Positions 1 through 64,000 of a stretch of DNA of 64,000 nt are shown here, piece by piece (the first letter of the stretch is position 1; each line of letters starts with the position of its first letter). Origin of the DNA: Aquimarina sp. BL5 (lineage in GTDB: Bacteria > Bacteroidota > Bacteroidia > Flavobacteriales > Flavobacteriaceae); NCBI RefSeq assembly GCF_003443675.1, contig NZ_CP031963.1:3247501-3311500 (forward strand), written 5' to 3'. Below the pieces are notes generated by a model. It was not told where the DNA came from. It was given only the letters and a program-made list of their open reading frames with translations, and made no database searches. The position numbers and the translations under genes are program-made.

Positions 1-1481
1 CTATTGCTTTTTTATCAAGCATATCTATATCTGCACAAACCATAAGTTCTAAAGTAGTCGATAAAAAAACAAACGAACCTATCCCTTACGCGACCATTCA
101 ATATGCAGAAAATGGAGGTGTAATTACAAATGAAGAAGGGATGTTTAGTTTTACATTAGATCAACGATCTATAAAAATAGACTCTATCTACATCTCTTCT
201 ATGGGGTATGAAAAAGTTGGTATTACATTAAACTCCATTACCGATAATATTATCTATATAGAACCAAAAGCTATAGAACTCAGTGGTGTGTTTATCTCTA
301 ATAAAAATCTGAGCATCGATGAGATTATTGATAATGTAAAAGAGAATGTAGATCAAAACTACAGTAAAGATTTGTCACATAAAAAGCTTTTTTATAGACA
401 ATCAGACTTTAGTGATCTGCATAAAATGAATATAAAATTCAAAAAATCTACCATCAAAGAGTTTAACAAGAAGTTTATAGATAGTGTGCTATCCATTATC
501 CCAAGAAAATCTGCTTACTATACAGAAGCGTTATGTGATCTCTATGGTAATTTTGACAAGCAAAAACTAAATATCATTAAAGGTGCAGAACTCTATGACA
601 AAAGTAATGATGGTTCTATGGAGGCACTATCCGACAAGTTGGAAGAAATTTTAAAAAAGAACGTAAAGCCAAACTCATATCTAAAGATAAAATCAGGTTG
701 GATTCTTGGTACTAAAGTACAAATGGACTCTATTTTTGATGCCAATGAAGAAGCTGCAGAGGTAAAAAGCGAAGTAGAGAAGCCTAATAAAAATGAAGAA
801 AACTATTTTCTTAAATACAGAAAATCATCGCTACAAGATTTACTATCTAGTATGTTTTTTCAGGAAGATTCTAAACTCAATTTTATGGAAAAATCTAGTC
901 GATATAAGTTCGAACTAATAGATTATACGACCATAGATGATAGTAGTGTTTATATTATCAATTTCGAACCTAAAAGAGGGGCCGATTTTAAGGGAACAAT
1001 CTATGTAAACACGCAGGATTTTGCCATTATGAGAGTTGATTATAAGAATGTAAAAAACCTTAAGAATTTTGGTTTACTTGGCGTTAGTTATCACGACACA
1101 ATGTATAAAGGTAAAACGATCTTTGCCAAAGGTGCGGATGGTAAATACAGTGTGCGTTATATAGAAAAGACAACAGGAAACGTTTTTGGGCTTGATCGTC
1201 CGCTTAAAATTATCGAGAAAAACAAGTTTGTAAAAGGAAGGCGTAAACAAAATGAGTTATCGTTAGGACTGGATATTGGTGCAGGTGAAATCAGTAAATA
1301 TGAAGTCGTTGTTTTCGATTCTAAACCTATTACAGAAAGTCAGTATGAAAGTAGTAAAGAAAACAAAACCATCAAACCGCAGTACCTCTCTAAATACGAC
1401 CCTGACTTCTGGAAAGGATATAACATCATAGAACCGAATACCGCGATTAAACAGTTTACGGCGATTGAAGGAGGATTATAA
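1..1481 (+). CDS. Carboxypeptidase-regulatory-like domain protein, 5' end outside window
   Basis: The frame is open to the left edge: codons from base 3 encode the end of a signal peptide (ISISAQ) and the start of a beta-sandwich that aligns residue for residue with the next gene, so the ATG at 141 is an internal Met and the true start lies upstream. The N-terminal part looks like the CarboxypepD_reg-like fold (SKVVDKKTNEPIPYATI) common in exported Bacteroidota proteins. The remaining ~370 residues are a lysine-rich domain shared with the paralog and of unknown function. It ends with the same FWKGYNIIEPNTAIKQF motif as its neighbour. It is probably secreted or outer-membrane associated. Family confident, role unknown. 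Confidence 0.85.
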   Translation, partial: IAFLSSISISAQTISSKVVDKKTNEPIPYATIQYAENGGVITNEEGMFSFTLDQRSIKIDSIYISSMGYEKVGITLNSITDNIIYIEPKAIELSGVFISNKNLSIDEIIDNVKENVDQNYSKDLSHKKLFYRQSDFSDLHKMNIKFKKSTIKEFNKKFIDSVLSIIPRKSAYYTEALCDLYGNFDKQKLNIIKGAELYDKSNDGSMEALSDKLEEILKKNVKPNSYLKIKSGWILGTKVQMDSIFDANEEAAEVKSEVEKPNKNEENYFLKYRKSSLQDLLSSMFFQEDSKLNFMEKSSRYKFELIDYTTIDDSSVYIINFEPKRGADFKGTIYVNTQDFAIMRVDYKNVKNLKNFGLLGVSYHDTMYKGKTIFAKGADGKYSVRYIEKTTGNVFGLDRPLKIIEKNKFVKGRRKQNELSLGLDIGAGEISKYEVVVFDSKPITESQYESSKENKTIKPQYLSKYDPDFWKGYNIIEPNTAIKQFTAIEGGL

Positions 1482-1712
1482 AATATAAATTGGATTTTGC
1501 TAATTCTGCTGAATCTATCAAAACATAGTCAAAGTCATCAAATCATTTGGTTCAAAAGGGATTTTATTCAATGTATTTGTTATAAATCAGTAAACATCTC
1601 GTCTTATTTTAAGAATATATTACCATAATTGTATTCTTTTTCGTTGTAACTATGTAATAGATATAATGGAATCTATACTTTTATTGTGTAATTTTATGAA
1701 TCTACTGATGCT

Positions 1713-3218
1713 ATGAAAATGAATAAAATTATGTTACTAATCCTTAGTATAGGGATGGTATCTTCTTCTATAAAAGCTCAAAAAATTAGCTCTAAGGTTG
1801 TTGATAGAAAAACTAATCAACCTATACCTTATGCTACCATACAGATTGGAGAGAATCAAGGGGTGGTAACTAACGAAGAAGGAAGTTTTAGCATTACGCT
1901 AGATGATATAAAATCCAAAATAGATTCCATCTACATTTCCTCTATGGGTTATTCTACGGTGGGCGTTGCTGTAACAAGTATTACAGATAGTATTATCTAT
2001 ATAGAACCCAAAGCTATAGAATTAAAAAGTGTTTTTATCTCTAACAAAAATCTTGATATCGATGATATTATCGATAATGTAGATGATAACATGGAAGATA
2101 ATTATAGATCTGACCTTGCTAAAAACAGGTTGTTTTTTAGAGAAACCAATACTAATTTCATTAAGAAAATGGATATTGATTTTAAGAAATCAACGATAAA
2201 GGAGATTGACAAAAAACTGGTAGATAGTATATCCAGAGTAATCCCTAGAAATTCAGTTTTTTATGCGGAGGCTTTATGTGATTTTTATGGAAATACGGAT
2301 AAACAGAAACTAAATGTAATCAAAGGAGCTCGTCTGTATGATAAAAACAATAATGGATCTATAGAAGGAGTCTTCAAGAAAATGGAGAAAATCTTTAAAG
2401 ATAATGTAAAACCTAATTCCTATTTAAAAATAAGATCAGGGCTTTTTAGTCAAAAAGTACAGGTAGATTCTATTCTTAATGCAAATCAAGACGCCAAAGA
2501 TATTGCAGATGGAATTGATAACCCTAAAGAAAATTTCTTCTTTAAGTCGAGAAAAATGAATCTCAAAAACCTGTTTAATGAAATGTTGTATCAGTCAGAT
2601 ACTAAATTGAATGTGATTAAAAATTCAGGCAGATATATTTTTGAACGGGTAGATTACACCATATTGGATGATGTCGGAGTATATGTGATCAAATTCACAC
2701 CCAAAAGAAGAGGTGATTTTAAAGGTACTTTATACGTAAATACAGAAGATTTTGCAGTGATACGTGTAGATTATCAAAATGTAAAACGCCTGCGCAGTTT
2801 TAACCTGTTAGGTGTCAGTTTTGAAGAAAATGGTTATAGCGGAACTACTATTTTTCAGAAAGGATCTGATGGTAAATATGGGGTGAAGTTTATCGAAAAA
2901 GTAACTGAAAACAAATTTGGTGTAGATCGTCCATTAAGTATTATAGAGAAAAACAAATACGTTAAGGGAAGAAACAAACAAAATCAATTATCCCTTAACC
3001 TAGATGTTATTAGTTATGCTAAAAACAAGTATGAAGTGATCGTCTTTGATGTTAAAAATATCACCGAAGCAGAATATAATAGTAGTAAAGAAAATAAAAA
3101 TGTAGAATCTACGTATTTGTCAAAATACAATCCCGATTTCTGGAAAGGCTATAACATTATAGAACCTAATACTGCAATCAAACAGTTTAAAGCCATTGAG
3201 GAAGATATAGAAGAATAG
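1713..3218 (+). CDS. Carboxypeptidase-regulatory-like domain protein (tandem paralog)
   Basis: The 501-aa product starts with a signal peptide (hydrophobic LMLLILSIGMVSSS type stretch ending IKAQ, residues 1-23). A CarboxypepD_reg-like beta-sandwich follows (about 24-105: SSKVVDRKTNQPIPYATIQI, then VVTNEEGSFSI and YISSMGYS), then a long shared domain. It is a clear tandem duplicate of the gene ending at 1481, 231 bp upstream, with the two proteins matching along the whole visible length. In Bacteroidota this N-terminal fold occurs on TonB-dependent receptors and on stand-alone outer-membrane proteins; no TonB plug or barrel is visible here. Substrate unknown. Confidence 0.9.
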   Translation: MKMNKIMLLILSIGMVSSSIKAQKISSKVVDRKTNQPIPYATIQIGENQGVVTNEEGSFSITLDDIKSKIDSIYISSMGYSTVGVAVTSITDSIIYIEPKAIELKSVFISNKNLDIDDIIDNVDDNMEDNYRSDLAKNRLFFRETNTNFIKKMDIDFKKSTIKEIDKKLVDSISRVIPRNSVFYAEALCDFYGNTDKQKLNVIKGARLYDKNNNGSIEGVFKKMEKIFKDNVKPNSYLKIRSGLFSQKVQVDSILNANQDAKDIADGIDNPKENFFFKSRKMNLKNLFNEMLYQSDTKLNVIKNSGRYIFERVDYTILDDVGVYVIKFTPKRRGDFKGTLYVNTEDFAVIRVDYQNVKRLRSFNLLGVSFEENGYSGTTIFQKGSDGKYGVKFIEKVTENKFGVDRPLSIIEKNKYVKGRNKQNQLSLNLDVISYAKNKYEVIVFDVKNITEAEYNSSKENKNVESTYLSKYNPDFWKGYNIIEPNTAIKQFKAIEEDIEE

Positions 3219-3272
3219 GAAGACTAGTTATAGCTGTTTGCTGAAGATCCATACATTAATTCTCTTCTAAGG

Positions 3273-3671
3273 TTAGTTGTTTAACTTCAACGTTCTTAGT
3301 AAAGCCTCAAAATAATACCCTTCTTGCTTTGGAATAATAGTAGTTTTATAAGCGGTATTCTTAACTACGTAGAAGGATGAAGATTCCGTATCCTTATCAT
3401 CCTGATGTACATTAACAATCTTCTGGATAAAATCATTAATTAACAGTACCTCATCATAGGTAATCTCTCTCCTTAAGGTGGGATCATCACTTTTATACAC
3501 CAGGTAATCATCCCTGAAGCTTATGGATTTCTTAGTTGCACCGATTGGATGAAATTCGAAAGTAAAATCCTGAGAAGCGAATATCTTATTAATATTCTCC
3601 ACAGTAGGCTCTACATTACGTGCGCAGCTAGTAATGAAAATGAGTATTAGAACTACTAAAAAATTTCTCAT
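3273..3671 (-). CDS. Small lipoprotein, unknown function
   Basis: The 132-aa product has a clear lipoprotein signal (LVVLILIFITSCA; lipid-modified Cys at about residue 16), so it should be membrane-anchored and face the periplasm or the outside. The rest is a small mixed alpha/beta protein with no motif I recognise (HPIGATKKSISF, then YVVKNTAYKTTIIPK). It is convergent with the paralog pair on the left and probably monocistronic. Only the location is supported. Confidence 0.75.
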   Translation of the reverse strand: MRNFLVVLILIFITSCARNVEPTVENINKIFASQDFTFEFHPIGATKKSISFRDDYLVYKSDDPTLRREITYDEVLLINDFIQKIVNVHQDDKDTESSSFYVVKNTAYKTTIIPKQEGYYFEALLRTLKLNN

Positions 3672-3747
3672 TTTTTTTATTAAATATACTCATTAATGTT
3701 TATCTAATTCTTTGTTTGACTTTATGATCCTCACCAAAAGAAAGATT

Positions 3748-3846
3748 TGGGCGTGACCGCGAGGGTCAGGCTTTCCGCTACAATTCCTCACGCTTCTCCG
3801 CCAGGCGGATCAGGCTGCGGGATTTTCACTACAATCCTTCACGCAA
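3748..3846. repeat. G+C-rich REP-like intergenic element
   Basis: A roughly 100-bp block that is visibly richer in G and C than its surroundings. It contains two related half-units: GGCTTTCCGCTACAATTCCT followed by CACGC, and a second copy ending ACTACAATCCTTCACGC. It also holds two short inverted repeats (GACC/GGGTC and TCCGCC/GGCGGA). From memory, similar GGGCGTGACC...GGCTTTCCGCTACAATCCCT blocks are scattered in Flavobacteriaceae intergenic DNA; this is recollection, not a search result. The rest of the 3672-4031 gap holds one weak hairpin and no gene. Confidence 0.55.
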
Positions 3847-3930
3847 AAAAGATATAGCTCCAACCCTAAATCCAACTATCCACAAGCTATTCGTAGCCAT
3901 AATCGGAACTAAGAGGGGAAAACACACAAT

Positions 3931-3968
3931 ATCCCAAACGTTTTGTTATCCCAGGTTTGGGGTTTTTA
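3931..3968 (+). terminator. Possible stem-loop (CCCAAAC/GTTTGGG)
   Basis: CCCAAAC (3933-3939) can pair with GTTTGGG (3955-3961) across a 15-base loop and is followed by GTTTTTAT on the plus strand. No plus-strand gene reads into it, so its role is unclear. It may be part of the neighbouring repeat-derived DNA. Low confidence. Confidence 0.3.
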
Positions 3969-4031
3969 TAATAGATACTTACTGATATAAGGAACAAACT
4001 AGTTATATCCATACTGAGAGTGGCAAGGCTT

Positions 4032-4910
4032 TTAATATCTACTCTCTACTTGTTTTAACTTAATTTCTTTTCCGTTTTCTATAAGTGAGCTTTTAGCATA
4101 GAAATTATTAACCCTCTTATATATTTTAACTATAGGTTTACTTTTATCTCCTGTATATTCTTCTCCTCCATCCATAGATTCTTTATAATAAAGTGACACT
4201 CCTTCATTTGTTCTTACCTGTCTACATTTAAAATCAAAATTTCCTTCATAGCCCATCATTATAAAAACAATATATTCTTCTTCTAAATATTCTATTATAT
4301 AACTTGTTTCATTGATGCGATCTCCAGGGTTTATTTTGTAATCAAAAGCGTAATAAGTAAATTCTTCATCTTGATCATTGTCATTATCTTTTGAAGATAC
4401 AAGTTGATCATCTAAAAAGCTACTTATCTTTGATATTTTTAATTTTTCTTTCTCTATAATAGTAACATAAAGTATATTATCATCACTATCATAGTAACCT
4501 TTTTCATAAGAAACACTGTAAACACTATTTTTCTCAGTATCTTCTACTTTTAAGGTTTTCAACCATTCTATAGTTGAATCTTGGGCATTTATTATATAAT
4601 TATACCCCTTAACTTTTCCTATCTTATTTATTAAATCCTCTGTAAGATATATTTTCAAATTTACTGATTCCTCATTTAAAGGGTCTTCTAAATATTTAAT
4701 ATACTTAGTATAAAACTCAAAAATAAAATCTTTAGGTTTTAAATTAACTTGACTGTTATTAAGCGAGAAATTATTCTCTTTTCTAACATCAATGACTGAA
4801 GTGGTATCTACGATAACATCTTTAGTATTTTTAGCTTCTCCTCTGCAGCAAAAAAAAGAAGTTATAAAGATAGATACGATTAAAAATTTAAATATTCTAT
4901 TTACTCCCAT
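4032..4910 (-). CDS. Lipoprotein, predicted immunity protein for a lost T6SS effector
   Basis: The 292-aa product has a lipoprotein-type signal (FLIVSIFITSFFCC, Cys at about 21-22), so it should be membrane-anchored, probably in the periplasm. The body is acidic and shows no catalytic motif. Its ATG overlaps by 14 bases the stop codon of a truncated cysteine-peptidase-like tail (4897-5141), an overlap typical of effector/immunity gene pairs. It is also the last gene of the T6SS cargo operon. I infer that it neutralised the effector of which only that tail remains. Function inferred from context only. Confidence 0.7.
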   Translation of the reverse strand: MGVNRIFKFLIVSIFITSFFCCRGEAKNTKDVIVDTTSVIDVRKENNFSLNNSQVNLKPKDFIFEFYTKYIKYLEDPLNEESVNLKIYLTEDLINKIGKVKGYNYIINAQDSTIEWLKTLKVEDTEKNSVYSVSYEKGYYDSDDNILYVTIIEKEKLKISKISSFLDDQLVSSKDNDNDQDEEFTYYAFDYKINPGDRINETSYIIEYLEEEYIVFIMMGYEGNFDFKCRQVRTNEGVSLYYKESMDGGEEYTGDKSKPIVKIYKRVNNFYAKSSLIENGKEIKLKQVESRY

Positions 4911-5141
4911 CTGTATATTTTATAGTTTGGTTTTGCTTTTCTATAGGAGTTTTTTGAACAAAATGAGATACCCAATTTTCACCATTATACATAGCAATAT
5001 GACCATGAGGGTTGTTTTAAAAGAAGTATTTTTTTCTACGATAATTGCACAATGTGAATAATTCAGCACAATAACGGCACTAACAAATGCTTCACACTCT
5101 TCTCCTTCCTCCCACCCTGTTAAATTAGGATCAGGGTATCG
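4897..5141 (-). pseudogene. Broken effector C-terminus, chimeric tail (remnant 1)
   Basis: Read on the minus strand from 5141, the sequence encodes RYPDPNLTGWEEGEECEAFV and continues through NYSHCAIIVEKNTS. This matches the CHAP/NlpC-like end of the 1580-aa effector (GLTGWKEGEECEAF...NYSHCAIIVGKNTS). At about 5020 the homology stops and the frame changes. The second part, in another frame, encodes NNPHGHIAMYNGENWVSHF and ends TIKYTDGSK-stop at 4897. HGHIAMYNG...WVSHF resembles the His-containing half of a different papain-like amidase. No start codon or N-terminal body is present. I read it as the junction of two degraded effector ends. Confidence 0.75.
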
Positions 5142-5145
5142 TTTT

Positions 5146-5634
5146 TTATTTGTCTTTCCTTAATTCACAATACTTATCTGTGTTAAACTCATCAAATAAT
5201 TTCTCATTATCAATAGTACGTATATCCCTATTTAAATTTTCCATTGTACAGTATTTATTACGTCCTAATGTATCTTGTTTAAATGGAAAAAAAGCTTTAA
5301 GTTTTTTCAAATATAGCGTCTTGTTGTTTATATCAAAATCAAAAAACATTACAATATGATTTCCATAATGATCACCATTACCGAATTCAAAAGAATCTGA
5401 ATCTATCTTCTTAAAACTAGTTGATGAATCAAATAGCATCTCTAAGGCTTCAAACTTATAACTTGTATTATTTGATAATGAAACAATAAAATTGAATTCA
5501 TCTTCATTAAAGGCTATATCTTCTACTTTTTCTTTTTGAATTAATAAGCTTACTTTTTCAGAAGTATTTTCCGCTGACTTATCATTTTTACAAGATAGAA
5601 AAAGGAATACGAAAATTATTAGTATATATCTCAT
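5146..5634 (-). CDS. Lipoprotein, predicted immunity protein type B (copy 2)
   Basis: The 162-aa product has a short lipoprotein signal (MRYILIIFVFLFLSCKN, Cys at 15). The C-terminal ~50 residues (KAFFPFKQDTLGRNKYCTME... through ELRKDK) are nearly identical to the protein encoded at 6454-6918, while the N-terminal half has diverged. That pattern suits an immunity protein tracking a changing toxin. It lies 11 bp after its partner (5646-6152), repeating the order of the upstream pair. It should sit in the periplasm, matching a peptidoglycan-attacking effector. Role inferred from context. Confidence 0.75.
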   Translation of the reverse strand: MRYILIIFVFLFLSCKNDKSAENTSEKVSLLIQKEKVEDIAFNEDEFNFIVSLSNNTSYKFEALEMLFDSSTSFKKIDSDSFEFGNGDHYGNHIVMFFDFDINNKTLYLKKLKAFFPFKQDTLGRNKYCTMENLNRDIRTIDNEKLFDEFNTDKYCELRKDK

Positions 5635-5645
5635 CTCAAATTTGT

Positions 5646-6152
5646 TTAACCTGCACCTCCAGATTTAGAAATAATTACTTTTCCATTTTTTTTAACAAGT
5701 ATATCCCAATAATCTTGTTCAGAAAAATTCTCTTCACCATCAATAACTATAGTTTCACTACAATCAATATTATATAAAATACTTTTAGGACAAGAATCAT
5801 CATCATCCTTTACTCTTTTTATTTCCCCTTTGCAAATACTTCTCTTTAAAGTTCTTTTCAACCATAATATATCTTTATCTGAATATTCAACGGGAGAGTT
5901 GGTAAAATCATACTCAACTCCAGATTTAATTACTTCCTCTAGTTTTTTATAATGATTACTAATTTTCTCTATATCATTTGTTGAAAAACATTTAGGGTTG
6001 TTATCTTTTACTTGAGTTTTTTTAGGAATAGAATCATTTATGTTAGATGAAACATCTATGACTACATCTTTTTTAGGTTGTTTGCAACCAAATAAAAAAT
6101 ATATTACTAATAAGGGTAATATTATTTTTTTATGCTTAATGTGTTGATGCAT
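5646..6152 (-). CDS. Lipoprotein, predicted immunity protein type A (copy 2)
   Basis: I take the ATG at 6152 (168 aa, MHQHIKHKKIILPLL...) rather than the one at 6167, because it gives a compact basic start followed by a hydrophobic stretch and lipobox LFGC. Either start lies inside the end of remnant 2, whose stop codon is at 6136, so the gene begins within the effector remnant. The body (NPKCFSTNDIEKISNHYKK, then LKRTLKRSIC) is paralogous to 6928-7395 and keeps its Cys residues. It is probably periplasmic immunity, paired with the next gene. No enzymatic motif. Confidence 0.7.
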   Translation of the reverse strand: MHQHIKHKKIILPLLVIYFLFGCKQPKKDVVIDVSSNINDSIPKKTQVKDNNPKCFSTNDIEKISNHYKKLEEVIKSGVEYDFTNSPVEYSDKDILWLKRTLKRSICKGEIKRVKDDDDSCPKSILYNIDCSETIVIDGEENFSEQDYWDILVKKNGKVIISKSGGAG

Positions 6153-6447
6153 AACTAACATCTGCACTTTGATTCATTTCGGGTAGTTCATAAGATTTAG
6201 GATTGTATTTTATCGGTTTCATAATCGCATATTCATTTCCTATTGTAACGGTACCGTATTTGATTTGTTATCCCCCCGAAACAGTTCCATTACCTTGATT
6301 TTCTCCTATATATACGTATTTTTTTAAAGAAGTATTTTTTTCTACAATAATTGCACAATGTGAATAATTCAGCACAATAACGGAACTAACAAATGCTTCA
6401 CACTCTTCTCCTTCTTCCCATCCTGTTAAATTAGGATCAGGGTATCG
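6136..6447 (-). pseudogene. Duplicated effector C-terminus with nonsense codon (remnant 2)
   Basis: The minus strand encodes a copy of the last ~100 residues of the 1580-aa effector, from RYPDPNLTGWEEGEECEAFV through NYSHCAIIV and ending NQSADVSYASTH-stop at 6136. An in-frame TAA stands where the intact gene has SGEQQIKYG (remnant: SGG-stop-QIKYG). There is no start codon and no N-terminal body, and several Gly-to-Glu/Lys changes are present. It sits between the two immunity-pair copies, so it arose with the tandem duplication of (effector end + A + B). Confidence 0.85.
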
Positions 6448-6453
6448 TTTTTT

Positions 6454-6918
6454 TTATTTGTCTTTCCTTAACTCACAATACTTATCTGAATTGAACTCAT
6501 CAAATAACTGATCACTATCAATACCTTGTATATCCCTATTCAAATTTTCCATAGTACAATATTTATTACGACCCAATGTGTCTTGTTTAAATGGAAAGAA
6601 AGCCTTCACATTTGTTAAAAATAAAGTGCTATCCTTATAAATGTAATTCCAATCTATGGAATTTCCATAATGAGAATCATATTCGCGAATTTTCAAACTA
6701 TCTAGATTATAAGAATATTTAAACTTACTATCTAAAAACATAGGGCAATTAAATTTCAAAAGTATCTTATTTTCTAAAAAAACAAAAATTTCACCTTCTT
6801 CTAATAGAATTTCCTTTGGATATAGATTATTACTATTTATTGTTTCTTTTGTTTGCGATTTACAAGAAAGCAAAAAAACAAAAGATAAAAAGAAATAGGA
6901 TATAGTTCTAAACTTCAT
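6454..6918 (-). CDS. Lipoprotein, predicted immunity protein type B (copy 1)
   Basis: The 154-aa product begins with a lipoprotein signal (ISYFFLSFVFLLSCKS, Cys at about 19). It is paralogous to 5146-5634: the last ~50 residues are almost the same (FPFKQDTLGRNKYCTMENLN) and the first ~95 differ. It lies 9 bp downstream of the type A lipoprotein, which lies 9 bp downstream of the effector, so all three are probably co-transcribed. Predicted to protect the periplasm from the effector's peptidoglycan-cleaving domains. Inference from gene order. Confidence 0.75.
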   Translation of the reverse strand: MKFRTISYFFLSFVFLLSCKSQTKETINSNNLYPKEILLEEGEIFVFLENKILLKFNCPMFLDSKFKYSYNLDSLKIREYDSHYGNSIDWNYIYKDSTLFLTNVKAFFPFKQDTLGRNKYCTMENLNRDIQGIDSDQLFDEFNSDKYCELRKDK

Positions 6919-6927
6919 AATACACAG

Positions 6928-7395
6928 CTATAAAGAGGCTTTGGAAAAAAACTTATTATTTTTTTTGGACAATATTATTTCATATGTTTCTTCCGATAGA
7001 TGCTCACCATCATCCGTTTCAAAAACTTCTTTATAATCGATATAAAAACTTATGTTTTCTAAACATTTTCCAGAAAATTCAATAGGTCTTGCTGAACATG
7101 TACTCTCTTTCAATTTTCTTAAAATTAGCCCACTATGCTTTTTCGTATAAAAAACTATAGAGTTTCCTAAATCAAAACTTCCACCTTGCTTTAAAATCTT
7201 TTCTATTTCTCCGTAGTGATTATTCAGCTTTACAATATCATTTTTAGTGAAACAATTAGGATTACTAGTAGTATCTTTATTCGTTTCTTTTTTATCGAAA
7301 GAGCTTTTTAATTGGTCTGTTTCCTGATTTTTACAGCTTGTATTAACAAACAATAAGGATAATAACAAAATTGTATTAATGATTCTTTTATTCAT
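6928..7395 (-). CDS. Lipoprotein, predicted immunity protein type A (copy 1)
   Basis: The 155-aa product has a signal peptide with lipobox (LLSLLFVNTSCKN, Cys at about 21). The body contains NPNCFTKNDIVKLNNHYGEI and two further Cys residues in ESTCSARPIEFSGKC, matching the paralog at 5646-6152. It starts 9 bp after the stop of the 1580-aa effector, the usual place for a cognate immunity gene. No known domain recognised. Best guess: periplasmic inhibitor of the effector's C-terminal amidase-like or GH19 domain. Confidence 0.75.
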   Translation of the reverse strand: MNKRIINTILLLSLLFVNTSCKNQETDQLKSSFDKKETNKDTTSNPNCFTKNDIVKLNNHYGEIEKILKQGGSFDLGNSIVFYTKKHSGLILRKLKESTCSARPIEFSGKCLENISFYIDYKEVFETDDGEHLSEETYEIILSKKNNKFFSKASL

Positions 7396-7404
7396 ATCGT
7401 AAAA

Positions 7405-10400
7405 TTAATGTGTTGATGCATAACTACCATCTGCATTTTGATTCATTTCGGGTAGTTCATAAGATTTAGGATTGTATTTTATCGGTTTCATAATCGCGTA
7501 TTCATTTCCTATTGTAACGGTACCGTATTTGATTTGTTGTTCCCCCGAAACAGTTCCATTACCTTGATTTCCTCCTATATATACGTATTTTCCTAAAGAA
7601 GTATTTTTTCCTACAATAATTGCACAATGTGAATAATTCAATACTACTATTGCACCTACAAATGCTTCACATTCTTCGCCTTCTTTCCATCCTGTAAGTC
7701 CTGTTACCTCTTTATCGGAAGCTTTAGTGTTTCCTTCTGGAGCCCAATCGAAAGCATACCAATTAGATCCAGAATTTATATTTAGGTATCCAGCCTGCAC
7801 AAAACACCAATTCACGAAAGACGCACACCACGAAATTGAATGATCACCACTTTTTCTGCCTGGTTTGTGATATTGTACTATCTTTTCTTTTAAAGGTGAT
7901 TCTGTTTCATTTAAACCTTGATATTCTACAAACTCTTGATAAGCAAACTTAACCCAAGGGGCCAAATCGCTGGATTCTATATCTTGTCTGTTTTCATTAT
8001 TGATACATACAAAATCGTACTTGAAAATATTTCTTAAAAGACTATAGTATTTTCTACGTTCCGATTTTCCGTTTCCTCCTCCATTCACTAAAGTTGAAAT
8101 GTAATTGATATATTTATCGCCAAAAAGTGCTATTTCATTTAATGACTTCTTTTTTATCTCAGAATGTTTATTCCCTGCTTTCTTATAATTAGACCAGAAC
8201 CATCCAGCTGAATCCATCGCATATCCCAGATCATCAGAAATATATTCCTCATAATTATTACTTCGTAATTCTAATTGAATATCAGTCTTTCCTTTTAAGT
8301 CTCCCTCAGTATTTTTAGCAGCATATTTTAAATATTTGATTTGAGAATTTCGCCAAGTCAATTGCATAAAACCACGACCCTTATACTTTGGACCATCACC
8401 AATTAATGTGTTTCCCATGTTTTCGGCATCTCCATGCTGACCTGGGTTATAGCCTGATCCTGATGCAAACTCTAATCCAGTAGTAAATCGAGCAGATTCC
8501 CAATACAATTGAGCTATAAAATGCATTTTTTGCACACACTGATTAATTCCGTATTTATTTGTAGTCTTATTTAATTCTTCCGTTAACCTTTCAAAAGTTT
8601 TGTCTTCACTAGAAATAGTACAATTATTATGATCTAAGATATCATTACCAAACTTTTCACTTTTTCGAATTCTGGTAAATATATTTTTAAATTCCTCAGT
8701 AGTAAAATCTCTATTGCAATAACACTCCCCCTTATGTTGCTCAAACATCAACTTCATCTGATTGATAAAAGCCATAGGATGAAAGTGAAATACCTCTGGT
8801 GATGCAGGAAAAATACGTTCTGGTTTCGTAGGTGTATCGTTTTTAGTTTCTGCTGGTTTGGTCTCTACCGGTTTAGGTAGGGTAGCCGTAGTATCCGTAG
8901 TTACTGCTACCGGAATCCCCAATTCTTTTAAATCATCTTCAGAAACATCCCCCATCATATTTCTGTTGTTTTTCTTTTCTTTTTTGGGTTCGGGAGCGTC
9001 CGGTTGATATGGTTTACCAGCAGTATCATTCCAAAACATTAAATCTGTTACTTGTGTCTGCAAGCTACTAAGATACGTTTGTTTTTGGTTTTCCATTTCA
9101 TCAATTACTTCTTGCTCACGCTTATTTTGTTTGGCAAAGTTAATTTGTGCATTATAAAACGTTTCTACATCACCTTTTATTTGATTGTAATCATAACTCC
9201 ACTCACTTTTATGTTTAGCAACCACTCTACTCATTTCATAAAGCACCTCATTAACTCCCATAGCAAACCTAACTTCGTCAGCATTGATCAGATGGTCGTT
9301 GTCTATATTAAAGTTTTCCCATATTTTTTTAATAAACTCGCTTTTCGTTTTTGTATAATCTAGCGTGTCTTTTATTTCGTAAATATATTCGTCTCCTCCG
9401 TCTAAGATATTAAAGCCGAATTGCTCCCAATTGTAAGGGCTAAAGAATTTCTCATCTTCAAACTCCTCAATCTTTACCCAACCCGTTTGTGCGTTTTCAT
9501 TGTCGTTCCCCAGATACAAGTTATGGGTCTCTACTTGTCTATAATGAAAGTCTCCGTGCTCTTCGCCTATAATAATGTCTTTTTCTTTAGTTAACTTTAC
9601 TACTGTAGGTTTTTGTAGCGTAAAATCTACATCTTTTTTATTATCTGGCCTTGACATCCAGATGTCTGTTACATCTTTTATCAGACCAACTTCGTCATTA
9701 ACTTTAGGGGTATACCCTCTGTCTAATATATGATTTTGTACTTCTTGTTTTTCGTTAAACTCTGCTATATTGAATTCTACGATTCTATGGGTAGCATCTT
9801 TATTGGTAGCTTTTATCTTATCTCCTTTTTCATTACAGGCACCTTTCCATTTTAGTTCAAAACCCGATACATTAGGCAGTTTATTTTTAAAAAAAGCAAA
9901 CAGCGTATCTACATCCTCATGTACTTTAGGGTCTTTTCCTGTATTGTCAACTGGCAAGATTTTATAATTGGTTTCACTAATTTCAAATTTTTTATAGACC
10001 TCTACTGGCAGGATGGCTTGTATTACGTGTTCATTCTCGTGTATGATATTGGGTACAATATTTTTTTCTGTAGTTTCTTTGTAGACGTGGGTTACTCTTC
10101 TGTGGGTAGTACCTGATTTTCCTTCGGCATTGCACTTTAACCCCGGTTGTGTATAAAATAAAGGAGACATTGCTGCTTTATTTAATTTTCCTTCGAAGAT
10201 CGTATTCAATTTAGTAAAGCTATCTACCTTAGATGCTGTAACAGGATAATACCCTGTATTGATACCTCTTTTCTTTTGATTTGAGTTGGCACTTTTAACA
10301 TAGGTAGCGCCAACATCTACTAGTAATTGATGCGGAACAAACTTAAGTAGTTCTTTTTCCTTTTCTGCCTGGTATGTTTTTTTGGTAACATTTTTTCTTC

Positions 10401-12147
10401 CTACTTCTTTGATCTCATTCTTAGGCTGATCGACCTCATCATTGGGAATAAAATTCGATACACTAACTCTGGTATTGTCAGCTTCAACAAGTTTTATAGC
10501 GTTGATGACATAACTAGTAACACTTTCTTCTTTTCTAACACTCTTATATACTTTTGTGGGATTGCTCTCCACTGTAAACTCATAATTCTTAGATAAGTCC
10601 GAAAACGGAATCCAAAAATCATACTCCCACGGTTTTTCTTTTGATTCGTACCGAACTTTTACCAGCGTATTTTTTACATCTTCCATATAGATAAGCGTAT
10701 CTTTTTTGGAAATAGTACCATCGAATATTTTAGAGATATAGTCAAAATTTACAATGTCATAGACTATTTTTTTCCCTTTTGATTTTTCTTTATTTACAGA
10801 CAGCGCGCCCTTCTCTACAGTACGTTCTACGGTCGCTAGCATTTTTACTTTACAGAACTTATCGTTTCTAGCAATTACTTTTACAGGAGTTTTTGCTTTT
10901 ATAGTTGGGTTATTAGGGGCTTTTAGCGCTTTATAAATGGTAACATCTTCTGGTAATTTGTAGTATTGCTTTTTTTCCAGGGGTTTTTCTTCTTCGGAAT
11001 ATATATCGAAGGTATTGTTTAGAAATTTTTTGATCGTATCTTCATTATCAGGCGCCATAAATATTTCATGATGGCACACATAATAGTCTTCTTCAGCTTT
11101 TTTTTGTTTTAAACCGGTATGTCCTAATAGCTGTGTTGCTTTTACAGGGATATCACAAGCTACAATTTTATTCTTTTTAAATTTAGACTCATCAAGTGTA
11201 TGTACCGTAGTTAAGTGCTTGAGATTTACAAATTCATTGGTCCCTTTGATAGCAATAAATCCATTTTTTTCTGTACCTTCTGTTTGCAGGGGTTGGTTAC
11301 TTTCCAATACTTTTATAATTGGCGCATTGGGAGATGGATTGTTATATACCGGAATCCCCTCGATTTTAGAAGTATCTTTTTTGAAAGTGGCTTTATAGTT
11401 TGTTTTAGTGAGTTTTGTACTGATACCACTATTTACATTGGCGTAATAATCGGTACAATTCTCCCCATTTAAATCTTTAAATGGGGCTAGTTTTTTATAG
11501 GTACTTGTTTTGGTTTTCCCATTACGTTTGTAACTTATGACAATCGTATTTTCTTTCTTGGAGTCATCATCCAAAATAAATTCCGTATTAACGGGCAATA
11601 CTACTTCGGTATCTTTTAGTTTTTTGAATTTTTTAGTTTGTTCATTCTGTTCAAATTGATAGACTCCTAAACCTTTTACTTTTTGGTCTTTACCTGTTTG
11701 GTATTCCTTTTTTGCTAGAAAAGGCGGAAGCTTAACATTTTTGGGTGTATTTTTTTGCTTATAGGCATTAATAGGCAATAAATGATTATAGAGACTATAA
11801 AATGTTACATTTTCTGTTTTCTTTTCTGTAGTCTCATTTTCTTTTCCTTTATTGTTTACCACATGTTTTACGAGTTCAAAATCGTGTTGAATAATCATAA
11901 AACAATTTGAGTACTTACATACACTCTGGGTGTCTGTCCCTTCGTTTTTTACAAGTTCTTTATACTTTTCTTCAAATCGATATGCTATAATTCTTCCATC
12001 TGCAATAGCTTTAATGGGAGTATCCTTTCCTTCTATATGAATACCACCATGCCAAGTATTGTTATCACCAATTAAGAAGTTGCCAAATTGATTATTGAAA
12101 TCAAATTTTTTTTCTTCTAGAAAGTCTGCGGGAAATGTAATCTTCAT
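7405..12147 (-). CDS. Large T6SS cargo effector: M23-like, GH19 and CHAP/NlpC-like domains
   Basis: The 1580-aa product has no signal peptide, as expected for a T6SS cargo. Residues ~25-130 look like an M23/LytM metallopeptidase domain (WHGGIHIEG at 32-40, then IIQHDFE and LYNHLLP), with the usual metal-binding Asp replaced by His37. A long middle region (~130-1100) has SH3-like and beta-rich stretches. Residues ~1120-1400 match GH19 chitinase/lysozyme: QLYWESARF (catalytic Glu), GLEF, GRGFMQLTW. Residues ~1420-1560 are a CHAP/NlpC-like amidase (TIGR02594-like): WCASFVNWC gives Cys, SHCAIIVG gives His, GGNQGN follows. It probably attacks peptidoglycan in rival cells. It lies 12 bp after the PAAR gene and is followed by lipoprotein immunity candidates. 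Confidence 0.85.
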   Translation of the reverse strand: MKITFPADFLEEKKFDFNNQFGNFLIGDNNTWHGGIHIEGKDTPIKAIADGRIIAYRFEEKYKELVKNEGTDTQSVCKYSNCFMIIQHDFELVKHVVNNKGKENETTEKKTENVTFYSLYNHLLPINAYKQKNTPKNVKLPPFLAKKEYQTGKDQKVKGLGVYQFEQNEQTKKFKKLKDTEVVLPVNTEFILDDDSKKENTIVISYKRNGKTKTSTYKKLAPFKDLNGENCTDYYANVNSGISTKLTKTNYKATFKKDTSKIEGIPVYNNPSPNAPIIKVLESNQPLQTEGTEKNGFIAIKGTNEFVNLKHLTTVHTLDESKFKKNKIVACDIPVKATQLLGHTGLKQKKAEEDYYVCHHEIFMAPDNEDTIKKFLNNTFDIYSEEEKPLEKKQYYKLPEDVTIYKALKAPNNPTIKAKTPVKVIARNDKFCKVKMLATVERTVEKGALSVNKEKSKGKKIVYDIVNFDYISKIFDGTISKKDTLIYMEDVKNTLVKVRYESKEKPWEYDFWIPFSDLSKNYEFTVESNPTKVYKSVRKEESVTSYVINAIKLVEADNTRVSVSNFIPNDEVDQPKNEIKEVGRKNVTKKTYQAEKEKELLKFVPHQLLVDVGATYVKSANSNQKKRGINTGYYPVTASKVDSFTKLNTIFEGKLNKAAMSPLFYTQPGLKCNAEGKSGTTHRRVTHVYKETTEKNIVPNIIHENEHVIQAILPVEVYKKFEISETNYKILPVDNTGKDPKVHEDVDTLFAFFKNKLPNVSGFELKWKGACNEKGDKIKATNKDATHRIVEFNIAEFNEKQEVQNHILDRGYTPKVNDEVGLIKDVTDIWMSRPDNKKDVDFTLQKPTVVKLTKEKDIIIGEEHGDFHYRQVETHNLYLGNDNENAQTGWVKIEEFEDEKFFSPYNWEQFGFNILDGGDEYIYEIKDTLDYTKTKSEFIKKIWENFNIDNDHLINADEVRFAMGVNEVLYEMSRVVAKHKSEWSYDYNQIKGDVETFYNAQINFAKQNKREQEVIDEMENQKQTYLSSLQTQVTDLMFWNDTAGKPYQPDAPEPKKEKKNNRNMMGDVSEDDLKELGIPVAVTTDTTATLPKPVETKPAETKNDTPTKPERIFPASPEVFHFHPMAFINQMKLMFEQHKGECYCNRDFTTEEFKNIFTRIRKSEKFGNDILDHNNCTISSEDKTFERLTEELNKTTNKYGINQCVQKMHFIAQLYWESARFTTGLEFASGSGYNPGQHGDAENMGNTLIGDGPKYKGRGFMQLTWRNSQIKYLKYAAKNTEGDLKGKTDIQLELRSNNYEEYISDDLGYAMDSAGWFWSNYKKAGNKHSEIKKKSLNEIALFGDKYINYISTLVNGGGNGKSERRKYYSLLRNIFKYDFVCINNENRQDIESSDLAPWVKFAYQEFVEYQGLNETESPLKEKIVQYHKPGRKSGDHSISWCASFVNWCFVQAGYLNINSGSNWYAFDWAPEGNTKASDKEVTGLTGWKEGEECEAFVGAIVVLNYSHCAIIVGKNTSLGKYVYIGGNQGNGTVSGEQQIKYGTVTIGNEYAIMKPIKYNPKSYELPEMNQNADGSYASTH

Positions 12148-12159
12148 AGCAATTTTTGA

Positions 12160-12648
12160 TTAAAAACTCACATTAAATTCAGATAGATAGCCGTTTTGTT
12201 CTTCGCTCTTTTTCTTAAGTTCTTCCTGATTGGCTTGTGCTTCTTTTAAAGATCTCCCGGATACAGATGCCAATACTTTAAGCATAGGACTGATCTTAGG
12301 AAATGGAATTTCCTGTAATGGCATTACAGCTGTAGGAGCTGCTGGTCCTGTGCCTATAAGTACTGTGGGTTCTCCTACCGTGATCGATCCACCGTGAGCT
12401 GTCATACTGCCTACAGTAGCCGCTGGTTTTCCTCCAATAAGTACAGTAGCTTCTCCTTGTGCAATGGTATCAGGCGGTCCTGCACAAATGCACATATCAC
12501 CCATGACTGCGGCTGGTTTATTACCTATTAACACCGTAGGTACTCCGGGTCCTGATATAGGTCCTCCTACATGTGGCGGTGGCGGTGTCCCCGGATTAAC
12601 CATCGGGCACACATGCATACTTCCTATAGTTGCTGCTGGTCCTGGCAT
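12160..12648 (-). CDS. PAAR-domain T6SS spike-tip protein
   Basis: The 162-aa product starts MPGPAATIGSMHVCPMVNPG and shows the repeated PAAR pattern (GVPTVLIGNKPAAVMGDMC, then ATVLIGGKPAATVGSM, then PTVLIGTGPAAP). It fills residues 1-110, followed by a ~50-residue helical, lysine/glutamate-rich tail. PAAR proteins cap the VgrG trimer and help attach cargo. The gene is 6 bp after vgrG and 12 bp before the effector, so the three should be co-expressed and load together. The tail may be an adaptor contact for the cargo (inference). Confidence 0.93.
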   Translation of the reverse strand: MPGPAATIGSMHVCPMVNPGTPPPPHVGGPISGPGVPTVLIGNKPAAVMGDMCICAGPPDTIAQGEATVLIGGKPAATVGSMTAHGGSITVGEPTVLIGTGPAAPTAVMPLQEIPFPKISPMLKVLASVSGRSLKEAQANQEELKKKSEEQNGYLSEFNVSF

Positions 12649-12654
12649 ATCGTA

Positions 12655-14469
12655 TTAATTAAGTTTTAATAATGCTCCGGATACTTCTGTAATCGCCTTA
12701 CCAGTCACTTTGGTCTGTGTCCCATTAACTTCTGCTCCTACTTGTCCTTCTACAATGGTGTTTAACCCTTTTACAGTAGCATCTGTAGTTGCTTCTACAG
12801 CTACAGCTCCCCTACTTTTTACACTAGTGTCTCCTGTAGATTGAATCACTACATTACCTTCTGCTAACGCGGAGAGATCTGATTGCGCTGCAATTTCTAC
12901 ATTTTCTTGAGCTCCGATATTGATATTTTCTTCTGCAGTGATATTAATATTTTTTGCAGTGATGTCTATAGTCTCTGTAGCGTTGATCGTTAATGATTTC
13001 TCTTGTGTATCAAACGTAATGATACTGCCCTCATTATCATAGATATTGATCTTCTCTTCGCCATCGGTATCATTAAGCTCTATCGTATGACCGCTACGCG
13101 TGCGAATGGCCTTAATATCATTGTTGTCTGTTTTCCACTCTTCGGGTTTGGCGTTACCGTGATATAGGGTTCCCATCACAAATGGACGTTCCGCATTACC
13201 TCCTTCAAAATTTACGATAACTTCTTCTCCTATCTCAGGGATAAAATGAAATCCTTTATCCTGTCCTCCATGGGGCGTCATCATGCGTAACCAGGGCGTT
13301 GTCTCACCAAGTGGTTTTTGCCATGGAAATTCTACACGCACTCTGCTTAACCCTTCTTCATCTACATTTTCGGTAACTACGGCTAGCTGGATATCACTTT
13401 TAGGGTATCTGGTCATATCTGCATTAGGATATACCTGTAAACTGGCATCTATAGCCTCAAATGTATTTTTATAACGTCCTCCCTCGGTATTGGTATGGGT
13501 AATTTTAATAATACGATACGACCCGAATCCTGCTACTTTGATGATTTCTCCCAAATTAACTCCTGGATTATCGCTAATTCCTCTTGCAACTACTTGCTTA
13601 GAAGCCCTAGCCTGAGTGTGATCGGTTACTTGCTGATCGAATCTGGCCTTAAGCGCGGAATCATTAAAGGGCGCATGTACTAATTCTCGTTCATTACTAA
13701 ACAATTCCTGAGACTTACCATTCATAAAACCATGGTATCCCTCTGCAGAGAGATCAATATCACTACTTTTTTTCTCGTGGTGTTCATCGGTTAGATAATC
13801 ACGCGTACTATGGTTATAAACATTAGCTACAGGTTTCATAAATACCGAAAGCTCCTGTAAGTCGGTACCGTATTGTAACTCAATTTCTTCATCTCCTGGA
13901 CTACCAAACACTAGTCCTTTTCCATCATCATAGAACCATTGATTATAGTATGCTGCCAATCGACTGGCAAAACTAAACGCACTCTGATTATGTTGCACAG
14001 CATAGTGTATGTTTTCCGTATAGGTTGGATCGATAGTAAGCTCCAACTTGGATCTGTCATACCCGTTAAAGGTGTTATCCAAAATTTCAGAAAGACTCTT
14101 ATCGCAGAAAGATGCATAATGGTTGCCATCTTCTGCCAGAATACTAGTGCTATTGGCATGGATCGTAATTAAATCTCCTTTAGACTGATGAAAAGCTTTT
14201 ATGGCTTCTAGTCCGGTAACTACCCCCTTAAATTCTAACTCTTTATACTCATTGTATCCGTGAGCGGCATTAATCTTGATGGTTATAACACAACCTAAAT
14301 AGTCTTTACTTTCACCAACTAATTCATCTGATAATGATTCTATCACATCGGTTCTACAAACTAATCTAAGGGCGTGATGAGCATCGATTTGCTGATCGAG
14401 CTGTAAACTTACATAGGAGGGAATTTGATTTCCATCAATGAAAATTTGTGTGGTGGTTTGTAATGCCAT
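12655..14469 (-). CDS. vgrG: VgrG-type T6SS spike protein (TssI)
   Basis: The 604-aa product has the gp27-like N-terminal half (SLQLDQQIDAHHALRLVCRT, LEFKGVVTGLEAI, IHYAVQHNQSAFSFASRLA). The gp5-like OB domain follows (about 365-450: VRVEFPWQKPLGETTPWLRM, FHFIPEIGEEVIVNFEGGNA). The C-terminal beta-helix is made of short T/I-rich repeats (ITAKNINITAEENINIGAQE). This is the Bacteroidota T6SS-iii VgrG type. The protein ends without an extra effector domain, so the cargo is delivered through the PAAR gene that follows. No sheath, tube or baseplate gene is in the window, so this is a satellite vgrG island. Confidence 0.93.
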   Translation of the reverse strand: MALQTTTQIFIDGNQIPSYVSLQLDQQIDAHHALRLVCRTDVIESLSDELVGESKDYLGCVITIKINAAHGYNEYKELEFKGVVTGLEAIKAFHQSKGDLITIHANSTSILAEDGNHYASFCDKSLSEILDNTFNGYDRSKLELTIDPTYTENIHYAVQHNQSAFSFASRLAAYYNQWFYDDGKGLVFGSPGDEEIELQYGTDLQELSVFMKPVANVYNHSTRDYLTDEHHEKKSSDIDLSAEGYHGFMNGKSQELFSNERELVHAPFNDSALKARFDQQVTDHTQARASKQVVARGISDNPGVNLGEIIKVAGFGSYRIIKITHTNTEGGRYKNTFEAIDASLQVYPNADMTRYPKSDIQLAVVTENVDEEGLSRVRVEFPWQKPLGETTPWLRMMTPHGGQDKGFHFIPEIGEEVIVNFEGGNAERPFVMGTLYHGNAKPEEWKTDNNDIKAIRTRSGHTIELNDTDGEEKINIYDNEGSIITFDTQEKSLTINATETIDITAKNINITAEENINIGAQENVEIAAQSDLSALAEGNVVIQSTGDTSVKSRGAVAVEATTDATVKGLNTIVEGQVGAEVNGTQTKVTGKAITEVSGALLKLN

Positions 14470-14990
14470 AAATAGGTTTATTTTGAGGGTAATTTAGTTA
14501 ACTCTTTCTTAAAAAAAACAAAAATTGTTTTTGAAAAGGACTGCAAACATACATTTATATTACACTCTAAACAAGTCCAAAAGAGGCATTATCCCCTGAT
14601 AAACAGTATGTTTTCGACAAAAAGACAGCAACTCTCGTCAAATAACCACTTTTCGTATCAGTAATTTATAGTTCACCCTCTGTTATACAATTTTACTAGC
14701 CTTCAAATTACTGATTGAATGTTATTTACGTAAGAAAACTCTCCTTACAACTAGTCATTAACAATCTATAGTACATGTATTAGTGTCAATTTTAGTAAAA
14801 TGTTACCCACTAATAACTAGTTTTTTTGAATTTATACAATCCAAAAGAGTTACTTATCCCTAAATGAGATCGTGATAACGATTGGTGAGATAGTCTTAGG
14901 AGTTCGAAGATGTTATCTAAATAGTAGTTTTTCTTGTTATTTCCACTCATCTAGGTAGAATAGAATGGTGAAGCCCTTATGGAATAAGAA
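14470..14990. other. Intergenic stretch without recognisable gene
   Basis: This AT-rich stretch of about 520 bases upstream of vgrG has stop codons in all frames and no repeat or RNA gene I can identify. It presumably carries the vgrG operon promoter near its left end, but no convincing TAnnTTTG box stands close to the vgrG start. Confidence 0.5.
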
Positions 14991-15022
14991 AAAGGTATTG
15001 ATTATATAACCAATACCTTTAC
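14991..15022 (-). terminator. Rho-independent terminator of the 204-aa lipoprotein gene
   Basis: GGTATTG (14994-15000) pairs with CAATACC (15011-15017) across a ten-base loop. Read on the minus strand the stem is followed by a run of T. It lies about 45 bases beyond the stop codon at 15064. Confidence 0.7.
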
Positions 15023-15063
15023 AATTTCATATAAAACCCAATTAACATAATTGGTACACTGTA

Positions 15064-15678
15064 TTATTTCACAGCCAATCTTTTGATAGAATTTTCAAAA
15101 TCTACATTCTCAAGATTACTTATCAGTAGTCCAATACCACCTGTTTTAGAGGCAACAATGTACTCTGCCTGATATTTCTTTTCCATTTTATACCCTTTAA
15201 GGTATTTTAACTTCACAATTTTAGAAGTCGGGGTAAAGAAAAATCTTCCGTGGATTCTTTTATAACGTACTTCCTGAGTATTTGCTTCATCTTTTAGTTG
15301 TCTACTTAATGCTTCTACAACTGTAGCCGCTCTGTGTTCATCTAATTGATAGAAGTCGCATGCATAAATAAATACATAATTTTCTACATTTTTCTCATCA
15401 ACGAACAACTGAAAATCAACATTTTTATCTTCAATTTTTTTCAATTCCTCTAAAGCAATCTTTTTAAACTTAGGGCTATCGGTTAGAGAATCTAAACGAA
15501 CCTTAAATTGATCAGGACTTGTTTTTTCATACCCCTTGGTAAGCATTATCGTATTCTTACGAAACTCGATTGTGTTCTTCTTAGAGAAATTTGTAAACTT
15601 GGATTTCTGCTTTCCATCTGTGAAGTATTGACATCCAGTCAGAAGGATTACAGTTAACAATAGTAAAATTTTTTTCAT
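15064..15678 (-). CDS. Lipoprotein, unknown function
   Basis: The 204-aa product opens with a lipoprotein signal (LLLLTVILLTGCQY, Cys at about 16). A lysine-rich mixed alpha/beta domain follows (SLTDSPKFKKIALEELKK, VVEALSRQLKDEANT, LKYLKGYKMEKKYQAEYIVA). I do not recognise the family. It has its own terminator downstream and is separated from the heme operon by ~160 bp, so it is probably a single-gene unit. Confidence 0.75.
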   Translation of the reverse strand: MKKILLLLTVILLTGCQYFTDGKQKSKFTNFSKKNTIEFRKNTIMLTKGYEKTSPDQFKVRLDSLTDSPKFKKIALEELKKIEDKNVDFQLFVDEKNVENYVFIYACDFYQLDEHRAATVVEALSRQLKDEANTQEVRYKRIHGRFFFTPTSKIVKLKYLKGYKMEKKYQAEYIVASKTGGIGLLISNLENVDFENSIKRLAVK

Positions 15679-15840
15679 AGGGTTCTGGGTGTTAATTGGT
15701 TAAAAATTTATTCAATAAGCCCCATAAGTGTGCGCAAGTTAATAAAAAAAACCACACAAACAACCTTTTGTCCTGATTTTTATGCATTTAATCCGATTGA
15801 ATTTGAATATAACCCGGTTTTTATCTGTTTTTCGGTAGGA

Positions 15841-16743
15841 TTACACCCACTCTTTCGGGTTCTTTAAAATTTCTAGTAATCGTTCTTCTTCAGATCCTGA
15901 TGCTGGATGATGATCATAGCGCCATTGTACTTGTGGCGGTAAACTCATTAGAATACTCTCAATTCTTCCGTTTGTTTTTAATCCAAACAATGTTCCTTTA
16001 TCGTGCACCAAATTAAACTCTACATACCTACCACGACGAATTTCTTGCCAATCTTTTTGTATATCAGTATACTTACTGTCTTTTCTTCGCTCTACAATAG
16101 GAACATACGCCTGTAAAAAACTATTCCCCACTTCTGTTACAAAATCATACCAATTTTGCATAGTCATCGCCTCCGTTTTCTTACAATAGTCAAAAAACAA
16201 ACCTCCTACTCCACGACCTTCTCCTCGATGGGCATTATAAAAATATTCATCACATTTCTTTTTATACAAAGGATAAAAATCAGCATTATGTCTATCACAA
16301 GATGCTTTACATACTTCATGAAAGTGTCGCGCATCCTCATCAAACAAATAGTAAGGCGTGAGATCCTGTCCACCACCAAACCAACTATCCACAACCGCAC
16401 CTTCTTTATCATACATCTCAAAATATCTCCAATTGGCGTGTACTGTTGGCACCATTGGGCTTTTAGGATGCAACACTAGTGATAATCCACAGGCAAAAAA
16501 ATCCACATCTCCTACATTAAAATAACTCTGCATCGCCTTTGGTAATTTACCATGAACCCCAGAGATATTAACGCCTCCTTTTTCGAAAACCGCTCCATTT
16601 TCGATGACTCGTGTGCGGCCACCACCACCTTCAGGGCGTTTCCAGATGTCTTCTTTAAATTTGGCTTGACCATCGATCTCTTCCAGTCCTGAGGTAATCG
16701 TGTCTTGTAAATCTTGTATGTATTGATAAAATTTTTCTTTCAT
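15841..16743 (-). CDS. hemF: Oxygen-dependent coproporphyrinogen III oxidase
   Basis: The 300-aa product has the standard HemF length. It catalyses the O2-dependent oxidative decarboxylation of coproporphyrinogen III to protoporphyrinogen IX. Family signatures visible in order: GGGGRTRVIENGAVFEKGGV, VPTVHANWRYFE, DSWFGGGQDLTPYY, HRGEGRGVGGLFFDY and GRYVEFNLVHDKGTLFGLK. It is the last gene of the hemA-C-D-E-x-y-F operon, 3 bp after the EI24-like gene. Its use implies aerobic heme synthesis; no hemN is seen in the window. Confidence 0.97.
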   Translation of the reverse strand: MKEKFYQYIQDLQDTITSGLEEIDGQAKFKEDIWKRPEGGGGRTRVIENGAVFEKGGVNISGVHGKLPKAMQSYFNVGDVDFFACGLSLVLHPKSPMVPTVHANWRYFEMYDKEGAVVDSWFGGGQDLTPYYLFDEDARHFHEVCKASCDRHNADFYPLYKKKCDEYFYNAHRGEGRGVGGLFFDYCKKTEAMTMQNWYDFVTEVGNSFLQAYVPIVERRKDSKYTDIQKDWQEIRRGRYVEFNLVHDKGTLFGLKTNGRIESILMSLPPQVQWRYDHHPASGSEEERLLEILKNPKEWV

Positions 16744-16746
16744 GTC

Positions 16747-17538
16747 TTATGCTTCGATTTTAGAAATCGTATCAGAACCTTTTACTTCGATCAATCCTTT
16801 TTCATTCAGAATTCTAACCGTTTCTGTAGAAGCTGCAACTACAGATATTGGAAGTACTATAATAAACCCAATAATAGGAATTAATAAAACTAACATAAAT
16901 ACAATTCCATTACCAATAGCAGTTCCTCTATGCTTTCTTACAAACTGAACACTTTCTTTATACTTAAAATGACGTTCCATAGTATAATCCATATTCCCAA
17001 AACCTACATAATATGCTTGTATAGCAAATATCAATATAGTAGCAATAATTCCAACTATCGGTATAAGGCTTAAAATTAACAAAGGAATGATAAAAAGTAA
17101 TTCTCTGAAAAGGTTTCTTACGTTTATACGAATACCACGCATTAATTGTTCTCTAAATGAAGTATTGCGATGTTGATGATCTTGATGCTGGTCTCCCAAA
17201 AGATGTACCTCTACTTTTTCTGAAACCGGACTCATAAATGGAGCCGACAGCGCCATTATAATATGCTTATACAGCACTAATCCTATTGCTAGTATCAATA
17301 GAATACTAAAATACTTACTAATAACAGCAAATGTTTCTGATCCCCAATCCCAAACCCACGCTTTGGCTATAATAGTTCCTAATGGGTCTGATAAAAACCA
17401 GGCCGAAGCCATAAATAGAATTCCGGTTAAAAAACTAATTAGAATCGGAACCGCAAAATACTTCCATAACCCTAGTTTAGAAATTAAAGCGAAACCTCCA
17501 AAATATGCTTTAATACCATTAATGATGTTCTTGATCAT
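16747..17538 (-). CDS. EI24/CysZ-like integral membrane protein
   Basis: The 263-aa product has about four long hydrophobic segments (FAVPILISFLTGILFMASAW, ISKYFSILLILAIGLVLYK, LLFIIPLLILSLIPIVGIIA, GIVFMLVLLIPIIGFIIV) and the EI24-family motif GFGNMDYTMERHFKYKESVQ. CysZ in Gammaproteobacteria is a sulfate channel; in Bacteroidota the EI24 protein's substrate is not known to me. It stands 3 bp upstream of hemF inside the heme operon, which hints at a linked job such as membrane handling of a precursor (inference only). Confidence 0.88.
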   Translation of the reverse strand: MIKNIINGIKAYFGGFALISKLGLWKYFAVPILISFLTGILFMASAWFLSDPLGTIIAKAWVWDWGSETFAVISKYFSILLILAIGLVLYKHIIMALSAPFMSPVSEKVEVHLLGDQHQDHQHRNTSFREQLMRGIRINVRNLFRELLFIIPLLILSLIPIVGIIATILIFAIQAYYVGFGNMDYTMERHFKYKESVQFVRKHRGTAIGNGIVFMLVLLIPIIGFIIVLPISVVAASTETVRILNEKGLIEVKGSDTISKIEA

Positions 17539-17608
17539 AATCTTATGAATTGGTTAACTTCTTATAAGTAGTGTTTTTAAGAATTTTGTTTCAAAATTTA
17601 CCCAAATA

Positions 17609-18106
17609 TTAGTTATTTTCATCAAAAAGATAGACCATATCATTGGTAAACTCCCTTATTCCTTTTATATCTTTTACCAAACTAGCATTCATTGCTTTTT
17701 CTTTTAAAAAAGCAACTGTTTCTTCTTCTGTGGCGTTGTTCAGGTCCTTAAAATACAATCTTCCCAATCTATTATTATGCAAATCCATCGCCTCTGCTAT
17801 CGCTTTATTAGGGGCTAATTTTTCGTGTAAATCAGTAATTTTCTGAGCCCAAACCATGGATTTCTCTTCACTTTTAGAATGAATATAGGTTTTCTGACAG
17901 ATCAATACATTCCATAAAGCATGTCTAAATGCATTAGGCTTTCCATTATTATGATGTGTTTTTCCGTATAAAGAATCACAGATCATCATTGTTTTTTTTG
18001 TAGCTCTTAGAGTAGGAATAATATACCACGGATTCTGAAGCAATAGTCCCGACAATCTAAATAGCTGTCTGATGCTAAACCGCTTAATAATATTCCTAAT
18101 CTTCAT
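17609..18106 (-). CDS. DUF6973-like small protein in the heme operon
   Basis: The 165-aa product is basic and mostly helical. Two motifs stand out, GKPNAFRHALWNVLICQ and AIAEAMDLHNNRLGRLYF, which I associate with the DUF6973 family (conserved His residues in NAFRHA and DLHNN). No signal peptide or membrane segment is clear. It starts 2 bp after hemE and is followed 70 bp later by the EI24-like gene, so it is co-transcribed with heme genes. The conserved His residues could bind metal or heme, but that is speculation. Confidence 0.8.
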   Translation of the reverse strand: MKIRNIIKRFSIRQLFRLSGLLLQNPWYIIPTLRATKKTMMICDSLYGKTHHNNGKPNAFRHALWNVLICQKTYIHSKSEEKSMVWAQKITDLHEKLAPNKAIAEAMDLHNNRLGRLYFKDLNNATEEETVAFLKEKAMNASLVKDIKGIREFTNDMVYLFDENN

Positions 18107-18108
18107 TC

Positions 18109-19134
18109 TTACACCTTGTATTCCTTTACAGCATCTACAAAAGCTCTAGCGTTCTCGACAGGTATATTTGGCAGAATTCCGTGCCCTAAATTAGCTATAT
18201 ATCGATCTTTACCAAATTCATCAATCATCTGTTTTACCATCTTTTTAATATCCGATGGAGGTGATAACAATCTAGATGGGTCAAAATTACCTTGTAATGT
18301 GATATTTCCTCCAGTAAGGTATCGAGCATTCCTAGCAGAACATGTCCAATCTACTCCTAATGCAGCTGCACCTGAGTTTGCCATTTCGTTTAGCGCAAAC
18401 CAACATCCTTTACCAAATACGATAATCTCAGTTTCATCCTTTAATGCATCCACAATTTGCTGGATGTATTTCCAAGAAAACTCCTGATAATCAACTGGAG
18501 AAAGCATGCCTCCCCAACTATCGAATACTTGAACAGCATTTACCCCTGCAGCTACTTTCTTTTTCAAATATGCAATAGTGGTATCTGTTATTTTTTGTAA
18601 TAATTGATGAGCGACTAGCGGTTGCGAAAAACATAATCCCTTTGCCATATCAAAATTCTTAGAACCTTGTCCTTGTACTGCATAACATAATATGGTCCAA
18701 GGCGATCCTGCAAAACCAATTAAAGGAACTCTGTTGTCAAGTTTTTCTTTAGTCATCTTGATTGCATCCATCACATATCCTAATTCTTCATCAATATCCG
18801 GAATAATAACCTGATCTACATCTGCTTGTGATCGAATTGGGTTTGGTAACCAAGGTCCAATCCCATCTTTCATTTCTACCTCTATATTCATAGCTTGTGG
18901 AATAACCAAAATATCGCTGAATAATATAGCAGCATCGGGACCAATAATATCAATAGGTTGCACTGTAATTTCTGATGCTAACTCAGGTGTTCTACATCTG
19001 GTAAAGAAATCGTACTTTTTCTTTAATGCCATGAATTCTGACAAATACCTTCCTGCCTGACGCATCATCCATACTGGTGGGCGATCAACAGTTTCTCCTT
19101 TTAAAGCTCTTAGAAATAAATCGTTTTTTATCAT
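18109..19134 (-). CDS. hemE: Uroporphyrinogen decarboxylase
   Basis: The 341-aa product removes four acetate carboxyls from uroporphyrinogen III to make coproporphyrinogen III in the cytoplasm. Signatures: [17 protein letters not shown] near residue 18 (substrate-binding Arg residues), [26 protein letters not shown] and [14 protein letters not shown] near the C-terminus. Length fits the family. Its ATG overlaps the hemD stop by four bases (ATGA type), indicating translational coupling. Confidence 0.98.
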
Positions 19135-19793
19135 ATCCGTTTATCAAAGTATTTAACTGCCTGAACGATCACATTCTCTACAGTTGGTTTGTTAGCAACA
19201 ATAATATTGTTTGTATATTTTTTGGCTTCAGAAGCAGTAGTATTTCCAATACAAAAAACCATGCTATTATCGATGATATTATTAGAAACATAGCTTTGTA
19301 CAGCTGATGGGCTGAAAAACAATATTCCATTAAATGTACGATCGAATTTTTTAGATTTTTTATGTGTTCTATAGACTACTATTTCATCCAGCTTAACATT
19401 GTTTTCTTTCAAAATGGATGGCAATTCATCTCTTCTCAGGTTTCCACAAAAAAAGAAAAATTGTTCCTTTTTATAGTTTTTTGAGATAATTTCACCCAAA
19501 TCAGAAGCATTCTGAGCGATTTCAGAAACTTTTAGTCCATTTCCTTCCAATAGTTTTTTGGTGTTCTCCCCTACACAAAAACAATTCTGAATTTCGAATT
19601 CTAAATTCTGAAGTGCTTTTACGGCATTCTTACTGGTAAAAATTGCATTCTCTATATTTTGATTAAAATCAACATCCAGTAATTCAATTTCTATTACATT
19701 ATATTCCACAAATCCGATTCCAGAATTTAGTAGCAGCTCTTTTTGAGTTGTAGAGAGTTTTTTTGTGGATAATATGGAGGAATTAGAGCTCAA
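19131..19793 (-). CDS. hemD: Uroporphyrinogen-III synthase
   Basis: The 220-aa product closes and inverts ring D of hydroxymethylbilane. HemD is poorly conserved; recognition rests on the start ([20 protein letters not shown]), the internal [10 protein letters not shown] and [15 protein letters not shown] motifs, the length and the place between hemC and hemE. The start is TTG at 19793, directly after the hemC stop; no ATG or GTG in frame gives a full N-terminus. It overlaps hemE by four bases. Confidence 0.93.
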
Positions 19794-20708
19794 TTATTTT
19801 AAACTTGCTTTAATCCTCTTCATCAATTCTTTCCCTCCATTATTTAAAACTTCCTGAGCACATTGTATCCCAAAGTTTTGTCTATCCTCAAGCTTTATCA
19901 TTTTGTTAACCTCTATTTTATCTTTTCCATCTAGACTGAATAAAACTCCAGTAAAATGAATTTGATCTCCTTTGATTTTTGCTAAAGCTCCTATTGGTGC
20001 AGTACAACCACCTTCTAACTCTCTAAGAAATTCTCTTTCTATATGCACGCATATTTTAGAATCTGTATGATCAAGATTCGAAAGCGCATTCAAACAATAA
20101 GCGTCATTTTCTTTAGCAACGACTAGCATAGCTCCTTGTGCCGGAGCTGGAGTCATCCAACTCAGGTCCAAATATTCTTTCGGTTTAAGTTTGATTCTTT
20201 CTAATCCTGCAGCTGCAAAAATAGCTCCATTCCAATCACTATCGTTTAGTTTTTGCATTCGGGTATTTACATTACCTCTTAAATCAACAACTTTATGATT
20301 GGGAAATTTATGTAACCATTGTGCTTGTCTTCTTAAACTACCTGTAGCAATAGTTCCTTCTCTATCTAAGAAATCTAATCCTTTATGCAAAAGAATATCC
20401 TGTACATTCGCACGCTCTAAAACTGCTGCTTCTACGATACCTTTTGGTAAAGCCGTCGGAACATCTTTCATAGAATGCACTGCAATGTCAATATCATTAT
20501 TAAGCATTGCTACATCAAGTGTTTTGGTAAAAATTCCTGTAATTCCTAATTCATATAATGGTTTGTCCAAAACAATGTCTCCAGTAGATTTTACAGGAAC
20601 TAAGATTGTAGTAAAGCCAAGATCTTCTAATTTATTCTGCACTGTATGAGCTTGCCAAAGTGCCAACTCACTATCACGGGTACCAATGCGGATTGTTTTA
20701 TTTTCCAC
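19794..20708 (-). CDS. hemC: Hydroxymethylbilane synthase (porphobilinogen deaminase)
   Basis: The 304-aa product polymerises four porphobilinogens into hydroxymethylbilane. Motifs: RIGTRDSELALWQAHTV at the N-terminus, DIAVHSMKDVPT, TGSLRRQAQ, DLRGNVNTRMQKL, and LEGGCTAPIGALA, whose Cys carries the dipyrromethane cofactor. It overlaps the hemA stop by one base and abuts hemD, so it lies in the middle of the operon. Confidence 0.98.
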   Translation of the reverse strand: MENKTIRIGTRDSELALWQAHTVQNKLEDLGFTTILVPVKSTGDIVLDKPLYELGITGIFTKTLDVAMLNNDIDIAVHSMKDVPTALPKGIVEAAVLERANVQDILLHKGLDFLDREGTIATGSLRRQAQWLHKFPNHKVVDLRGNVNTRMQKLNDSDWNGAIFAAAGLERIKLKPKEYLDLSWMTPAPAQGAMLVVAKENDAYCLNALSNLDHTDSKICVHIEREFLRELEGGCTAPIGALAKIKGDQIHFTGVLFSLDGKDKIEVNKMIKLEDRQNFGIQCAQEVLNNGGKELMKRIKASLK

Positions 20709-21958
20709 TATTTATCTTGTATTTGGAATACTTTCTGAATCAGTTCTATACTTTCTGAAGAAGAAGTATTTTCATCTTTAAGATGACTAGCGAAGTGATT
20801 TGTAATTTTTTGTATAATGCGATCACTAATAATTGTAGCCTGTTCTTCATTAAAATCAGAAATCTTTTTTCGTTGTAGATTGATTTCTGCTTCTTTAAAA
20901 GAAACCAGTTTATTTTTTAGTGCCTTTATTGTTGGTGCAAATTTTCTGGTTTCCATCCAGCTATCGAATTCCGATCTAACCTCATCTATTATAGCTTCTG
21001 CTTTTGGGATATGTACTCTTCTCCTTTGTAAGGTATCATCAGTCATCTTGGATAAATGATCCATATGTACTAAAGTAACATTTGGTAATTCTGAAACATT
21101 TGTATCTACATTCTTCGGTACGGATAAATCCAAAATAAGTAAAGGTTTATCTGTATTGATTAAGTCTTTGTAAATTGTTGGTTTTTGCGCTCCCGTTGCC
21201 ACAATTAACACATCAGAATGGTTTACCTCTTCTTTAAGTGTTTCAAAATCCTTAACGACAAGGTTAAACTTTCCGGCTACTTTCTCCGCTTTATCTCTTG
21301 TCCTATTAATTAAAACAATATGATCATTCTTGGTATGCTTTACGAGGTTCTCACAAGTATTTCTACCGATTTTTCCTGTACCAAAAAGCAATATGTTCTT
21401 GTCAGTGACATAAGGTACTCTTGCTAGAATATATTGTACTGCTGCAAAACTAACAGATGTAGCACCGCTAGAAATCTCAGTTTCGTTTTTAATACGTTTA
21501 CTTGCCTGAATAACAGCATTAGTCAATCGTTCTAAAAATGGATTGATCATTTGTACTTTCTTAGACGCTTTGAAACCAGCTTTTATTTGACCTATAATTT
21601 CAAAGTCACCTAAAATCTGACTATCTAATCCCGTTCCAACTCTAAATAGATGTGCAACAGCCTTACTATTTTTATGAACATAAGCTACTTTTTCGAATTC
21701 TTCGACAGTACCATGTGTATGTTCACACAAAAGTTTTATTAACTGAAATGGATGTTGTGCAAAACCGTATAACTCTGTACGATTACAGGTAGACATTACC
21801 AAAAGACCTTCAATTCCTTCGTCTTTAGCCTGCATTAAAATAGCAGTTTTTGCCTCCTCATTTATACTGAAATGTCCACGTATTTCGGCATCAGCTTTTT
21901 TATAGCTGAGACCGATTGTATAAAAATTTGCTCCTTTCGTACGTAGATGAGAGTCCAT
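20708..21958 (-). CDS. hemA: Glutamyl-tRNA reductase
   Basis: The 416-aa product makes glutamate-1-semialdehyde from glutamyl-tRNA, the first committed step of C5-pathway heme synthesis. Visible: STCNRTELYGFA with the catalytic Cys, LDSQILGDFEIIGQIK, the NADPH-binding GTGKIGRNTCENL, INRTRDKA, and a C-terminal dimerisation helix region. It is the first gene of the operon, so promoter control here would set the whole pathway. A -7-like box sits 24 bases upstream and a divergent AraC-type gene starts 199 bp away. Confidence 0.98.
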   Translation of the reverse strand: MDSHLRTKGANFYTIGLSYKKADAEIRGHFSINEEAKTAILMQAKDEGIEGLLVMSTCNRTELYGFAQHPFQLIKLLCEHTHGTVEEFEKVAYVHKNSKAVAHLFRVGTGLDSQILGDFEIIGQIKAGFKASKKVQMINPFLERLTNAVIQASKRIKNETEISSGATSVSFAAVQYILARVPYVTDKNILLFGTGKIGRNTCENLVKHTKNDHIVLINRTRDKAEKVAGKFNLVVKDFETLKEEVNHSDVLIVATGAQKPTIYKDLINTDKPLLILDLSVPKNVDTNVSELPNVTLVHMDHLSKMTDDTLQRRRVHIPKAEAIIDEVRSEFDSWMETRKFAPTIKALKNKLVSFKEAEINLQRKKISDFNEEQATIISDRIIQKITNHFASHLKDENTSSSESIELIQKVFQIQDK

Positions 21959-21982
21959 TGGGTTATTTCAATTTTTCCGTAG

Positions 21983-22010
21983 CAAAAATATCCCAGATCA
22001 GGTTTAAAAA
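21983..22010 (-). promoter_or_regulatory. Putative promoter of the heme operon
   Basis: On the minus strand TATTTTTG (21990 down to 21983) fits the Bacteroidota -7 consensus TAnnTTTG exactly. A T-rich TTTTTTAA block stands at 22010-22003, about where a -33 element is expected. Predicted transcription start is near 21977, giving a leader of about 20 bases before hemA. Confidence 0.45.
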
Positions 22011-22120
22011 ATAACGCTAGAAGTTTTTTAAGTATCGAAAAGCGTTGTTTACCCCTTCAAATATCCAAAATCGGGTAAAAACACCTATTTTTGTATGAGT
22101 TCCGAAGATAGCTAATTAAA

Positions 22121-22152
22121 TTGTTTAGATTTATTCTAAATAAATACTTTTA
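22121..22152 (+). promoter_or_regulatory. Putative promoter of the AraC-type gene, adjacent to ATG
   Basis: TTG at 22121 and TACTTTTA at 22145-22152 (one mismatch to TAnnTTTG) are 21 bases apart. The -7 box ends five bases before the ATG at 22158, so transcription would begin at or next to the start codon, making the mRNA leaderless. Confidence 0.4.
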
Positions 22153-22157
22153 CAGAG

Positions 22158-23048
22158 ATGGAAATACAACTAAAAAATAACGCTCCAGGAATTCTGGAAG
22201 AGACCATTATAGATGAGGGTTTCTATATTCTTAAATTTCAAAACGAAACTAATGATAATCAGCGTATTATAAGAGACATTAATAGTAGCTATATTCAGTT
22301 TCACTTCTGCGTAAAAGGTATTATGAAGTTTAATTTTAACAACGGAAGTTACGCAATACCTTTATCAGAAAAAAAATCCCTTTTACTCTACAATCCTCAA
22401 CGAGATTTACCTATGAACCTCGAAATGGAAAAGGACTCTTGGCTAGTATCTCTTTTGATTTCTATTAAAAAGTTTCATTCTTTGTTTTCTAAAGAAGCAG
22501 ATTATATTCCTTTTCTTGGAGAAGGTAATCGTGATAAAAAATACTATACCGATGCCGACATCTCTCCATCTATGACTGTGGTTCTGAATCAAATACTAAG
22601 TTACAATTTACACAAATCTATTAAGCTGTTATATTTTAAAGGCAAAGCGTATGAGCTATTAAGCCTATATTTTAATAAACCTGAAGATGCAGATATAGAT
22701 CAGTGCCCATTCCTGGTTGACGAGGAAAATGTTCTTAAAATTAAACAGGCCAAAGAAATTATTATTTCCAGAATGGCAGAACCACCTACCCTTCAGGAAT
22801 TGTCAAAGGAAATTGGGTTACCCTTAAGTAAACTTAAAGATGGATTTAAACAAATATATGGAGAACCTGTCTATGCTTTTTTATTCGATTATAAGATGGA
22901 AGTAGCCCGTCAATTACTTGCCTCGGGAAGTCATAATGTTAATGAGGTTGGGTTGAAAGTAGGATACAGTACCGCAAGCCACTTTATAGCTGCTTTTAAA
23001 AAGAAATTTGGCACCACACCCAAAAAATATGTGATGAACTTAAGCTAA
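22158..23048 (+). CDS. AraC-family transcriptional regulator next to heme genes
   Basis: The 296-aa product has a cupin-like N-terminal sensing part (IQFHFCVKGIMKFNFNN, SLLLYNPQRDLPMNLEME) and a C-terminal AraC DNA-binding domain with two helix-turn-helix motifs (LQELSKEIGLPLSKLKDGFK; VNEVGLKVGYSTASHFIAAF followed by KKKFGTTPKKYV). It is divergent from hemA and 415 bp upstream of hemH on the same strand, so it is a good candidate regulator of heme synthesis, perhaps sensing heme or iron status (inference). Only the ATG at 22158 gives the full domain. Confidence 0.9.
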   Translation: MEIQLKNNAPGILEETIIDEGFYILKFQNETNDNQRIIRDINSSYIQFHFCVKGIMKFNFNNGSYAIPLSEKKSLLLYNPQRDLPMNLEMEKDSWLVSLLISIKKFHSLFSKEADYIPFLGEGNRDKKYYTDADISPSMTVVLNQILSYNLHKSIKLLYFKGKAYELLSLYFNKPEDADIDQCPFLVDEENVLKIKQAKEIIISRMAEPPTLQELSKEIGLPLSKLKDGFKQIYGEPVYAFLFDYKMEVARQLLASGSHNVNEVGLKVGYSTASHFIAAFKKKFGTTPKKYVMNLS

Positions 23049-23222
23049 TTAAGATTCCCTAACTGGAATTCCTTCTCCTTTTTGTAGTGAAACTATCGAA
23101 TCATACATTCCTCTGTCACTTTCTTCTTTATCCACTAATACAGATACAAACTCGAAATTCTCCAATAATTCTAAAATAAAGGGTAATTTGTCCTTTTCGA
23201 CGTCTACAATAATACGTTTCAT
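23049..23222 (-). CDS. Small antitoxin-like protein, 57 aa
   Basis: The minus-strand ORF from ATG at 23222 to TAA at 23049 encodes MKRIIVDVEKDKLPFILELL and continues to GEGIPVRES. The start (MK.I.V.V..DK..F..ELL) resembles short Bacteroidota antitoxins that pair with RelE/ParE-type toxins, where the first helix-strand unit is followed by an acidic toxin-binding tail. No toxin gene lies next to it. It is tail to tail with the AraC gene with no gap. Amphipathic composition and sensible codons support a real gene. Confidence 0.6.
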   Translation of the reverse strand: MKRIIVDVEKDKLPFILELLENFEFVSVLVDKEESDRGMYDSIVSLQKGEGIPVRES

Positions 23223-23405
23223 TTCATTGCTTTTTTTGATCTTATAAAAATAAGAAAATATTATGTGGTAATTTCTAGTTTATTATAATTTAACTTGTAT
23301 ATAGAGTTTCTCTATATTTAGGCATATTAATAGATTTCTAGAAGTTTTTGATATTTCATTTACCTAACCATTCTGTGATACTGTTATCAATAAGTCTTAT
23401 TATAA

Positions 23406-23441
23406 TTTTATGATCTATCCATAGAATAGTTTGTATTTTTA
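23406..23441 (+). promoter_or_regulatory. Possible hemH promoter
   Basis: TATTTTTA at 23434-23441 is one base off TAnnTTTG and a TTTTA block lies at 23406-23410, 23 bases upstream. The start of hemH is 21 bases downstream of the -7 box. Moderate match only. Confidence 0.3.
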
Positions 23442-23462
23442 CCTCTAGAAAAAGAAAATTTT

Positions 23463-24500
23463 ATGAGTAAAGGTGTACTTCTTGTCAACTTAGGTTCTCC
23501 CGATAGTACTGACCCAAAAGACGTAAAGAAATATCTCGGTGAATTTTTAATGGACCCCAGAGTTATTGATGTTCCGTTATGGGCAAGAACGTTGTTAGTA
23601 AAAGGAATTATTCTGAATACGAGGCCAAAAAAATCAGCTGCTGCCTACAAAAAAATATGGTGGGACGAAGGCTCTCCTCTAATTGTTCTTTCCGAAAGAT
23701 TGCAGAAAAAGGTCTCAGAACGAACACCAATTCCGGTTGGCTTGGCAATGCGCTATGGTTCTATGAGTATCAAAAAAGGATTGCAAGAGCTTCATGAAAA
23801 AGGAGTTGATGAAGTTTTAATCATTCCATTATATCCGCAATTCGCAATGGCAACCACAGAAACCATTTTGGTACTTGCGGAAGAACTGAGAAAAGAACAT
23901 TTTCCTCAAATGAAGTTAGCAGATATTCCAGCTTTTTATAATAAACCAGCGTACATCGAAGTACTATCCAAGAGTATTGCTGAGAAAATTAATGATCTAG
24001 ATTACGAACATTTATTATTCTCATATCACGGTGTTCCAGAAAGACATATCAGGAAGAGCGATATTAGCAACGGAAACTGTAAAATGGATGGAAAGTGTTG
24101 TTTTAAAAAGGGATCAGTACAACATGAATTCTGTTATCGTCATCAATGTGAGATAACAACCGTACAAGTCGCTAAAAAATTAGGCCTAAAAAACGGCACG
24201 TATTCTACCTCGTTTCAATCTAGATTGGGATTTGATCCGTGGTTACAACCTTATACAGATAGAACTATCGAAAGAATGGGTAAAGAAGGTATTAAAAAAA
24301 TGGCCATTGTCACTCCTGCCTTTGTATCTGATTGTCTGGAAACTCTAGAAGAAATAGCTATGGAAGGAGAAGAAATTTTTCACGAAGTTGGTGGAAAAGA
24401 ATTCACAACAATTCCTTGTCTAAATGATCGAGATGATTGGGCTGATTTATTAGCAAATTGGGTAAACGAGTGGACAGAAGCTAAAACTCCTGTCCTATAA
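23463..24500 (+). CDS. hemH: Ferrochelatase
   Basis: The 345-aa product inserts iron into protoporphyrin to form heme. Motifs: GVLLVNLGSPDSTDPKDVKK, RYGSMSIKKGL, FSYHGVPERHIRKSD with the metal-inserting His near 189, and the family motif SFQSRLGFDPWLQPYTD. Residues 206-229 hold five Cys (GNCKMDGKCC and EFCYRHQC), like the internal [2Fe-2S] insert described for some bacterial ferrochelatases. The stop overlaps the MATE gene start by one base, so both share a transcript. Confidence 0.97.
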   Translation: MSKGVLLVNLGSPDSTDPKDVKKYLGEFLMDPRVIDVPLWARTLLVKGIILNTRPKKSAAAYKKIWWDEGSPLIVLSERLQKKVSERTPIPVGLAMRYGSMSIKKGLQELHEKGVDEVLIIPLYPQFAMATTETILVLAEELRKEHFPQMKLADIPAFYNKPAYIEVLSKSIAEKINDLDYEHLLFSYHGVPERHIRKSDISNGNCKMDGKCCFKKGSVQHEFCYRHQCEITTVQVAKKLGLKNGTYSTSFQSRLGFDPWLQPYTDRTIERMGKEGIKKMAIVTPAFVSDCLETLEEIAMEGEEIFHEVGGKEFTTIPCLNDRDDWADLLANWVNEWTEAKTPVL

Positions 24501-25888
24501 TGGCAAAAGTAAGCTCTGAAGCTTTAGGAACGCAACCCATTGGTAAACTTCTAATCCAGCAGGCAGTTCCCGCATCCATTGGAATATTGGTCATGTCTTT
24601 GAATATGATTGTTGATACTGCCTTTTTAGGAAATTGGATAGGAGGACTCGCAATTTCTGCAGTGCAAGTAGTTCTTCCTTTTACCTTTTTTATTGGAGCC
24701 ATCGGTTTAGCAATTGGTATTGGCGGTAGTTCTGTATTATCCAGAGCTTTGGGTTCTGGAGATCACGATAAAGCGTTACGGGTTTTTGGAAATCAAACAA
24801 CACTTACTTTTTTAATTTCCGGTTCATTAGCACTGGCTGGATTAATTTTTCAAGATTTTTTTATTAGTTTTCTTGGAGCTGAAGATTCTTTTAAAGATTA
24901 CGCTCTTATCTACTACAGAATCGTTCTTTACGGAATTGTTATGTTATCCATGTGTATGATGGGCAATAACGTTATCCGCGCAGAAGGTAAACCAAAATTC
25001 GCGATGGTAGCTATGATATTACCAGCTATTGGTAATATTTTTCTGGACTATCTCCTTATTAACGTAATGGGATATGGTATGGAAGGAGCTGCTTGGGCAA
25101 CTTTTATTAGTTATGCGATTTGCTTTGGCTTTATTCTTTGGTTTTTTATTGCTAAAAGTGAACTACGATTGAATTTAGAATGTATAAAATTAAAAAAGAA
25201 AATCGTAAATGAAATAAGTGGCTTAAGCTTTGTCACTTTAGCCAGACAAGGCACCATAGCAGTACTTGGTATCCTTTTAAACAATGTCCTTGGTAATTAC
25301 GGTGATGAACTAGATATTGCATCCTATGGAATCATAAGAACTGTACTCATGTTTGCTTTGTTTCCCGTGATTGGAGTTAATCAAGGATTTATGCCCATTG
25401 CCGGGTACAATTACGGTGCAGAAAAATTTCAAAGAGTACGAGAATCTATTAATACTTCTATTACCTATGGAGGAATACTAGCAATTTTGATATTTGTTAT
25501 CATTATGGTATTTCCTCAAGAATTTATTTCGATTTTTGTAAGTACGAAAGAATCGCTAGATCCAGAAACGCTCGCTGATAATAAAGAAATTCTAAGACGA
25601 ACTCCATCGGCACTAAGGTTAGTATTTCTGGCAACTCCAGTGATTATTGTACAACTCATAGGATCTGCTTATTTCCAATCCATAGGAAAAGTAATCCCTG
25701 CACTATTACTAAGTCTTACCAAACAAGGGTTCTTTTTGATTCCACTTATCTTAATACTACCTCCATTTCTTGGTGTTTTAGGGGTTTGGATTGCGTTTCC
25801 GATAGCAGATGTGCTCTCTACAATTCTTACTGGATATTACTTAAATAGAGAAGTGAGAAAAACTTTAGCGACATCTAAGACCGCTTAA
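24500..25888 (+). CDS. MATE-family efflux transporter
   Basis: The 462-aa product has about twelve hydrophobic segments and MATE features: LLIQQAVPASIGILVMSLNM near the start, FLGNWIGGLAISAVQVVLPF, NVIRAEGKPKFAMVAMI, and the half-repeat FPVIGVNQGFMPIAGYNYGA. MATE pumps export drugs or cationic metabolites using Na+ or H+. The start codon overlaps the hemH stop, so the pump may be expressed with heme synthesis, perhaps to export a porphyrin (inference). Confidence 0.93.
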   Translation: MAKVSSEALGTQPIGKLLIQQAVPASIGILVMSLNMIVDTAFLGNWIGGLAISAVQVVLPFTFFIGAIGLAIGIGGSSVLSRALGSGDHDKALRVFGNQTTLTFLISGSLALAGLIFQDFFISFLGAEDSFKDYALIYYRIVLYGIVMLSMCMMGNNVIRAEGKPKFAMVAMILPAIGNIFLDYLLINVMGYGMEGAAWATFISYAICFGFILWFFIAKSELRLNLECIKLKKKIVNEISGLSFVTLARQGTIAVLGILLNNVLGNYGDELDIASYGIIRTVLMFALFPVIGVNQGFMPIAGYNYGAEKFQRVRESINTSITYGGILAILIFVIIMVFPQEFISIFVSTKESLDPETLADNKEILRRTPSALRLVFLATPVIIVQLIGSAYFQSIGKVIPALLLSLTKQGFFLIPLILILPPFLGVLGVWIAFPIADVLSTILTGYYLNREVRKTLATSKTA

Positions 25889-26053
25889 TTACTATCCTTA
25901 AAAACCAACCTGAAGAGAAAACAGAAATCAACTAAGGTTAAATTTACGTGAAAATGTTTCTCAATAGCCATTTATTCCAGATTTTAGTGGGCCATCAAAT
26001 CTACTTACTATGAATTTTTATGATGTTAAGGCGTAAATTATAAACTCAACCAG

Positions 26054-29000
26054 ATGTACTCAAAAATTTTAAAACTTACATTAATTGCCTTTCTTATGAT
26101 CGGCAATTTCTCATCCTTAAACGCACAAACGTATAACGAGAAGTTATATGATGCATTAGAATATCGATTAGTTGGCCCTTTTAGAGGTGGTCGTAGTGCC
26201 GCAGTAACGGGAGTTCCTGGCAAACCAAATCTGTTTTATTTTGGTGCTACTGGTGGTGGAATATGGAAAACAACGGATGGTGGCCGTACCTGGGAAAACA
26301 TTTCCGATGGATTTTTTGGTGGATCAGTTGGTTCTATTTCCGTTTCTAAAAGTGATCCAAATGTAATTTACGTTGGTGGCGGAGAAAAAACGCTTCGTGG
26401 TAATGTATCTTCTGGATACGGAGTTTGGAAAAGTGTTGACGCAGGAAAAACCTGGATCCAATCAGGTCTTCCAAATAGTAGGCATATACCAAGAATAGCA
26501 ATACACCCAACCAATCCTGATATTGTATATACTGGTGTTTTAGGAAACATCTATAAGCCTACTCAAGATCGTGGGGTTTATAAAAGCATTGATGGCGGAA
26601 AAACTTGGAACAAAGTGTTATTTGCCAATCAGGATGCTGGAGCAGTTGATCTTACGCTAGACCCAAATAACCCAAGGATTTTATACGCATCTACCTGGAA
26701 TGCCAGAAGAACGCCATATAGTTTAAGCTCTGGAGGTAATGGTTCTGCGTTATGGAAAAGTACAGATAGCGGAAAAACCTGGAAAGAAATTTCAAAGAAT
26801 AAAGGATTCGCAAAAGATACATTAGGAATTATGGGAGTAACAGTTTCTCCTGTAAATAGTGAAAGAGTTTGGGCGATTGTAGAGAATAAAGAAAAAGGAG
26901 GTGTTTACAGAAGTGATGACGGTGGTGAAACCTGGAGCCAACTTAATAGTGATCGCAGCCTTCGTCAGCGTGCTTGGTATTACACCCGTATTTATGCTGA
27001 TCCTAGTGATAAAGACGTGGTATATGTAGTAAATGTATCATATCATAAAAGTAAAGATGGTGGAAAAAACTTTAGTAGTTTCAGAGCACCGCATGGTGAT
27101 CATCACGATCTTTGGATAGCCCCAGAGAATCCTAAACGTATGATTATGGGTGATGATGGTGGAGCACAAATCACCTATGATGGAGGAGAAACCTGGAGTA
27201 CCTATCATAATCAACCTACTTCTCAATTTTATCGAGTGACCACAGATAATAATTTCCCTTATAGAATTTATGCTGCTCAACAAGATAATTCTACTATTAG
27301 AATCAATCATAGAAGTACCGGAAGATCTATCTCTGAAAAAGACTGGGAGTCTACAGCTGGTGGAGAATCAGCACACATTGCTATAGATCCAAAAGATAAT
27401 GATATAGTATATGGAGGTAGTTATGATGGTTTTTTAACAAGAGTAAATCATAGGACAGAAACCGTAAGATCCATTAGTGTTTGGCCCGATAATCCAATGG
27501 GACATGGTGCAGAGGATATGAAATATCGTTTTCAATGGAATTTTCCTATCATGTTTTCTAAACACAATCCTAATAGACTTTATACCTTCTCTAATCAAGT
27601 TCACGTAACTGAAAATGAAGGTCAGAGCTGGGAAGTAATCAGCCCAGATCTAACCAGAAACGATCCCAGTAAACTTAAATCTTCTGGAGGTCCAATTACT
27701 CAAGACAATACTTCAGTAGAATATTACTGTACAATTTTTGCTGCTGCAGAAAGCCCTCTTAAAGAAGGCTTATTATGGACAGGAAGTGATGATGGATTAG
27801 TACATATAAGTCAAGATGGTGGAAAAAACTGGAGTAATGTAACTCCTAAAGGAATGCCAGAATGGATGATGATTAATAGTATAGAGCCTAGTAGTTTTAA
27901 TGAAGGTACTTGCTATATTGCAGGAACTCGCTATAAATCTGGTGATTTTGCTCCATATTTATACAAAACCACTAATTATGGACAGTCTTGGACAAAAATC
28001 ACTACAGGAATAGATAGTGAACATTTTACCAGAGTACTTCGTGCTGATCCAAAACGAAAAGGACTACTATATGCTGGTACCGAAACAGGAATGTATATTT
28101 CATTTGATGATGGATCTAATTGGAAACCATTTCAATTAAATCTTCCTATTGTCCCTATTACAGATCTAGCGATTAAAAACAACAATTTGATTGTTGCAAC
28201 ACAAGGAAGAAGCCTTTGGATCATTGATGATCTTACAGTATTACATCAACTTAAGAATAGTTACAAAACACAGGAAAACATCCTGTTTAAGCCAAAGGAT
28301 ACATACAGAATGAGGGGTGGTAGCATAAAAGGTTCTAAAACCGAAGGAACGAATCATCCAAGTGGAGTAATTACGTATTTCAATCTTAAAAACTTTGACA
28401 AGAAAAAAGATACTATTTCGCTTACTTATTTTAATACAAAAGGAGATACTATTAAATCGTTTAGCACCAGTGCAAAGGAGAAAAAAGATCAATTAGTTGA
28501 TCTAAAAAAAGGAGCAAATCAGTTTAACTGGAACATGCGAGGAGATGGTGCTGAAAAATTGAAAGGAATGATTTTATGGTGGGCAAATCTTAATGGCCCA
28601 AAAGCTGTTCCAGGAACCTATAAAGTAAGCCTGAATGTAAATGGAACAACAATTTCGCAACCATTTACCATCTTAGTTGACCCCAGAGCAGAAGCTACTG
28701 CGCAACAAATGCAACAGCAATTTGATTTTATAACTAGTGTAAACAAAACAGTAGATAACGCCCATCAATCCATCAAAAAAATTAGAAAAATCAATGAGCA
28801 ATTGAAGTCTTTCTCAGTACAGTATAAAGACGATGAGAAAACAAAAGATTTGGTGACAAAAGCTAAAGACCTACAGAAAAAGTTTGGTGAAATTGAAAAA
28901 GCATTATACCAAACAAAAAACCGTAGCGGTCAGGATCCTTTAAATTTCCCTATAAAATTGACAAATAAACTCGGACACTTAAACTCATTAGTAGGAATGG

Positions 29001-29161
29001 GAGATTTTGGACCTACAGCGCAAGATATTGCAGTAAAAAACGAATTGACTAAACAAATCGATGAGCAACTTACTGCTTTTGATAAATTAATTTCTGAGGA
29101 AATAAAAAGCTTTAATTCAGAATTCAATACCTTGCAACTTAATTATCTTTTTGTAGAGTAA
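26054..29161 (+). CDS. Secreted BNR/VPS10-like beta-propeller protein
   Basis: The 1035-aa product has a signal peptide (LIAFLMIGNFSSLNAQ, cleavage near 24) and then many Asp-box/BNR repeats (TTDGGRTW, SVDAGKTW, SIDGGKTW, STDSGKTW, SDDGGETW, SQDGGKNW) that build one or two beta-propellers over residues ~40-740. The C-terminal ~280 residues are beta-rich then helical. Annotated relatives are called sortilin-like or glycosyl hydrolases; enzymatic activity is unproven. No T9SS sorting domain is visible at the end, unlike the related protein at 42248-45967. It stands 3 bp before hemJ. Confidence 0.9.
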   Translation: MYSKILKLTLIAFLMIGNFSSLNAQTYNEKLYDALEYRLVGPFRGGRSAAVTGVPGKPNLFYFGATGGGIWKTTDGGRTWENISDGFFGGSVGSISVSKSDPNVIYVGGGEKTLRGNVSSGYGVWKSVDAGKTWIQSGLPNSRHIPRIAIHPTNPDIVYTGVLGNIYKPTQDRGVYKSIDGGKTWNKVLFANQDAGAVDLTLDPNNPRILYASTWNARRTPYSLSSGGNGSALWKSTDSGKTWKEISKNKGFAKDTLGIMGVTVSPVNSERVWAIVENKEKGGVYRSDDGGETWSQLNSDRSLRQRAWYYTRIYADPSDKDVVYVVNVSYHKSKDGGKNFSSFRAPHGDHHDLWIAPENPKRMIMGDDGGAQITYDGGETWSTYHNQPTSQFYRVTTDNNFPYRIYAAQQDNSTIRINHRSTGRSISEKDWESTAGGESAHIAIDPKDNDIVYGGSYDGFLTRVNHRTETVRSISVWPDNPMGHGAEDMKYRFQWNFPIMFSKHNPNRLYTFSNQVHVTENEGQSWEVISPDLTRNDPSKLKSSGGPITQDNTSVEYYCTIFAAAESPLKEGLLWTGSDDGLVHISQDGGKNWSNVTPKGMPEWMMINSIEPSSFNEGTCYIAGTRYKSGDFAPYLYKTTNYGQSWTKITTGIDSEHFTRVLRADPKRKGLLYAGTETGMYISFDDGSNWKPFQLNLPIVPITDLAIKNNNLIVATQGRSLWIIDDLTVLHQLKNSYKTQENILFKPKDTYRMRGGSIKGSKTEGTNHPSGVITYFNLKNFDKKKDTISLTYFNTKGDTIKSFSTSAKEKKDQLVDLKKGANQFNWNMRGDGAEKLKGMILWWANLNGPKAVPGTYKVSLNVNGTTISQPFTILVDPRAEATAQQMQQQFDFITSVNKTVDNAHQSIKKIRKINEQLKSFSVQYKDDEKTKDLVTKAKDLQKKFGEIEKALYQTKNRSGQDPLNFPIKLTNKLGHLNSLVGMGDFGPTAQDIAVKNELTKQIDEQLTAFDKLISEEIKSFNSEFNTLQLNYLFVE

Positions 29162-29164
29162 TAC

Positions 29165-29716
29165 ATGCAAGAATACTATAACTATATAAAAGCCCTGCAC
29201 CTCATCTTTGTGATAACCTGGTTTGCGGGGCTCTTTTATATTCCGAGATTATTTATCTATCAGATCGAAGCTTTCCAGAAACCTTCTCCTGACAAAGAAA
29301 TATTAGGTAATCAACTAAAATTAATGGCTAAACGTCTTTGGTATATTATTACCTGGCCTTCTGCCATTTTAGCAACAACCTTTGCTATTTGCTTACTAGT
29401 TTTAAGACCTGTCTTATTAGAATTGCCTTGGATGCACGTAAAATTGGGGTTCATTGTTTTACTTTTTATCTATCATTTAAAAAGTCACCAAATTTTCAAA
29501 CAACTTCAGGTTGGTGTTGTAAAATGGACTTCTAATCAAATGAGGTTATGGAATGAAGGTGCTACTATAATACTATTTGCTGTTATATTTTTAGTAATTG
29601 TTCGCGATGCTGTTAATTGGATTTATGGAGTTATCGGGATTCTTTTGCTTGCTGTTCTGTTAATGCTGGGCATTAAATTTTATAAAAGAGTAAGAGATAA
29701 AAATCCAGATGCATAG
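29165..29716 (+). CDS. hemJ: HemJ-family protoporphyrinogen IX oxidase
   Basis: The 183-aa product has four to five membrane helices. It carries the HemJ (UPF0093) signature KALHLIFVITWFAGLFYIPR with the conserved His12, and KLMAKRLWYIITWPSA in the middle. HemJ oxidises protoporphyrinogen IX to protoporphyrin IX, the step between HemF and HemH. It is only 3 bp after the BNR protein gene, an odd partner, and about 5 kb from hemH. No hemG or hemY is seen, so this should be the oxidase in use. Confidence 0.9.
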   Translation: MQEYYNYIKALHLIFVITWFAGLFYIPRLFIYQIEAFQKPSPDKEILGNQLKLMAKRLWYIITWPSAILATTFAICLLVLRPVLLELPWMHVKLGFIVLLFIYHLKSHQIFKQLQVGVVKWTSNQMRLWNEGATIILFAVIFLVIVRDAVNWIYGVIGILLLAVLLMLGIKFYKRVRDKNPDA

Positions 29717-29737
29717 TACAAATTTCGAATTTTAGAA

Positions 29738-30286
29738 TTGAGCTTATTTCCAAAAACATATAAAACTAAAAATGATCAGTCTGTCACTATCCGACAAGCT
29801 GTATCTGATGATGCCGAAAAACTATTAAAGCTCAAACTAGCATATCTAAAAAATACCGAAAGTTTGCCTTTGTTCGTAAATGAATACCCAAACGATATTC
29901 ATCAAGAAAGCGAGATGATCAAACGGTATCAATCAGAGAAAAACAGTATGATTTTAGTGGCCGTTTTCAAAGATGAGATTATCGGAAACATCGATCTTAC
30001 CGGAAGTTGGAGAAAAAAGATGCAACATACTGCAGTTATTGGAATGGGAATTGACATGAAATGGCAAAATTTAGGTATTGGCACTTTATTACTTCAGAAT
30101 ATTATAGACTGGGCAGAAGAAAATCAAATTTTGAAATCGATCTGGCTAGAAGTATATGCAAATAATGTATCAGGAGTTGCTTTATATAGAAAGCTTGGAT
30201 TCGAAAAATGCGGAATTCTTCCTAATTTCTTTCTGGAAAAAGGAGTATTCGTAGATAAAATTATTATGCATAAAGAAGTTGCTTAA
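29738..30286 (+). CDS. GNAT-family N-acetyltransferase
   Basis: The 182-aa product has the GNAT fold: VTIRQAVSDDAEKLLKLKLA at the N-terminus, the acetyl-CoA-binding loop GMGIDMKWQNLGIGTLLLQN, and a late LEVYANNVSGVALYRKLGFE motif. The start is TTG at 29738; no ATG gives a complete first strand. The closest look-alikes are ribosomal-protein or amino-acid acetyltransferases, but the substrate cannot be told. A terminator follows at 30290. Confidence 0.88.
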   Translation: MSLFPKTYKTKNDQSVTIRQAVSDDAEKLLKLKLAYLKNTESLPLFVNEYPNDIHQESEMIKRYQSEKNSMILVAVFKDEIIGNIDLTGSWRKKMQHTAVIGMGIDMKWQNLGIGTLLLQNIIDWAEENQILKSIWLEVYANNVSGVALYRKLGFEKCGILPNFFLEKGVFVDKIIMHKEVA

Positions 30287-30289
30287 AGT

Positions 30290-30318
30290 TAAAAACCTCC
30301 ATTAAAAATAGGTTTTTA
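30290..30318 (+). terminator. Terminator after the acetyltransferase gene
   Basis: AAAAACCT (30291-30298) pairs with AGGTTTTT (30310-30317) around an eleven-base loop, four bases after the stop codon. The 3' arm supplies the T tract. Confidence 0.65.
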
Positions 30319-30413
30319 GTGCGTTTCACTTGATCCTTCTGTATTCATAATTCTGCATTCGTAATTAGTTTGTATCTTCGTGTAATTTTTTAATCGAGTA
30401 CTGATATAAGCAT

Positions 30414-31274
30414 ATGATCAAATCCATGACAGGTTTTGGGAAGTCAATCCTTCAACTTCCTACCAAAAAAATTACTATTGAGGTAAAATCACTGAATAGC
30501 AAGAACCTAGACCTAAACGCAAGAATTCCCTCTCAATATCGCGAAAAGGAATTAGAAATGCGTAAGACCATTGCCAAAACCCTGGAAAGAGGTAAAGTAG
30601 ACTTTGGTTTATATGTAGAAGTTACTGCAGAAGAAAATTCTACTAAAATCAATGAGGATATCGTAAAAGACTATATCAAGCAACTAGAAACCATCTACAA
30701 TTCTGGAGATAAACTAGAAATGATGAAAATGGCCGTACGCATGCCAGATGCTTTAAAAACCGAACGAGCAGAAGTAGATAAAAAAGAGTTTGAAGCTATA
30801 AAAGGTGGTCTTCTGGAGGCTTTGGAGGCAATAGAAAACTATAGGCTTGATGAAGGAAAAGCTTTAGAAAAAGATTTCATAACTCGTATTAAGAATATTA
30901 GTGATTTGCTTACTAAAGTAATTGAAATCGATCCTGAACGTATTGAAGTAGTTCGCGAAAGATTACACAAAGCGGTTTCTGAATTAAAAGAGCAGGTAGA
31001 TGAAAATCGTTTTGAACAAGAATTGGTATACTATCTGGAAAAATTTGATATTACTGAGGAAAAAGTAAGACTCGCTAATCACTTGGAATATTTTACAACC
31101 ACTCTGAATTCTAAAGATTCTAATGGTAAAAAATTAGGATTCATCACACAAGAGATAGGTCGTGAGATAAATACTGTAGGTAGTAAATCTAATTATGCAC
31201 CTATGCAACAACTAGTTGTACAAATGAAAGATGAATTAGAAAAGATCAAGGAACAGTTATTGAATATTTTATAA
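30414..31274 (+). CDS. YicC-family endoribonuclease
   Basis: The 286-aa product begins MIKSMTGFGKSILQLPTKK, the YicC N-terminus. It carries the conserved EVKSLNSKNLDLNARIP and the C-terminal block TEEKVRLANHLEYF, GKKLGFITQEIGREINTVGS. YicC proteins are hexameric RNases reported to cleave small RNAs. The yicC-gmk-nadD order here is common in Bacteroidota. A TATCTTCG box at 30373-30380 may be the -7 element. Confidence 0.95.
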   Translation: MIKSMTGFGKSILQLPTKKITIEVKSLNSKNLDLNARIPSQYREKELEMRKTIAKTLERGKVDFGLYVEVTAEENSTKINEDIVKDYIKQLETIYNSGDKLEMMKMAVRMPDALKTERAEVDKKEFEAIKGGLLEALEAIENYRLDEGKALEKDFITRIKNISDLLTKVIEIDPERIEVVRERLHKAVSELKEQVDENRFEQELVYYLEKFDITEEKVRLANHLEYFTTTLNSKDSNGKKLGFITQEIGREINTVGSKSNYAPMQQLVVQMKDELEKIKEQLLNIL

Positions 31275-31352
31275 AAGTTAAAACACTTGATTAAAAATCA
31301 ATATCAATAGATATAAATAATCCTTTACCCCTTTTTGGTAAAATTTATATAG

Positions 31353-31925
31353 ATGAAACAAGGAAAACTTATAGTGCTGTCTGCACCATCAGGAAGTGGA
31401 AAAACTACATTAGTTAAATATTTATTACATAATGAGGAATTGAATTTAGATTTCTCAATATCCGCTGCTTCCAGAGAACCTCGAGGAGGAGAAATACACG
31501 GAAAGGATTATTATTTTCTTTCTCTAAGAGAATTTAAGGATAAGATCAAAGCAGATGAGTTTCTAGAATGGGAAGAAGTATATCGTGATAATTTTTATGG
31601 AACGCTGAAAACAGAAGTACAACGTATCTGGGATAAAGGCAAACATGTTATTTTTGATATCGACGTAGTTGGAGGACTAGATATTAAAAGAATTTATCCC
31701 GATAGAACACTTGCTATTTTTGTAAAACCACCTAGTATCGAAGAATTAAAAATCCGATTAAAGAAACGCAAAACTGAATCCGAAGATAAAATCAATATGA
31801 GAGTTGCTAAAGCCTCTACGGAGTTAGCAACTGCTCCGCAATTTGATGCTATCATAACTAATGATGATCTAGAAAAAGCAAAAGCGGAAGTCCTTCAGTT
31901 AGTAAAGAAATTTATTGTAGGATAA
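31353..31925 (+). CDS. gmk: Guanylate kinase
   Basis: The 190-aa product phosphorylates GMP to GDP. It starts KLIVLSAPSGSGKTTLVKYL (P-loop), then SAASREPRGGEIHGKDYYF (GMP-binding region), EWEEVYRDNFYGTLK and VIFDIDVVGG. Length fits. It stands 78 bp after yicC and 13 bp before nadD on the same strand. Confidence 0.98.
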   Translation: MKQGKLIVLSAPSGSGKTTLVKYLLHNEELNLDFSISAASREPRGGEIHGKDYYFLSLREFKDKIKADEFLEWEEVYRDNFYGTLKTEVQRIWDKGKHVIFDIDVVGGLDIKRIYPDRTLAIFVKPPSIEELKIRLKKRKTESEDKINMRVAKASTELATAPQFDAIITNDDLEKAKAEVLQLVKKFIVG

Positions 31926-31938
31926 TTCAATATATCTT

Positions 31939-32520
31939 ATGAAGAAAATAGGTTTATATTTCGGAACATTTAATCCTATTCATATAGGGCATCTGGCAAT
32001 CGCCAATCATATGGCAGAATATTCAGATTTAGATGAAATCTGGATGGTCGTAACTCCCCATAATCCTTTTAAAAAGAAAAGCTCTTTATTAGATAATACG
32101 CATCGCCTAGAAATGGTATATCGCGCTACAGAATCCTATTCTAAACTAAAACCAAGCGATATCGAGTTTAAACTACCGCAACCAAATTACACAGTAAATA
32201 CATTAGTTCATCTACAAGAAAAACACCCTGATTATCAGTTTAATTTGATAATGGGTGAGGATAATTTAAAAAGTTTTCATAAATGGAAAAACTATGAGGC
32301 TATACTAGAAAATCATCATATTTATGTATATCCGCGGATTTCTGAAGGAGCTATGGATCATCAATTTAAGAATCATCATAAAATTCATCTGGTAGCTGCG
32401 CCAATTATGGAGATATCTTCTACTTTTATACGAAAAGCTATTCCTGAAGATAAAAACATCAGACCTTTGTTACCAAAAGAAGTATGGGAGTATATTGATG
32501 AAATGAATTTTTATAAATAA
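31939..32520 (+). CDS. nadD: Nicotinate-nucleotide adenylyltransferase
   Basis: The 193-aa product makes deamido-NAD from nicotinate mononucleotide and ATP. Motifs: GLYFGTFNPIHIGHLAIANH (nucleotidyltransferase GxFxPxHxGH), WMVVTPHNPFKKKSSLL, LIMGEDNLKSFHKWKN and the late ISSTFIRKAI. It is cotranscribed with gmk. Confidence 0.97.
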   Translation: MKKIGLYFGTFNPIHIGHLAIANHMAEYSDLDEIWMVVTPHNPFKKKSSLLDNTHRLEMVYRATESYSKLKPSDIEFKLPQPNYTVNTLVHLQEKHPDYQFNLIMGEDNLKSFHKWKNYEAILENHHIYVYPRISEGAMDHQFKNHHKIHLVAAPIMEISSTFIRKAIPEDKNIRPLLPKEVWEYIDEMNFYK

Positions 32521-32527
32521 CACATTT

Positions 32528-33124
32528 TTATTGAGTTTTGTCTTTTACAACCGTAGTTTTTGACAAAAAATCATGAATTCCATTTTTTACAAATAAGAAT
32601 GAAAGTCTATCAAATGGAATCAGTCGGTAAAAGGTCCGAGCAATAATATCTCCATCTGTCGGTTTTTCTCCATTCATTTTTACAACTTTTGTTTTTGTAA
32701 TGAACTTTCCTATAGTTTTTTGAAATTTGATTTCCATGATCGCATAGTAAGCGATAAATGTTCCGAAAATCAAAATGTAACCAATTAGTGATATCACCAC
32801 TTGTTCCGTTGGTTGAATAAAAAATCCGATCAAAAAACTTATTATAAATGCTAAAACTAACCAAATCACAAAGTCAATAAGAAAATTTAAAAATCGAATT
32901 CCCGAACCAACAACATTTGAGTCAACTTCTTCTTTTTGTTTTTTTTCGACAATAGCTTTTTCCTTAATTTGTTCAAAGTCTGAAGTATCAATATTCCGTT
33001 TTTCAACTTCAGATTCAGCCGCTTTGATTGCAAAAGGATTATACTTTCCTCTATCTACTGTCAATATTTTTATCAATTCTTCGTCAGTCCGTTGGGACAT
33101 AACTTCTTGAAATTCGTTTTCCAT
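32528..33124 (-). CDS. RDD-family membrane protein
   Basis: The 198-aa product has a charged, helical N-terminal ~60 residues (MSQRTDEELIKILTVDRGK...). The RDD domain follows: GSGIRFLNFLIDFVIWLVLA, two more hydrophobic helices, then the conserved KFQKTIGKFITKTKVVKMNG and ARTFYRLIPFDRLSFLF. RDD proteins are membrane proteins of mostly unknown role, some linked to Na+/H+ exchange. It converges with nadD. Monocistronic. Confidence 0.88.
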   Translation of the reverse strand: MENEFQEVMSQRTDEELIKILTVDRGKYNPFAIKAAESEVEKRNIDTSDFEQIKEKAIVEKKQKEEVDSNVVGSGIRFLNFLIDFVIWLVLAFIISFLIGFFIQPTEQVVISLIGYILIFGTFIAYYAIMEIKFQKTIGKFITKTKVVKMNGEKPTDGDIIARTFYRLIPFDRLSFLFVKNGIHDFLSKTTVVKDKTQ

Positions 33125-33314
33125 TCAGTTTTATTGATGCTAACGCCGAATACACGAACTGGAATAAGGCAAATATCTGTATACCAATTGATCCATCTGC
33201 GTATTTTTACTTCTTATTTAATTTATAAAAATCAAGTACAGGAGCAAAGAAGAAATGACTTTTCGATCCTGCACTAAATTTTACTCTGATTTCATATATG
33301 ACATTAACGATAGC

Positions 33315-34256
33315 TTATTTTATTCTTACCGATTTTACTGTTTCAATATACTTGTTTTTCAAATCAATTTTATTAGTATATGCCGTTCCGATAAAGATCA
33401 TTGACTTTTCACCATTACTTAATACAACCTGATAAACAATACCATTAGTTCCCTTATGAGTCATTTTAGAGTCTAGAACTAAAGCATCGTATACACCTAT
33501 TTTCATTTCTTTTAATCGAGGAGATATCAATCCAATTCCTTTAGATTCATGTTTCCTAATTAGGTTTTCGGTATATGATTTTAATTCAGACTTATCCATT
33601 TTAGGTAAATCACCCAGAATAATTGAATTAGAAAACTCTTTTCCAGCATCTTCTTTTCCATTCTCCGAAAAAACAAACATATTTGTGGCTGATACCGAAT
33701 GTTTGAATTGAGTAATTCCCTTATTGAAGGTAAAATTTGCAAGTTCTAATTCATCTAATTTAATATCTTTATCATAATATATGGATTTCAATATTTCAAT
33801 TAATTCTAAGCGCCCTTTTTGATCGTGATATCCAGTTTGCGAATAAACAATTGTTGAGAAGTTTTCATCTCCAAATGATATAAGAAGAGCCTCTTTATTC
33901 GCTTCCAAGTTACCACCTTCTACAAATACTCCTGAAAAATTATTGAACTTTATATCACTTATAATATCATAAATACCGGATTCTTCTAATTTCATTTCTT
34001 TTCTACTTTGTATAAAAGATGTAGATGCTTCCATAAATTGAACATAATGATTTTCAGATTTTTGATATCTTTTTAATTCAGGGTAATATTTATAGTTATC
34101 CGGAATGATGGCAAAAAAACGAGTTCCTTTTACTCGTTTATGATTTTCATTTTTAGTAACGTGAACATCTTCTGCAAAAGGGTTTTTTCTTTTTGTTGCT
34201 TGAGCGCAGGAACTGAAAAATGCAATTAGAATTACATAAGTTATTTTTTTTATCAT
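33315..34256 (-). CDS. Lipoprotein, unknown function
   Basis: I prefer the Met codon at 34256 (313 aa, MIKKITYVILIAFFSSCAQA) to the upstream one at 34277, since it gives a compact lipoprotein signal with Cys at about 17. The rest is a mixed alpha/beta protein with KRVKGTRFFAIIPDNYKYYP and a late VYDALVLDSKMTHKGTNGIV. It resembles periplasmic domains of unknown function in Flavobacteriaceae; no catalytic motif is visible. Confidence 0.75.
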   Translation of the reverse strand: MIKKITYVILIAFFSSCAQATKRKNPFAEDVHVTKNENHKRVKGTRFFAIIPDNYKYYPELKRYQKSENHYVQFMEASTSFIQSRKEMKLEESGIYDIISDIKFNNFSGVFVEGGNLEANKEALLISFGDENFSTIVYSQTGYHDQKGRLELIEILKSIYYDKDIKLDELELANFTFNKGITQFKHSVSATNMFVFSENGKEDAGKEFSNSIILGDLPKMDKSELKSYTENLIRKHESKGIGLISPRLKEMKIGVYDALVLDSKMTHKGTNGIVYQVVLSNGEKSMIFIGTAYTNKIDLKNKYIETVKSVRIK

Positions 34257-34317
34257 TTTTTTAATTATCTCTAACACACATATATTTCAACTTCATTTAA
34301 CAGTAAAGTTTTAAATA

Positions 34318-35097
34318 TTATTTCCCAGGGAAATCCGCTTTTCTCTTTTCTAAAAAGGCAGTAGTTCCTTCTTTAAAATCTTCAGTCCCGAAACAATTAC
34401 CAAATTCTTTGATTTCTATTTTAAAACCATTAACACCATCTTCGTAAACCGCATTAACTGCATTAATAGCTGCGCCGATTGCAACAGACGAATTTCGCAT
34501 AATCTTACTAGCCAGTTTTTCTGCTAACGGCAATAACTCTTCCTGAGAAACTACGTAATTCACCAATCCATAATTCAATGCTTGATTAGCATCAATCATT
34601 CCTGCTGTCATGATCATTTCCATAGCTCTACCTTTACCTACTAACTGCGGTAAACGTTGCGTACCTCCATAACCTGGAATTACACCTAGAGATACTTCTG
34701 GTAATCCCATTTTAGCATTATCACTAGCTACTCTAAAATGTGCTGCCATTGCTAACTCTAATCCTCCACCTAATGCAAAACCATTAACAGCAGCAATTAC
34801 CGGTGTGGACAAATTAGCCACAAAATCAAAAAGTAGCTCCTGCCCTTTCGCAGCAAGCTGACCTCCTTGATCTACAGAAAAATTAGCGAATTCGCTAATA
34901 TCAGCTCCCGCTACAAAAGCTTTCTCCCCGCTTCCGGTAACGATAATTACTTTTGTCTTAGCGTCTTTATCTGCTGTACTGAAAGCATTGTGAAGCTCCT
35001 CAATAGTTTCCTTATTAAGTGCATTTAATTTTGAAGGACGATTGATGGTAATAGTTGTTATACCACCATTATGAGATGTGAGAATATTACTATACAT
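34318..35097 (-). CDS. Enoyl-CoA hydratase/isomerase (crotonase family)
   Basis: The 259-aa product has standard crotonase length and motifs: TITINRPSKLNALNKETIEE, FVAGADISEFA (oxyanion hole), NGFALGGGLELAMAAHFRVA with the first catalytic Glu, and GLPEVSLGVIPGYGGTQRLP with the second. It hydrates trans-2-enoyl-CoA in beta-oxidation or butyrate-type pathways. Partner enzymes are not in the window. It precedes the DUF4177 gene and a sensor kinase on the same strand, read last. Confidence 0.94.
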   Translation of the reverse strand: MYSNILTSHNGGITTITINRPSKLNALNKETIEELHNAFSTADKDAKTKVIIVTGSGEKAFVAGADISEFANFSVDQGGQLAAKGQELLFDFVANLSTPVIAAVNGFALGGGLELAMAAHFRVASDNAKMGLPEVSLGVIPGYGGTQRLPQLVGKGRAMEMIMTAGMIDANQALNYGLVNYVVSQEELLPLAEKLASKIMRNSSVAIGAAINAVNAVYEDGVNGFKIEIKEFGNCFGTEDFKEGTTAFLEKRKADFPGK

Positions 35098-35113
35098 TTT
35101 CTATATTGTTTGT

Positions 35114-35320
35114 TTATTGTTTTAAATCTCTTTCGAAGTATAAATAGAAGTACATTCCTATACCAAAATCTTCTACATCAGTGGACACTAATTTCCATCC
35201 ATCTTTAGCATAAAAATCCAGTTTTTCCTGAATATCTTTAGAGGAAGATTTTAAGATATGTTCTTTATCTAACGTTAGTTTTGAATAATAAATCAATGAT
35301 TCTAATTTGTACTCTTTCAT
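35114..35320 (-). CDS. DUF4177-like small protein
   Basis: The 68-aa product has YAKDGWKLVSTDVEDFGIGM, the DUF4177 hallmark (G-W-x-L-V-S then a late aromatic/charged strand YFYLYFERDL). No signal peptide; likely cytoplasmic. It lies 12 bp downstream of the sensor kinase stop and 16 bp upstream of the crotonase, so it is in the same transcript. Function unknown for the family. Confidence 0.8.
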   Translation of the reverse strand: MKEYKLESLIYYSKLTLDKEHILKSSSKDIQEKLDFYAKDGWKLVSTDVEDFGIGMYFYLYFERDLKQ

Positions 35321-35332
35321 AGTTTCAAGTAT

Positions 35333-36793
35333 TTACTGTTCTTTTGGAAATTTCACCTTAAAAACGGTTCCTTTTCCCTCCTGAGATGTAAAGGTAATAC
35401 TTCCGCTATAGGTTTCCACAATATTTTTTACCATACCCAATCCTAATCCCATACCACTACTTTTTGTAGTAAATTTTGGTTCAAAAACCATTTTTTTATT
35501 TTCCTCAGTTATACCAATCCCATTATCTGCTACTGTAATAACCACATTTTCCATTTCTGTAAAAACATTTACCATGATTTTAGGCGTTTGATCTTCTGGG
35601 ATAGCTTGTATTGCATTCTTAACAAGATTAGTCACTACCCTTATCAACTGTGTCCTATCAAACTTAGCAATAATCTTTTCCATTTCTGAAGGAAAAACAA
35701 TATAATCTTCATTAAAGATATCGAGTGCCAACCCTACTATTTTAACTACATCTAATGTTTCACTTTTCTGTGCTGGCATCTGCGCAAAATTAGAAAACGC
35801 AGACGCAATGGAGCTCATAGTATCGATCTGCTGGATCAATGTGTCACTGTACTCTTTAACTTTTTGTTCGATATTAGGGTCATTGGGATCAAACTTCCGT
35901 TCGAAACTCTGAACCGTTAATCGCATCGGAGTTAGTGGATTTTTAATTTCATGCGCAACCTGTTTTGCCATTTCTCGCCAAGCCGCTTCGCGCTCACTTT
36001 TAGCCAGCATCGCAGCACTTTCTTCTAACTCATCGATCATGCTATTATATGCATTTACCAACGAATAAATCTCATCATTAGAATCTCCTATCCTGATTCT
36101 CTTATTACGTTTGTCTAAGCGAGTTTGATCTATAGTATCTGAGATTGTTTTAAGAGATCGTGTAATGTATTTTGATAAAAAATATGCTAATATTATAGCA
36201 ATTAACAACATCAGCAAATATACTTGACCCAGCCTTTTTAAAGATTCCCATAATTCTCTGGAAAAGAAATTATCATCTTCCAGATATGGTAAGTTAAGTA
36301 TTGCCAATGGTTTTGATTTATAATCTTTAATATAAGTGTATGACGATAAAAAGTGTTCACCGTTTTTCTCGGAAACTCCCAAGAACCTTTTTTCATATCC
36401 ACTGCCTAAAGTATCAATAATACGTTGGCTTAATTGTTTATCAGTAGTATCATTCACAAAGGTTTCCTCCGATTTAACCAATAATTCTCCTGATAAGCTA
36501 TAAATATTAACTGGTAATGTGTGTTCTTGAGAAATTTGAGATATTCTTTTTTTCTCTCTAAAAATTAAAGCGACATTCTCTTCAGTTACCGGATATGTAG
36601 TACTTCTTAATGCGTTATTAATGGCTATTTTAATTCGCTCTTCTTTCCTCTCTAATCGCTCACGATGATAGTCTTCTGCCTCCTCTTTGTATTGATACAC
36701 TGTAATTGCAGCAACCAGTACAGAAGCTAACAAAACTAATACGGTCATGGAAATAAAAATCCTCGTTCTAAGGGAGAGTTTGGTAAGCTTCAT
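35333..36793 (-). CDS. HAMP-containing sensor histidine kinase (NtrY-like)
   Basis: The 486-aa product has an N-terminal membrane helix (FISMTVLVLLASVLVAAITV), a ~150-residue periplasmic sensor, a second helix (YLLMLLIAIILAYFLSKYIT), HAMP, then the kinase core. H-box: REMAKQVAHEIKNPLTPMRL (phospho-His in AHEIKNP). N-box: RVVTNLVKNAIQAIPED; G-boxes: VADNGIGITEENK and KSSGMGLGLGMVKNIVE. The PLTPMRL form is typical of NtrY-type kinases. No response regulator is adjacent, so its partner is elsewhere. Confidence 0.95.
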   Translation of the reverse strand: MKLTKLSLRTRIFISMTVLVLLASVLVAAITVYQYKEEAEDYHRERLERKEERIKIAINNALRSTTYPVTEENVALIFREKKRISQISQEHTLPVNIYSLSGELLVKSEETFVNDTTDKQLSQRIIDTLGSGYEKRFLGVSEKNGEHFLSSYTYIKDYKSKPLAILNLPYLEDDNFFSRELWESLKRLGQVYLLMLLIAIILAYFLSKYITRSLKTISDTIDQTRLDKRNKRIRIGDSNDEIYSLVNAYNSMIDELEESAAMLAKSEREAAWREMAKQVAHEIKNPLTPMRLTVQSFERKFDPNDPNIEQKVKEYSDTLIQQIDTMSSIASAFSNFAQMPAQKSETLDVVKIVGLALDIFNEDYIVFPSEMEKIIAKFDRTQLIRVVTNLVKNAIQAIPEDQTPKIMVNVFTEMENVVITVADNGIGITEENKKMVFEPKFTTKSSGMGLGLGMVKNIVETYSGSITFTSQEGKGTVFKVKFPKEQ

Positions 36794-36882
36794 AGTATTC
36801 TTTGAAACGTAAATATAGCAAATATCACACCAAAATAGCTTTTAAAAGAAACCTTGGGAACTAGCTCACTACATTTCATTTC

Positions 36883-36916
36883 TTTGGGTGGAATTGGCTA
36901 AATTTACTTAGTTTTG
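36883..36916 (+). promoter_or_regulatory. Putative promoter of the ABC ATPase gene, adjacent to ATG
   Basis: TTTG at 36883-36886 and TAGTTTTG at 36909-36916, an exact TAnnTTTG match, are 22 bases apart. The box ends five bases before the ATG at 36922, so the transcript should start at or beside the start codon. Confidence 0.5.
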
Positions 36917-36921
36917 ATTCT

Positions 36922-38610
36922 ATGGAAACTGATGCTTTACTTTCTCTTAAAAATATAAACGTCTCTTTTTCTTCTGAGGAAAAAGAAAACCAAGTATTGT
37001 ATGACATTTCATTTGATATCAATTCTAATGAAATCTTAGGTGTTGTAGGAGAATCTGGAAGTGGTAAGTCAGTAACTTCTTTAGCTATTATGGGATTACT
37101 TCCTACGCATACCGCAAAAGTTTCCGGACAAATCTTGTATGATAACCATTCTCTGCTTGATTTGGATACTAAAACATTAAGATCTATCCGAGGTAATGAA
37201 ATCGCTATGATTTTTCAGGAACCCATGAGTTCTCTTAATCCATCTATGAAATGTGGTAAACAGGTTATAGAGATATTGTTACAACATACTGATTTGTCAA
37301 AATCCAAAGCTAAGGAAGAAGTGCTTTCATTGTTTGAAAAAGTAAAACTCCCTGATAGCATTCGTGCCTATAATTCTTATCCTCATGAACTAAGCGGTGG
37401 ACAAAAACAACGCATAATGATTGCTATGGCCATTGCTTGTAAGCCTAAACTACTTATTGCCGATGAACCTACAACTGCATTAGATGTTACTGTACAGAAA
37501 GAAATCATTAGTTTGTTAAAAGAACTACAGAAAGAATATAAAATGAGTATTCTCTTCATTTCTCACGACTTATCTTTGGTATCTGAAATTGCAGATAAGG
37601 TTCTAGTAGTTTATCAAGGTAAAATGGTAGAATATGGTGCTACATCAGAAATTTTTAATAATCCCCAAAAAGAATATACCAAAGCATTAATTCATGCCAG
37701 GCCATCACTGGATGTTAGGTTTAAAAATCTACCTACGATAGAAGATTACCTTACTGATCAGACAGCAGAAAGAGAAATTATTACTAAAACACAAAGAATA
37801 CAACAACACAAAGAATTATATAGCAACCCTCCTCTTTTAGAAGTAAGAAATGTAGAAAAAACATTTTTTTCTAAAGCTGGATTGTTTGGTAAAAAAGAAT
37901 TTAAAGCAGTTGATGGAGTTAGCTTTAAATTGTACGAAGGTGAAACATTGGGTCTTGTTGGAGAATCTGGATGTGGTAAATCTACTTTAGGAAACACAAT
38001 TCTACAATTAGACAAAGCAAATAGCGGTGAGATTTTATATAAGGGTCGGGATATTACGAAAATTTCTTCTTCAGAAATAAGAAGTTTAAGAAAAGAGATT
38101 CAGTTAATATTTCAAGATCCATTTGCATCTCTAAATCCACGTTTAACAATTGGTAAAGCGATTATGGAGCCTATGAAAGCCCATAATCTTTATGATAATA
38201 ACGCAGAGCGAAAAGAAAAAACTATTAATTTATTAGAACGCGTTGGGTTAGATCCAGCATATTTTAACCGATATCCTCATGAATTTAGTGGTGGCCAACG
38301 TCAACGTATCGGAATTGCTAGAACTATAGCGCTTCAGCCTAAATTAATCATTTGTGATGAATCTGTAAGTGCCTTGGACATTTCCGTTCAGGCACAGGTT
38401 TTGAATTTATTGAATGAGCTAAAAGAAAAATTTGGTTTTACTTATATTTTTATATCTCATGATTTGGCTGTGGTAAAATATATGTCTGATCAATTATTAG
38501 TTATGAATCAAGGTAAAATTGAAGAACAAGGAGATGCGGACAACATCTACGCAAACCCTAAGAATGAATACACTAAAAAACTAATTGATGCCATCCCCAA
38601 AGGTATGTAG
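36922..38610 (+). CDS. Fused dual ABC transporter ATPase (oligopeptide type)
   Basis: The 562-aa product contains two complete ATPase domains of the DppD/DppF (YejF/GsiA-like) type. Domain 1 (~8-265): Walker A GVVGESGSGKSVTS, signature LSGGQKQRIMIA, Walker B LLIADEPTTALDVT. Domain 2 (~305-560): GLVGESGCGKSTLG, FSGGQRQRIGIA, LIICDESVSALDIS. It would power a peptide or related importer, but no permease or binding protein lies nearby. Note DES in place of DEP in the second Walker B, as is common in this subfamily. Confidence 0.95.
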   Translation: METDALLSLKNINVSFSSEEKENQVLYDISFDINSNEILGVVGESGSGKSVTSLAIMGLLPTHTAKVSGQILYDNHSLLDLDTKTLRSIRGNEIAMIFQEPMSSLNPSMKCGKQVIEILLQHTDLSKSKAKEEVLSLFEKVKLPDSIRAYNSYPHELSGGQKQRIMIAMAIACKPKLLIADEPTTALDVTVQKEIISLLKELQKEYKMSILFISHDLSLVSEIADKVLVVYQGKMVEYGATSEIFNNPQKEYTKALIHARPSLDVRFKNLPTIEDYLTDQTAEREIITKTQRIQQHKELYSNPPLLEVRNVEKTFFSKAGLFGKKEFKAVDGVSFKLYEGETLGLVGESGCGKSTLGNTILQLDKANSGEILYKGRDITKISSSEIRSLRKEIQLIFQDPFASLNPRLTIGKAIMEPMKAHNLYDNNAERKEKTINLLERVGLDPAYFNRYPHEFSGGQRQRIGIARTIALQPKLIICDESVSALDISVQAQVLNLLNELKEKFGFTYIFISHDLAVVKYMSDQLLVMNQGKIEEQGDADNIYANPKNEYTKKLIDAIPKGM

Positions 38611-38708
38611 TATTATCATAAACATCCATAACCTTCAAGTTTCCTATTCTCCATGTTTACCTTTTTGTTTTCACCCACACTAAGTTTTAAATAACAAAAC
38701 TTAAAATA

Positions 38709-39179
38709 ATGAAAACAACAATGAAATTTTTAACGTATGTCTTTATGGCTTTTACTTTAGTACTAACCTCTTGTGATGGAGAAGATGGAGCAAATGGGCT
38801 TGATGGAGCAATTGGTCCACAAGGACCAGCAGGTCAAGATGGAAATGCCAATGTAGTTTCTGTATCAGTGGATGCATATACTGTAGCTATTGGCCAAAAT
38901 GAAATCTTAGTTCCAGAGCTAACTCAAGAAATATATGATAATGGATTTGTATTTGGATACACAACCGTAAACGGAAATTCATTCTGGGAAACTTTACCTG
39001 TAGTAATCAATGAAAATACTCTTCTTGATATTGATAGAATCGAAGTTGGTAAAATTATTTTAACCTCTACTTTTGATCAAACGCTGGACTTTAGATTTGT
39101 TCTTATTGAAGGAACCGATATTAGTGGTTTTAATTTTAGTAGTTATGAAGATGTTCAATCATATTATAATTTAGACTAA
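38709..39179 (+). CDS. Lipoprotein with collagen-like Gly-X-Y segment
   Basis: The 156-aa product has a signal with lipobox (FMAFTLVLTSCDG, Cys at about 22) directly followed by eight Gly-X-Y triplets (GEDGANGLDGAIGPQGPAGQ onward). A ~100-residue beta-rich domain then follows. The triplets are too few for a long triple helix but could trimerise the protein. Exposed at the membrane surface or outside. No known binding partner. A hairpin terminator follows at 39217-39256. Confidence 0.85.
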   Translation: MKTTMKFLTYVFMAFTLVLTSCDGEDGANGLDGAIGPQGPAGQDGNANVVSVSVDAYTVAIGQNEILVPELTQEIYDNGFVFGYTTVNGNSFWETLPVVINENTLLDIDRIEVGKIILTSTFDQTLDFRFVLIEGTDISGFNFSSYEDVQSYYNLD

Positions 39180-39216
39180 CATAACAATAATTAATATCCA
39201 CCTTTATTTGTACTCT

Positions 39217-39256
39217 GCGACCCTTTTATATTAAACATAATAGGGTCGCTACTTTT
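39217..39256 (+). terminator. Terminator after the collagen-like lipoprotein gene
   Basis: GCGACCC (39217-39223) pairs with GGGTCGC (39243-39249), with a smaller inner stem TATTA/TAATA, followed by TACTTTTAG. It stands 38 bases after the stop codon. Confidence 0.65.
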
Positions 39257-39276
39257 AGAATTAAATCAAATTAAAT

Positions 39277-39307
39277 TTTTACACAAGCGTCCTATTTTGT
39301 AGTTTTA
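39277..39307 (+). promoter_or_regulatory. Putative promoter of the SPFH gene
   Basis: TTTT at 39277-39280 and TAGTTTTA at 39300-39307 (one base off TAnnTTTG) are 19 bases apart. The box is 27 bases upstream of the ATG at 39335. Confidence 0.4.
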
Positions 39308-39334
39308 GAACACGAATTATAAATCAACTCACCA

Positions 39335-40468
39335 ATGGGAATTTTTGACGAAATAAAGAAGAAGCTTAGTAACGAATTTATAGATATTATAGAATGGTTA
39401 GACAACACGCAGGATACCATTGTACATAGATTCGAACGTTATCAAAATGAAATAAAACACGGTGCTCAGTTAATAGTTAGAGAAGGGCAAACAGCTGTTT
39501 TCATTAATGAAGGTCAATTAGCAGATGTATTTGAACCTGGAACATATACGTTAAATACTCAAAATTTACCGATTCTAACAACTCTAAAAGGCTGGAAATA
39601 TGGATTTAACAGTCCTTTTAAAGCAGAAGTCTATTTTGTAAACACTCACCTATTTACTAATGAAAAATGGGGAACAAAAAATCCAATAACACTCAATGAT
39701 GATCGCTTTGGATTGGTAGAAATTAGAGCCTTCGGAACCTATGCATTTAAAATTAGTGATCCTGGAAAATTTATTGTTGATATTGTTGGTACAGACGCCA
39801 ATTTTACCAATTTCGAAATCAATGAGCATCTTAAAAGTTTAATTTCTACTCGTTTTACGGATACAGTAGGAGAAGCCAACTTTCCGATAGAACTATATGC
39901 TGCTAATACTACAGAACTATCAGAAACTTGCAAGGAAGTAATGCAACCTGAATTTCAATCTGTAGGTATTTCTTTAGAAAAGTTCTTCATTGAAAATGTT
40001 TCTATGCCTGAGGATTTAAAGAAAGAAATCTTCGAATATAGTAGAATTGACAAGCTCGATCTCGATAAACTAACCAAGTTTAAAACAGCCAAGGCTATCG
40101 AAGCTGCTGCTGCCAATGAAGGTGGTACTGCCGGAGCCGGAATGGGAATGGGAATGGGCTTTGTGCTTGCTCAACAAATGGGTGGTATGATGAATCCAAT
40201 GGCTACTCAACAACAAGCGCAACCTCAGCAAACTTCTCCTGTAGCTCCTCCACCAATGCCAGTTCAGGCGCAGTATTTCTATGCTTCTAATGGTCAGCAA
40301 GCTGGCCCCGTATCTTTTGATCAGTTAAAAGCATTATTTGCCAATAGAACGGTTAATAAAGATTCTTTAGTCTGGAAACAAGGAATGGCCAATTGGACGG
40401 CTATTAAAGATGTAGAAGAGTTAAAATCATTCTTAGGAGGAAGTACTCCTCCTCCATTGCCAGCATAA
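39335..40468 (+). CDS. SPFH/virion-core-like protein with GYF_2 domain (YdjI-like)
   Basis: The 377-aa product has an SPFH-like N-terminal ~230 residues (LIVREGQTAVFINEGQLADV, PGTYTLNTQNLPILTTLKG, VEIRAFGTYAFKISDPGKFI). A Gly/Met-rich helix (AGAGMGMGMGFVLAQQMGG), a Pro/Gln linker and a C-terminal GYF_2 domain (FYASNGQQAGPVSFDQLKAL ... WKQGMANW) follow. This is the YdjI architecture from Bacillus, where it acts with YdjG/YdjH and PspA at the membrane. Here it pairs with the zinc-ribbon gene 101 bp downstream; no PspA is present. Confidence 0.9.
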   Translation: MGIFDEIKKKLSNEFIDIIEWLDNTQDTIVHRFERYQNEIKHGAQLIVREGQTAVFINEGQLADVFEPGTYTLNTQNLPILTTLKGWKYGFNSPFKAEVYFVNTHLFTNEKWGTKNPITLNDDRFGLVEIRAFGTYAFKISDPGKFIVDIVGTDANFTNFEINEHLKSLISTRFTDTVGEANFPIELYAANTTELSETCKEVMQPEFQSVGISLEKFFIENVSMPEDLKKEIFEYSRIDKLDLDKLTKFKTAKAIEAAAANEGGTAGAGMGMGMGFVLAQQMGGMMNPMATQQQAQPQQTSPVAPPPMPVQAQYFYASNGQQAGPVSFDQLKALFANRTVNKDSLVWKQGMANWTAIKDVEELKSFLGGSTPPPLPA

Positions 40469-40505
40469 AAAACAATGTTGTGTTAATAAAAAATCCTTAT
40501 ACCAA

Positions 40506-40532
40506 CCTTCTTCTGTCTAAGACGGAAGAAGG
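40506..40532. other. Strong stem-loop between SPFH and zinc-ribbon genes
   Basis: CCTTCTTC pairs with GAAGAAGG, continued by a U-G pair and GTC/GAC, giving about 12 pairs and a tiny loop. No long T run follows immediately, so it may attenuate or protect the transcript rather than end it. Confidence 0.55.
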
Positions 40533-40569
40533 AACTATTTTGTAAAACCTTTAGTATTATAATTCCTGC

Positions 40570-41685
40570 ATGGAAGAAGAGAAAAAAGTATTTTCTGAAC
40601 AAAAAAAATCTTGTGTTAATTGTGGTGCCGAACTAACCTATAAACCTGGAACTACTCAGATTACCTGTGATTATTGTGGACATGAGGAAACTATTGTACA
40701 GCACGAAGATGGTTTTAAAGAATTAGAACTAAAACCGTATCTGGATGAAATGGGATCTCTTTCTCATTCTGAAGAGATTATGATGCTTCATTGTAAAAAT
40801 TGCGGTGCAAACCAGCATATTGAAGAAAATTATAAATCGCTTCACTGCGTATATTGTACAATGCCTTTGATCATAGAAGATGCCTACAAGGAAGATTGGA
40901 TTCTTCCTGGCGCAGTATTACCATTTCAGTTCGATCAGAAAAAATCACATCAAATATTTTCTAAATGGGTAAAAGGATTATGGTTTGCTCCTAATAATCT
41001 TCAGAAAGCCGCCTTAGATCCAGAACATACCAAAGGCTTGTATTTACCTTATTGGACATTTGACGCACAATTATATGCAACTTATACAGGGCAAAGAGGG
41101 GATTATTATTATGTAAGTGTTCCCTATACTACTACGGTTAATGGAAAATCAGTACAACGAACAAGACAAGAAAGAAGAACTAGGTGGAGCCCAGCAAGTG
41201 GTAATGTTAACGGTTTTGTAGATGATACTCTTATAAAAGCTTCTCATCAGCGTAAAAATCCTATACCGTCTAAAATTGCTCATTGGAATCTTCAATCTTT
41301 AGAGCCATTTAACACTAGTTTTTTGGCTGGTTTTGTTACCGAAAAATACACGATACCTTTAAAAGATGGTCATTTGTCTTCTACGCAAGAAGCCGAAAGG
41401 ATAGCACGCTCTTGGGCACGTCACGATATTGGTGGTGATACACAACGGGTACATTCTATTAATATGAGTTTATCAGAAGAAACCTTTAAACATATCTTAC
41501 TTCCTGTTTATATCAGTGCTTATAAATATAATGGAAAGAAATACAATTTCTTTGTCAATGGACAAACAGGAAAGATCTCCGGAAAAAGACCTTATTCTTT
41601 TTGGAAAATATTTTTCTTTAGCCTTTTTATTATTGCCATAATTCTGCTTATAATTTGGTTAGCAAATACGTATGGGGGTCAATAA
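40570..41685 (+). CDS. Zinc-ribbon membrane protein (YdjG-like)
   Basis: The 371-aa product has two zinc ribbons at its N-terminus: CVNCGAELTYKPGTTQITCD ending CDYC (residues ~15-38) and LHCKNCGANQHIEENYKSLH ending CVYC (~75-98). A middle domain (WILPGAVLPFQFDQKKSHQI; YLPYWTFDAQLYATYTGQRG) and a C-terminal membrane helix (FFFSLFIIAIILLIIWLANT) follow. It matches YdjG-type TFIIB-like ribbon proteins that partner with SPFH proteins. The same gene pair in Bacillus recruits PspA during envelope stress; the same job is inferred here. Confidence 0.88.
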   Translation: MEEEKKVFSEQKKSCVNCGAELTYKPGTTQITCDYCGHEETIVQHEDGFKELELKPYLDEMGSLSHSEEIMMLHCKNCGANQHIEENYKSLHCVYCTMPLIIEDAYKEDWILPGAVLPFQFDQKKSHQIFSKWVKGLWFAPNNLQKAALDPEHTKGLYLPYWTFDAQLYATYTGQRGDYYYVSVPYTTTVNGKSVQRTRQERRTRWSPASGNVNGFVDDTLIKASHQRKNPIPSKIAHWNLQSLEPFNTSFLAGFVTEKYTIPLKDGHLSSTQEAERIARSWARHDIGGDTQRVHSINMSLSEETFKHILLPVYISAYKYNGKKYNFFVNGQTGKISGKRPYSFWKIFFFSLFIIAIILLIIWLANTYGGQ

Positions 41686-41690
41686 CAAAA

Positions 41691-42182
41691 CTACTTTTTA
41701 GGTGTAAAACTAATGATTTTATAAGCTGTCTTACTGCTATTTCGACATAAAACTTCTAACACCACAAGATTAATCTCTTTATTTACATCAGTTTTCTTTT
41801 GTAATGTTTCCAAATTCCTTAATTGATTTTTAGTAAGTCCAAAAATAACTTCTTGTTTGGATGAGATCACATTAACAATACCCGAGCCTGAACCAATAAT
41901 CTTTTTTACTTTTATCCTTACGGTAACCTCATATAACGTTCCGCAAATAGACTTATTTTCAAAAATCTCGAGAACAATTCCTTTAAGGCGTATGGTGTTT
42001 GGTGATATTTGATTATTGGAAATTACACTTGTTTTAGTTATTTGGTTATCGTTTTGATCCCCAAACTTTGGCTTCTCTACTTTTGGCTTCTGAGTATTAC
42101 TCTTTTCTTTTTCTTGAGCAATACTGTTTGATTTACAAGAAAATAAGATTATAATCAAGCCTATATACATTAATTTATTCAT
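41691..42182 (-). CDS. Lipoprotein, unknown function
   Basis: The 163-aa product has lipobox LIIILFSCKS (Cys at about 16), a lysine/asparagine-rich linker (about 20-60), then a beta-rich domain (IRLKGIVLEIFENKSICGTL, VRIKVKKIIGSGSGIVNVIS) that looks OB-like. No functional assignment. It converges with the zinc-ribbon gene with only 5 bp between stops. Confidence 0.75.
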   Translation of the reverse strand: MNKLMYIGLIIILFSCKSNSIAQEKEKSNTQKPKVEKPKFGDQNDNQITKTSVISNNQISPNTIRLKGIVLEIFENKSICGTLYEVTVRIKVKKIIGSGSGIVNVISSKQEVIFGLTKNQLRNLETLQKKTDVNKEINLVVLEVLCRNSSKTAYKIISFTPKK

Positions 42183-42197
42183 GATGTCTTTAAAATG

Positions 42198-42231
42198 AAA
42201 AAAGGAGTCAATTAAATCAACTCCTTTTTTT
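42198..42231 (-). terminator. Terminator of the 1239-aa BNR protein gene
   Basis: AAAAGGAGT (42200-42208) pairs with ACTCCTTTT (42220 onward). On the minus strand it is followed by a T run. It lies 17-50 bases past the stop codon at 42248 and just before the next minus-strand gene. Confidence 0.7.
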
Positions 42232-42247
42232 ATAATTAATTGTTATT

Positions 42248-45200
42248 CTATCTCTTTAGTAATTTAACAACGGTATTGGATTTTGTTCCTGAGATTTTTG
42301 CATAATATAATCCAGATGCCAAACTTGATGCGTCCCAAGTAATATTAGCGCTAGAATTAACATCAGATATAGTATGTATTAAATTACCTGTACTATTAAA
42401 AATATTGATGCTTACACTTTTACTTGATTTCGAAATAGTGTCTCCAAGATTAAAGAAAAATTCATTACTCGATGGATTAGGATATACAGCAATATCTTTT
42501 GTAAAATCTAATGTCGTTAATGGAGCTTCAGCTTCAGGTACAATAGGTTCTATATCAGAGCCTATAATATCGCCAAAAATTTGAAAAATTTGATCTAAAG
42601 GTGTTCTTTCAAAAACGACAGAAGCTGTTGACCAATCTGTTGCCCCTAATCCAAAAATATTAGCCGCATCTCTGAATTGTGTTTCTTCTCCTATAACATT
42701 ATCCTGCGAAGCCCAAAACCACTGATTTGTTCCTGGATTAAACGCCAGGTTTACATATATAGAGATCCAATATTCACCACTCTTCAGCGTAACTATTTCC
42801 GGAAGAAGAATATTTAGATTAGAATTATCAAGTTCTGATATTGGAGCAATGCCTCCACTGTTATAGATCTCATCACCCGGTAATCCAGCATTATTCTCAT
42901 AAATCACTATGGTAGCACTATTGAAAGAAGGGGTTCCTCGGAGTCCTCCAAATGCCAGTATCCTATCAATATTCCAAGTGTTTCCTTCGGGTACAGTAAA
43001 ATCATCAGCTGATTGTGCTAATCCTCCAAAATCCAAGAAATTCTGAGACGGTAATGTTCCTATTTGAGTGTTCGTCTGCTCATAGATTGACGGCTCTGAT
43101 ACGGTTACTGTAAAACCTTCAGAAACTTGTTCTTCTCCAGAGGTAGCAATCAATCCAATAGAAGCAGCCCCAACAGAATCAGGAGTATAAGATAATGTTA
43201 GCGTATTACCAGATAACACAGTCGTTACTAATTCTGGATCAGAATTTATTAATTCAATATCAATTGGTAATCCCTGCGATTGTACAAACAAACCTGTTAC
43301 GTCTATTACTGTTTCCTCGTTATTTTCATCTACTCCAAAATCATCCAATAAAAAAGCAACACTCAAGTTAGATTCTGGTAATGGATTAGCGTTTATTGGA
43401 AAACGCGCACTAAACAGTCCATTTCCATGAGAAGCAACTGCTATAAATCCATCTTTTCTAGTAACTACCTCATCGGTTACTGCATTACCTATAGCAAAAT
43501 TCTCTTTTCTCCATACCGTATTTTGTCCATTCAATCCTCTAGTAGAATATAAGCCTGTACTTGTCGCCGCAAATATTCTCTGTAACCTAGCTCCTATTCT
43601 ACTCGTACTACCACCTAAAAATGCTGTACTTCTAACAGAAGGACCATTACCCGTACCATCTGCATTTTCTTCTAAATTACCACTAATATTTGTCCAGGTA
43701 TCTCCTCCGTCTTCTGTAACAAAGACACTAGGAATTCCGTAGTTAGAATACGTAACAATTACTCTATCCGCATTAGATGGATCTATATTAATATCATTGA
43801 CAAAACCTGCAGGTAATCCTTTTCCTGAAGTTATGTCCACAGCTTGCTGATTATCTATATTAGCATTGTCCATTCTAAATACGATCCCGGAATTTGTACC
43901 GTAATACAATCTATTAGCTACTGGAAATTTAGAAACTTCTAACGCACTTATTGTCGATCCATCAGGCGTTGATGAACTTGTAATATTCACCCAGTTTTCT
44001 GTTGCATTTGTATTCGTAAATAAAGGCAATTCATCGAGATCATTATTCCTCCAGATAGTATTTCCTGCTGGCATATACATAATGTTATCATTATTGGGAT
44101 CAAGAATAAATGGATTGATAAAAGCAAAACCCGCAGCTCCCGCAGGCTCTACTGCGGAGAATGATTCAAAAACTCCTTCTTCATCAAAATTAAACCTAAA
44201 CACGTTACCTCCTTGAGAAGAAACATAACGAGTTCTCCCATTATCAGCAATTGCACTATAAGCTCCATCCCCTCCAAAATCCGATTGCCAAATAGCATCA
44301 GAATCAGTAGAATTCGTAAACCACGTTCCATTATCTTGGAATCCAGCCACTAAATCATCTGTATTTGGTTCTGGATCGAATGCCACGTGATAAGGTTGTG
44401 TAGTTAAATATCCATTACTTAAAGAAGTCCAAGTTACTGGTTCTCCTGGATTAACAGCTGTAATATCTTCGGTTACAGATACCCCTCCGTCATGTCCATT
44501 TAATACTCTATTCGGATTTGATGGATAAAATAATAAGGCGTGTTGATCTGGATGATTATTAGTATATAGGTTAAATGCCTCTGGTGTAGAAGAACTATAT
44601 CCCGCTATCCAATCTCCTGCTCCCGCTGGAGTTGTAAATCCTGTTGTAGATCTATATAAGTTAGTTCCTCCAACAAATACTAAATTAGAATCCGAAGGGC
44701 TTACTTTAACGACCATATCATATCCACCCTGAATATTAAAAGTTCCGCCTCTTGAACCAATATCTCCAGGAAGGTTCCCTGTAAGATCGGTCCAAGGTTC
44801 TTCTTCAGATGCAGATGCATTATATCTATGCAAAAATGCTGGCGAAGCTATACCTTGAGTTTGATTTGCAGTAAAAAAATATACAATATCTTCATTTGAC
44901 GGGTCTATACCCATAACGGACCTACCATATGCTTCTGGTAAAAAATCCGGAGTAATTTCTGTCCAAGTATTTCCTCCATCTTCAGAGGTAAAATAACCAT
45001 TATTTGGTGCACTACCAGAATCCATAGTTGCGTACAACTGACCCGTTGAAGAAATTGTCACTTCGGCAAAAGTATCAAACCCACCTGATAGTACCTCTGT
45101 AAATGTATTTCCTCCATCTTGTGATCTCTGAACACCAGTTATTGTTCCTGCATAAACGTCTCCATTGGTAGGATCTATGACAATAGAATTAATCAAATCA

Positions 45201-45967
45201 AAAGGAGCATCAACAGAAAAAACACCAACATCTTCATTGATTGTGGCTCTAAGGAGTTCCCAAGTACGACCACCATTTCGTGATTTGTATATACCCGACC
45301 CTTGATAAAAAGCACCACCTGCTCCTGCAGAATTACCCGAACGCTCACCTGATGCATAATACCAAGTAAAACTATGTCTTGGTCTTGGGTCTTGTACAAT
45401 TGCTGTAATACTTGGGCTCTGGAAAGACCTTGTCACTTTTCTCCAAGACTGGCCTCCGTTTTCAGATCTCCAAAGACCTCCAGAAACACCTCCTGCAAGA
45501 ATTACATTTTCGTTTGTACGATCAATAGCCAAAGCACGAGTTCTGCCGCCTACATTAAACGGCCCTCTGTTTTTCCAGAAAGAAAATCTACCTGCTTTCG
45601 AAGATTTCGGAGCTGTTGCAAGTGATTTTTCAGAATCATCACTAGTATTGATCTTACCAGAAAACTGAAGCTCAGCTTTTCTAATGCCATCAGGAATTTT
45701 TCCAGTATAAGGGTTTTTTAAACGAGCAAACTCAAATTCTGATCGTTCAATAGCATTGTCACCTTTCCGCTCAAGGGGTGTTTTTGAATCTGTAGATCCT
45801 TTTTTGCTATCAAACATTTTTGTTTGCTTATACAACTGATGACCTTTATTCGGTTTTGGATCAGCACTCGTTTTTAATTGTTGTGTTTGAGAAGTTACAG
45901 AATAGGTTGTGAAAACCAATGTACAAACACACAGACCTCTTTTGAGGCATTGCAGAATTGTATTCAT
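42248..45967 (-). CDS. T9SS-secreted BNR/VPS10-like beta-propeller protein
   Basis: The 1239-aa product has a signal peptide (near residues 10-27, VCTLVFTTYSVTSQ), many Asp-box/BNR repeats (SENGGQSWRKV, SRNGGRTWELL, SQDGGNTFTEV, SEDGGNTWTEI, TEDGGDTWTNI), a cadherin-like stretch and an all-beta module. A type A T9SS sorting domain ends it (AVYPNPSSNEFFFNL ... GLYYAKISGTKSN ... KLLKR). So it is exported through the type IX system and anchored or released outside. It resembles the 26054-29161 protein in the propeller only. Function likely binding or glycan-related. Confidence 0.92.
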   Translation of the reverse strand: MNTILQCLKRGLCVCTLVFTTYSVTSQTQQLKTSADPKPNKGHQLYKQTKMFDSKKGSTDSKTPLERKGDNAIERSEFEFARLKNPYTGKIPDGIRKAELQFSGKINTSDDSEKSLATAPKSSKAGRFSFWKNRGPFNVGGRTRALAIDRTNENVILAGGVSGGLWRSENGGQSWRKVTRSFQSPSITAIVQDPRPRHSFTWYYASGERSGNSAGAGGAFYQGSGIYKSRNGGRTWELLRATINEDVGVFSVDAPFDLINSIVIDPTNGDVYAGTITGVQRSQDGGNTFTEVLSGGFDTFAEVTISSTGQLYATMDSGSAPNNGYFTSEDGGNTWTEITPDFLPEAYGRSVMGIDPSNEDIVYFFTANQTQGIASPAFLHRYNASASEEEPWTDLTGNLPGDIGSRGGTFNIQGGYDMVVKVSPSDSNLVFVGGTNLYRSTTGFTTPAGAGDWIAGYSSSTPEAFNLYTNNHPDQHALLFYPSNPNRVLNGHDGGVSVTEDITAVNPGEPVTWTSLSNGYLTTQPYHVAFDPEPNTDDLVAGFQDNGTWFTNSTDSDAIWQSDFGGDGAYSAIADNGRTRYVSSQGGNVFRFNFDEEGVFESFSAVEPAGAAGFAFINPFILDPNNDNIMYMPAGNTIWRNNDLDELPLFTNTNATENWVNITSSSTPDGSTISALEVSKFPVANRLYYGTNSGIVFRMDNANIDNQQAVDITSGKGLPAGFVNDINIDPSNADRVIVTYSNYGIPSVFVTEDGGDTWTNISGNLEENADGTGNGPSVRSTAFLGGSTSRIGARLQRIFAATSTGLYSTRGLNGQNTVWRKENFAIGNAVTDEVVTRKDGFIAVASHGNGLFSARFPINANPLPESNLSVAFLLDDFGVDENNEETVIDVTGLFVQSQGLPIDIELINSDPELVTTVLSGNTLTLSYTPDSVGAASIGLIATSGEEQVSEGFTVTVSEPSIYEQTNTQIGTLPSQNFLDFGGLAQSADDFTVPEGNTWNIDRILAFGGLRGTPSFNSATIVIYENNAGLPGDEIYNSGGIAPISELDNSNLNILLPEIVTLKSGEYWISIYVNLAFNPGTNQWFWASQDNVIGEETQFRDAANIFGLGATDWSTASVVFERTPLDQIFQIFGDIIGSDIEPIVPEAEAPLTTLDFTKDIAVYPNPSSNEFFFNLGDTISKSSKSVSINIFNSTGNLIHTISDVNSSANITWDASSLASGLYYAKISGTKSNTVVKLLKR

Positions 45968-46056
45968 ATTATGAGTTGATTTTGTGTGAACACTAAAGTT
46001 AACTCATTGACAATAAAATACTTGTTAAAATATTATCAAAATATAATACTATTTTA

Positions 46057-46431
46057 TTAATTAGGTTGAAGCATAATTTCTCTGCTTTCGGTAATCACGT
46101 GACAGATGTCTTTATCTACGATAATCGGAATAGTGGAGGTAAATGTTTCATAACCATTACCACTAACGGTTATGATATAAGTTCCTGTTCGCTCATAAGC
46201 TCCCACAAATGTATTAGAATCAGGTAGAAGCTGAAGTGTTTCTGTATAGTTATTATCTTTCGCTACGACAGTAATTCCAGTAACTAAAAACATATCGCTA
46301 GTACTATCTGTTAAAGTAATTTCTAGTCCGGGTCTGGCCTCTGTTGTACAAAAAACAGGGTCTGATGTATCTTGTTCATCTATATTACAAGCCGAACAAA
46401 TTACTAAAAGAATTAAAATTAATTTCTTCAT
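46057..46431 (-). CDS. Small lipoprotein with carboxypeptidase-regulatory-like fold
   Basis: The 124-aa product has lipobox LILLVICSACNI (Cys at about 15) and a single beta-sandwich domain (ARPGLEITLTDSTS, FVGAYERTGTYIITVSGNGY). GTYIITVSGNGYE resembles the end of carboxypeptidase-regulatory or PEGA-like domains. It lies 89 bp upstream of the 1239-aa gene's start on the same strand, so the two may be co-expressed. Confidence 0.78.
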   Translation of the reverse strand: MKKLILILLVICSACNIDEQDTSDPVFCTTEARPGLEITLTDSTSDMFLVTGITVVAKDNNYTETLQLLPDSNTFVGAYERTGTYIITVSGNGYETFTSTIPIIVDKDICHVITESREIMLQPN

Positions 46432-46584
46432 ATCTCTTTTACATATTTATAGTAAAGATGCAATTATAAGGTTGTGGTTGCGTCTTTATTTTTACGAAGA
46501 TATATATTCATTATAAAATTACTTTATTTTTACTAGTTTCATAAGGAGCTCCTTTCATTAAAACTAAAGATAATAGCCGTAATA

Positions 46585-46624
46585 AAAAAGTATCCTTTCT
46601 TATTTAAAAAAAAGGATACTTTTA
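46585..46624 (-). terminator. Bidirectional-looking terminator after the aldehyde dehydrogenase gene
   Basis: AAAAGTATCCTTT pairs with AAAGGATACTTTT over a short loop, with A and T runs on both flanks. It begins 20 bases past the stop at 46645. It could also serve transcripts from the other strand. Confidence 0.7.
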
Positions 46625-46644
46625 AGATATACAGTCTTATTTTT

Positions 46645-48198
46645 TTACAAATCAAATTTAATCCCTTGAGCTAAAGGCAATTCAGTTGTGTAATTTATTG
46701 TATTAGTTTGTCTACGCATATACACTTTCCAAGCATCCGAACCAGATTCTCTACCTCCACCGGTTTCTTTTTCTCCTCCAAAAGCTCCTCCGATTTCGGC
46801 ACCAGAAGTTCCTATATTTACATTCGCAATTCCACAATCAGATCCTGCATGAGATAAGAATCTTTCAGCCTCGCGAAGGTTATTAGTCATAATAGCGGAA
46901 GATAGTCCTTGAGCTACACCATTCTGAACATCAATCGCATTTTCTACATCACCACTATATTTTAATAAATATAAAACTGGTGCAAACGTTTCGTGCTGAA
47001 CAATTTCGAATGAATTATCAGCTTCTGCTATTGCTGGTTTTACATAACATCCACTTTCATATCCTTCTCCAGACAGCACACCGCCTTCTACAACAATATT
47101 CCCGCCTTCTTCAACTACTTTTTCTAAAGCATTTTGATATCCTTTTACCGCATCTTTGTCAATAAGAGGACCTACGTGATTATTTTCATCTAATGGATTT
47201 CCTATACGTAATTGCTTATACGCATCAACTACTGCGTTTTTTACTGTATCATACACGGATTCGTGAATGATCAATCTTCTAGTAGATGTACATCGTTGTC
47301 CAGCAGTTCCTACTGCACCGAACACAGCACCAATAACTGTCATTTTAATATCCGCATCCGGTGTTACAATGATTGCATTATTACCACCTAACTCTAATAG
47401 TGATTTACCTAAACGCTGTCCTACAGTTGCTCCAACAATTTTACCCATTCTGGTAGATCCTGTTGCAGAAATTAGTGGCATACGCTTATCAGTGGTCATC
47501 ATCTCACCTACTTTATAGTCACCATTAATAAGACAAGAAATTCCCTCAGGAAGATCATTGTCTTTTAAAACTTTAGCAATAATATTCTGACAAGCAATTC
47601 CACACAATGGTGTTTTTTCACTTGGTTTCCATACACATACATCACCACAAATCCATGCTAAAGCTGTATTCCATGCCCAAACTGCCACTGGAAAGTTAAA
47701 TGCAGAGATAATCCCAACAATTCCCATTGGATGATATTGTTCATACATCCTATGTCCTGGTCGCTCCGAATGCATAGTCAATCCGTGTAATTGTCTTGAT
47801 AATCCAACCGCAAAATCACAGATATCAATCATTTCCTGTACTTCTCCTAGTCCTTCTTGATACGATTTACCCATTTCGTAAGAAACAAGCTTACCTAGTG
47901 GTTCTTTTAAAACACGTAGCTCTTCTCCAAACTGTCTTACGATTTCTCCTCTAAGAGGTGCTGGCTTTATCTTCCATGATTTAAACGCTGATTGTGCTTT
48001 TTCTATCACTTTTTCGTAATCATCAGTAGTGGTAGTTGTCACTTTCCCGATTAAATTACCATCTACAGGAGAAAAAGATGATATTTCTTCTCCATTAGAA
48101 AACCAATCAGAACCTGTAGAAGTTCCTTTATTTAGATCAGAAACACCTAATTGCTTTAATGCTTCTTTTATTCCAAAATCTGTTGCTATAGCTGCCAT
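46645..48198 (-). CDS. ALDH7-type aldehyde dehydrogenase
   Basis: The 517-aa product is close in length and motifs to the ALDH7 (antiquitin/AmaB) group: SAFNFPVAVWAWNTALAWIC, VWKPSEKTPLCGIA, SATGSTRMGKIVGATVGQRL, LELGGNNAIIV (catalytic Glu) and GTAGQRCTSTRRLI (catalytic Cys). ALDH7 oxidises alpha-aminoadipic semialdehyde (lysine breakdown). The neighbouring 3-hydroxyanthranilate dioxygenase, 165 bp upstream on the same strand, makes a link with tryptophan breakdown possible but not shown. A TATCTTTA box stands at 48227-48234. Confidence 0.93.
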   Translation of the reverse strand: MAAIATDFGIKEALKQLGVSDLNKGTSTGSDWFSNGEEISSFSPVDGNLIGKVTTTTTDDYEKVIEKAQSAFKSWKIKPAPLRGEIVRQFGEELRVLKEPLGKLVSYEMGKSYQEGLGEVQEMIDICDFAVGLSRQLHGLTMHSERPGHRMYEQYHPMGIVGIISAFNFPVAVWAWNTALAWICGDVCVWKPSEKTPLCGIACQNIIAKVLKDNDLPEGISCLINGDYKVGEMMTTDKRMPLISATGSTRMGKIVGATVGQRLGKSLLELGGNNAIIVTPDADIKMTVIGAVFGAVGTAGQRCTSTRRLIIHESVYDTVKNAVVDAYKQLRIGNPLDENNHVGPLIDKDAVKGYQNALEKVVEEGGNIVVEGGVLSGEGYESGCYVKPAIAEADNSFEIVQHETFAPVLYLLKYSGDVENAIDVQNGVAQGLSSAIMTNNLREAERFLSHAGSDCGIANVNIGTSGAEIGGAFGGEKETGGGRESGSDAWKVYMRRQTNTINYTTELPLAQGIKFDL

Positions 48199-48363
48199 GT
48201 TTTTTGAATTATATTTTTAAAGATGGTAAAGATACTGTGTTTTGAAGATATATTAAATTTTGACCTGTTATATTGATGATTTTGAATAATATTTTAAAAA
48301 AACATCCTTAAAAAAATCAATCTTATATTATTACTAAAAGTTTTAGATTAAATTGACTCTTTA

Positions 48364-48900
48364 TTATTCTGTAATAAATCTCTTGTCTACTGGCATTTCT
48401 ACACCACAATCATTGCAAGTTCTTAAAGATTTATTTCCATAAAAATCTTTAAAATGTTTTAGAAAATCCTTCTCAATATCATGCAACTTAAAATATACCT
48501 CGTGTAATTTGTTATTGCAGTTGTCGCAAAACCATAATAATCCATCTTCTGCCTCAAGATCAACTCGCTTTCTTTCTATTACAAGTCCAATAGATCCTTC
48601 ATAACGAACCGGAGAATGAGGTACTTTTGCAGGATGTAGATACATATCACCTGGTCCCAACTTCATGGTTTTTTTTTCACCATCTTCCTGAATATGGACT
48701 TCTATCTCTCCTTCTAACTGATAGAATAGCTCTTCTGTTTCATTATAGTGATAGTCCTTTCTGGCGTTTGGCCCGGCGACAATCATAACAATATAATCTC
48801 CCGCTTCTTTGTATAAATTTTTATTACCAACTGGTGGTTTTAATGTATCTCTATTTTCTTCTATCCACTTATTAAGATTAAAAGGTCTTTGGATTGCCAT
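48364..48900 (-). CDS. nbaC: 3-hydroxyanthranilate 3,4-dioxygenase
   Basis: The 178-aa cupin opens the ring of 3-hydroxyanthranilate, a step of tryptophan/kynurenine breakdown or of quinolinate synthesis for NAD. Visible: iron-binding DYHYNETEELFYQLEGEIEV (His, Glu), MYLHPAKVPHSPVRYEGS (His and substrate Arg), and a C-terminal rubredoxin-like site (FCDNCNN, then TCNDCGVEM). The other kynurenine-pathway genes are not in the window. Confidence 0.96.
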   Translation of the reverse strand: MAIQRPFNLNKWIEENRDTLKPPVGNKNLYKEAGDYIVMIVAGPNARKDYHYNETEELFYQLEGEIEVHIQEDGEKKTMKLGPGDMYLHPAKVPHSPVRYEGSIGLVIERKRVDLEAEDGLLWFCDNCNNKLHEVYFKLHDIEKDFLKHFKDFYGNKSLRTCNDCGVEMPVDKRFITE

Positions 48901-48982
48901 ACTTATTTATATTTTGAAATATAAAATTAAGGAAATGGTAGTGAATCTTTCTAAAAACTAAAGTAATCTTATCTAAAAAAAT

Positions 48983-49010
48983 AAAAGCGGACCAAAGTCC
49001 GCTTATTTTT
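48983..49010 (-). terminator. Terminator of the GG-leader peptide gene
   Basis: AAGCGGAC and GTCCGCTT pair across a CAAA loop. On the minus strand the stem is followed by TTTATTTTTTT. It starts five bases beyond the stop codon at 49015. Confidence 0.85.
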
Positions 49011-49014
49011 AGGT

Positions 49015-49227
49015 TTAGCAACCTGTATCTTCATATTCTAAACTTCCATCCGTTGGACAAGGGTCTGAACACGATTGTGTAATTAAAATTGGAAAAGGCC
49101 TATTTCCTGGTCTGAATACACAAGCACAGCACTCATCAAAAAATGGGAAACCTCCTCCTTGAATGGATTTCTGTGCAATCTTACTTAACTTTTTACTGTT
49201 GTCGATGTTTAAAATTTTTTTAAGCAT
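49015..49227 (-). CDS. Double-glycine-leader Cys-rich peptide (bacteriocin-like precursor)
   Basis: I take the ATG at 49227 (70 aa). The upstream extension to 49338 has no leader-like character. The first ~25 residues, MLKKILNIDNSKKLSKIAQK followed by SIQGG, form a double-glycine leader. The core (GFPFFDECCACVFRPG onward) has six Cys, arranged ECCAC, SC, PC and a terminal GC. Such Bacteroidota peptides are cut and exported by C39-peptidase ABC transporters, but none is in the window. Its own terminator follows. It may be a bacteriocin, a signal or a RiPP precursor; the call rests on the leader. Confidence 0.75.
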   Translation of the reverse strand: MLKKILNIDNSKKLSKIAQKSIQGGGFPFFDECCACVFRPGNRPFPILITQSCSDPCPTDGSLEYEDTGC

Positions 49228-49487
49228 AATATAAAATTGATTTGTTATGTAATTAAAGATAAAAAAAGAATATGGTCTTTTGTTATCTTTAGCACAAAAC
49301 ACATCCTCAATTTCATCAATTTGAGGTCTTATTATCAAATACTTATGCTCATCTTCAATAACATATAAAAAAGGGTTTTTTTAATATGAAAACATTGATA
49401 ATCTTATAAAAAACTTGCGACATTACGATATAAGTTCGGAATTAGTTCCAGTAGGAATTTTGCCATTACAAAGCGATATGTCACTAA

Positions 49488-49532
49488 AAAGAAATCGCCC
49501 AGACAAGATTTCTCTTGTAGAGCGATTTCCAA
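49488..49532 (-). terminator. Long hairpin terminator of the 307-aa lipoprotein gene
   Basis: GAAATCGC (49491-49498) pairs with GCGATTTC (49522-49529) and an inner ACAAGA/TCTTGT stem lies within. On the minus strand TTTTT follows. It ends about 47 bases after the stop at 49579. The rest of the 49228-49578 gap shows no gene. Confidence 0.65.
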
Positions 49533-49578
49533 CTAAATAACCAACCAAAAAAATTTATATCGTCTAGCGCGACTTGTT

Positions 49579-50502
49579 TTATTTTGAAAGCTTCATAAAA
49601 TCAGCTTTTTTTAATCTTTTCTTATCATTCTGCGATGGTTTTCCATCTTTAGAATTTTTAAACTGTAGGTATCCTCTACCAACAAATTCATAAATAGTTC
49701 CCGAAACAGGATGTAATAATTCTATCTTACTATCATTTATAACGGTCAACTCGAAATATTCATTGCCCAAATAATCGTAATCAAGTGTTAAATTTTTCAT
49801 ATAGAAATTATTAGCAACATCTTCTACAGCATAATACCCTGTATAATCGTAGTATATATCATTGATATTAGACACGTTAACATCTTCTGAACTTCTAAAA
49901 TTATCTCCTGATCCGTAATACAAAAACTGTAAATAGTTTTCGTTATCAAACTCATTTAAAGCTCCAAACTCACTAGTATATACTTTTTCCCAAGTTGTAT
50001 ACTCGTGCAAGAAGTAATGTATATTGTCATAGAATACTCTATCATAATCAAAAGTGTTTCTTTGATATCCTATCAAATAATAACTCGTATTCGTAACTCC
50101 GTCATATAATCTTATTTCATTATTTCCATTTTGGATTACATCCAGACTATATGTCCCGTCTATGTCATGACTAATATCTACTTCCATACCAAAAGTGTTG
50201 TAAAACCCAACATCCAAACCAAAACCGTTTCCGTTGCTTCCAATCCCCACCAGATTATTATTGGCATAAAAGGTTCCATTTTTAAACGAAACTGTAAATG
50301 CTTTCTGAAGGAAAGGAATCTCTCCATTACCTTGGGTACGTTCTATATCTACATACCATATTTCGTATGTGTTTAATAAATCATTCAAAGAAATAGAAGG
50401 CTCTTCGATGTAAATATCATCTTCTACAATAACTTCTGCTACACAGGAAGTTAAAAGCATTGAACCTAAGAGAAAAGCCGAAAGTAATTTTAAAGTCTTC
50501 AT
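49579..50502 (-). CDS. Lipoprotein, unknown function (Flavobacteriaceae type)
   Basis: The 307-aa product has a lipobox (LLGSMLLTSCVAE, Cys at about 20). A beta-rich, Tyr/Asn/Asp-rich body follows with two repeated-looking halves (SISLNDLLNTYEIWYVDIER; then EYTTWEKVYTSEFG and NYLQFLYYGSGDN). From memory, relatives in databases often carry a misleading nicotinic-acid-mononucleotide adenylyltransferase label; no nucleotidyltransferase motif is present here. It ends in a basic tail (NDKKRLKKADFMKLSK). Likely surface-exposed. Confidence 0.78.
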   Translation of the reverse strand: MKTLKLLSAFLLGSMLLTSCVAEVIVEDDIYIEEPSISLNDLLNTYEIWYVDIERTQGNGEIPFLQKAFTVSFKNGTFYANNNLVGIGSNGNGFGLDVGFYNTFGMEVDISHDIDGTYSLDVIQNGNNEIRLYDGVTNTSYYLIGYQRNTFDYDRVFYDNIHYFLHEYTTWEKVYTSEFGALNEFDNENYLQFLYYGSGDNFRSSEDVNVSNINDIYYDYTGYYAVEDVANNFYMKNLTLDYDYLGNEYFELTVINDSKIELLHPVSGTIYEFVGRGYLQFKNSKDGKPSQNDKKRLKKADFMKLSK

Positions 50503-50667
50503 AAGCTATGTGTTTTTAATTTTATCTGCTCTTTTTATTGTTTTTTTACTTGTCAGATAGAATTCGCCATAGAACGTTTAGTTTTGTATCAACATATTCT
50601 AATGGCTCATTTCAAATAAGAGAAACCAAAACGTGTGCCAAAAATATATTCAATTGATTATCAACTG

Positions 50668-50698
50668 TTTATTTTGAGGCGTATTTTGCTTATTTTTG
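50668..50698 (+). promoter_or_regulatory. Putative gpsA promoter
   Basis: TTTA at 50668-50671 and TATTTTTG at 50691-50698, an exact TAnnTTTG match, are 19 bases apart. A start near 50704 would leave a 13-base leader before the ATG at 50717. The alternative TTG codon at 50696 lies inside the -7 box, so it cannot be the start. Confidence 0.55.
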
Positions 50699-50716
50699 AG
50701 CTCACAATCATTTTAC

Positions 50717-51712
50717 ATGGATAAAGAATTAAAATTTGCCGTAATCGGTGGTGGTAGTTGGGCTACTGCCATTGTAAAAATGCTAACAGAAAACCTGAAT
50801 GAGGTTGGCTGGTATATGAGAAGTGCATACGCTGTAGAACACCTCAAAAGGCAACAACATAATCCTAACTATCTAAGCTCTGTAGAGTTTAACCTTGAGC
50901 AGTTAAAACTTACCAATGATATTAACGAAGCTGTGGAATATGCAGATTATCTCATTTTTGCGATTCCTTCTGCATTCTTACATACCGAATTAGAAAAACT
51001 TACTGCCTCATTAAAGGATAAAGTTATTTTTTCTGCTATTAAAGGAATTGTCCCTGAAACCGGATTAATTGTTGGCGAACATTTTCATGATGTGTATAAT
51101 ATTCCCTTTGATAATATTGGGGTGATTACCGGTCCATGTCATGCAGAGGAAGTGGCATTAGAGCGTCTTTCCTACTTAACAATTGCTTCTAATGATGAAG
51201 CAAAAGCAGAGATTATAGCAAAAAACCTAAGTAGTGAATATATCAAATGCAAAGTTAGTGATGATATCATCGGAACTGAATATGCCGCTGTATTAAAAAA
51301 TATTTATTCTGTTGCCGCAGGAATTGCTCACGGTTTAGGATATGGAGACAATTTTCAGAGTGTATTGATGAGTAATGCTATTCGCGAAATGAAACGTTTT
51401 ATTAAGAAGATTCATAAAATGAAACGTAATATCAACGATTCAGCATACTTAGGAGATCTGCTGGTTACTGGCTATTCTATTTTTTCTCGTAATCGTATGT
51501 TTGGCAATATGATTGGTAAAGGGTACACTGTAAAAAGTGCTCAAATGGAAATGAATATGGTTGCCGAGGGATACTATGCGGCCAAAACAGCTTATGAACT
51601 AGATGCAACCAGTAGTACGCGTACCCCAATTATTGATGCTGTTCATGACATATTATACGAAAACAAAAACCCTAAAAAGATATTTAAAAAACTAACAGAT
51701 AAGCTGGATTAA
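50717..51712 (+). CDS. gpsA: NAD(P)H-dependent glycerol-3-phosphate dehydrogenase
   Basis: The 331-aa product reduces dihydroxyacetone phosphate to glycerol-3-phosphate for phospholipid synthesis. Motifs: FAVIGGGSWATAIVKML (dinucleotide-binding GGGSWA), IFAIPSAFLH, VITGPCHAEEVALERLSY, and EYAAVLKNIYSVAAGIAHGL with the catalytic Lys. I use the ATG at 50717 because an upstream TTG falls in the promoter. Length is normal. Confidence 0.96.
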   Translation: MDKELKFAVIGGGSWATAIVKMLTENLNEVGWYMRSAYAVEHLKRQQHNPNYLSSVEFNLEQLKLTNDINEAVEYADYLIFAIPSAFLHTELEKLTASLKDKVIFSAIKGIVPETGLIVGEHFHDVYNIPFDNIGVITGPCHAEEVALERLSYLTIASNDEAKAEIIAKNLSSEYIKCKVSDDIIGTEYAAVLKNIYSVAAGIAHGLGYGDNFQSVLMSNAIREMKRFIKKIHKMKRNINDSAYLGDLLVTGYSIFSRNRMFGNMIGKGYTVKSAQMEMNMVAEGYYAAKTAYELDATSSTRTPIIDAVHDILYENKNPKKIFKKLTDKLD

Positions 51713-51775
51713 TAGGTCCATCCAAAAGTTCTCACCTATTGAAGAATAGGCAACATTTAACCAATAACCTCATTA

Positions 51776-52021
51776 ATGGACCGTCAAAGTAATACTAACA
51801 AAAAACAACCGAATAACCCTTTACACGGAATGAAGTTGTTAACTATATTAGAATTGTTAGTAGAACATTATGGATGGGAAAAATTAGCTAATAAAATTCC
51901 CATTAACTGTTTCAAAAATGATCCATCAATTAAATCTAGTCTCAAGTTTTTAAGAAAAACACAATGGGCAAGAGATAAAGTTGAAGATCTTTATCTGGAA
52001 TTTGACAGAAAAACAAGATAG
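51776..52021 (+). CDS. VF530/DUF2132 family protein
   Basis: The 81-aa product matches the VF530 pattern: [40 protein letters not shown] and [15 protein letters not shown]. Members are small helical proteins with a reported DNA-binding-like fold; cellular role unknown. It lies 63 bp after gpsA on the same strand. Confidence 0.9.
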
Positions 52022-52115
52022 AAGATATGCTTACTAGATAAAAAATAGTTTTGTAATCTTTCATATCAATTTTATAACTACAGACAGGAACTTCTTAAAA
52101 AGCGTTATTTCTTTG

Positions 52116-52123
52116 TAACTTTA
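52116..52123 (+). promoter_or_regulatory. -7-like box directly before the first NTF2-like gene
   Basis: TAACTTTA at 52116-52123 is one base off TAnnTTTG and ends five bases before the ATG at 52129. No clear -33 element is visible. The same spacing is seen at two other genes. Confidence 0.4.
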
Positions 52124-52128
52124 TAAAC

Positions 52129-52575
52129 ATGAAAGAGCTTATTGAAACATTTTATACCGGCTTAAATGAACAAAATGCAGAAAAGATGATATCCTGTTAT
52201 CATGAAGATGTAGTTTTTGAAGATCCTGCTTTTGGAAAACTAAATAGTGATAGAGCCAAAAAAATGTGGAAAATGCTTTGTAAAAATGGGAAAGATATGA
52301 AAATAGAATTCTCTAAAATAGAAGCGAATGATCAAAAAGGGTCTGCACACTGGGAAGCCTGGTATACTTTTAGTCAAACAGGAAGATCTGTTCATAATAG
52401 TATTGATGCAGAATTCGAATTTAAAGATGGTAAAATTATAAAACATATAGATCATTTTAATCTACACCAATGGGCTTCGCAAGCCATTGGATGGAAAGGT
52501 AAATTATTAGGAGGGACCAATTTCTTTAAGAAAAAACTACAGCAACAAACCAATAGATTACTTGATAAGTTTTAA
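52129..52575 (+). CDS. NTF2-like (SnoaL-type) protein, copy 1
   Basis: The 148-aa product fits the NTF2-like cone fold: LIETFYTGLNEQNAEKMISC at the N-terminus (YHEDVVFEDPAFGKL), a central GSAHWEAWYTF strand and a late EFKDGKIIKHIDHFNLHQWA. Members are enzymes, binding proteins or adaptors; the acidic and His residues do not settle which. It is a tandem paralog of the gene at 52745, and a rhodanese gene follows. Confidence 0.9.
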   Translation: MKELIETFYTGLNEQNAEKMISCYHEDVVFEDPAFGKLNSDRAKKMWKMLCKNGKDMKIEFSKIEANDQKGSAHWEAWYTFSQTGRSVHNSIDAEFEFKDGKIIKHIDHFNLHQWASQAIGWKGKLLGGTNFFKKKLQQQTNRLLDKF

Positions 52576-52744
52576 GCAAATTAACTTAAGGGTATTTTAA
52601 CTAATAAATAAAAAATAGGAAGTATTAAATGCTTATTTTTCAATTGTTTTTAATAGTTAGAAAGCATTTGTTAATAGAGATAGTTTTTAACCACAACTTA
52701 AAAGTTATTATGAATTGAACTGTTTTTTAGAAATTTGAATTAAA

Positions 52745-53203
52745 ATGACAGAGTTAGTTAATACTTTTTATACTGCATTAAGTGATCACGACGCAGAAAA
52801 AATGGTTTCCCTTTACCATGATGAAATTGTTTTTAAAGATCCAATTTTTGGTGAGTTGAAGGGTCAAACAGCTAAAAAAATGTGGTATTGGCTTCTGGAA
52901 AATGGTCCAGACATGAGGATCAAATATTCTAATGTTAAAGGCAATGACTCTACAGGTTCTGCATACTGGGAGGCTCGATACACTTTCGGTTTAGAAAAAA
53001 AGCCCGTTATCAATAAAGTAAAAGCCAACTTTGAATTTGAAAATGGTAAAATAATTAAGCATACCGATGATTTCAGTTTACATCGCTGGGCAGCACAAAG
53101 CATGGGTTGGAAAGGAAAAATTATGGGTGGAACTATTTATTTTAAAAAAAAATTACAATTCAAATCCAGAACCATGCTTAAAAACTATCATATACCTTCC
53201 TAA
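52745..53203 (+). CDS. NTF2-like (SnoaL-type) protein, copy 2
   Basis: The 152-aa product is paralogous along its length to 52129-52575: VNTFYTALSDHDAEKMVSLY, DPIFGELKGQTAKKMWY, GSAYWEARYTFG, EFENGKIIKHTDDFSLHRWA. Divergence is moderate, so the duplication is not recent. It is only 14 bp before the rhodanese gene, which suggests co-transcription. Function unknown. Confidence 0.9.
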   Translation: MTELVNTFYTALSDHDAEKMVSLYHDEIVFKDPIFGELKGQTAKKMWYWLLENGPDMRIKYSNVKGNDSTGSAYWEARYTFGLEKKPVINKVKANFEFENGKIIKHTDDFSLHRWAAQSMGWKGKIMGGTIYFKKKLQFKSRTMLKNYHIPS

Positions 53204-53217
53204 AATAACATAGTATA

Positions 53218-54060
53218 ATGAAGATCATAGATACACCTTTGGTTTCAACAGAGTGGCTCTCAACCCACTTAGATCATCCCGATCTTGTTATTCTGGATGC
53301 GAGTATAAAGAAAGTAACTTCCTCTAAAGAATCGTCAAAACAAGATCTGAAAATACCAGGTGCACGTTTTTTTGATATTAAAAAAATCTTCTCTGATCAA
53401 GAATCCGATTTACCTAATATGCTTCCGCCTTCTGATAGTTTTGAAAAAGGTTGTAGAAATTTAGGAATCAATGCAGATTCCAAAATTGTGATTTATGATA
53501 CTATCGGGATATATTCCAGTCCGAGAGCTTGGTGGATGTTTACCATAATGGGACATAGTGAGGTAGCCGTACTTGATGGTGGTTTACCAGAATGGATTAA
53601 TCAAGACTTATCGACTGAAAACAAAGGGAATACAGCAATATTTCCAATTGGAAGTTTTAAAATAAACGATCGTTTCAAATATGCTGTTAATGCTGATGAT
53701 GTTTTATTTGAAATGAACAGTTCAGATTCTCTTATCATTGATGCTCGCTCATATGGCAGGTTTATGGGAACCGATCCAGAGCCACGATCAGATTTAAAAA
53801 GTGGGCACATCCCAAATTCCCTGAGTCTCCCATACACCAAAGTTTTACAAGATGGAAAAATACTACCAACTAAAGAACTTGTTAAACTATTTGCCGATTT
53901 TGATATTGAAAATAAAAAACTGATCTTTAGCTGCGGTTCAGGTATTACGGCTTGTATCATTTTATTAGCCGCTAAACTCTCTGGATATACCAATCTACGG
54001 GTTTACGATGGTTCGTGGACCGAATGGGGCCAATTAGAAGGTGTTCCGATCGAGTGTTAA
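53218..54060 (+). CDS. Two-domain sulfurtransferase (rhodanese/3-mercaptopyruvate type)
   Basis: The 280-aa product has two rhodanese domains: an inactive N-terminal one (TEWLSTHLDHPDLVILDASI ... DLPNMLPPSDSFE) and an active C-terminal one with the catalytic Cys in FSCGSGITACIILLA. GVPIEC ends the protein. The CGSGITA loop is typical of 3-mercaptopyruvate sulfurtransferases (SseA) rather than thiosulfate rhodaneses. Cytoplasmic; no signal peptide. Confidence 0.94.
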   Translation: MKIIDTPLVSTEWLSTHLDHPDLVILDASIKKVTSSKESSKQDLKIPGARFFDIKKIFSDQESDLPNMLPPSDSFEKGCRNLGINADSKIVIYDTIGIYSSPRAWWMFTIMGHSEVAVLDGGLPEWINQDLSTENKGNTAIFPIGSFKINDRFKYAVNADDVLFEMNSSDSLIIDARSYGRFMGTDPEPRSDLKSGHIPNSLSLPYTKVLQDGKILPTKELVKLFADFDIENKKLIFSCGSGITACIILLAAKLSGYTNLRVYDGSWTEWGQLEGVPIEC

Positions 54061-54089
54061 TCTATAGAAACCAACCCTAATTCTTATTT

Positions 54090-55187
54090 ATGCGATATTT
54101 TCCTTTATTAGTCCTTTCTGTTTTATGTAATCTTCAAATTAATGGGCAGTCTCAGAAATTCGGTTTGCAAGATTTTTATACTTACAATTCTGAATTAGAA
54201 TACACCGTAGATTCCATCTATCATACACTTTCAGAAAAACAGCAAGTAGCCCAAATGATCATCTCATCAGCCGGTGAATTAGGTAAACCCATGGCTACGG
54301 TAAAAAAGTTGACCGAAAATGACGCCATTGGCGGTGTAGTTTTCTTAAAAGGAAGTAAAAAAACACATACGGAAAGTATTAACATCTTAAATGAGATTTC
54401 TTCCAAAAACAAAACGCTTCCGCTACTCTTTAGTATGGACGCGGAACCAAGTCTATTTGCTAGTCGTATTAAAGGAGCAAAAGATGTAGGTAAAACAATT
54501 GATATAAAAACGGAAGCACAATCAGATGCCGTAGTAAATACTATTAATACTGAACTTAGAGAAATAGGAGTTCATCATAACTATGCTCCGGTTTTAGACA
54601 TAAGTGCCAGTAATGAAGCGATCAAATCGAGAAGTTACGGCAGCAACAAAGACTCAGTGATTAGTCTAGCTAATCAATTCATAAAATGTACACAAGCAGG
54701 AGGAATAATTGCTACCGCAAAACATTTTCCTGGCCATGGATTGGTAAAAGGAGATACGCATAAACAGAGCGTTTATATTGATGGATCGCTACAAGAAGTA
54801 GCTAATTACAAGCAGATTATTGAAGATGGAGTGCTATCTATTATGATTGCCCATATTACTATACAGAATAATGAAAAATATGGAACAGATGGTTTACCAT
54901 CCAGTTGCTCCAGAAAAATTATCACTGGTTTGCTAAAAGAAGAAATGGGATTTAAAGGAGTCATCATTTCTGATGCACTTAACATTATGAAAGCAGTTAC
55001 GATTCTGGATAATGCTCCCCTATTAGCTTCAAAAGCCGGTTGTGACCTAATTTTGATGCCTCAGAACGAAAATACGACAATTAATGCTATTCTTGCTGAA
55101 ATGAAAACAAATCCTGCCTATAAAAAACAAGTAATACAATCTGTTAAGAAGGTATTGCGATTAAAGGTTTGTGGAGGAGTTATTTAG
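54090..55187 (+). CDS. Glycoside hydrolase family 3 (NagZ-like) exported protein
   Basis: The 365-aa product has a signal peptide (FPLLVLSVLCNLQINGQ) and a single GH3 N-terminal barrel. KHFPGHGLVKGDTHK is the NagZ motif supplying the Asp/His acid-base pair, and GVIISDALNIMKAV supplies the nucleophile Asp. NagZ removes N-acetylglucosamine from muropeptides; most are cytoplasmic, but Bacteroidota often export their versions. It lacks the C-terminal beta-lactamase-like domain found in longer relatives. Confidence 0.9.
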   Translation: MRYFPLLVLSVLCNLQINGQSQKFGLQDFYTYNSELEYTVDSIYHTLSEKQQVAQMIISSAGELGKPMATVKKLTENDAIGGVVFLKGSKKTHTESINILNEISSKNKTLPLLFSMDAEPSLFASRIKGAKDVGKTIDIKTEAQSDAVVNTINTELREIGVHHNYAPVLDISASNEAIKSRSYGSNKDSVISLANQFIKCTQAGGIIATAKHFPGHGLVKGDTHKQSVYIDGSLQEVANYKQIIEDGVLSIMIAHITIQNNEKYGTDGLPSSCSRKIITGLLKEEMGFKGVIISDALNIMKAVTILDNAPLLASKAGCDLILMPQNENTTINAILAEMKTNPAYKKQVIQSVKKVLRLKVCGGVI

Positions 55188-55609
55188 TGTAATAACAATT
55201 AATTTCCAAAACAATAACCTAAAGAAAACCGAATTGAATAGCTGCTTAAATTATAAATTCATCTATTTGACAAACAGATAATTATGTTTAAGTAACTCTA
55301 TTAGAAGGAGAAACGCTTTTTTTAAAGTATAAATTGAATCAATTTTCTTAGGTAAATGTTAAAGTTTATCCTGTTTGCAAAATTTCGCTATTAGCTTCAA
55401 TCTTTTAAACCTAAAATGACCCAACCCCTTTTTTACTTAACTTTGTATTAAGAGAAATTTTCATGTTTTTTTTTATACTTTTTATAATGTTTAAAAATTA
55501 ACATATCTTTAACATTTAAAGACTACAATTTTTTATTCCACATTGTTTAATAAATTTGAATTGAGTTACATCTCTATTGTGATAGTTGATAATTCTGAAT
55601 AACTTTTAG
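55188..55609. other. Intergenic stretch without recognisable gene
   Basis: A very AT-rich region after the GH3 gene with stop codons in all frames. I see no tRNA, repeat or convincing short ORF before the promoter-like sequence at 55610. Confidence 0.5.
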
Positions 55610-55639
55610 TTTAACAAAAAACAATAAATTGTAAATTTG
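55610..55639 (+). promoter_or_regulatory. Putative promoter of short-peptide locus A
   Basis: TTTA at 55610-55613 and TAAATTTG at 55632-55639 (exact TAnnTTTG) are 18 bases apart. The 11-mer TTGTAAATTTG is repeated at 56207-56217, upstream of locus B. The predicted transcript would have a ~130-base leader before the peptide ATG at 55777. Confidence 0.45.
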
Positions 55640-55703
55640 ATACCGTCTGAAGAATATTTCTGAAGGACAATTATAGCTGAAAAGTATTATGCCTTAGGAA
55701 AGC

Positions 55704-55736
55704 ATAAAAAAAGCCAGAAGTGCAATTCTGGCTTTG
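55704..55736 (-). terminator. Minus-strand terminator in front of peptide A
   Basis: GCCAGAA (55714-55720) and TTCTGGC (55727-55733) form the stem. Read on the minus strand it is followed by TTTTTTTATGC, a proper terminator. No minus-strand protein gene leads into it, so it should end an antisense RNA running across the peptide A leader or ORF. Confidence 0.7.
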
Positions 55737-55776
55737 ATAATTGTTAACCACCTTTAAATTTTTATCAAAAAATATT

Positions 55777-55836
55777 ATGGACCCAATCCAATTATTTATG
55801 ATACTACTTATTATAGTAGTGCTTAAAAGCGATTAA
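55777..55836 (+). CDS. 19-aa hydrophobic peptide A (type I toxin-like)
   Basis: The ORF MDPIQLFMILLIIVVLKSD consists of a short polar start, one hydrophobic segment (residues 6-16) and a charged end, enough for one short membrane helix. A plus-strand hairpin terminator follows 55 bases later and a minus-strand terminator stands 40 bases before the ATG. The same layout recurs at 56434. A 62-aa minus-strand frame overlapping it looks non-coding. Real translation is unproven; the gene context carries the call. Confidence 0.55.
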   Translation: MDPIQLFMILLIIVVLKSD

Positions 55837-55890
55837 TTTCTCTTTTATGGAATGAAGTACAAGGTACGACGAATTCTCACAGTCTTTTTT

Positions 55891-55921
55891 AAAACCGCCT
55901 ATTCCAGTAGGTGGTTTTTTT
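55891..55921 (+). terminator. Plus-strand terminator after peptide A
   Basis: ACCGCCTA (55894-55901) pairs with TAGGTGGT (55908-55915), one G-U pair, followed by TTTTTT. Its 3' arm, AGGTGGTT, is also fully complementary to AACCACCT in the peptide leader (55747-55754). Confidence 0.85.
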
Positions 55922-56206
55922 ATACCCACACATATAAGTGGTGGGTTACAAAAGTAAATAAAAATTGTCACTTTTTTGTTTAGAATAAACAATTTTTAAC
56001 GATTCTTTATTTCATTTAACCCCTTTTAGAGAGATTTCAGAAGCTAAACAACATAAATATTTATCATTTCTTTATTGTCATAGAATAACACTCGATTTTT
56101 AAGGTAGGAGATTTTGTTGGTTTCTTTGTTAACAACGTTCATCAACTATTTAAGGAAGTATGCGAAAATAATTTTAATTTTACAAGTGGGGAAATTAGGA
56201 ATTGAT

Positions 56207-56217
56207 TTGTAAATTTG
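56207..56217 (+). promoter_or_regulatory. -7-like box upstream of short-peptide locus B
   Basis: TAAATTTG at 56210-56217 is an exact TAnnTTTG match and is identical, with three more bases, to the box of locus A. No good -33 element is seen at the right distance, and a second weaker candidate lies at 56269-56298. Confidence 0.3.
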
Positions 56218-56350
56218 TTACTGAAATTAGGTTTGACTAATCAGTAATCTTTTAATAATCAAAAAACCTTTGTAACCAAGTACTCATTTATATTATAAAG
56301 AAATTGAGGATTGTAGAAGGAGCTTATCTGCCCAGAAGGTAGTAGGCATA

Positions 56351-56386
56351 AAAAAAAACTGATTGACCGCCAAGTAAATCAGTTTT
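56351..56386 (-). terminator. Minus-strand terminator in front of peptide B
   Basis: AAAACTGATT pairs with AATCAGTTTT (stem over 56355-56385). Read on the minus strand a run of T follows, then TATGCC, the same bases that follow the equivalent terminator of locus A. It should end an antisense transcript. Confidence 0.75.
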
Positions 56387-56395
56387 GGTAAGTTC

Positions 56396-56409
56396 TTACG
56401 TTAACGTAA
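56396..56409. promoter_or_regulatory. Perfect 14-bp palindrome TTACGTTAACGTAA
   Basis: This perfect palindrome lies 24 bases before the peptide B start codon. It could be an operator for a dimeric regulator or part of an RNA fold. Locus A has only the core GTTAAC at the matching place. Confidence 0.45.
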
Positions 56410-56433
56410 CCATACTACCACCAAAACGAAATT

Positions 56434-56523
56434 ATGAGCGTTGAAACCTTAATTTCATTAGCTGGCCTTTTGCTAGCGCTTGTTGGAGTAGTCATTAAAT
56501 GGCTAACGTACAAGAATAAATAA
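56434..56523 (+). CDS. 29-aa hydrophobic peptide B (type I toxin-like)
   Basis: The ORF begins MSVETLISLAGLLLALVGVV and ends IKWLTYKNK. It has a polar N-terminus, one membrane-length hydrophobic segment (residues 6-21) and a basic, Trp-containing C-terminus. This is the build of type I toxins such as the Fst and TxpA groups, though I see no sequence identity to them. A terminator follows 10 bases after the stop, and a minus-strand terminator lies 48 bases before the ATG. Confidence 0.7.
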   Translation: MSVETLISLAGLLLALVGVVIKWLTYKNK

Positions 56524-56532
56524 TTTATTATT

Positions 56533-56557
56533 TCCCACCCTTCGGGGTGGTTTTTTT
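56533..56557 (+). terminator. Plus-strand terminator after peptide B
   Basis: CCACCC and GGGTGG pair around a TTCG tetraloop, followed by seven T. This is a textbook terminator and strong evidence that a plus-strand transcript ends here. GGTGGT at its 3' arm also complements ACCACC at 56417-56422 in the leader. Confidence 0.92.
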
Positions 56558-56806
56558 GTTATATATCATTCCTAATAAAAGGATCATGATGCAACAAAGG
56601 TACAAATTTTTTGTATCTAAAAGTTAATAAATCCCCATTTTTTAGTTCTGCCTCACCCCTCTAAGAGAGTGTTCAAAGGGTTCGAGCCCTAGGCTAGTCA
56701 CTAATATCTATTGTCCTTTTAACCAAAAATTCAAGTTATTACGGATTTCCTCATTAGGTCAATTTATTTTTAAAATAACTTTCACATCTATATTTAAAAA
56801 CAAACT

Positions 56807-56929
56807 ATGTGTGAAAAACCCGATTATTCAGCCCAATATATAAATAAAGCGCTTGAAGAATCTATTGAAGAAGCTTTTAACGATAGGATTAAACCTTCAA
56901 ACAAAAAACATTCTAAATTTAGAATATGA
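56807..56929 (+). CDS. 40-aa ORF, possibly the start of a frameshifted gene
   Basis: The ORF starts MCEKPDYSAQYINKALEESI, is acidic and helical, and ends KKHSKFRI. If one A of the run at about 56903-56908 were removed, reading would continue through NILNLEYEHGVKKAKIGSFS. It may therefore be the 5' part of a broken gene whose membrane part follows at 56972. Not recognised. Confidence 0.4.
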   Translation: MCEKPDYSAQYINKALEESIEEAFNDRIKPSNKKHSKFRI

Positions 56930-56971
56930 ACACGGTGTGAAGAAAGCAAAAATTGGTAGCTTCTCAAAAGG

Positions 56972-57196
56972 GTTGTAAATCACGTTACTTTATTCGGAAT
57001 TATTACTCTTTTATTAATCAGAATACCTATCGTTTACAACCCTCTGGTTTTTATATATCTCTTATTGTTATTAATCATAGTTTTTAAAACAAAAAGTAAT
57101 CTATTCGAAACAATTGTAGCTCCTTGTTTCTCGATATTCTTTTCGTATTTGTTATTCTATCTTCTGCCACTTACAATAATATTGATAAGCAAATAG
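56972..57196 (+). pseudogene. Membrane-protein fragment without start codon
   Basis: An open frame of 74 codons beginning VVNHVTLFGIITLLLIRIPI and containing two or three hydrophobic segments (VFIYLLLLLIIVFKTK; FSIFFSYLLFYLLPL). It ends at TAG 57194-57196. A stop codon precedes it in frame and there is no good ATG. Two small frameshifts would join it to the ORF at 56807, giving a small membrane protein. Likely a decayed gene or two sequencing indels. Confidence 0.4.
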
Positions 57197-57273
57197 ATTG
57201 AGACAAACTTAATTGGTATATCAAAACATTAGTGCAGTAATAATTCTTAACTTTAGCTAAAAAGCTATTGAAA

Positions 57274-57987
57274 ATGATTAAGAAAATAAATGCAATTTTA
57301 TGTATACTCTTCATTCTCATTTTCGGATGTGCTTCTGATGATAACCTCCCTTTAGAAACCCAAGAAGAGGAAGAACAAACTGAGGAAACCAAAACTTTTT
57401 CCTTTTTAGCATTGGGTGACTCATATACCATTGGTCAAGGAGTTACTGAAGATGAAAGTTGGCCTTTTCAATTAAAAGACGCTTTTGCTACTCCAACCAA
57501 AAAAATTGAACAACTAACGGTAATCGCAAGAACAGGATGGACCACAAGTAGCCTTATTACCGCAATAGAAGAAAATGAACCGCAAAATCACGATCTCGTT
57601 TCTTTACTTATTGGAGTGAATAATCAGTTCCAACGCGGAGACTTTACCGTCTTTCGAACCGAGTTTGATTTGCTTTTAGATAAAGCTATTTCCCTAGCAA
57701 ATAACCAAATAGATAATGTAATTGTTGTTTCCATACCAGATTATGGAGTTACTCCTTTTGGAACCAATAATAGCGAAACAATTGCTTCGGAAATTGATAC
57801 TTATAATGCCTATATAAAACAAAAGTGCACTGAGGCTGAAATAATATTTATCGATGTGACCTCTATTTCCAGAGATCTAGGCGATTCTGAAGGATCTTTA
57901 GCCACAGATAATCTGCATCCTAGCGGATATCAATACGGTTTATGGGTAGAAAAGATCTTACCTATAGTCAAAGAAATTTTAAAGTGA
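57274..57987 (+). CDS. SGNH/GDSL-type hydrolase lipoprotein
   Basis: I use the ATG at 57274 (237 aa); a TTG two codons earlier is possible. The lipobox is LFILIFGCASD (Cys near 19). The hydrolase shows block I FLALGDSYTIGQGV (Ser nucleophile), block III LIGVNNQ and block V DNLHPSGYQYG (Asp and His). SGNH enzymes cut esters; substrate unknown. An acidic linker (about 25-40) follows the lipid anchor. It converges with dprA, with no gap between the stops. Confidence 0.92.
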   Translation: MIKKINAILCILFILIFGCASDDNLPLETQEEEEQTEETKTFSFLALGDSYTIGQGVTEDESWPFQLKDAFATPTKKIEQLTVIARTGWTTSSLITAIEENEPQNHDLVSLLIGVNNQFQRGDFTVFRTEFDLLLDKAISLANNQIDNVIVVSIPDYGVTPFGTNNSETIASEIDTYNAYIKQKCTEAEIIFIDVTSISRDLGDSEGSLATDNLHPSGYQYGLWVEKILPIVKEILK

Positions 57988-59091
57988 TTAAATCGTTTCA
58001 AACAATTTTCCCGGCAATGGTCTAATTACTCCTTTCAATTCCATATTTAACAACATAGACGCCACTTTAAATGTAGGAATTTCGCATTGTAATGCAATAA
58101 TATCCAGTAATTCTTTTCCGTTCTTATTAAGGAAATTATAAATTTTCTTTTCATCTCCTTCTAACTCCACAAAAAGCTGTTTTTGAACAATTGGTTGTTC
58201 CTTTTCCTCCAACTCCCAGTTAAGCATATAAATAAGATCCGCTGCACTAGTTAGCATATGTGCTCTTTGCGTTTTGATCAGTGCATTACATCCTGAACTA
58301 AGAGTATCTCCTACTCTCCCTGGAACGGCAAAAACTTCTCGATTATAAGAATTTGCTATTTCGGCAGTGACCAAAGAACCTCCTTTATCAGCACTTTCGA
58401 TAACAATGGTAGCTTCGCTTAGTCCTGCAATAATACGATTACGGCCTAAAAAATTATTCCTGTCAAAAGTATCTGTACTCCAGAAGTCGGTAAAAAACCC
58501 TCCATTTTCTTCGATCTGTGGCATATACCTTTTGTGTGTCTTAGGATATATTTGATTTAATCCGTGAGCTAGGCAACCTACTGTTTGCAGGTTATGCTTT
58601 ATTGCTGCTTTTTGGGCAGTGATATCAACGCCATACGCAAAACCTGATACAATAACCGGGTTTAAAGGAACGAGCGTTTCAATCAGCTCCTCACAGAATT
58701 TCACTCCATAACTAGTTACTTTTCTCGTACCTACAATACTTAACATCCTTTTCTTTTTCAGATCGATGTTTCCTCTGCTAAACAACACTACAGGACTATC
58801 AATACAATACTTCAGTTTTTCAGGATACTCCGACTCGTCATAGGCCATATAATTGATATTGTTATCCAATACAAACTGTAACTCATTTTCTGCCGCATTC
58901 TGATGCTCTTTATTCTGAATTTCCTTAATCTTTACTGTTCCAATTCCATCAATCTTTAACAAATTAGACGGTTTTTCTTTCAGAACCTCCTCGGCAGAAC
59001 CAACTTCTCTTATCAGTTTTTTGATAGAACTATCGCCTAGATTCGGTGCTTTTTTTAAGGTAAGTAGTGCAATTAATTTTTCTGTGGTCAT
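57988..59091 (-). CDS. dprA: DNA-processing protein DprA
   Basis: The 367-aa product loads RecA on incoming single-stranded DNA during natural transformation. An N-terminal helix-hairpin-helix part (LLKIDGIGTVKIKEI) is followed by the Rossmann-like DprA core (SIVGTRKVTSYGVKFCEEL, VSGFAYGVDITAQKAAI, FAVPGRVGDTLSSGCNALI) and a C-terminal winged helix (ELKGVIRPLPG). Standard length. Its presence suggests competence, but no other com gene is in the window. Confidence 0.97.
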   Translation of the reverse strand: MTTEKLIALLTLKKAPNLGDSSIKKLIREVGSAEEVLKEKPSNLLKIDGIGTVKIKEIQNKEHQNAAENELQFVLDNNINYMAYDESEYPEKLKYCIDSPVVLFSRGNIDLKKKRMLSIVGTRKVTSYGVKFCEELIETLVPLNPVIVSGFAYGVDITAQKAAIKHNLQTVGCLAHGLNQIYPKTHKRYMPQIEENGGFFTDFWSTDTFDRNNFLGRNRIIAGLSEATIVIESADKGGSLVTAEIANSYNREVFAVPGRVGDTLSSGCNALIKTQRAHMLTSAADLIYMLNWELEEKEQPIVQKQLFVELEGDEKKIYNFLNKNGKELLDIIALQCEIPTFKVASMLLNMELKGVIRPLPGKLFETI

Positions 59092-59182
59092 GTAATCTGT
59101 TATAAGTCAGCACAAGAAACGAAAAAAATCAAAACTGTTAATAAAATCAGGGGGTATAGTTATTATTAGAACCAATTTTTTT

Positions 59183-59190
59183 TACCTTTG
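59183..59190 (+). promoter_or_regulatory. Putative -7 box of the HU-SPOR gene
   Basis: TACCTTTG matches TAnnTTTG exactly and is 109 bases upstream of the ATG at 59300. The -33 region is only weakly T-rich. An AAGAAAGGGG stretch stands directly before the ATG. Confidence 0.4.
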
Positions 59191-59299
59191 AGTAACCATT
59201 AACCAAGCTAATTTTTCAAGTTAAAACTAAATAGATTTACTAAATCTTCTAAATTAGTTTACGCTGAAAATATTAGATAGCATTTTAAGAAAGGGGACG

Positions 59300-60331
59300 A
59301 TGAATAATACGGCAAAATACATCAGTGAGTTATTATATAGATATGAATGTGTAATCTTACCAGGTTTTGGTGCTTTTCTAACAAAGCGTCAACCTGCAAT
59401 GATTCAGGAATCAACTCATGCTTTTTTTCCACCTCAGAAATTAATTTCTTTTAATAGCCAACTACAAAATAATGACGGATTGTTAGCAAATTATATGGCT
59501 ACAGCCGAAAACATATCTTATACAGATGCAGTTGCTAAAATTCAGCGTTATGTACTATCATTAAATAATAAAATGGCCGTTGGTCAACGAGTGGAATTAG
59601 ATGGTATTGGTTCTTTTTTTACATCTGTTGAAGATACATTACAGTTTGAACCTTCTCAGGATACAAATTACCTTACAGAGGCTTTTGGTCTGAATTCTTT
59701 TATATCTCCATCAATTGTTAGAGAAGAAGAAAAGACTACGCCAAAAGTAGTGGTCGCCCAAGTAACTCGCGAAGCTTACAAAGAAGAAGTGCAGGCTATT
59801 GAAGAAACTACACCTATTGCATTTACACCAGAAAGAAGACGTGAGCGTCCGTATCTTAAATATGCAGCTGTAGCTGCTGTGTTTATTGGAGTTGTTGGAT
59901 TTATAGGATTGGATCAGTTTAATAAGCAAGTTGATTTAGAAAATGATCGTATTTCTTCAAATGCAGAAAAGGAAATTGAAAATAGAATTCAGGAGGCTAC
60001 TTTTGAAATCGCAAGTCCATTGCCTGCTATCAACCTTACTATTATTAAAGCCGAAGAAACTAGTTCTGAAAACTCTAAAGCTATAGCTGTTAATACAGCT
60101 GGAAAATATCACGTGGTTGCAGGCGCATACAGAATTAAAACTAATGCTAACAAAAAAGTACTTAAACTAAAAGCTAAAGGTTTTGAAGCACGTCTGATTG
60201 GAGTAAACAAATACGGTTTACATCAAGTAGTTTATAACAGCTATGAAAACAGACTAGAAGCTTTAAAAGCATTACAAAATATCAAAAAACAACAAGATCG
60301 CCGTGCTTGGCTACTAGTTCAAGAACGTTAA
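59300..60331 (+). CDS. HU-like (CCDC81-type) plus SPOR domain membrane protein
   Basis: The 343-aa product has a prokaryotic CCDC81/HU-like pair of domains at its N-terminus (ISELLYRYECVILPGFGAFL ... GQRVELDGIGSFF), a charged linker, a membrane helix (YAAVAAVFIGVVGFIGL, about 194-210) and a C-terminal SPOR domain (YHVVAGAYRIKTNANKKVLK). SPOR binds denuded peptidoglycan at division sites. The combination is a Bacteroidota peculiarity that may tie the nucleoid or cytoplasm to the septum. Confidence 0.93.
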   Translation: MNNTAKYISELLYRYECVILPGFGAFLTKRQPAMIQESTHAFFPPQKLISFNSQLQNNDGLLANYMATAENISYTDAVAKIQRYVLSLNNKMAVGQRVELDGIGSFFTSVEDTLQFEPSQDTNYLTEAFGLNSFISPSIVREEEKTTPKVVVAQVTREAYKEEVQAIEETTPIAFTPERRRERPYLKYAAVAAVFIGVVGFIGLDQFNKQVDLENDRISSNAEKEIENRIQEATFEIASPLPAINLTIIKAEETSSENSKAIAVNTAGKYHVVAGAYRIKTNANKKVLKLKAKGFEARLIGVNKYGLHQVVYNSYENRLEALKALQNIKKQQDRRAWLLVQER

Positions 60332-60544
60332 TTCTTATTTATTAAAAATATTTTTCTTACTTAATCCTTCATAAATATTATGTTTCAGTACTAATTTTTA
60401 GTTCTGAGGTAGATTTTTTTTATTTTTTTACAAAAACATTGAAAACACATTAATTCGTCAAAATGACTGGATATCAGTTTTCTGTCTTTGTATAGTCAAT
60501 AGTTTGTTGTACCTGATTATCTTTGCCAAAAATTACCAAAATCT

Positions 60545-61054
60545 ATGGAAACCAGATATCCTTCAGAATCTAGAACTATATTAACCGACCTTGTTTTACC
60601 AGGAGAAACAAATCCGCTTAACAATCTTTTTGGAGGAGAATTATTAGCACGTATGGACCGTGCAGCAGGTATTGCTGCAGGGAGACATTCCAGAAGAATT
60701 GTAGTAACAGCTTCGGTAAATCACGTAGCATTTAGCAAAGCAATCCCATTAGGGAGTGTCGTTACTGTAGAGGCAAAGGTTTCTCGTGCATTTAAATCAT
60801 CTATGGAGGTGGTAATAGATGTTTGGATAGAAGACCGTCAAAGCGGTGATAAAACTAAAGCAAACGAAGCTATATATACCTTTGTTGCCGTAAACGAAAG
60901 TGGTGCTCCAGTATCTATCCCTTCTATCAAACCGGAAACCGAATTAGAACAGCAACGTTATGACGCTGCATTACGTCGTAAACAATTGAGTCTGGTTCTT
61001 GCAGGTAAGATGAAACCGGATGATGCTACAGAATTAAAAGCGCTATTTACTTAA
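60545..61054 (+). CDS. Acyl-CoA thioesterase (hotdog fold, YciA-like)
   Basis: The 169-aa product has the hotdog signature: LPGETNPLNNLFGGELLARM (catalytic Asn/Asp region), VTASVNHVAFSKAIPLGSVV, and a helical tail. It hydrolyses acyl-CoAs. A TATCTTTG box stands at 60518-60525, 19 bases before the start codon. Confidence 0.93.
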   Translation: METRYPSESRTILTDLVLPGETNPLNNLFGGELLARMDRAAGIAAGRHSRRIVVTASVNHVAFSKAIPLGSVVTVEAKVSRAFKSSMEVVIDVWIEDRQSGDKTKANEAIYTFVAVNESGAPVSIPSIKPETELEQQRYDAALRRKQLSLVLAGKMKPDDATELKALFT

Positions 61055-61095
61055 TTTTACAAAAATCCTAATCCTAAGGCAATAGAGATTAGGAT
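61054..61095 (-). terminator. Terminator overlapping the end of the TauE/SafE gene
   Basis: AATCCTAATC (61063-61072) pairs perfectly with GATTAGGATT (61086-61095); on the minus strand TTTTTG follows. The stem lies within the last ~13 codons and so encodes protein as well as the terminator. Confidence 0.65.
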
Positions 61096-61830
61096 TAACA
61101 TGATAGCTACTACAATTTGCAAAAATTTTAAGGTAACTTTCTTTAATAGTTTATTACCAATAAAAGCGCCTGCGATAGCAGATAATGTAGCACAAATTAC
61201 CAACGCTAAATTATCACCAATTCCAGATTCTGAAACATTAGTAGCATAGACACTGAGTCTGGTAAAATCTACAAAGGTAGAAACCACCACTGCTGTTCCG
61301 ATAAAAGCTTCTTTAGAAAGTCCTGCTTTGATAAGAAAAGCTGTTCGCAAAGCTCCCTGATTTCCAGAAAGTCCACCAAAAAAACCACTTAAAGCACCTC
61401 CTAGCGGAAGCTTTTCTTTGCCAAATTTTAGATTTGAGAAATACGGAATCAAATCCATACTCGCGAAAATTATCAATAAAATTGATATTATAAACTTCAC
61501 AGGATATACTTCAAAGGTTTTATCAAATAAATTATATGTAAAAAGTGGTTTTATATCTGGAATGTTTACTAGTACCCAAGCTCCAGCAAATGCTGCAATA
61601 ACCGCCGGAATCCCAAAACGTAATAAAATGGATTTGTTAGCATTCTTTCCAACAAGAAATAACTTAAAAACATTATTAAAAAAGTGAACGACACCAGTTA
61701 ATGCAATGGCAATTTCTACAGGAAAGAAAATCATCAACACAGGCGTTAGGATAGTTCCTAAGCCAAATCCTGAAAAAAAAGTAAGTATGGAAACTAAAAA
61801 CGCTACGAGCGAAATGATGATGATTTCCAT
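61057..61830 (-). CDS. TauE/SafE-family membrane transporter
   Basis: The 257-aa product has about eight hydrophobic segments. The family pattern is visible in IISLVAFLVSILTFFSGFGL near the start and GGALSGFFGGLSGNQGALRT in the middle. The family exports or imports sulfite, sulfoacetate or related organosulfur anions. The end of the gene also encodes its terminator stem. Convergent with the thioesterase gene. Confidence 0.9.
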   Translation of the reverse strand: MEIIIISLVAFLVSILTFFSGFGLGTILTPVLMIFFPVEIAIALTGVVHFFNNVFKLFLVGKNANKSILLRFGIPAVIAAFAGAWVLVNIPDIKPLFTYNLFDKTFEVYPVKFIISILLIIFASMDLIPYFSNLKFGKEKLPLGGALSGFFGGLSGNQGALRTAFLIKAGLSKEAFIGTAVVVSTFVDFTRLSVYATNVSESGIGDNLALVICATLSAIAGAFIGNKLLKKVTLKFLQIVVAIMLILISIALGLGFL

Positions 61831-61837
61831 TGTTCAA

Positions 61838-63067
61838 TCACATTTTATAAATCCAAGATTGCGGATTTAATTTCTTTGTATCCTTAAAGATCAAGAATTT
61901 CATAATAGCGCGTCCAGTAGCAGGATTTACACGCACTTCTCCAATACTTTGTTTGGTTAAGAGTTTCTGACCTTCTTTTACCGAAATATTTTCCAGATTG
62001 TAATACACTGTAATATAATTACCATGTCTTACGTGAACCAGTCTTCCCGCGCCTTTCAGTTTCTGAATAGCCATTACTTCTCCTTCAAAAATGGCTCTTG
62101 CTTTTTCTCCTGGCCTTGTTTCCAGTTCTACTCCACTGCTATTAATCTGTATGTTTGGTAATGTAGGGTGTGGCTGACGTCCATATTTTCTTGTTAGCTT
62201 ACCTGTACCAACTGGCCAGGGAAACTTTCCTTTATTGGATGTAAAATTATCTGCAAGCTTTTTATCCTCTGGAGTTAATGCAAAAGTTGTTGCAGATCCT
62301 TTTTTGGATGCTTTCTTTCCTGCTTTTTTATTCGCTTTTGCAATGGCTTCTCGAATTAATTTATCAATAGCTTTATCAAGAGCACTTGCTTGTTCTTGTT
62401 TTTTCTTTATTTCTTTTTTATACGTCCCTTCTTTTTTTCGAATAGATGCCATTAAGGCTTGCTGTTGTTTTTTCTCTTCTTTTAATTGCTCCTGAGCATC
62501 TCGATTCTCTTCTACGAGCAATTGTTTATTTTTTTTCCTCTCCAGCAAACCTCTATTTAGCGTCTGAAGCTCTTCTGCACGTGTTTGTATTTGATCCGCC
62601 TGTTCTTTTCGATGCTCATTATATTGCTTCATATACTGAAGTCGTTTATAAGCCTGAGTAAAATCCGATGATGACAACAAAAACATAATCTTGCTTTGTT
62701 GGGATTTACTTTTATAAGATTTTACAATCATTCTGGCATAATCCTTTTTTAAGACCTTTAACTCATCACGATACGACCCCATCTTTTTGAGATTGTTGTT
62801 AATCTCTCTTGTCAATAGATTTGCTTGTTGATTGGTAATTTTTATAAGGTTTTGTCTAGTGCTTATTTGAGAATTTAGCGTTTCTACTTCATCAAGCACA
62901 GAACGCTCTTTGAGTTTGGTATCAGCGAGTAACGATCTCATCTGCTCAATCTGTTCTTTTAGACGACGACGTTGCTCTTCTAGCTGTTGTTGCTTCGCGC
63001 TTTGAGAAAATGATGGAATACTAACTAGTAGCATTCCGAATATGTATATAATTTTTTTCAGCTTCAT
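61838..63067 (-). CDS. EnvC-like murein hydrolase activator
   Basis: The 409-aa product has a signal peptide (IIYIFGMLLVSIPSFSQ), two long coiled coils (about 25-240, rich in Gln/Lys/Glu) and a LytM-fold C-terminus (FPWPVGTGKLTRKYGRQPHP ... FEGEVMAIQKLKGAGRLVHV). The usual metal ligands are missing: SSGVEL stands where HxxxD is expected and YYNLEN where a YxHL motif is expected. It therefore resembles E. coli EnvC, which activates amidases rather than cutting itself. It overlaps the DUF4292 gene by four bases. Confidence 0.93.
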   Translation of the reverse strand: MKLKKIIYIFGMLLVSIPSFSQSAKQQQLEEQRRRLKEQIEQMRSLLADTKLKERSVLDEVETLNSQISTRQNLIKITNQQANLLTREINNNLKKMGSYRDELKVLKKDYARMIVKSYKSKSQQSKIMFLLSSSDFTQAYKRLQYMKQYNEHRKEQADQIQTRAEELQTLNRGLLERKKNKQLLVEENRDAQEQLKEEKKQQQALMASIRKKEGTYKKEIKKKQEQASALDKAIDKLIREAIAKANKKAGKKASKKGSATTFALTPEDKKLADNFTSNKGKFPWPVGTGKLTRKYGRQPHPTLPNIQINSSGVELETRPGEKARAIFEGEVMAIQKLKGAGRLVHVRHGNYITVYYNLENISVKEGQKLLTKQSIGEVRVNPATGRAIMKFLIFKDTKKLNPQSWIYKM

Positions 63068-63837
63068 TCTATAGTCACTTGCTCGTATCCTGATGGTATT
63101 TTAAACGGAAAACTTACCTTAGCATTGTAATCTACACTACGATAATCTATCATTATGATAGTTTTGGCTATTCCTTCTGAGGCTATAACACTTATTTCTT
63201 TTGGAAAATCTTGATTTCCAACTTTTTGGTAACTACTATAATTAACGAGCAGGTTTCTGTTTTCTATAGGCTGCTTTAGCTGTTGGGAGAATATTTTAAA
63301 ACTATCTGGATTCAATACGAATAATCGTTCGAATAGTTCAAGTTCTTTTTTGGGATTAAGTCTATATTTTTGATTTTCTATGGATGATACATACTTCTCA
63401 TCTTTAAGATTGAATAAGGCCTGACCAAGTAATAGTTGTTGAACTTTTTCAAAGTCTAAGTCAGTTCCAAGCCATTCACTAATGATCTTAAAATCTCCTT
63501 CAAAATAGGTGTTATTAATTTTTTCGTAATAACTTACTTTTTCTGGAGTAATAAGCACCTTAGCAAGGGTAATTCCCAGTAATTTTGCACTTACCCATAT
63601 TTTCTTATCCTTTTCTATACGTAAAGTCACATTTGGACTAAATGATTGTTTACCATCATCATATCTTACTTTTATCTTAGCATTGATTGTGGTAAAGTCA
63701 AAAGCTTTATTATAGTGATTAGCTACAATTTTTTCTGTCCTTAGCTTTTTAATTGTGGCTCCTGAAATTGCTTTAGTACCTTTACAAGATTGCAGTATAA
63801 TTAGCGAAAAACATAACAAATAAAATATTCTATTCAT
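63064..63837 (-). CDS. DUF4292 lipoprotein
   Basis: The 257-aa product has lipobox LIILQSCKG (Cys at about 17) and the DUF4292 body: AFDFTTINAKIKVRYDDGKQ, WVSAKLLGITLAKVLITPEK, FEKVQQLLLGQALFNL. The domain is related to the LolA/LolB fold, so lipid or lipoprotein handling at the outer membrane is plausible. Its stop overlaps the EnvC-like gene start; a TPR protein gene ends 6 bp upstream. This trio is a common Bacteroidota arrangement. Confidence 0.93.
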   Translation of the reverse strand: MNRIFYLLCFSLIILQSCKGTKAISGATIKKLRTEKIVANHYNKAFDFTTINAKIKVRYDDGKQSFSPNVTLRIEKDKKIWVSAKLLGITLAKVLITPEKVSYYEKINNTYFEGDFKIISEWLGTDLDFEKVQQLLLGQALFNLKDEKYVSSIENQKYRLNPKKELELFERLFVLNPDSFKIFSQQLKQPIENRNLLVNYSSYQKVGNQDFPKEISVIASEGIAKTIIMIDYRSVDYNAKVSFPFKIPSGYEQVTIE

Positions 63838-63843
63838 TACCTT

Positions 63844-64000
63844 TTATGATTTTTTTTTAAGTTGAAAGGATCTCTCTTTATATTCTGAAGCTTTTACTTC
63901 ATTTCCCATTTTTAGATACGCCTGACCAATTTGATCGTAAAAATCTGACTCCATCTTAAGATCATCAATGATATAATCCATACCAATACCTAAAATGTCT
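63844..64000 (-). CDS. TPR-repeat protein, C-terminal end only
   Basis: The frame is open from the right edge to a TAA at 63844 and encodes DILGIGMDYIIDDLKMESDF and then YDQIGQAYLKMGNEVKASEY, a tetratricopeptide-type helix pair, ending SFQLKKKS. Only about 52 codons are in the window; the start lies beyond 64000. It stands just upstream of the DUF4292 gene and is probably co-transcribed with it. Confidence 0.8.
   Translation of the reverse strand, partial: DILGIGMDYIIDDLKMESDFYDQIGQAYLKMGNEVKASEYKERSFQLKKKS

Follow-up and report, generated by a model that had tools for sequence, protein, structure and literature searches.

Locus B of Aquimarina sp. BL5 and its relatives: a small family resembling type I toxin-antitoxin modules

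We describe a new small family of peptide-encoding modules, the B family, which by comparison of its sequences resembles type I toxin-antitoxin modules both in appearance and in distribution. Its reference member, locus B, was identified in the window, that is, the whole 64-kb stretch of DNA analysed, taken from the genome of Aquimarina sp. BL5 (G000; 6.01 Mb, one contig), which belongs to the same genus as Aquimarina sp. TRL1 (G010). Locus B is probably, with a probability of roughly 0.6, an addiction module similar to type I toxin-antitoxin systems, in which a short antisense RNA would act on the leader. The module combines a conserved ORF under selection, a terminator on either strand and a conserved leader, and its relatives, one of them on a plasmid, are patchily distributed.

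According to the type I reading, a sense mRNA of about 315 nt, starting near 56241, would encode a 29-residue peptide, predicted to insert in the inner membrane by one helix with a basic, Trp/Tyr-flanked C-terminus; unchecked synthesis of the peptide would damage the membrane potential. A putative antisense RNA of about 75 nt, read leftwards from the start-codon region to the terminator at 56350, would base-pair with the part of the mRNA leader that precedes the start codon, leading either to a block of ribosome loading or to RNase III cleavage. Locus A would be a second module with the same layout and a different, 19-residue peptide, and the pair may represent addiction cargo, gained and lost between replicons.

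Elements of the two modules

The elements of locus B, in window coordinates, are the following.

56206-56557: locus B, whole module (sense promoter, leader with minus-strand terminator, ORF, plus-strand terminator)
56206-56235, plus strand: predicted sense promoter (TTTG at 56206-56209, spacer of 18 nt, TAGGTTTG at 56228-56235)
56323-56346, plus strand: local leader hairpin, CTTATCTGCC / GGTAGTAGG, found in the MFE folds of the leaders of B and of the TRL1 plasmid copy
56338-56419, plus strand: competing long-range pairing of GGTAGTA (56338-56344) with TACTACC (56413-56419), which encloses the antisense region just 5' of the ATG
56350-56385, minus strand: intrinsic terminator (plus-strand A-run 56350-56358, flush with the hairpin 56356-56385)
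56350-56425, minus strand: predicted antisense RNA, antitoxin candidate, about 75 nt with an uncertain start; conserved non-coding sequence upstream of the minus-strand terminator
56434-56523, plus strand: 29-aa single-helix membrane peptide MSVETLISLAGLLLALVGVVIKWLTYKNK, toxin candidate; four intact homologues, selection in the three closest copies
56535-56557, plus strand: sense intrinsic terminator with TTCG loop (-11.5 kcal/mol, z -2.63, 2/200 shuffles as good)

An earlier note on this DNA had placed a minus-strand terminator at 56351, a plus-strand terminator with a TTCG tetraloop and, between them, a 29-aa peptide with one membrane segment, all of which were recovered. The minus-strand terminator folds at -10.5 kcal/mol (z -2.63), with 1/200 shuffles equal or better, and the spacing from the leader hairpin to the ATG (56434) is 48 nt. 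A hairpin followed by a run of T is found behind the ORF in all four intact relatives of B, the run being interrupted in G303. The flanking genes, a GH3-family gene (54090-55187) and a GDSL lipase gene (57268-57987), both lie on the plus strand.

When scored against the Bacteroidota promoter consensus quoted in PMC7366714, locus B and the TRL1 plasmid copy match at 9/9 positions, at the same site, a score whose background frequency, taken from 200 random segments of the window, is 0.075 per 440-nt strand. The promoter region of B holds another perfect -7 box, TAAATTTG (56210-56217). No 9/9 sense promoter was found in the other six of the eight loci scanned (TRL1 chromosome, G303, A. litoralis, G003 and both locus A copies). 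With a predicted 9/9 sense promoter and a terminator of its own, locus B has the parts of an autonomous module.

Locus A, for which a tandem arrangement with B had been claimed, indeed lies 0.66 kb away, on the upstream side.

55632-55925: locus A module, with the same order of elements as B
55632-55639, plus strand: candidate -7 box TAAATTTG, within a 15-nt repeat common to B; 8/9 of the consensus
55706-55735, minus strand: terminator (-13.1 kcal/mol, z -3.30), also present in the G001 relative
55777-55836, plus strand: 19-aa peptide MDPIQLFMILLIIVVLKSD; the G001 relative, of the same layout, reads MELELFLMLLILVVLKSD
55892-55925, plus strand: sense terminator (-14.8 kcal/mol, z -5.12, 0/200 shuffles as good)

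The two modules share a promoter-proximal 15-nt element, TTGTAAATTTG(A/T)TAC, located at the promoter ends of both and 93% identical, together with the GCATAAAAAAA run and a short post-hairpin motif, while their peptides are, by eye, unrelated. As the earlier note had put it, A and B may be paralogous or convergent. The TATGCC context said to be common to both terminators is, within the window, common as TATGC only, locus A reading TATGCTTTCC; the full TATGCC is found in the G001 relative of A. The latter also features a promoter candidate, TATCTTTG, matching at 8/9 and at a comparable distance. The locus A promoter candidate is weak, the background for at least 8/9 matches being 0.74 per 440-nt strand.

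It is possible, if rather doubtful, that A and B represent a Bacteroidota-specific type I superfamily, in which unrelated toxin peptides would be swapped into a common chassis (promoter element, leader and antisense terminator GCATAAAAAAA), control being exerted by two exclusive leader pairings and by an antisense RNA whose site of action lies before a start codon without Shine-Dalgarno pairing.

The genome G001 holds the one recognised relative of locus A, whose peptide likewise ends in VVLKSD. A search for locus A relatives matched 4/66 genomes, two of which, G306 and G308, were inspected and lack such a layout; a second one, at E 0.1, matched 35/66, all matches besides G000 and G001 having E >= 0.001. 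In 18 loci taken from these weaker matches (L221-L238) no layout was found by the detector described below, and searches of plasmid DNA with either the A. litoralis module or the locus A module gave zero matches. The G001 stretch around the relative (L272:11342-18932) contains a methylase-like gene, an SPFH gene, a SRAP peptidase and two ORFs with no Pfam match.

The shared layout was also searched for as such, with a detector requiring a minus-strand terminator, an ATG ORF of 15-45 codons with a hydrophobic stretch and a plus-strand terminator. With thresholds chosen when both loci were already in view, the detector returned exactly two matches over the 64 kb of the window, both strands included, namely A and B, in agreement with the earlier claim of two modules with the same order of parts and different peptides, and none in 40 block-wise Markov shuffles. 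The same note had proposed a structural search for further cases, and the strict detector does find them: in 238 fetched loci (1.41 Mb, redundant and in many cases chosen by similarity) it produced 22 rows, corresponding to six distinct places, all of the family, namely A, B, the TRL1 plasmid and chromosome copies, A. litoralis and the G001 relative of A.

A further 800 kb, made up of 20 stretches from G000 and 20 from five relatives, gave four matches with the strict detector, three of the family and one other; the three relatives with known copies were thus recovered. The relaxed detector gave nine matches in the same stretches, three of them of the family. The lone other strict match is an 18-aa hydrophobic ORF, MYLAYAIMTIVFTLSLVR, in G000 (L249:15380-15436, minus strand). 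Silence of the detector is no proof of absence, because the G303 copy and the decayed G003 copy are missed.

Relatives of the B-type peptide gene

Beyond B, the family comprises four intact copies, located on the TRL1 plasmid, on the TRL1 chromosome, in A. litoralis CCMR20 (G313) and in G303, which belongs to another genus of the same taxonomic family, plus one decayed copy in G003. The TRL1 copies are recognised at the DNA level (plasmid, 82% over the full length; chromosome, 74% over query positions 55-354), and the peptide profile identified those of A. litoralis (E 1.4e-9) and G303 (E 9.9e-8). Peptide identity to B is 72% for the TRL1 chromosome, 66% for the TRL1 plasmid, 59% for G303 and 48% for A. 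litoralis. The start codon and the amino acids are conserved across the five intact copies, B included; conservation of the start codon had been named in the earlier note as a point to check, and the ATG is kept in 4/4 intact relatives.

To judge from the pattern of substitutions, the B-type ORF is truly coding and under selection. In the three closest copies, 14/25, 10/18 and 10/19 of the differences fall at third positions (one-sided p 0.016, 0.043 and 0.065), and amino-acid identity is above that of random mutation, an identity as high arising in 16, 136 and 0 of 5000 simulations, respectively. In-frame upstream ATGs in both TRL1 copies (L002:1689-1814; L012, minus strand) would extend the peptides to 41 and 36 aa. 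A conserved upstream ORF was rejected, the extension being found in the TRL1 copies only; none is present for B, by a first-ATG detector, or for G303, by eye. The G303 copy lies directly behind another ORF and lacks the 5' part of the leader.

The family is thinly scattered. A peptide search of the genus (E <= 0.05) matched 6/66 genomes; intact B-type copies occur in three, G000, G010 and G313, and the matches in G032, G327 and G325 were dropped as partial ones within frames of 408, 67 and 499 aa, the G327 locus after inspection. Family-wide, at E <= 0.001, 2/397 genomes were found, the window's own and G303. A profile search at E 5 matched 160/249 genomes, of which G000 and G303 were kept and eight other loci inspected. 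Searching with the DNA of B at E 0.01 matched 11/56 genomes, where the matches besides G000 and G010 are short (22-60 nt) and show no layout by the detector; L003 and L005 were also inspected directly. In a search of 395 genomes six matched, those besides the window genome being partial matches inside frames of at least 240 aa; in another search, of 12 genomes, two matched, and G074 was dropped as a partial match (E 0.046).

Pattern scans returned at least 117 stretches in one set and 33 in another; among the 150 matches listed, 50 are ORFs of 15-45 aa, and A. litoralis is, by eye and by detector, the sole family member among them. A leader RNA model, trained with G303 and G000, produced one independent find, the decayed G003 copy (E 0.001), which retains the leader sequence and has a stop at codon 4; the model did not recover A. 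litoralis, whose leader differs. Searches of plasmids by tblastn are insensitive, having missed the known TRL1 plasmid copy, and tblastn confirmation rejected all 74 pattern matches from a collection which later yielded A. litoralis; neither is evidence of absence.

This distribution bears on the function of the peptide. It might be a small non-toxic membrane protein, such as a regulator or a subunit, with either an antisense RNA or a structured leader adjusting its synthesis: the peptide is under purifying selection, and many known single-helix small proteins are not toxins. However, a patchy, plasmid-borne and decaying distribution (3/66 genus and 2/397 family genomes, including the window's own) is against such a role, as is the lack of a common neighbour gene, by eye, in ORF lists which are only partly named by family, and we consider it quite unlikely. 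For the type I-like organisation proposed in the earlier note, comparative support comes from the conserved peptides and from a leader conserved in three relatives.

Leader structure and the predicted antisense RNA

The leader sequence is conserved in three relatives of B. The copies of the TRL1 chromosome and G303, which belong to different genera, have in common the non-coding sequence TTGATAAGTTTCTATGTT(C/T)AACAA, followed by a TGCTAC. A peptide gene alone does not account for such conservation, across genera, of the non-coding sequence from the hairpin to the ATG.

The hairpin of the minus-strand terminator folds on the plus strand at -10.0 kcal/mol (z -2.06, 8/200 shuffles as good). Its direction is therefore set by the U-run only, since both strands fold nearly equally well. 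In 6/6 copies (B, both TRL1 copies, G303, A and G001) an A-run directly adjoins the hairpin on its left. On the right side, B and the TRL1 plasmid read TTTTGG, the TRL1 chromosome TTGA, and G303 and A TTTGA; the T-run thus has 2-4 nt in these five copies, G001 alone having a long one. Because the A-run is kept in six copies and the T-run is short in five, the terminator for the most part points to the minus strand. Such an asymmetry is the pattern expected from selection for a minus-strand terminator, although the hairpin by itself folds similarly on either strand.

Two other assignments of the hairpin were judged unlikely: a leader attenuator in the sense direction, in view of the 2-4 nt T-run after the hairpin in five copies (longer in G001), and the terminator of a neighbouring minus-strand gene, both flanking genes (54090-55187 and 57268-57987) being on the plus strand. 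Two minus-strand ORFs, one of 62 aa over locus A (55804-55992) and one of 86 aa overlapping the GDSL start (57171-57431), were regarded as presumably spurious.

The leader can form two mutually exclusive pairings. GGTAGTA pairs either with CTTATCTGCC, just upstream, or, in a leader lacking its 5' part, with TRCTACC immediately ahead of the ATG. In long transcripts, the best single pair of the local helix has a probability of 0.999 in B, 0.99 in the TRL1 plasmid copy and 0.83 in the TRL1 chromosome copy, whose transcript was taken from -180 and whose MFE leader fold uses another register; in the nascent TRL1 chromosome RNA the local helix falls to 0.26. After 5' truncation, the best pair of the long-range helix reaches 0.88, 0.36 and 0.54, respectively. 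With the 5' arm omitted, the long-range arms pair in 4/4 leader MFE folds, the register being shifted for the TRL1 plasmid. The long-range stem is paired in 96.4% of cells, with one pair changed on both sides; its covariation in four sequences is no better than shuffled (258/500 shuffles as good). On the basis of these folding models, a leader switch between the two pairings is possible.

The promoter of the antisense RNA is the weakest link of the type I reading. No minus-strand promoter of at least 8/9 was found between ATG and terminator in any of the eight loci scanned. Weaker candidates align only in part, and none is listed for G001 or G003. Minus-strand 8/9 sites occur elsewhere, at +77 in A. 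litoralis (inside the ORF), +137 in the TRL1 plasmid copy, -206 in the TRL1 chromosome copy and -93 in G303, a number which does not exceed the chance expectation (0.74 per 440-nt strand). The predicted antisense strands are not unusually stable, either at locus B (96 nt, z -1.13, 26/200 shuffles as good) or at locus A (z -1.67).

These data leave some room for a peptide gene with a cis-regulatory leader only, in which A-run and hairpin would be an mRNA element, a ribosome standby site or an attenuator, and no antisense RNA would be made. The missing consensus minus-strand promoter, the two exclusive leader pairings and the about equally good fold of the hairpin on the plus strand are all compatible with it, as is the report that Bacteroidia ribosomes do not recognise Shine-Dalgarno sequences (PMC9976891). 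Yet plus-strand T-runs of 2-4 nt in B, both TRL1 copies, G303 and A (long in G001) make a sense attenuator unlikely, and the minus-strand U-run is retained in 6/6 copies; on balance, a leader without antisense RNA appears unlikely.

Known systems and genomic sites

None of the five B-type peptides matches a Pfam or NCBIfam family at cut-off, NCBIfam giving one sub-threshold LPXTG-anchor match. The two libraries include the type I toxin families Fst, Ldr, Hok, Ibs, TisB and others, none of which was matched by the five peptides at E <= 10, in searches whose filters drop most matches above about 0.1. The 19-aa peptide of locus A is below the minimum length for a profile search. Rfam 15 gave no match in the window at gathering score; at relaxed E, five matches were found in 55188-57017, the best being RF02636 (E 0.013, 18.3 bits versus a gathering score of 730).

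Some sub-threshold resemblance to phage holins was detected. Phage_holin_2_3 (PF16080; cut-off 28.8 bits) is matched below cut-off by three of the five peptides, those of A. litoralis (21.8 bits, E 1.8e-4), the TRL1 chromosome (16.9 bits, E 0.0066) and B (14.0 bits, E 0.052), helix and flanks aligning to profile positions 21-49 of 56; Phage_holin_2_4 is matched, also below threshold, by B (E 0.039) and A. litoralis (E 0.083). B-type peptides might accordingly be holin remnants or derivatives, in which one of the two helices of a holin was taken over as an independent peptide for lysis or killing. Against such an origin, which we hold to be very improbable, no match reaches the gathering score, the peptides of the TRL1 plasmid and of G303 do not match these profiles at all, B is half as long as the family, and no phage gene was recognised next to it. 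Moreover, annotated phage genomes match the DNA of B only at the last part, the terminator (10 records), and two leader patterns found 6 and 12 stretches in viral contigs, none of which has the layout.

The type I systems AapA1/IsoA1 of Helicobacter pylori and ZorO/OrzO of E. coli resemble locus B in having a short single-helix peptide, a long structured mRNA leader and an opposite-strand RNA over the leader, the last being only predicted at B. In AapA1/IsoA1 the antisense RNA reportedly targets the leader. In contrast to both systems, B has no toxin-family match and a Bacteroidota promoter, and its antitoxin RNA and toxicity are predictions only. The geometry of antisense pairing in Fst differs from that predicted for B. 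Duplication is another shared trait, the tandem of A and B recalling zorO-orzO and zorP-orzP in E. coli (PMC3919570). B-family peptides are also similar to the plasmid-borne, 29-residue Lpt and Lpt-like peptides of Lacticaseibacillus plasmids (PMC11352940) and to the plasmid-borne membrane peptides of the Fst/Ldr family (PMC7472228), which likewise have charged ends; unlike these, B comes from a different phylum and has no such profile match in Pfam or NCBIfam.

According to PMC12390103, which in 2025 added a first cyanobacterial case, knowledge of type I systems had been confined to Proteobacteria, Firmicutes and Tenericutes. Seven putative type I pairs have been proposed in B. thetaiotaomicron (PMC7366714), of the same phylum as B and likewise with cis-antisense organisation and candidate small ORFs. 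Compared by description, those pairs derive from RNA-seq calls, with a small ORF in each opposed gene, whereas B derives from comparative genomics. The main text of PMC12654330 contains no mention of Aquimarina or Flavobact-, and a literature search, with most subscription journals outside its coverage, found no characterised Bacteroidota type I case among the papers listed. The conserved, partly plasmid-borne B family of Flavobacteriaceae offers concrete loci for studying antisense control of a toxin in bacteria with ribosomes that ignore Shine-Dalgarno pairing; Bacteroidota could also gain from it a part for plasmid stability.

The earlier note had considered a mobile or fast-evolving family plausible, a view which gains comparative support from the plasmid copy, the decayed copy and the absence of the modules from the site in collinear genomes. 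The plasmid copy is carried, unannotated, by NZ_CP053591.1 of Aquimarina sp. TRL1 (63,637 bases), which is typed as non-mobilizable; it is surrounded by hypothetical genes, with an integrase about 3 kb off and a relaxase and transfer genes nearby. In the window, both modules fall within one variable stretch.

55188-57017, no strand: variable stretch with both modules, absent from the site in 5/5 collinear same-genus genomes

Out of 20 other genomes of the genus with a relative of the GDSL protein, six were fetched, the sixth of which, G313, is not collinear. In the remaining five (G017, G028, G025, G312 and G032), blastn at E 1e-3 found no match to 55253-57017 between the collinear flanks, two of them matching up to 55211 and 55252. 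In G017, two adjacent bases of L300 correspond to window positions 55186 and 57249. Homology restarts at 57020 in G025, where this point falls inside a DUF3667-like gene, and likewise in G312 and G032. Absence of the modules from these genomes could also reflect loss.

The window region around 57018-57205 seems to be the 3' part, the only one kept, of this DUF3667-like gene, which is longer in G025 (L302:4744-5325; 26.2 bits, just below the cut-off of 27), and the front of this gene appears to have been replaced by the stretch carrying A and B. At the same site, G028 (L301) features a different 3.2-kb insert with a 1046-aa ORF, so that the place between the GH3 and GDSL genes looks like an indel hotspot.

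A 20-nt inverted repeat, 80% complementary (55600-55619 / 56607-56626), brackets A and B, perhaps by chance. Defence-like genes lie next to two of the relatives: the decayed G003 copy adjoins a nSTAND3/Mrr-type gene (L277:7471-9798, minus strand), and a PIN_8 gene (L275:16232-17536) starts less than 1 kb from the A. litoralis copy. Upstream in the window, two related small proteins of about 150 aa are encoded in tandem (52129-52575 and 52745-53203), to which a single place of match corresponds in the stretches fetched from G017, G025, G312 and G032.
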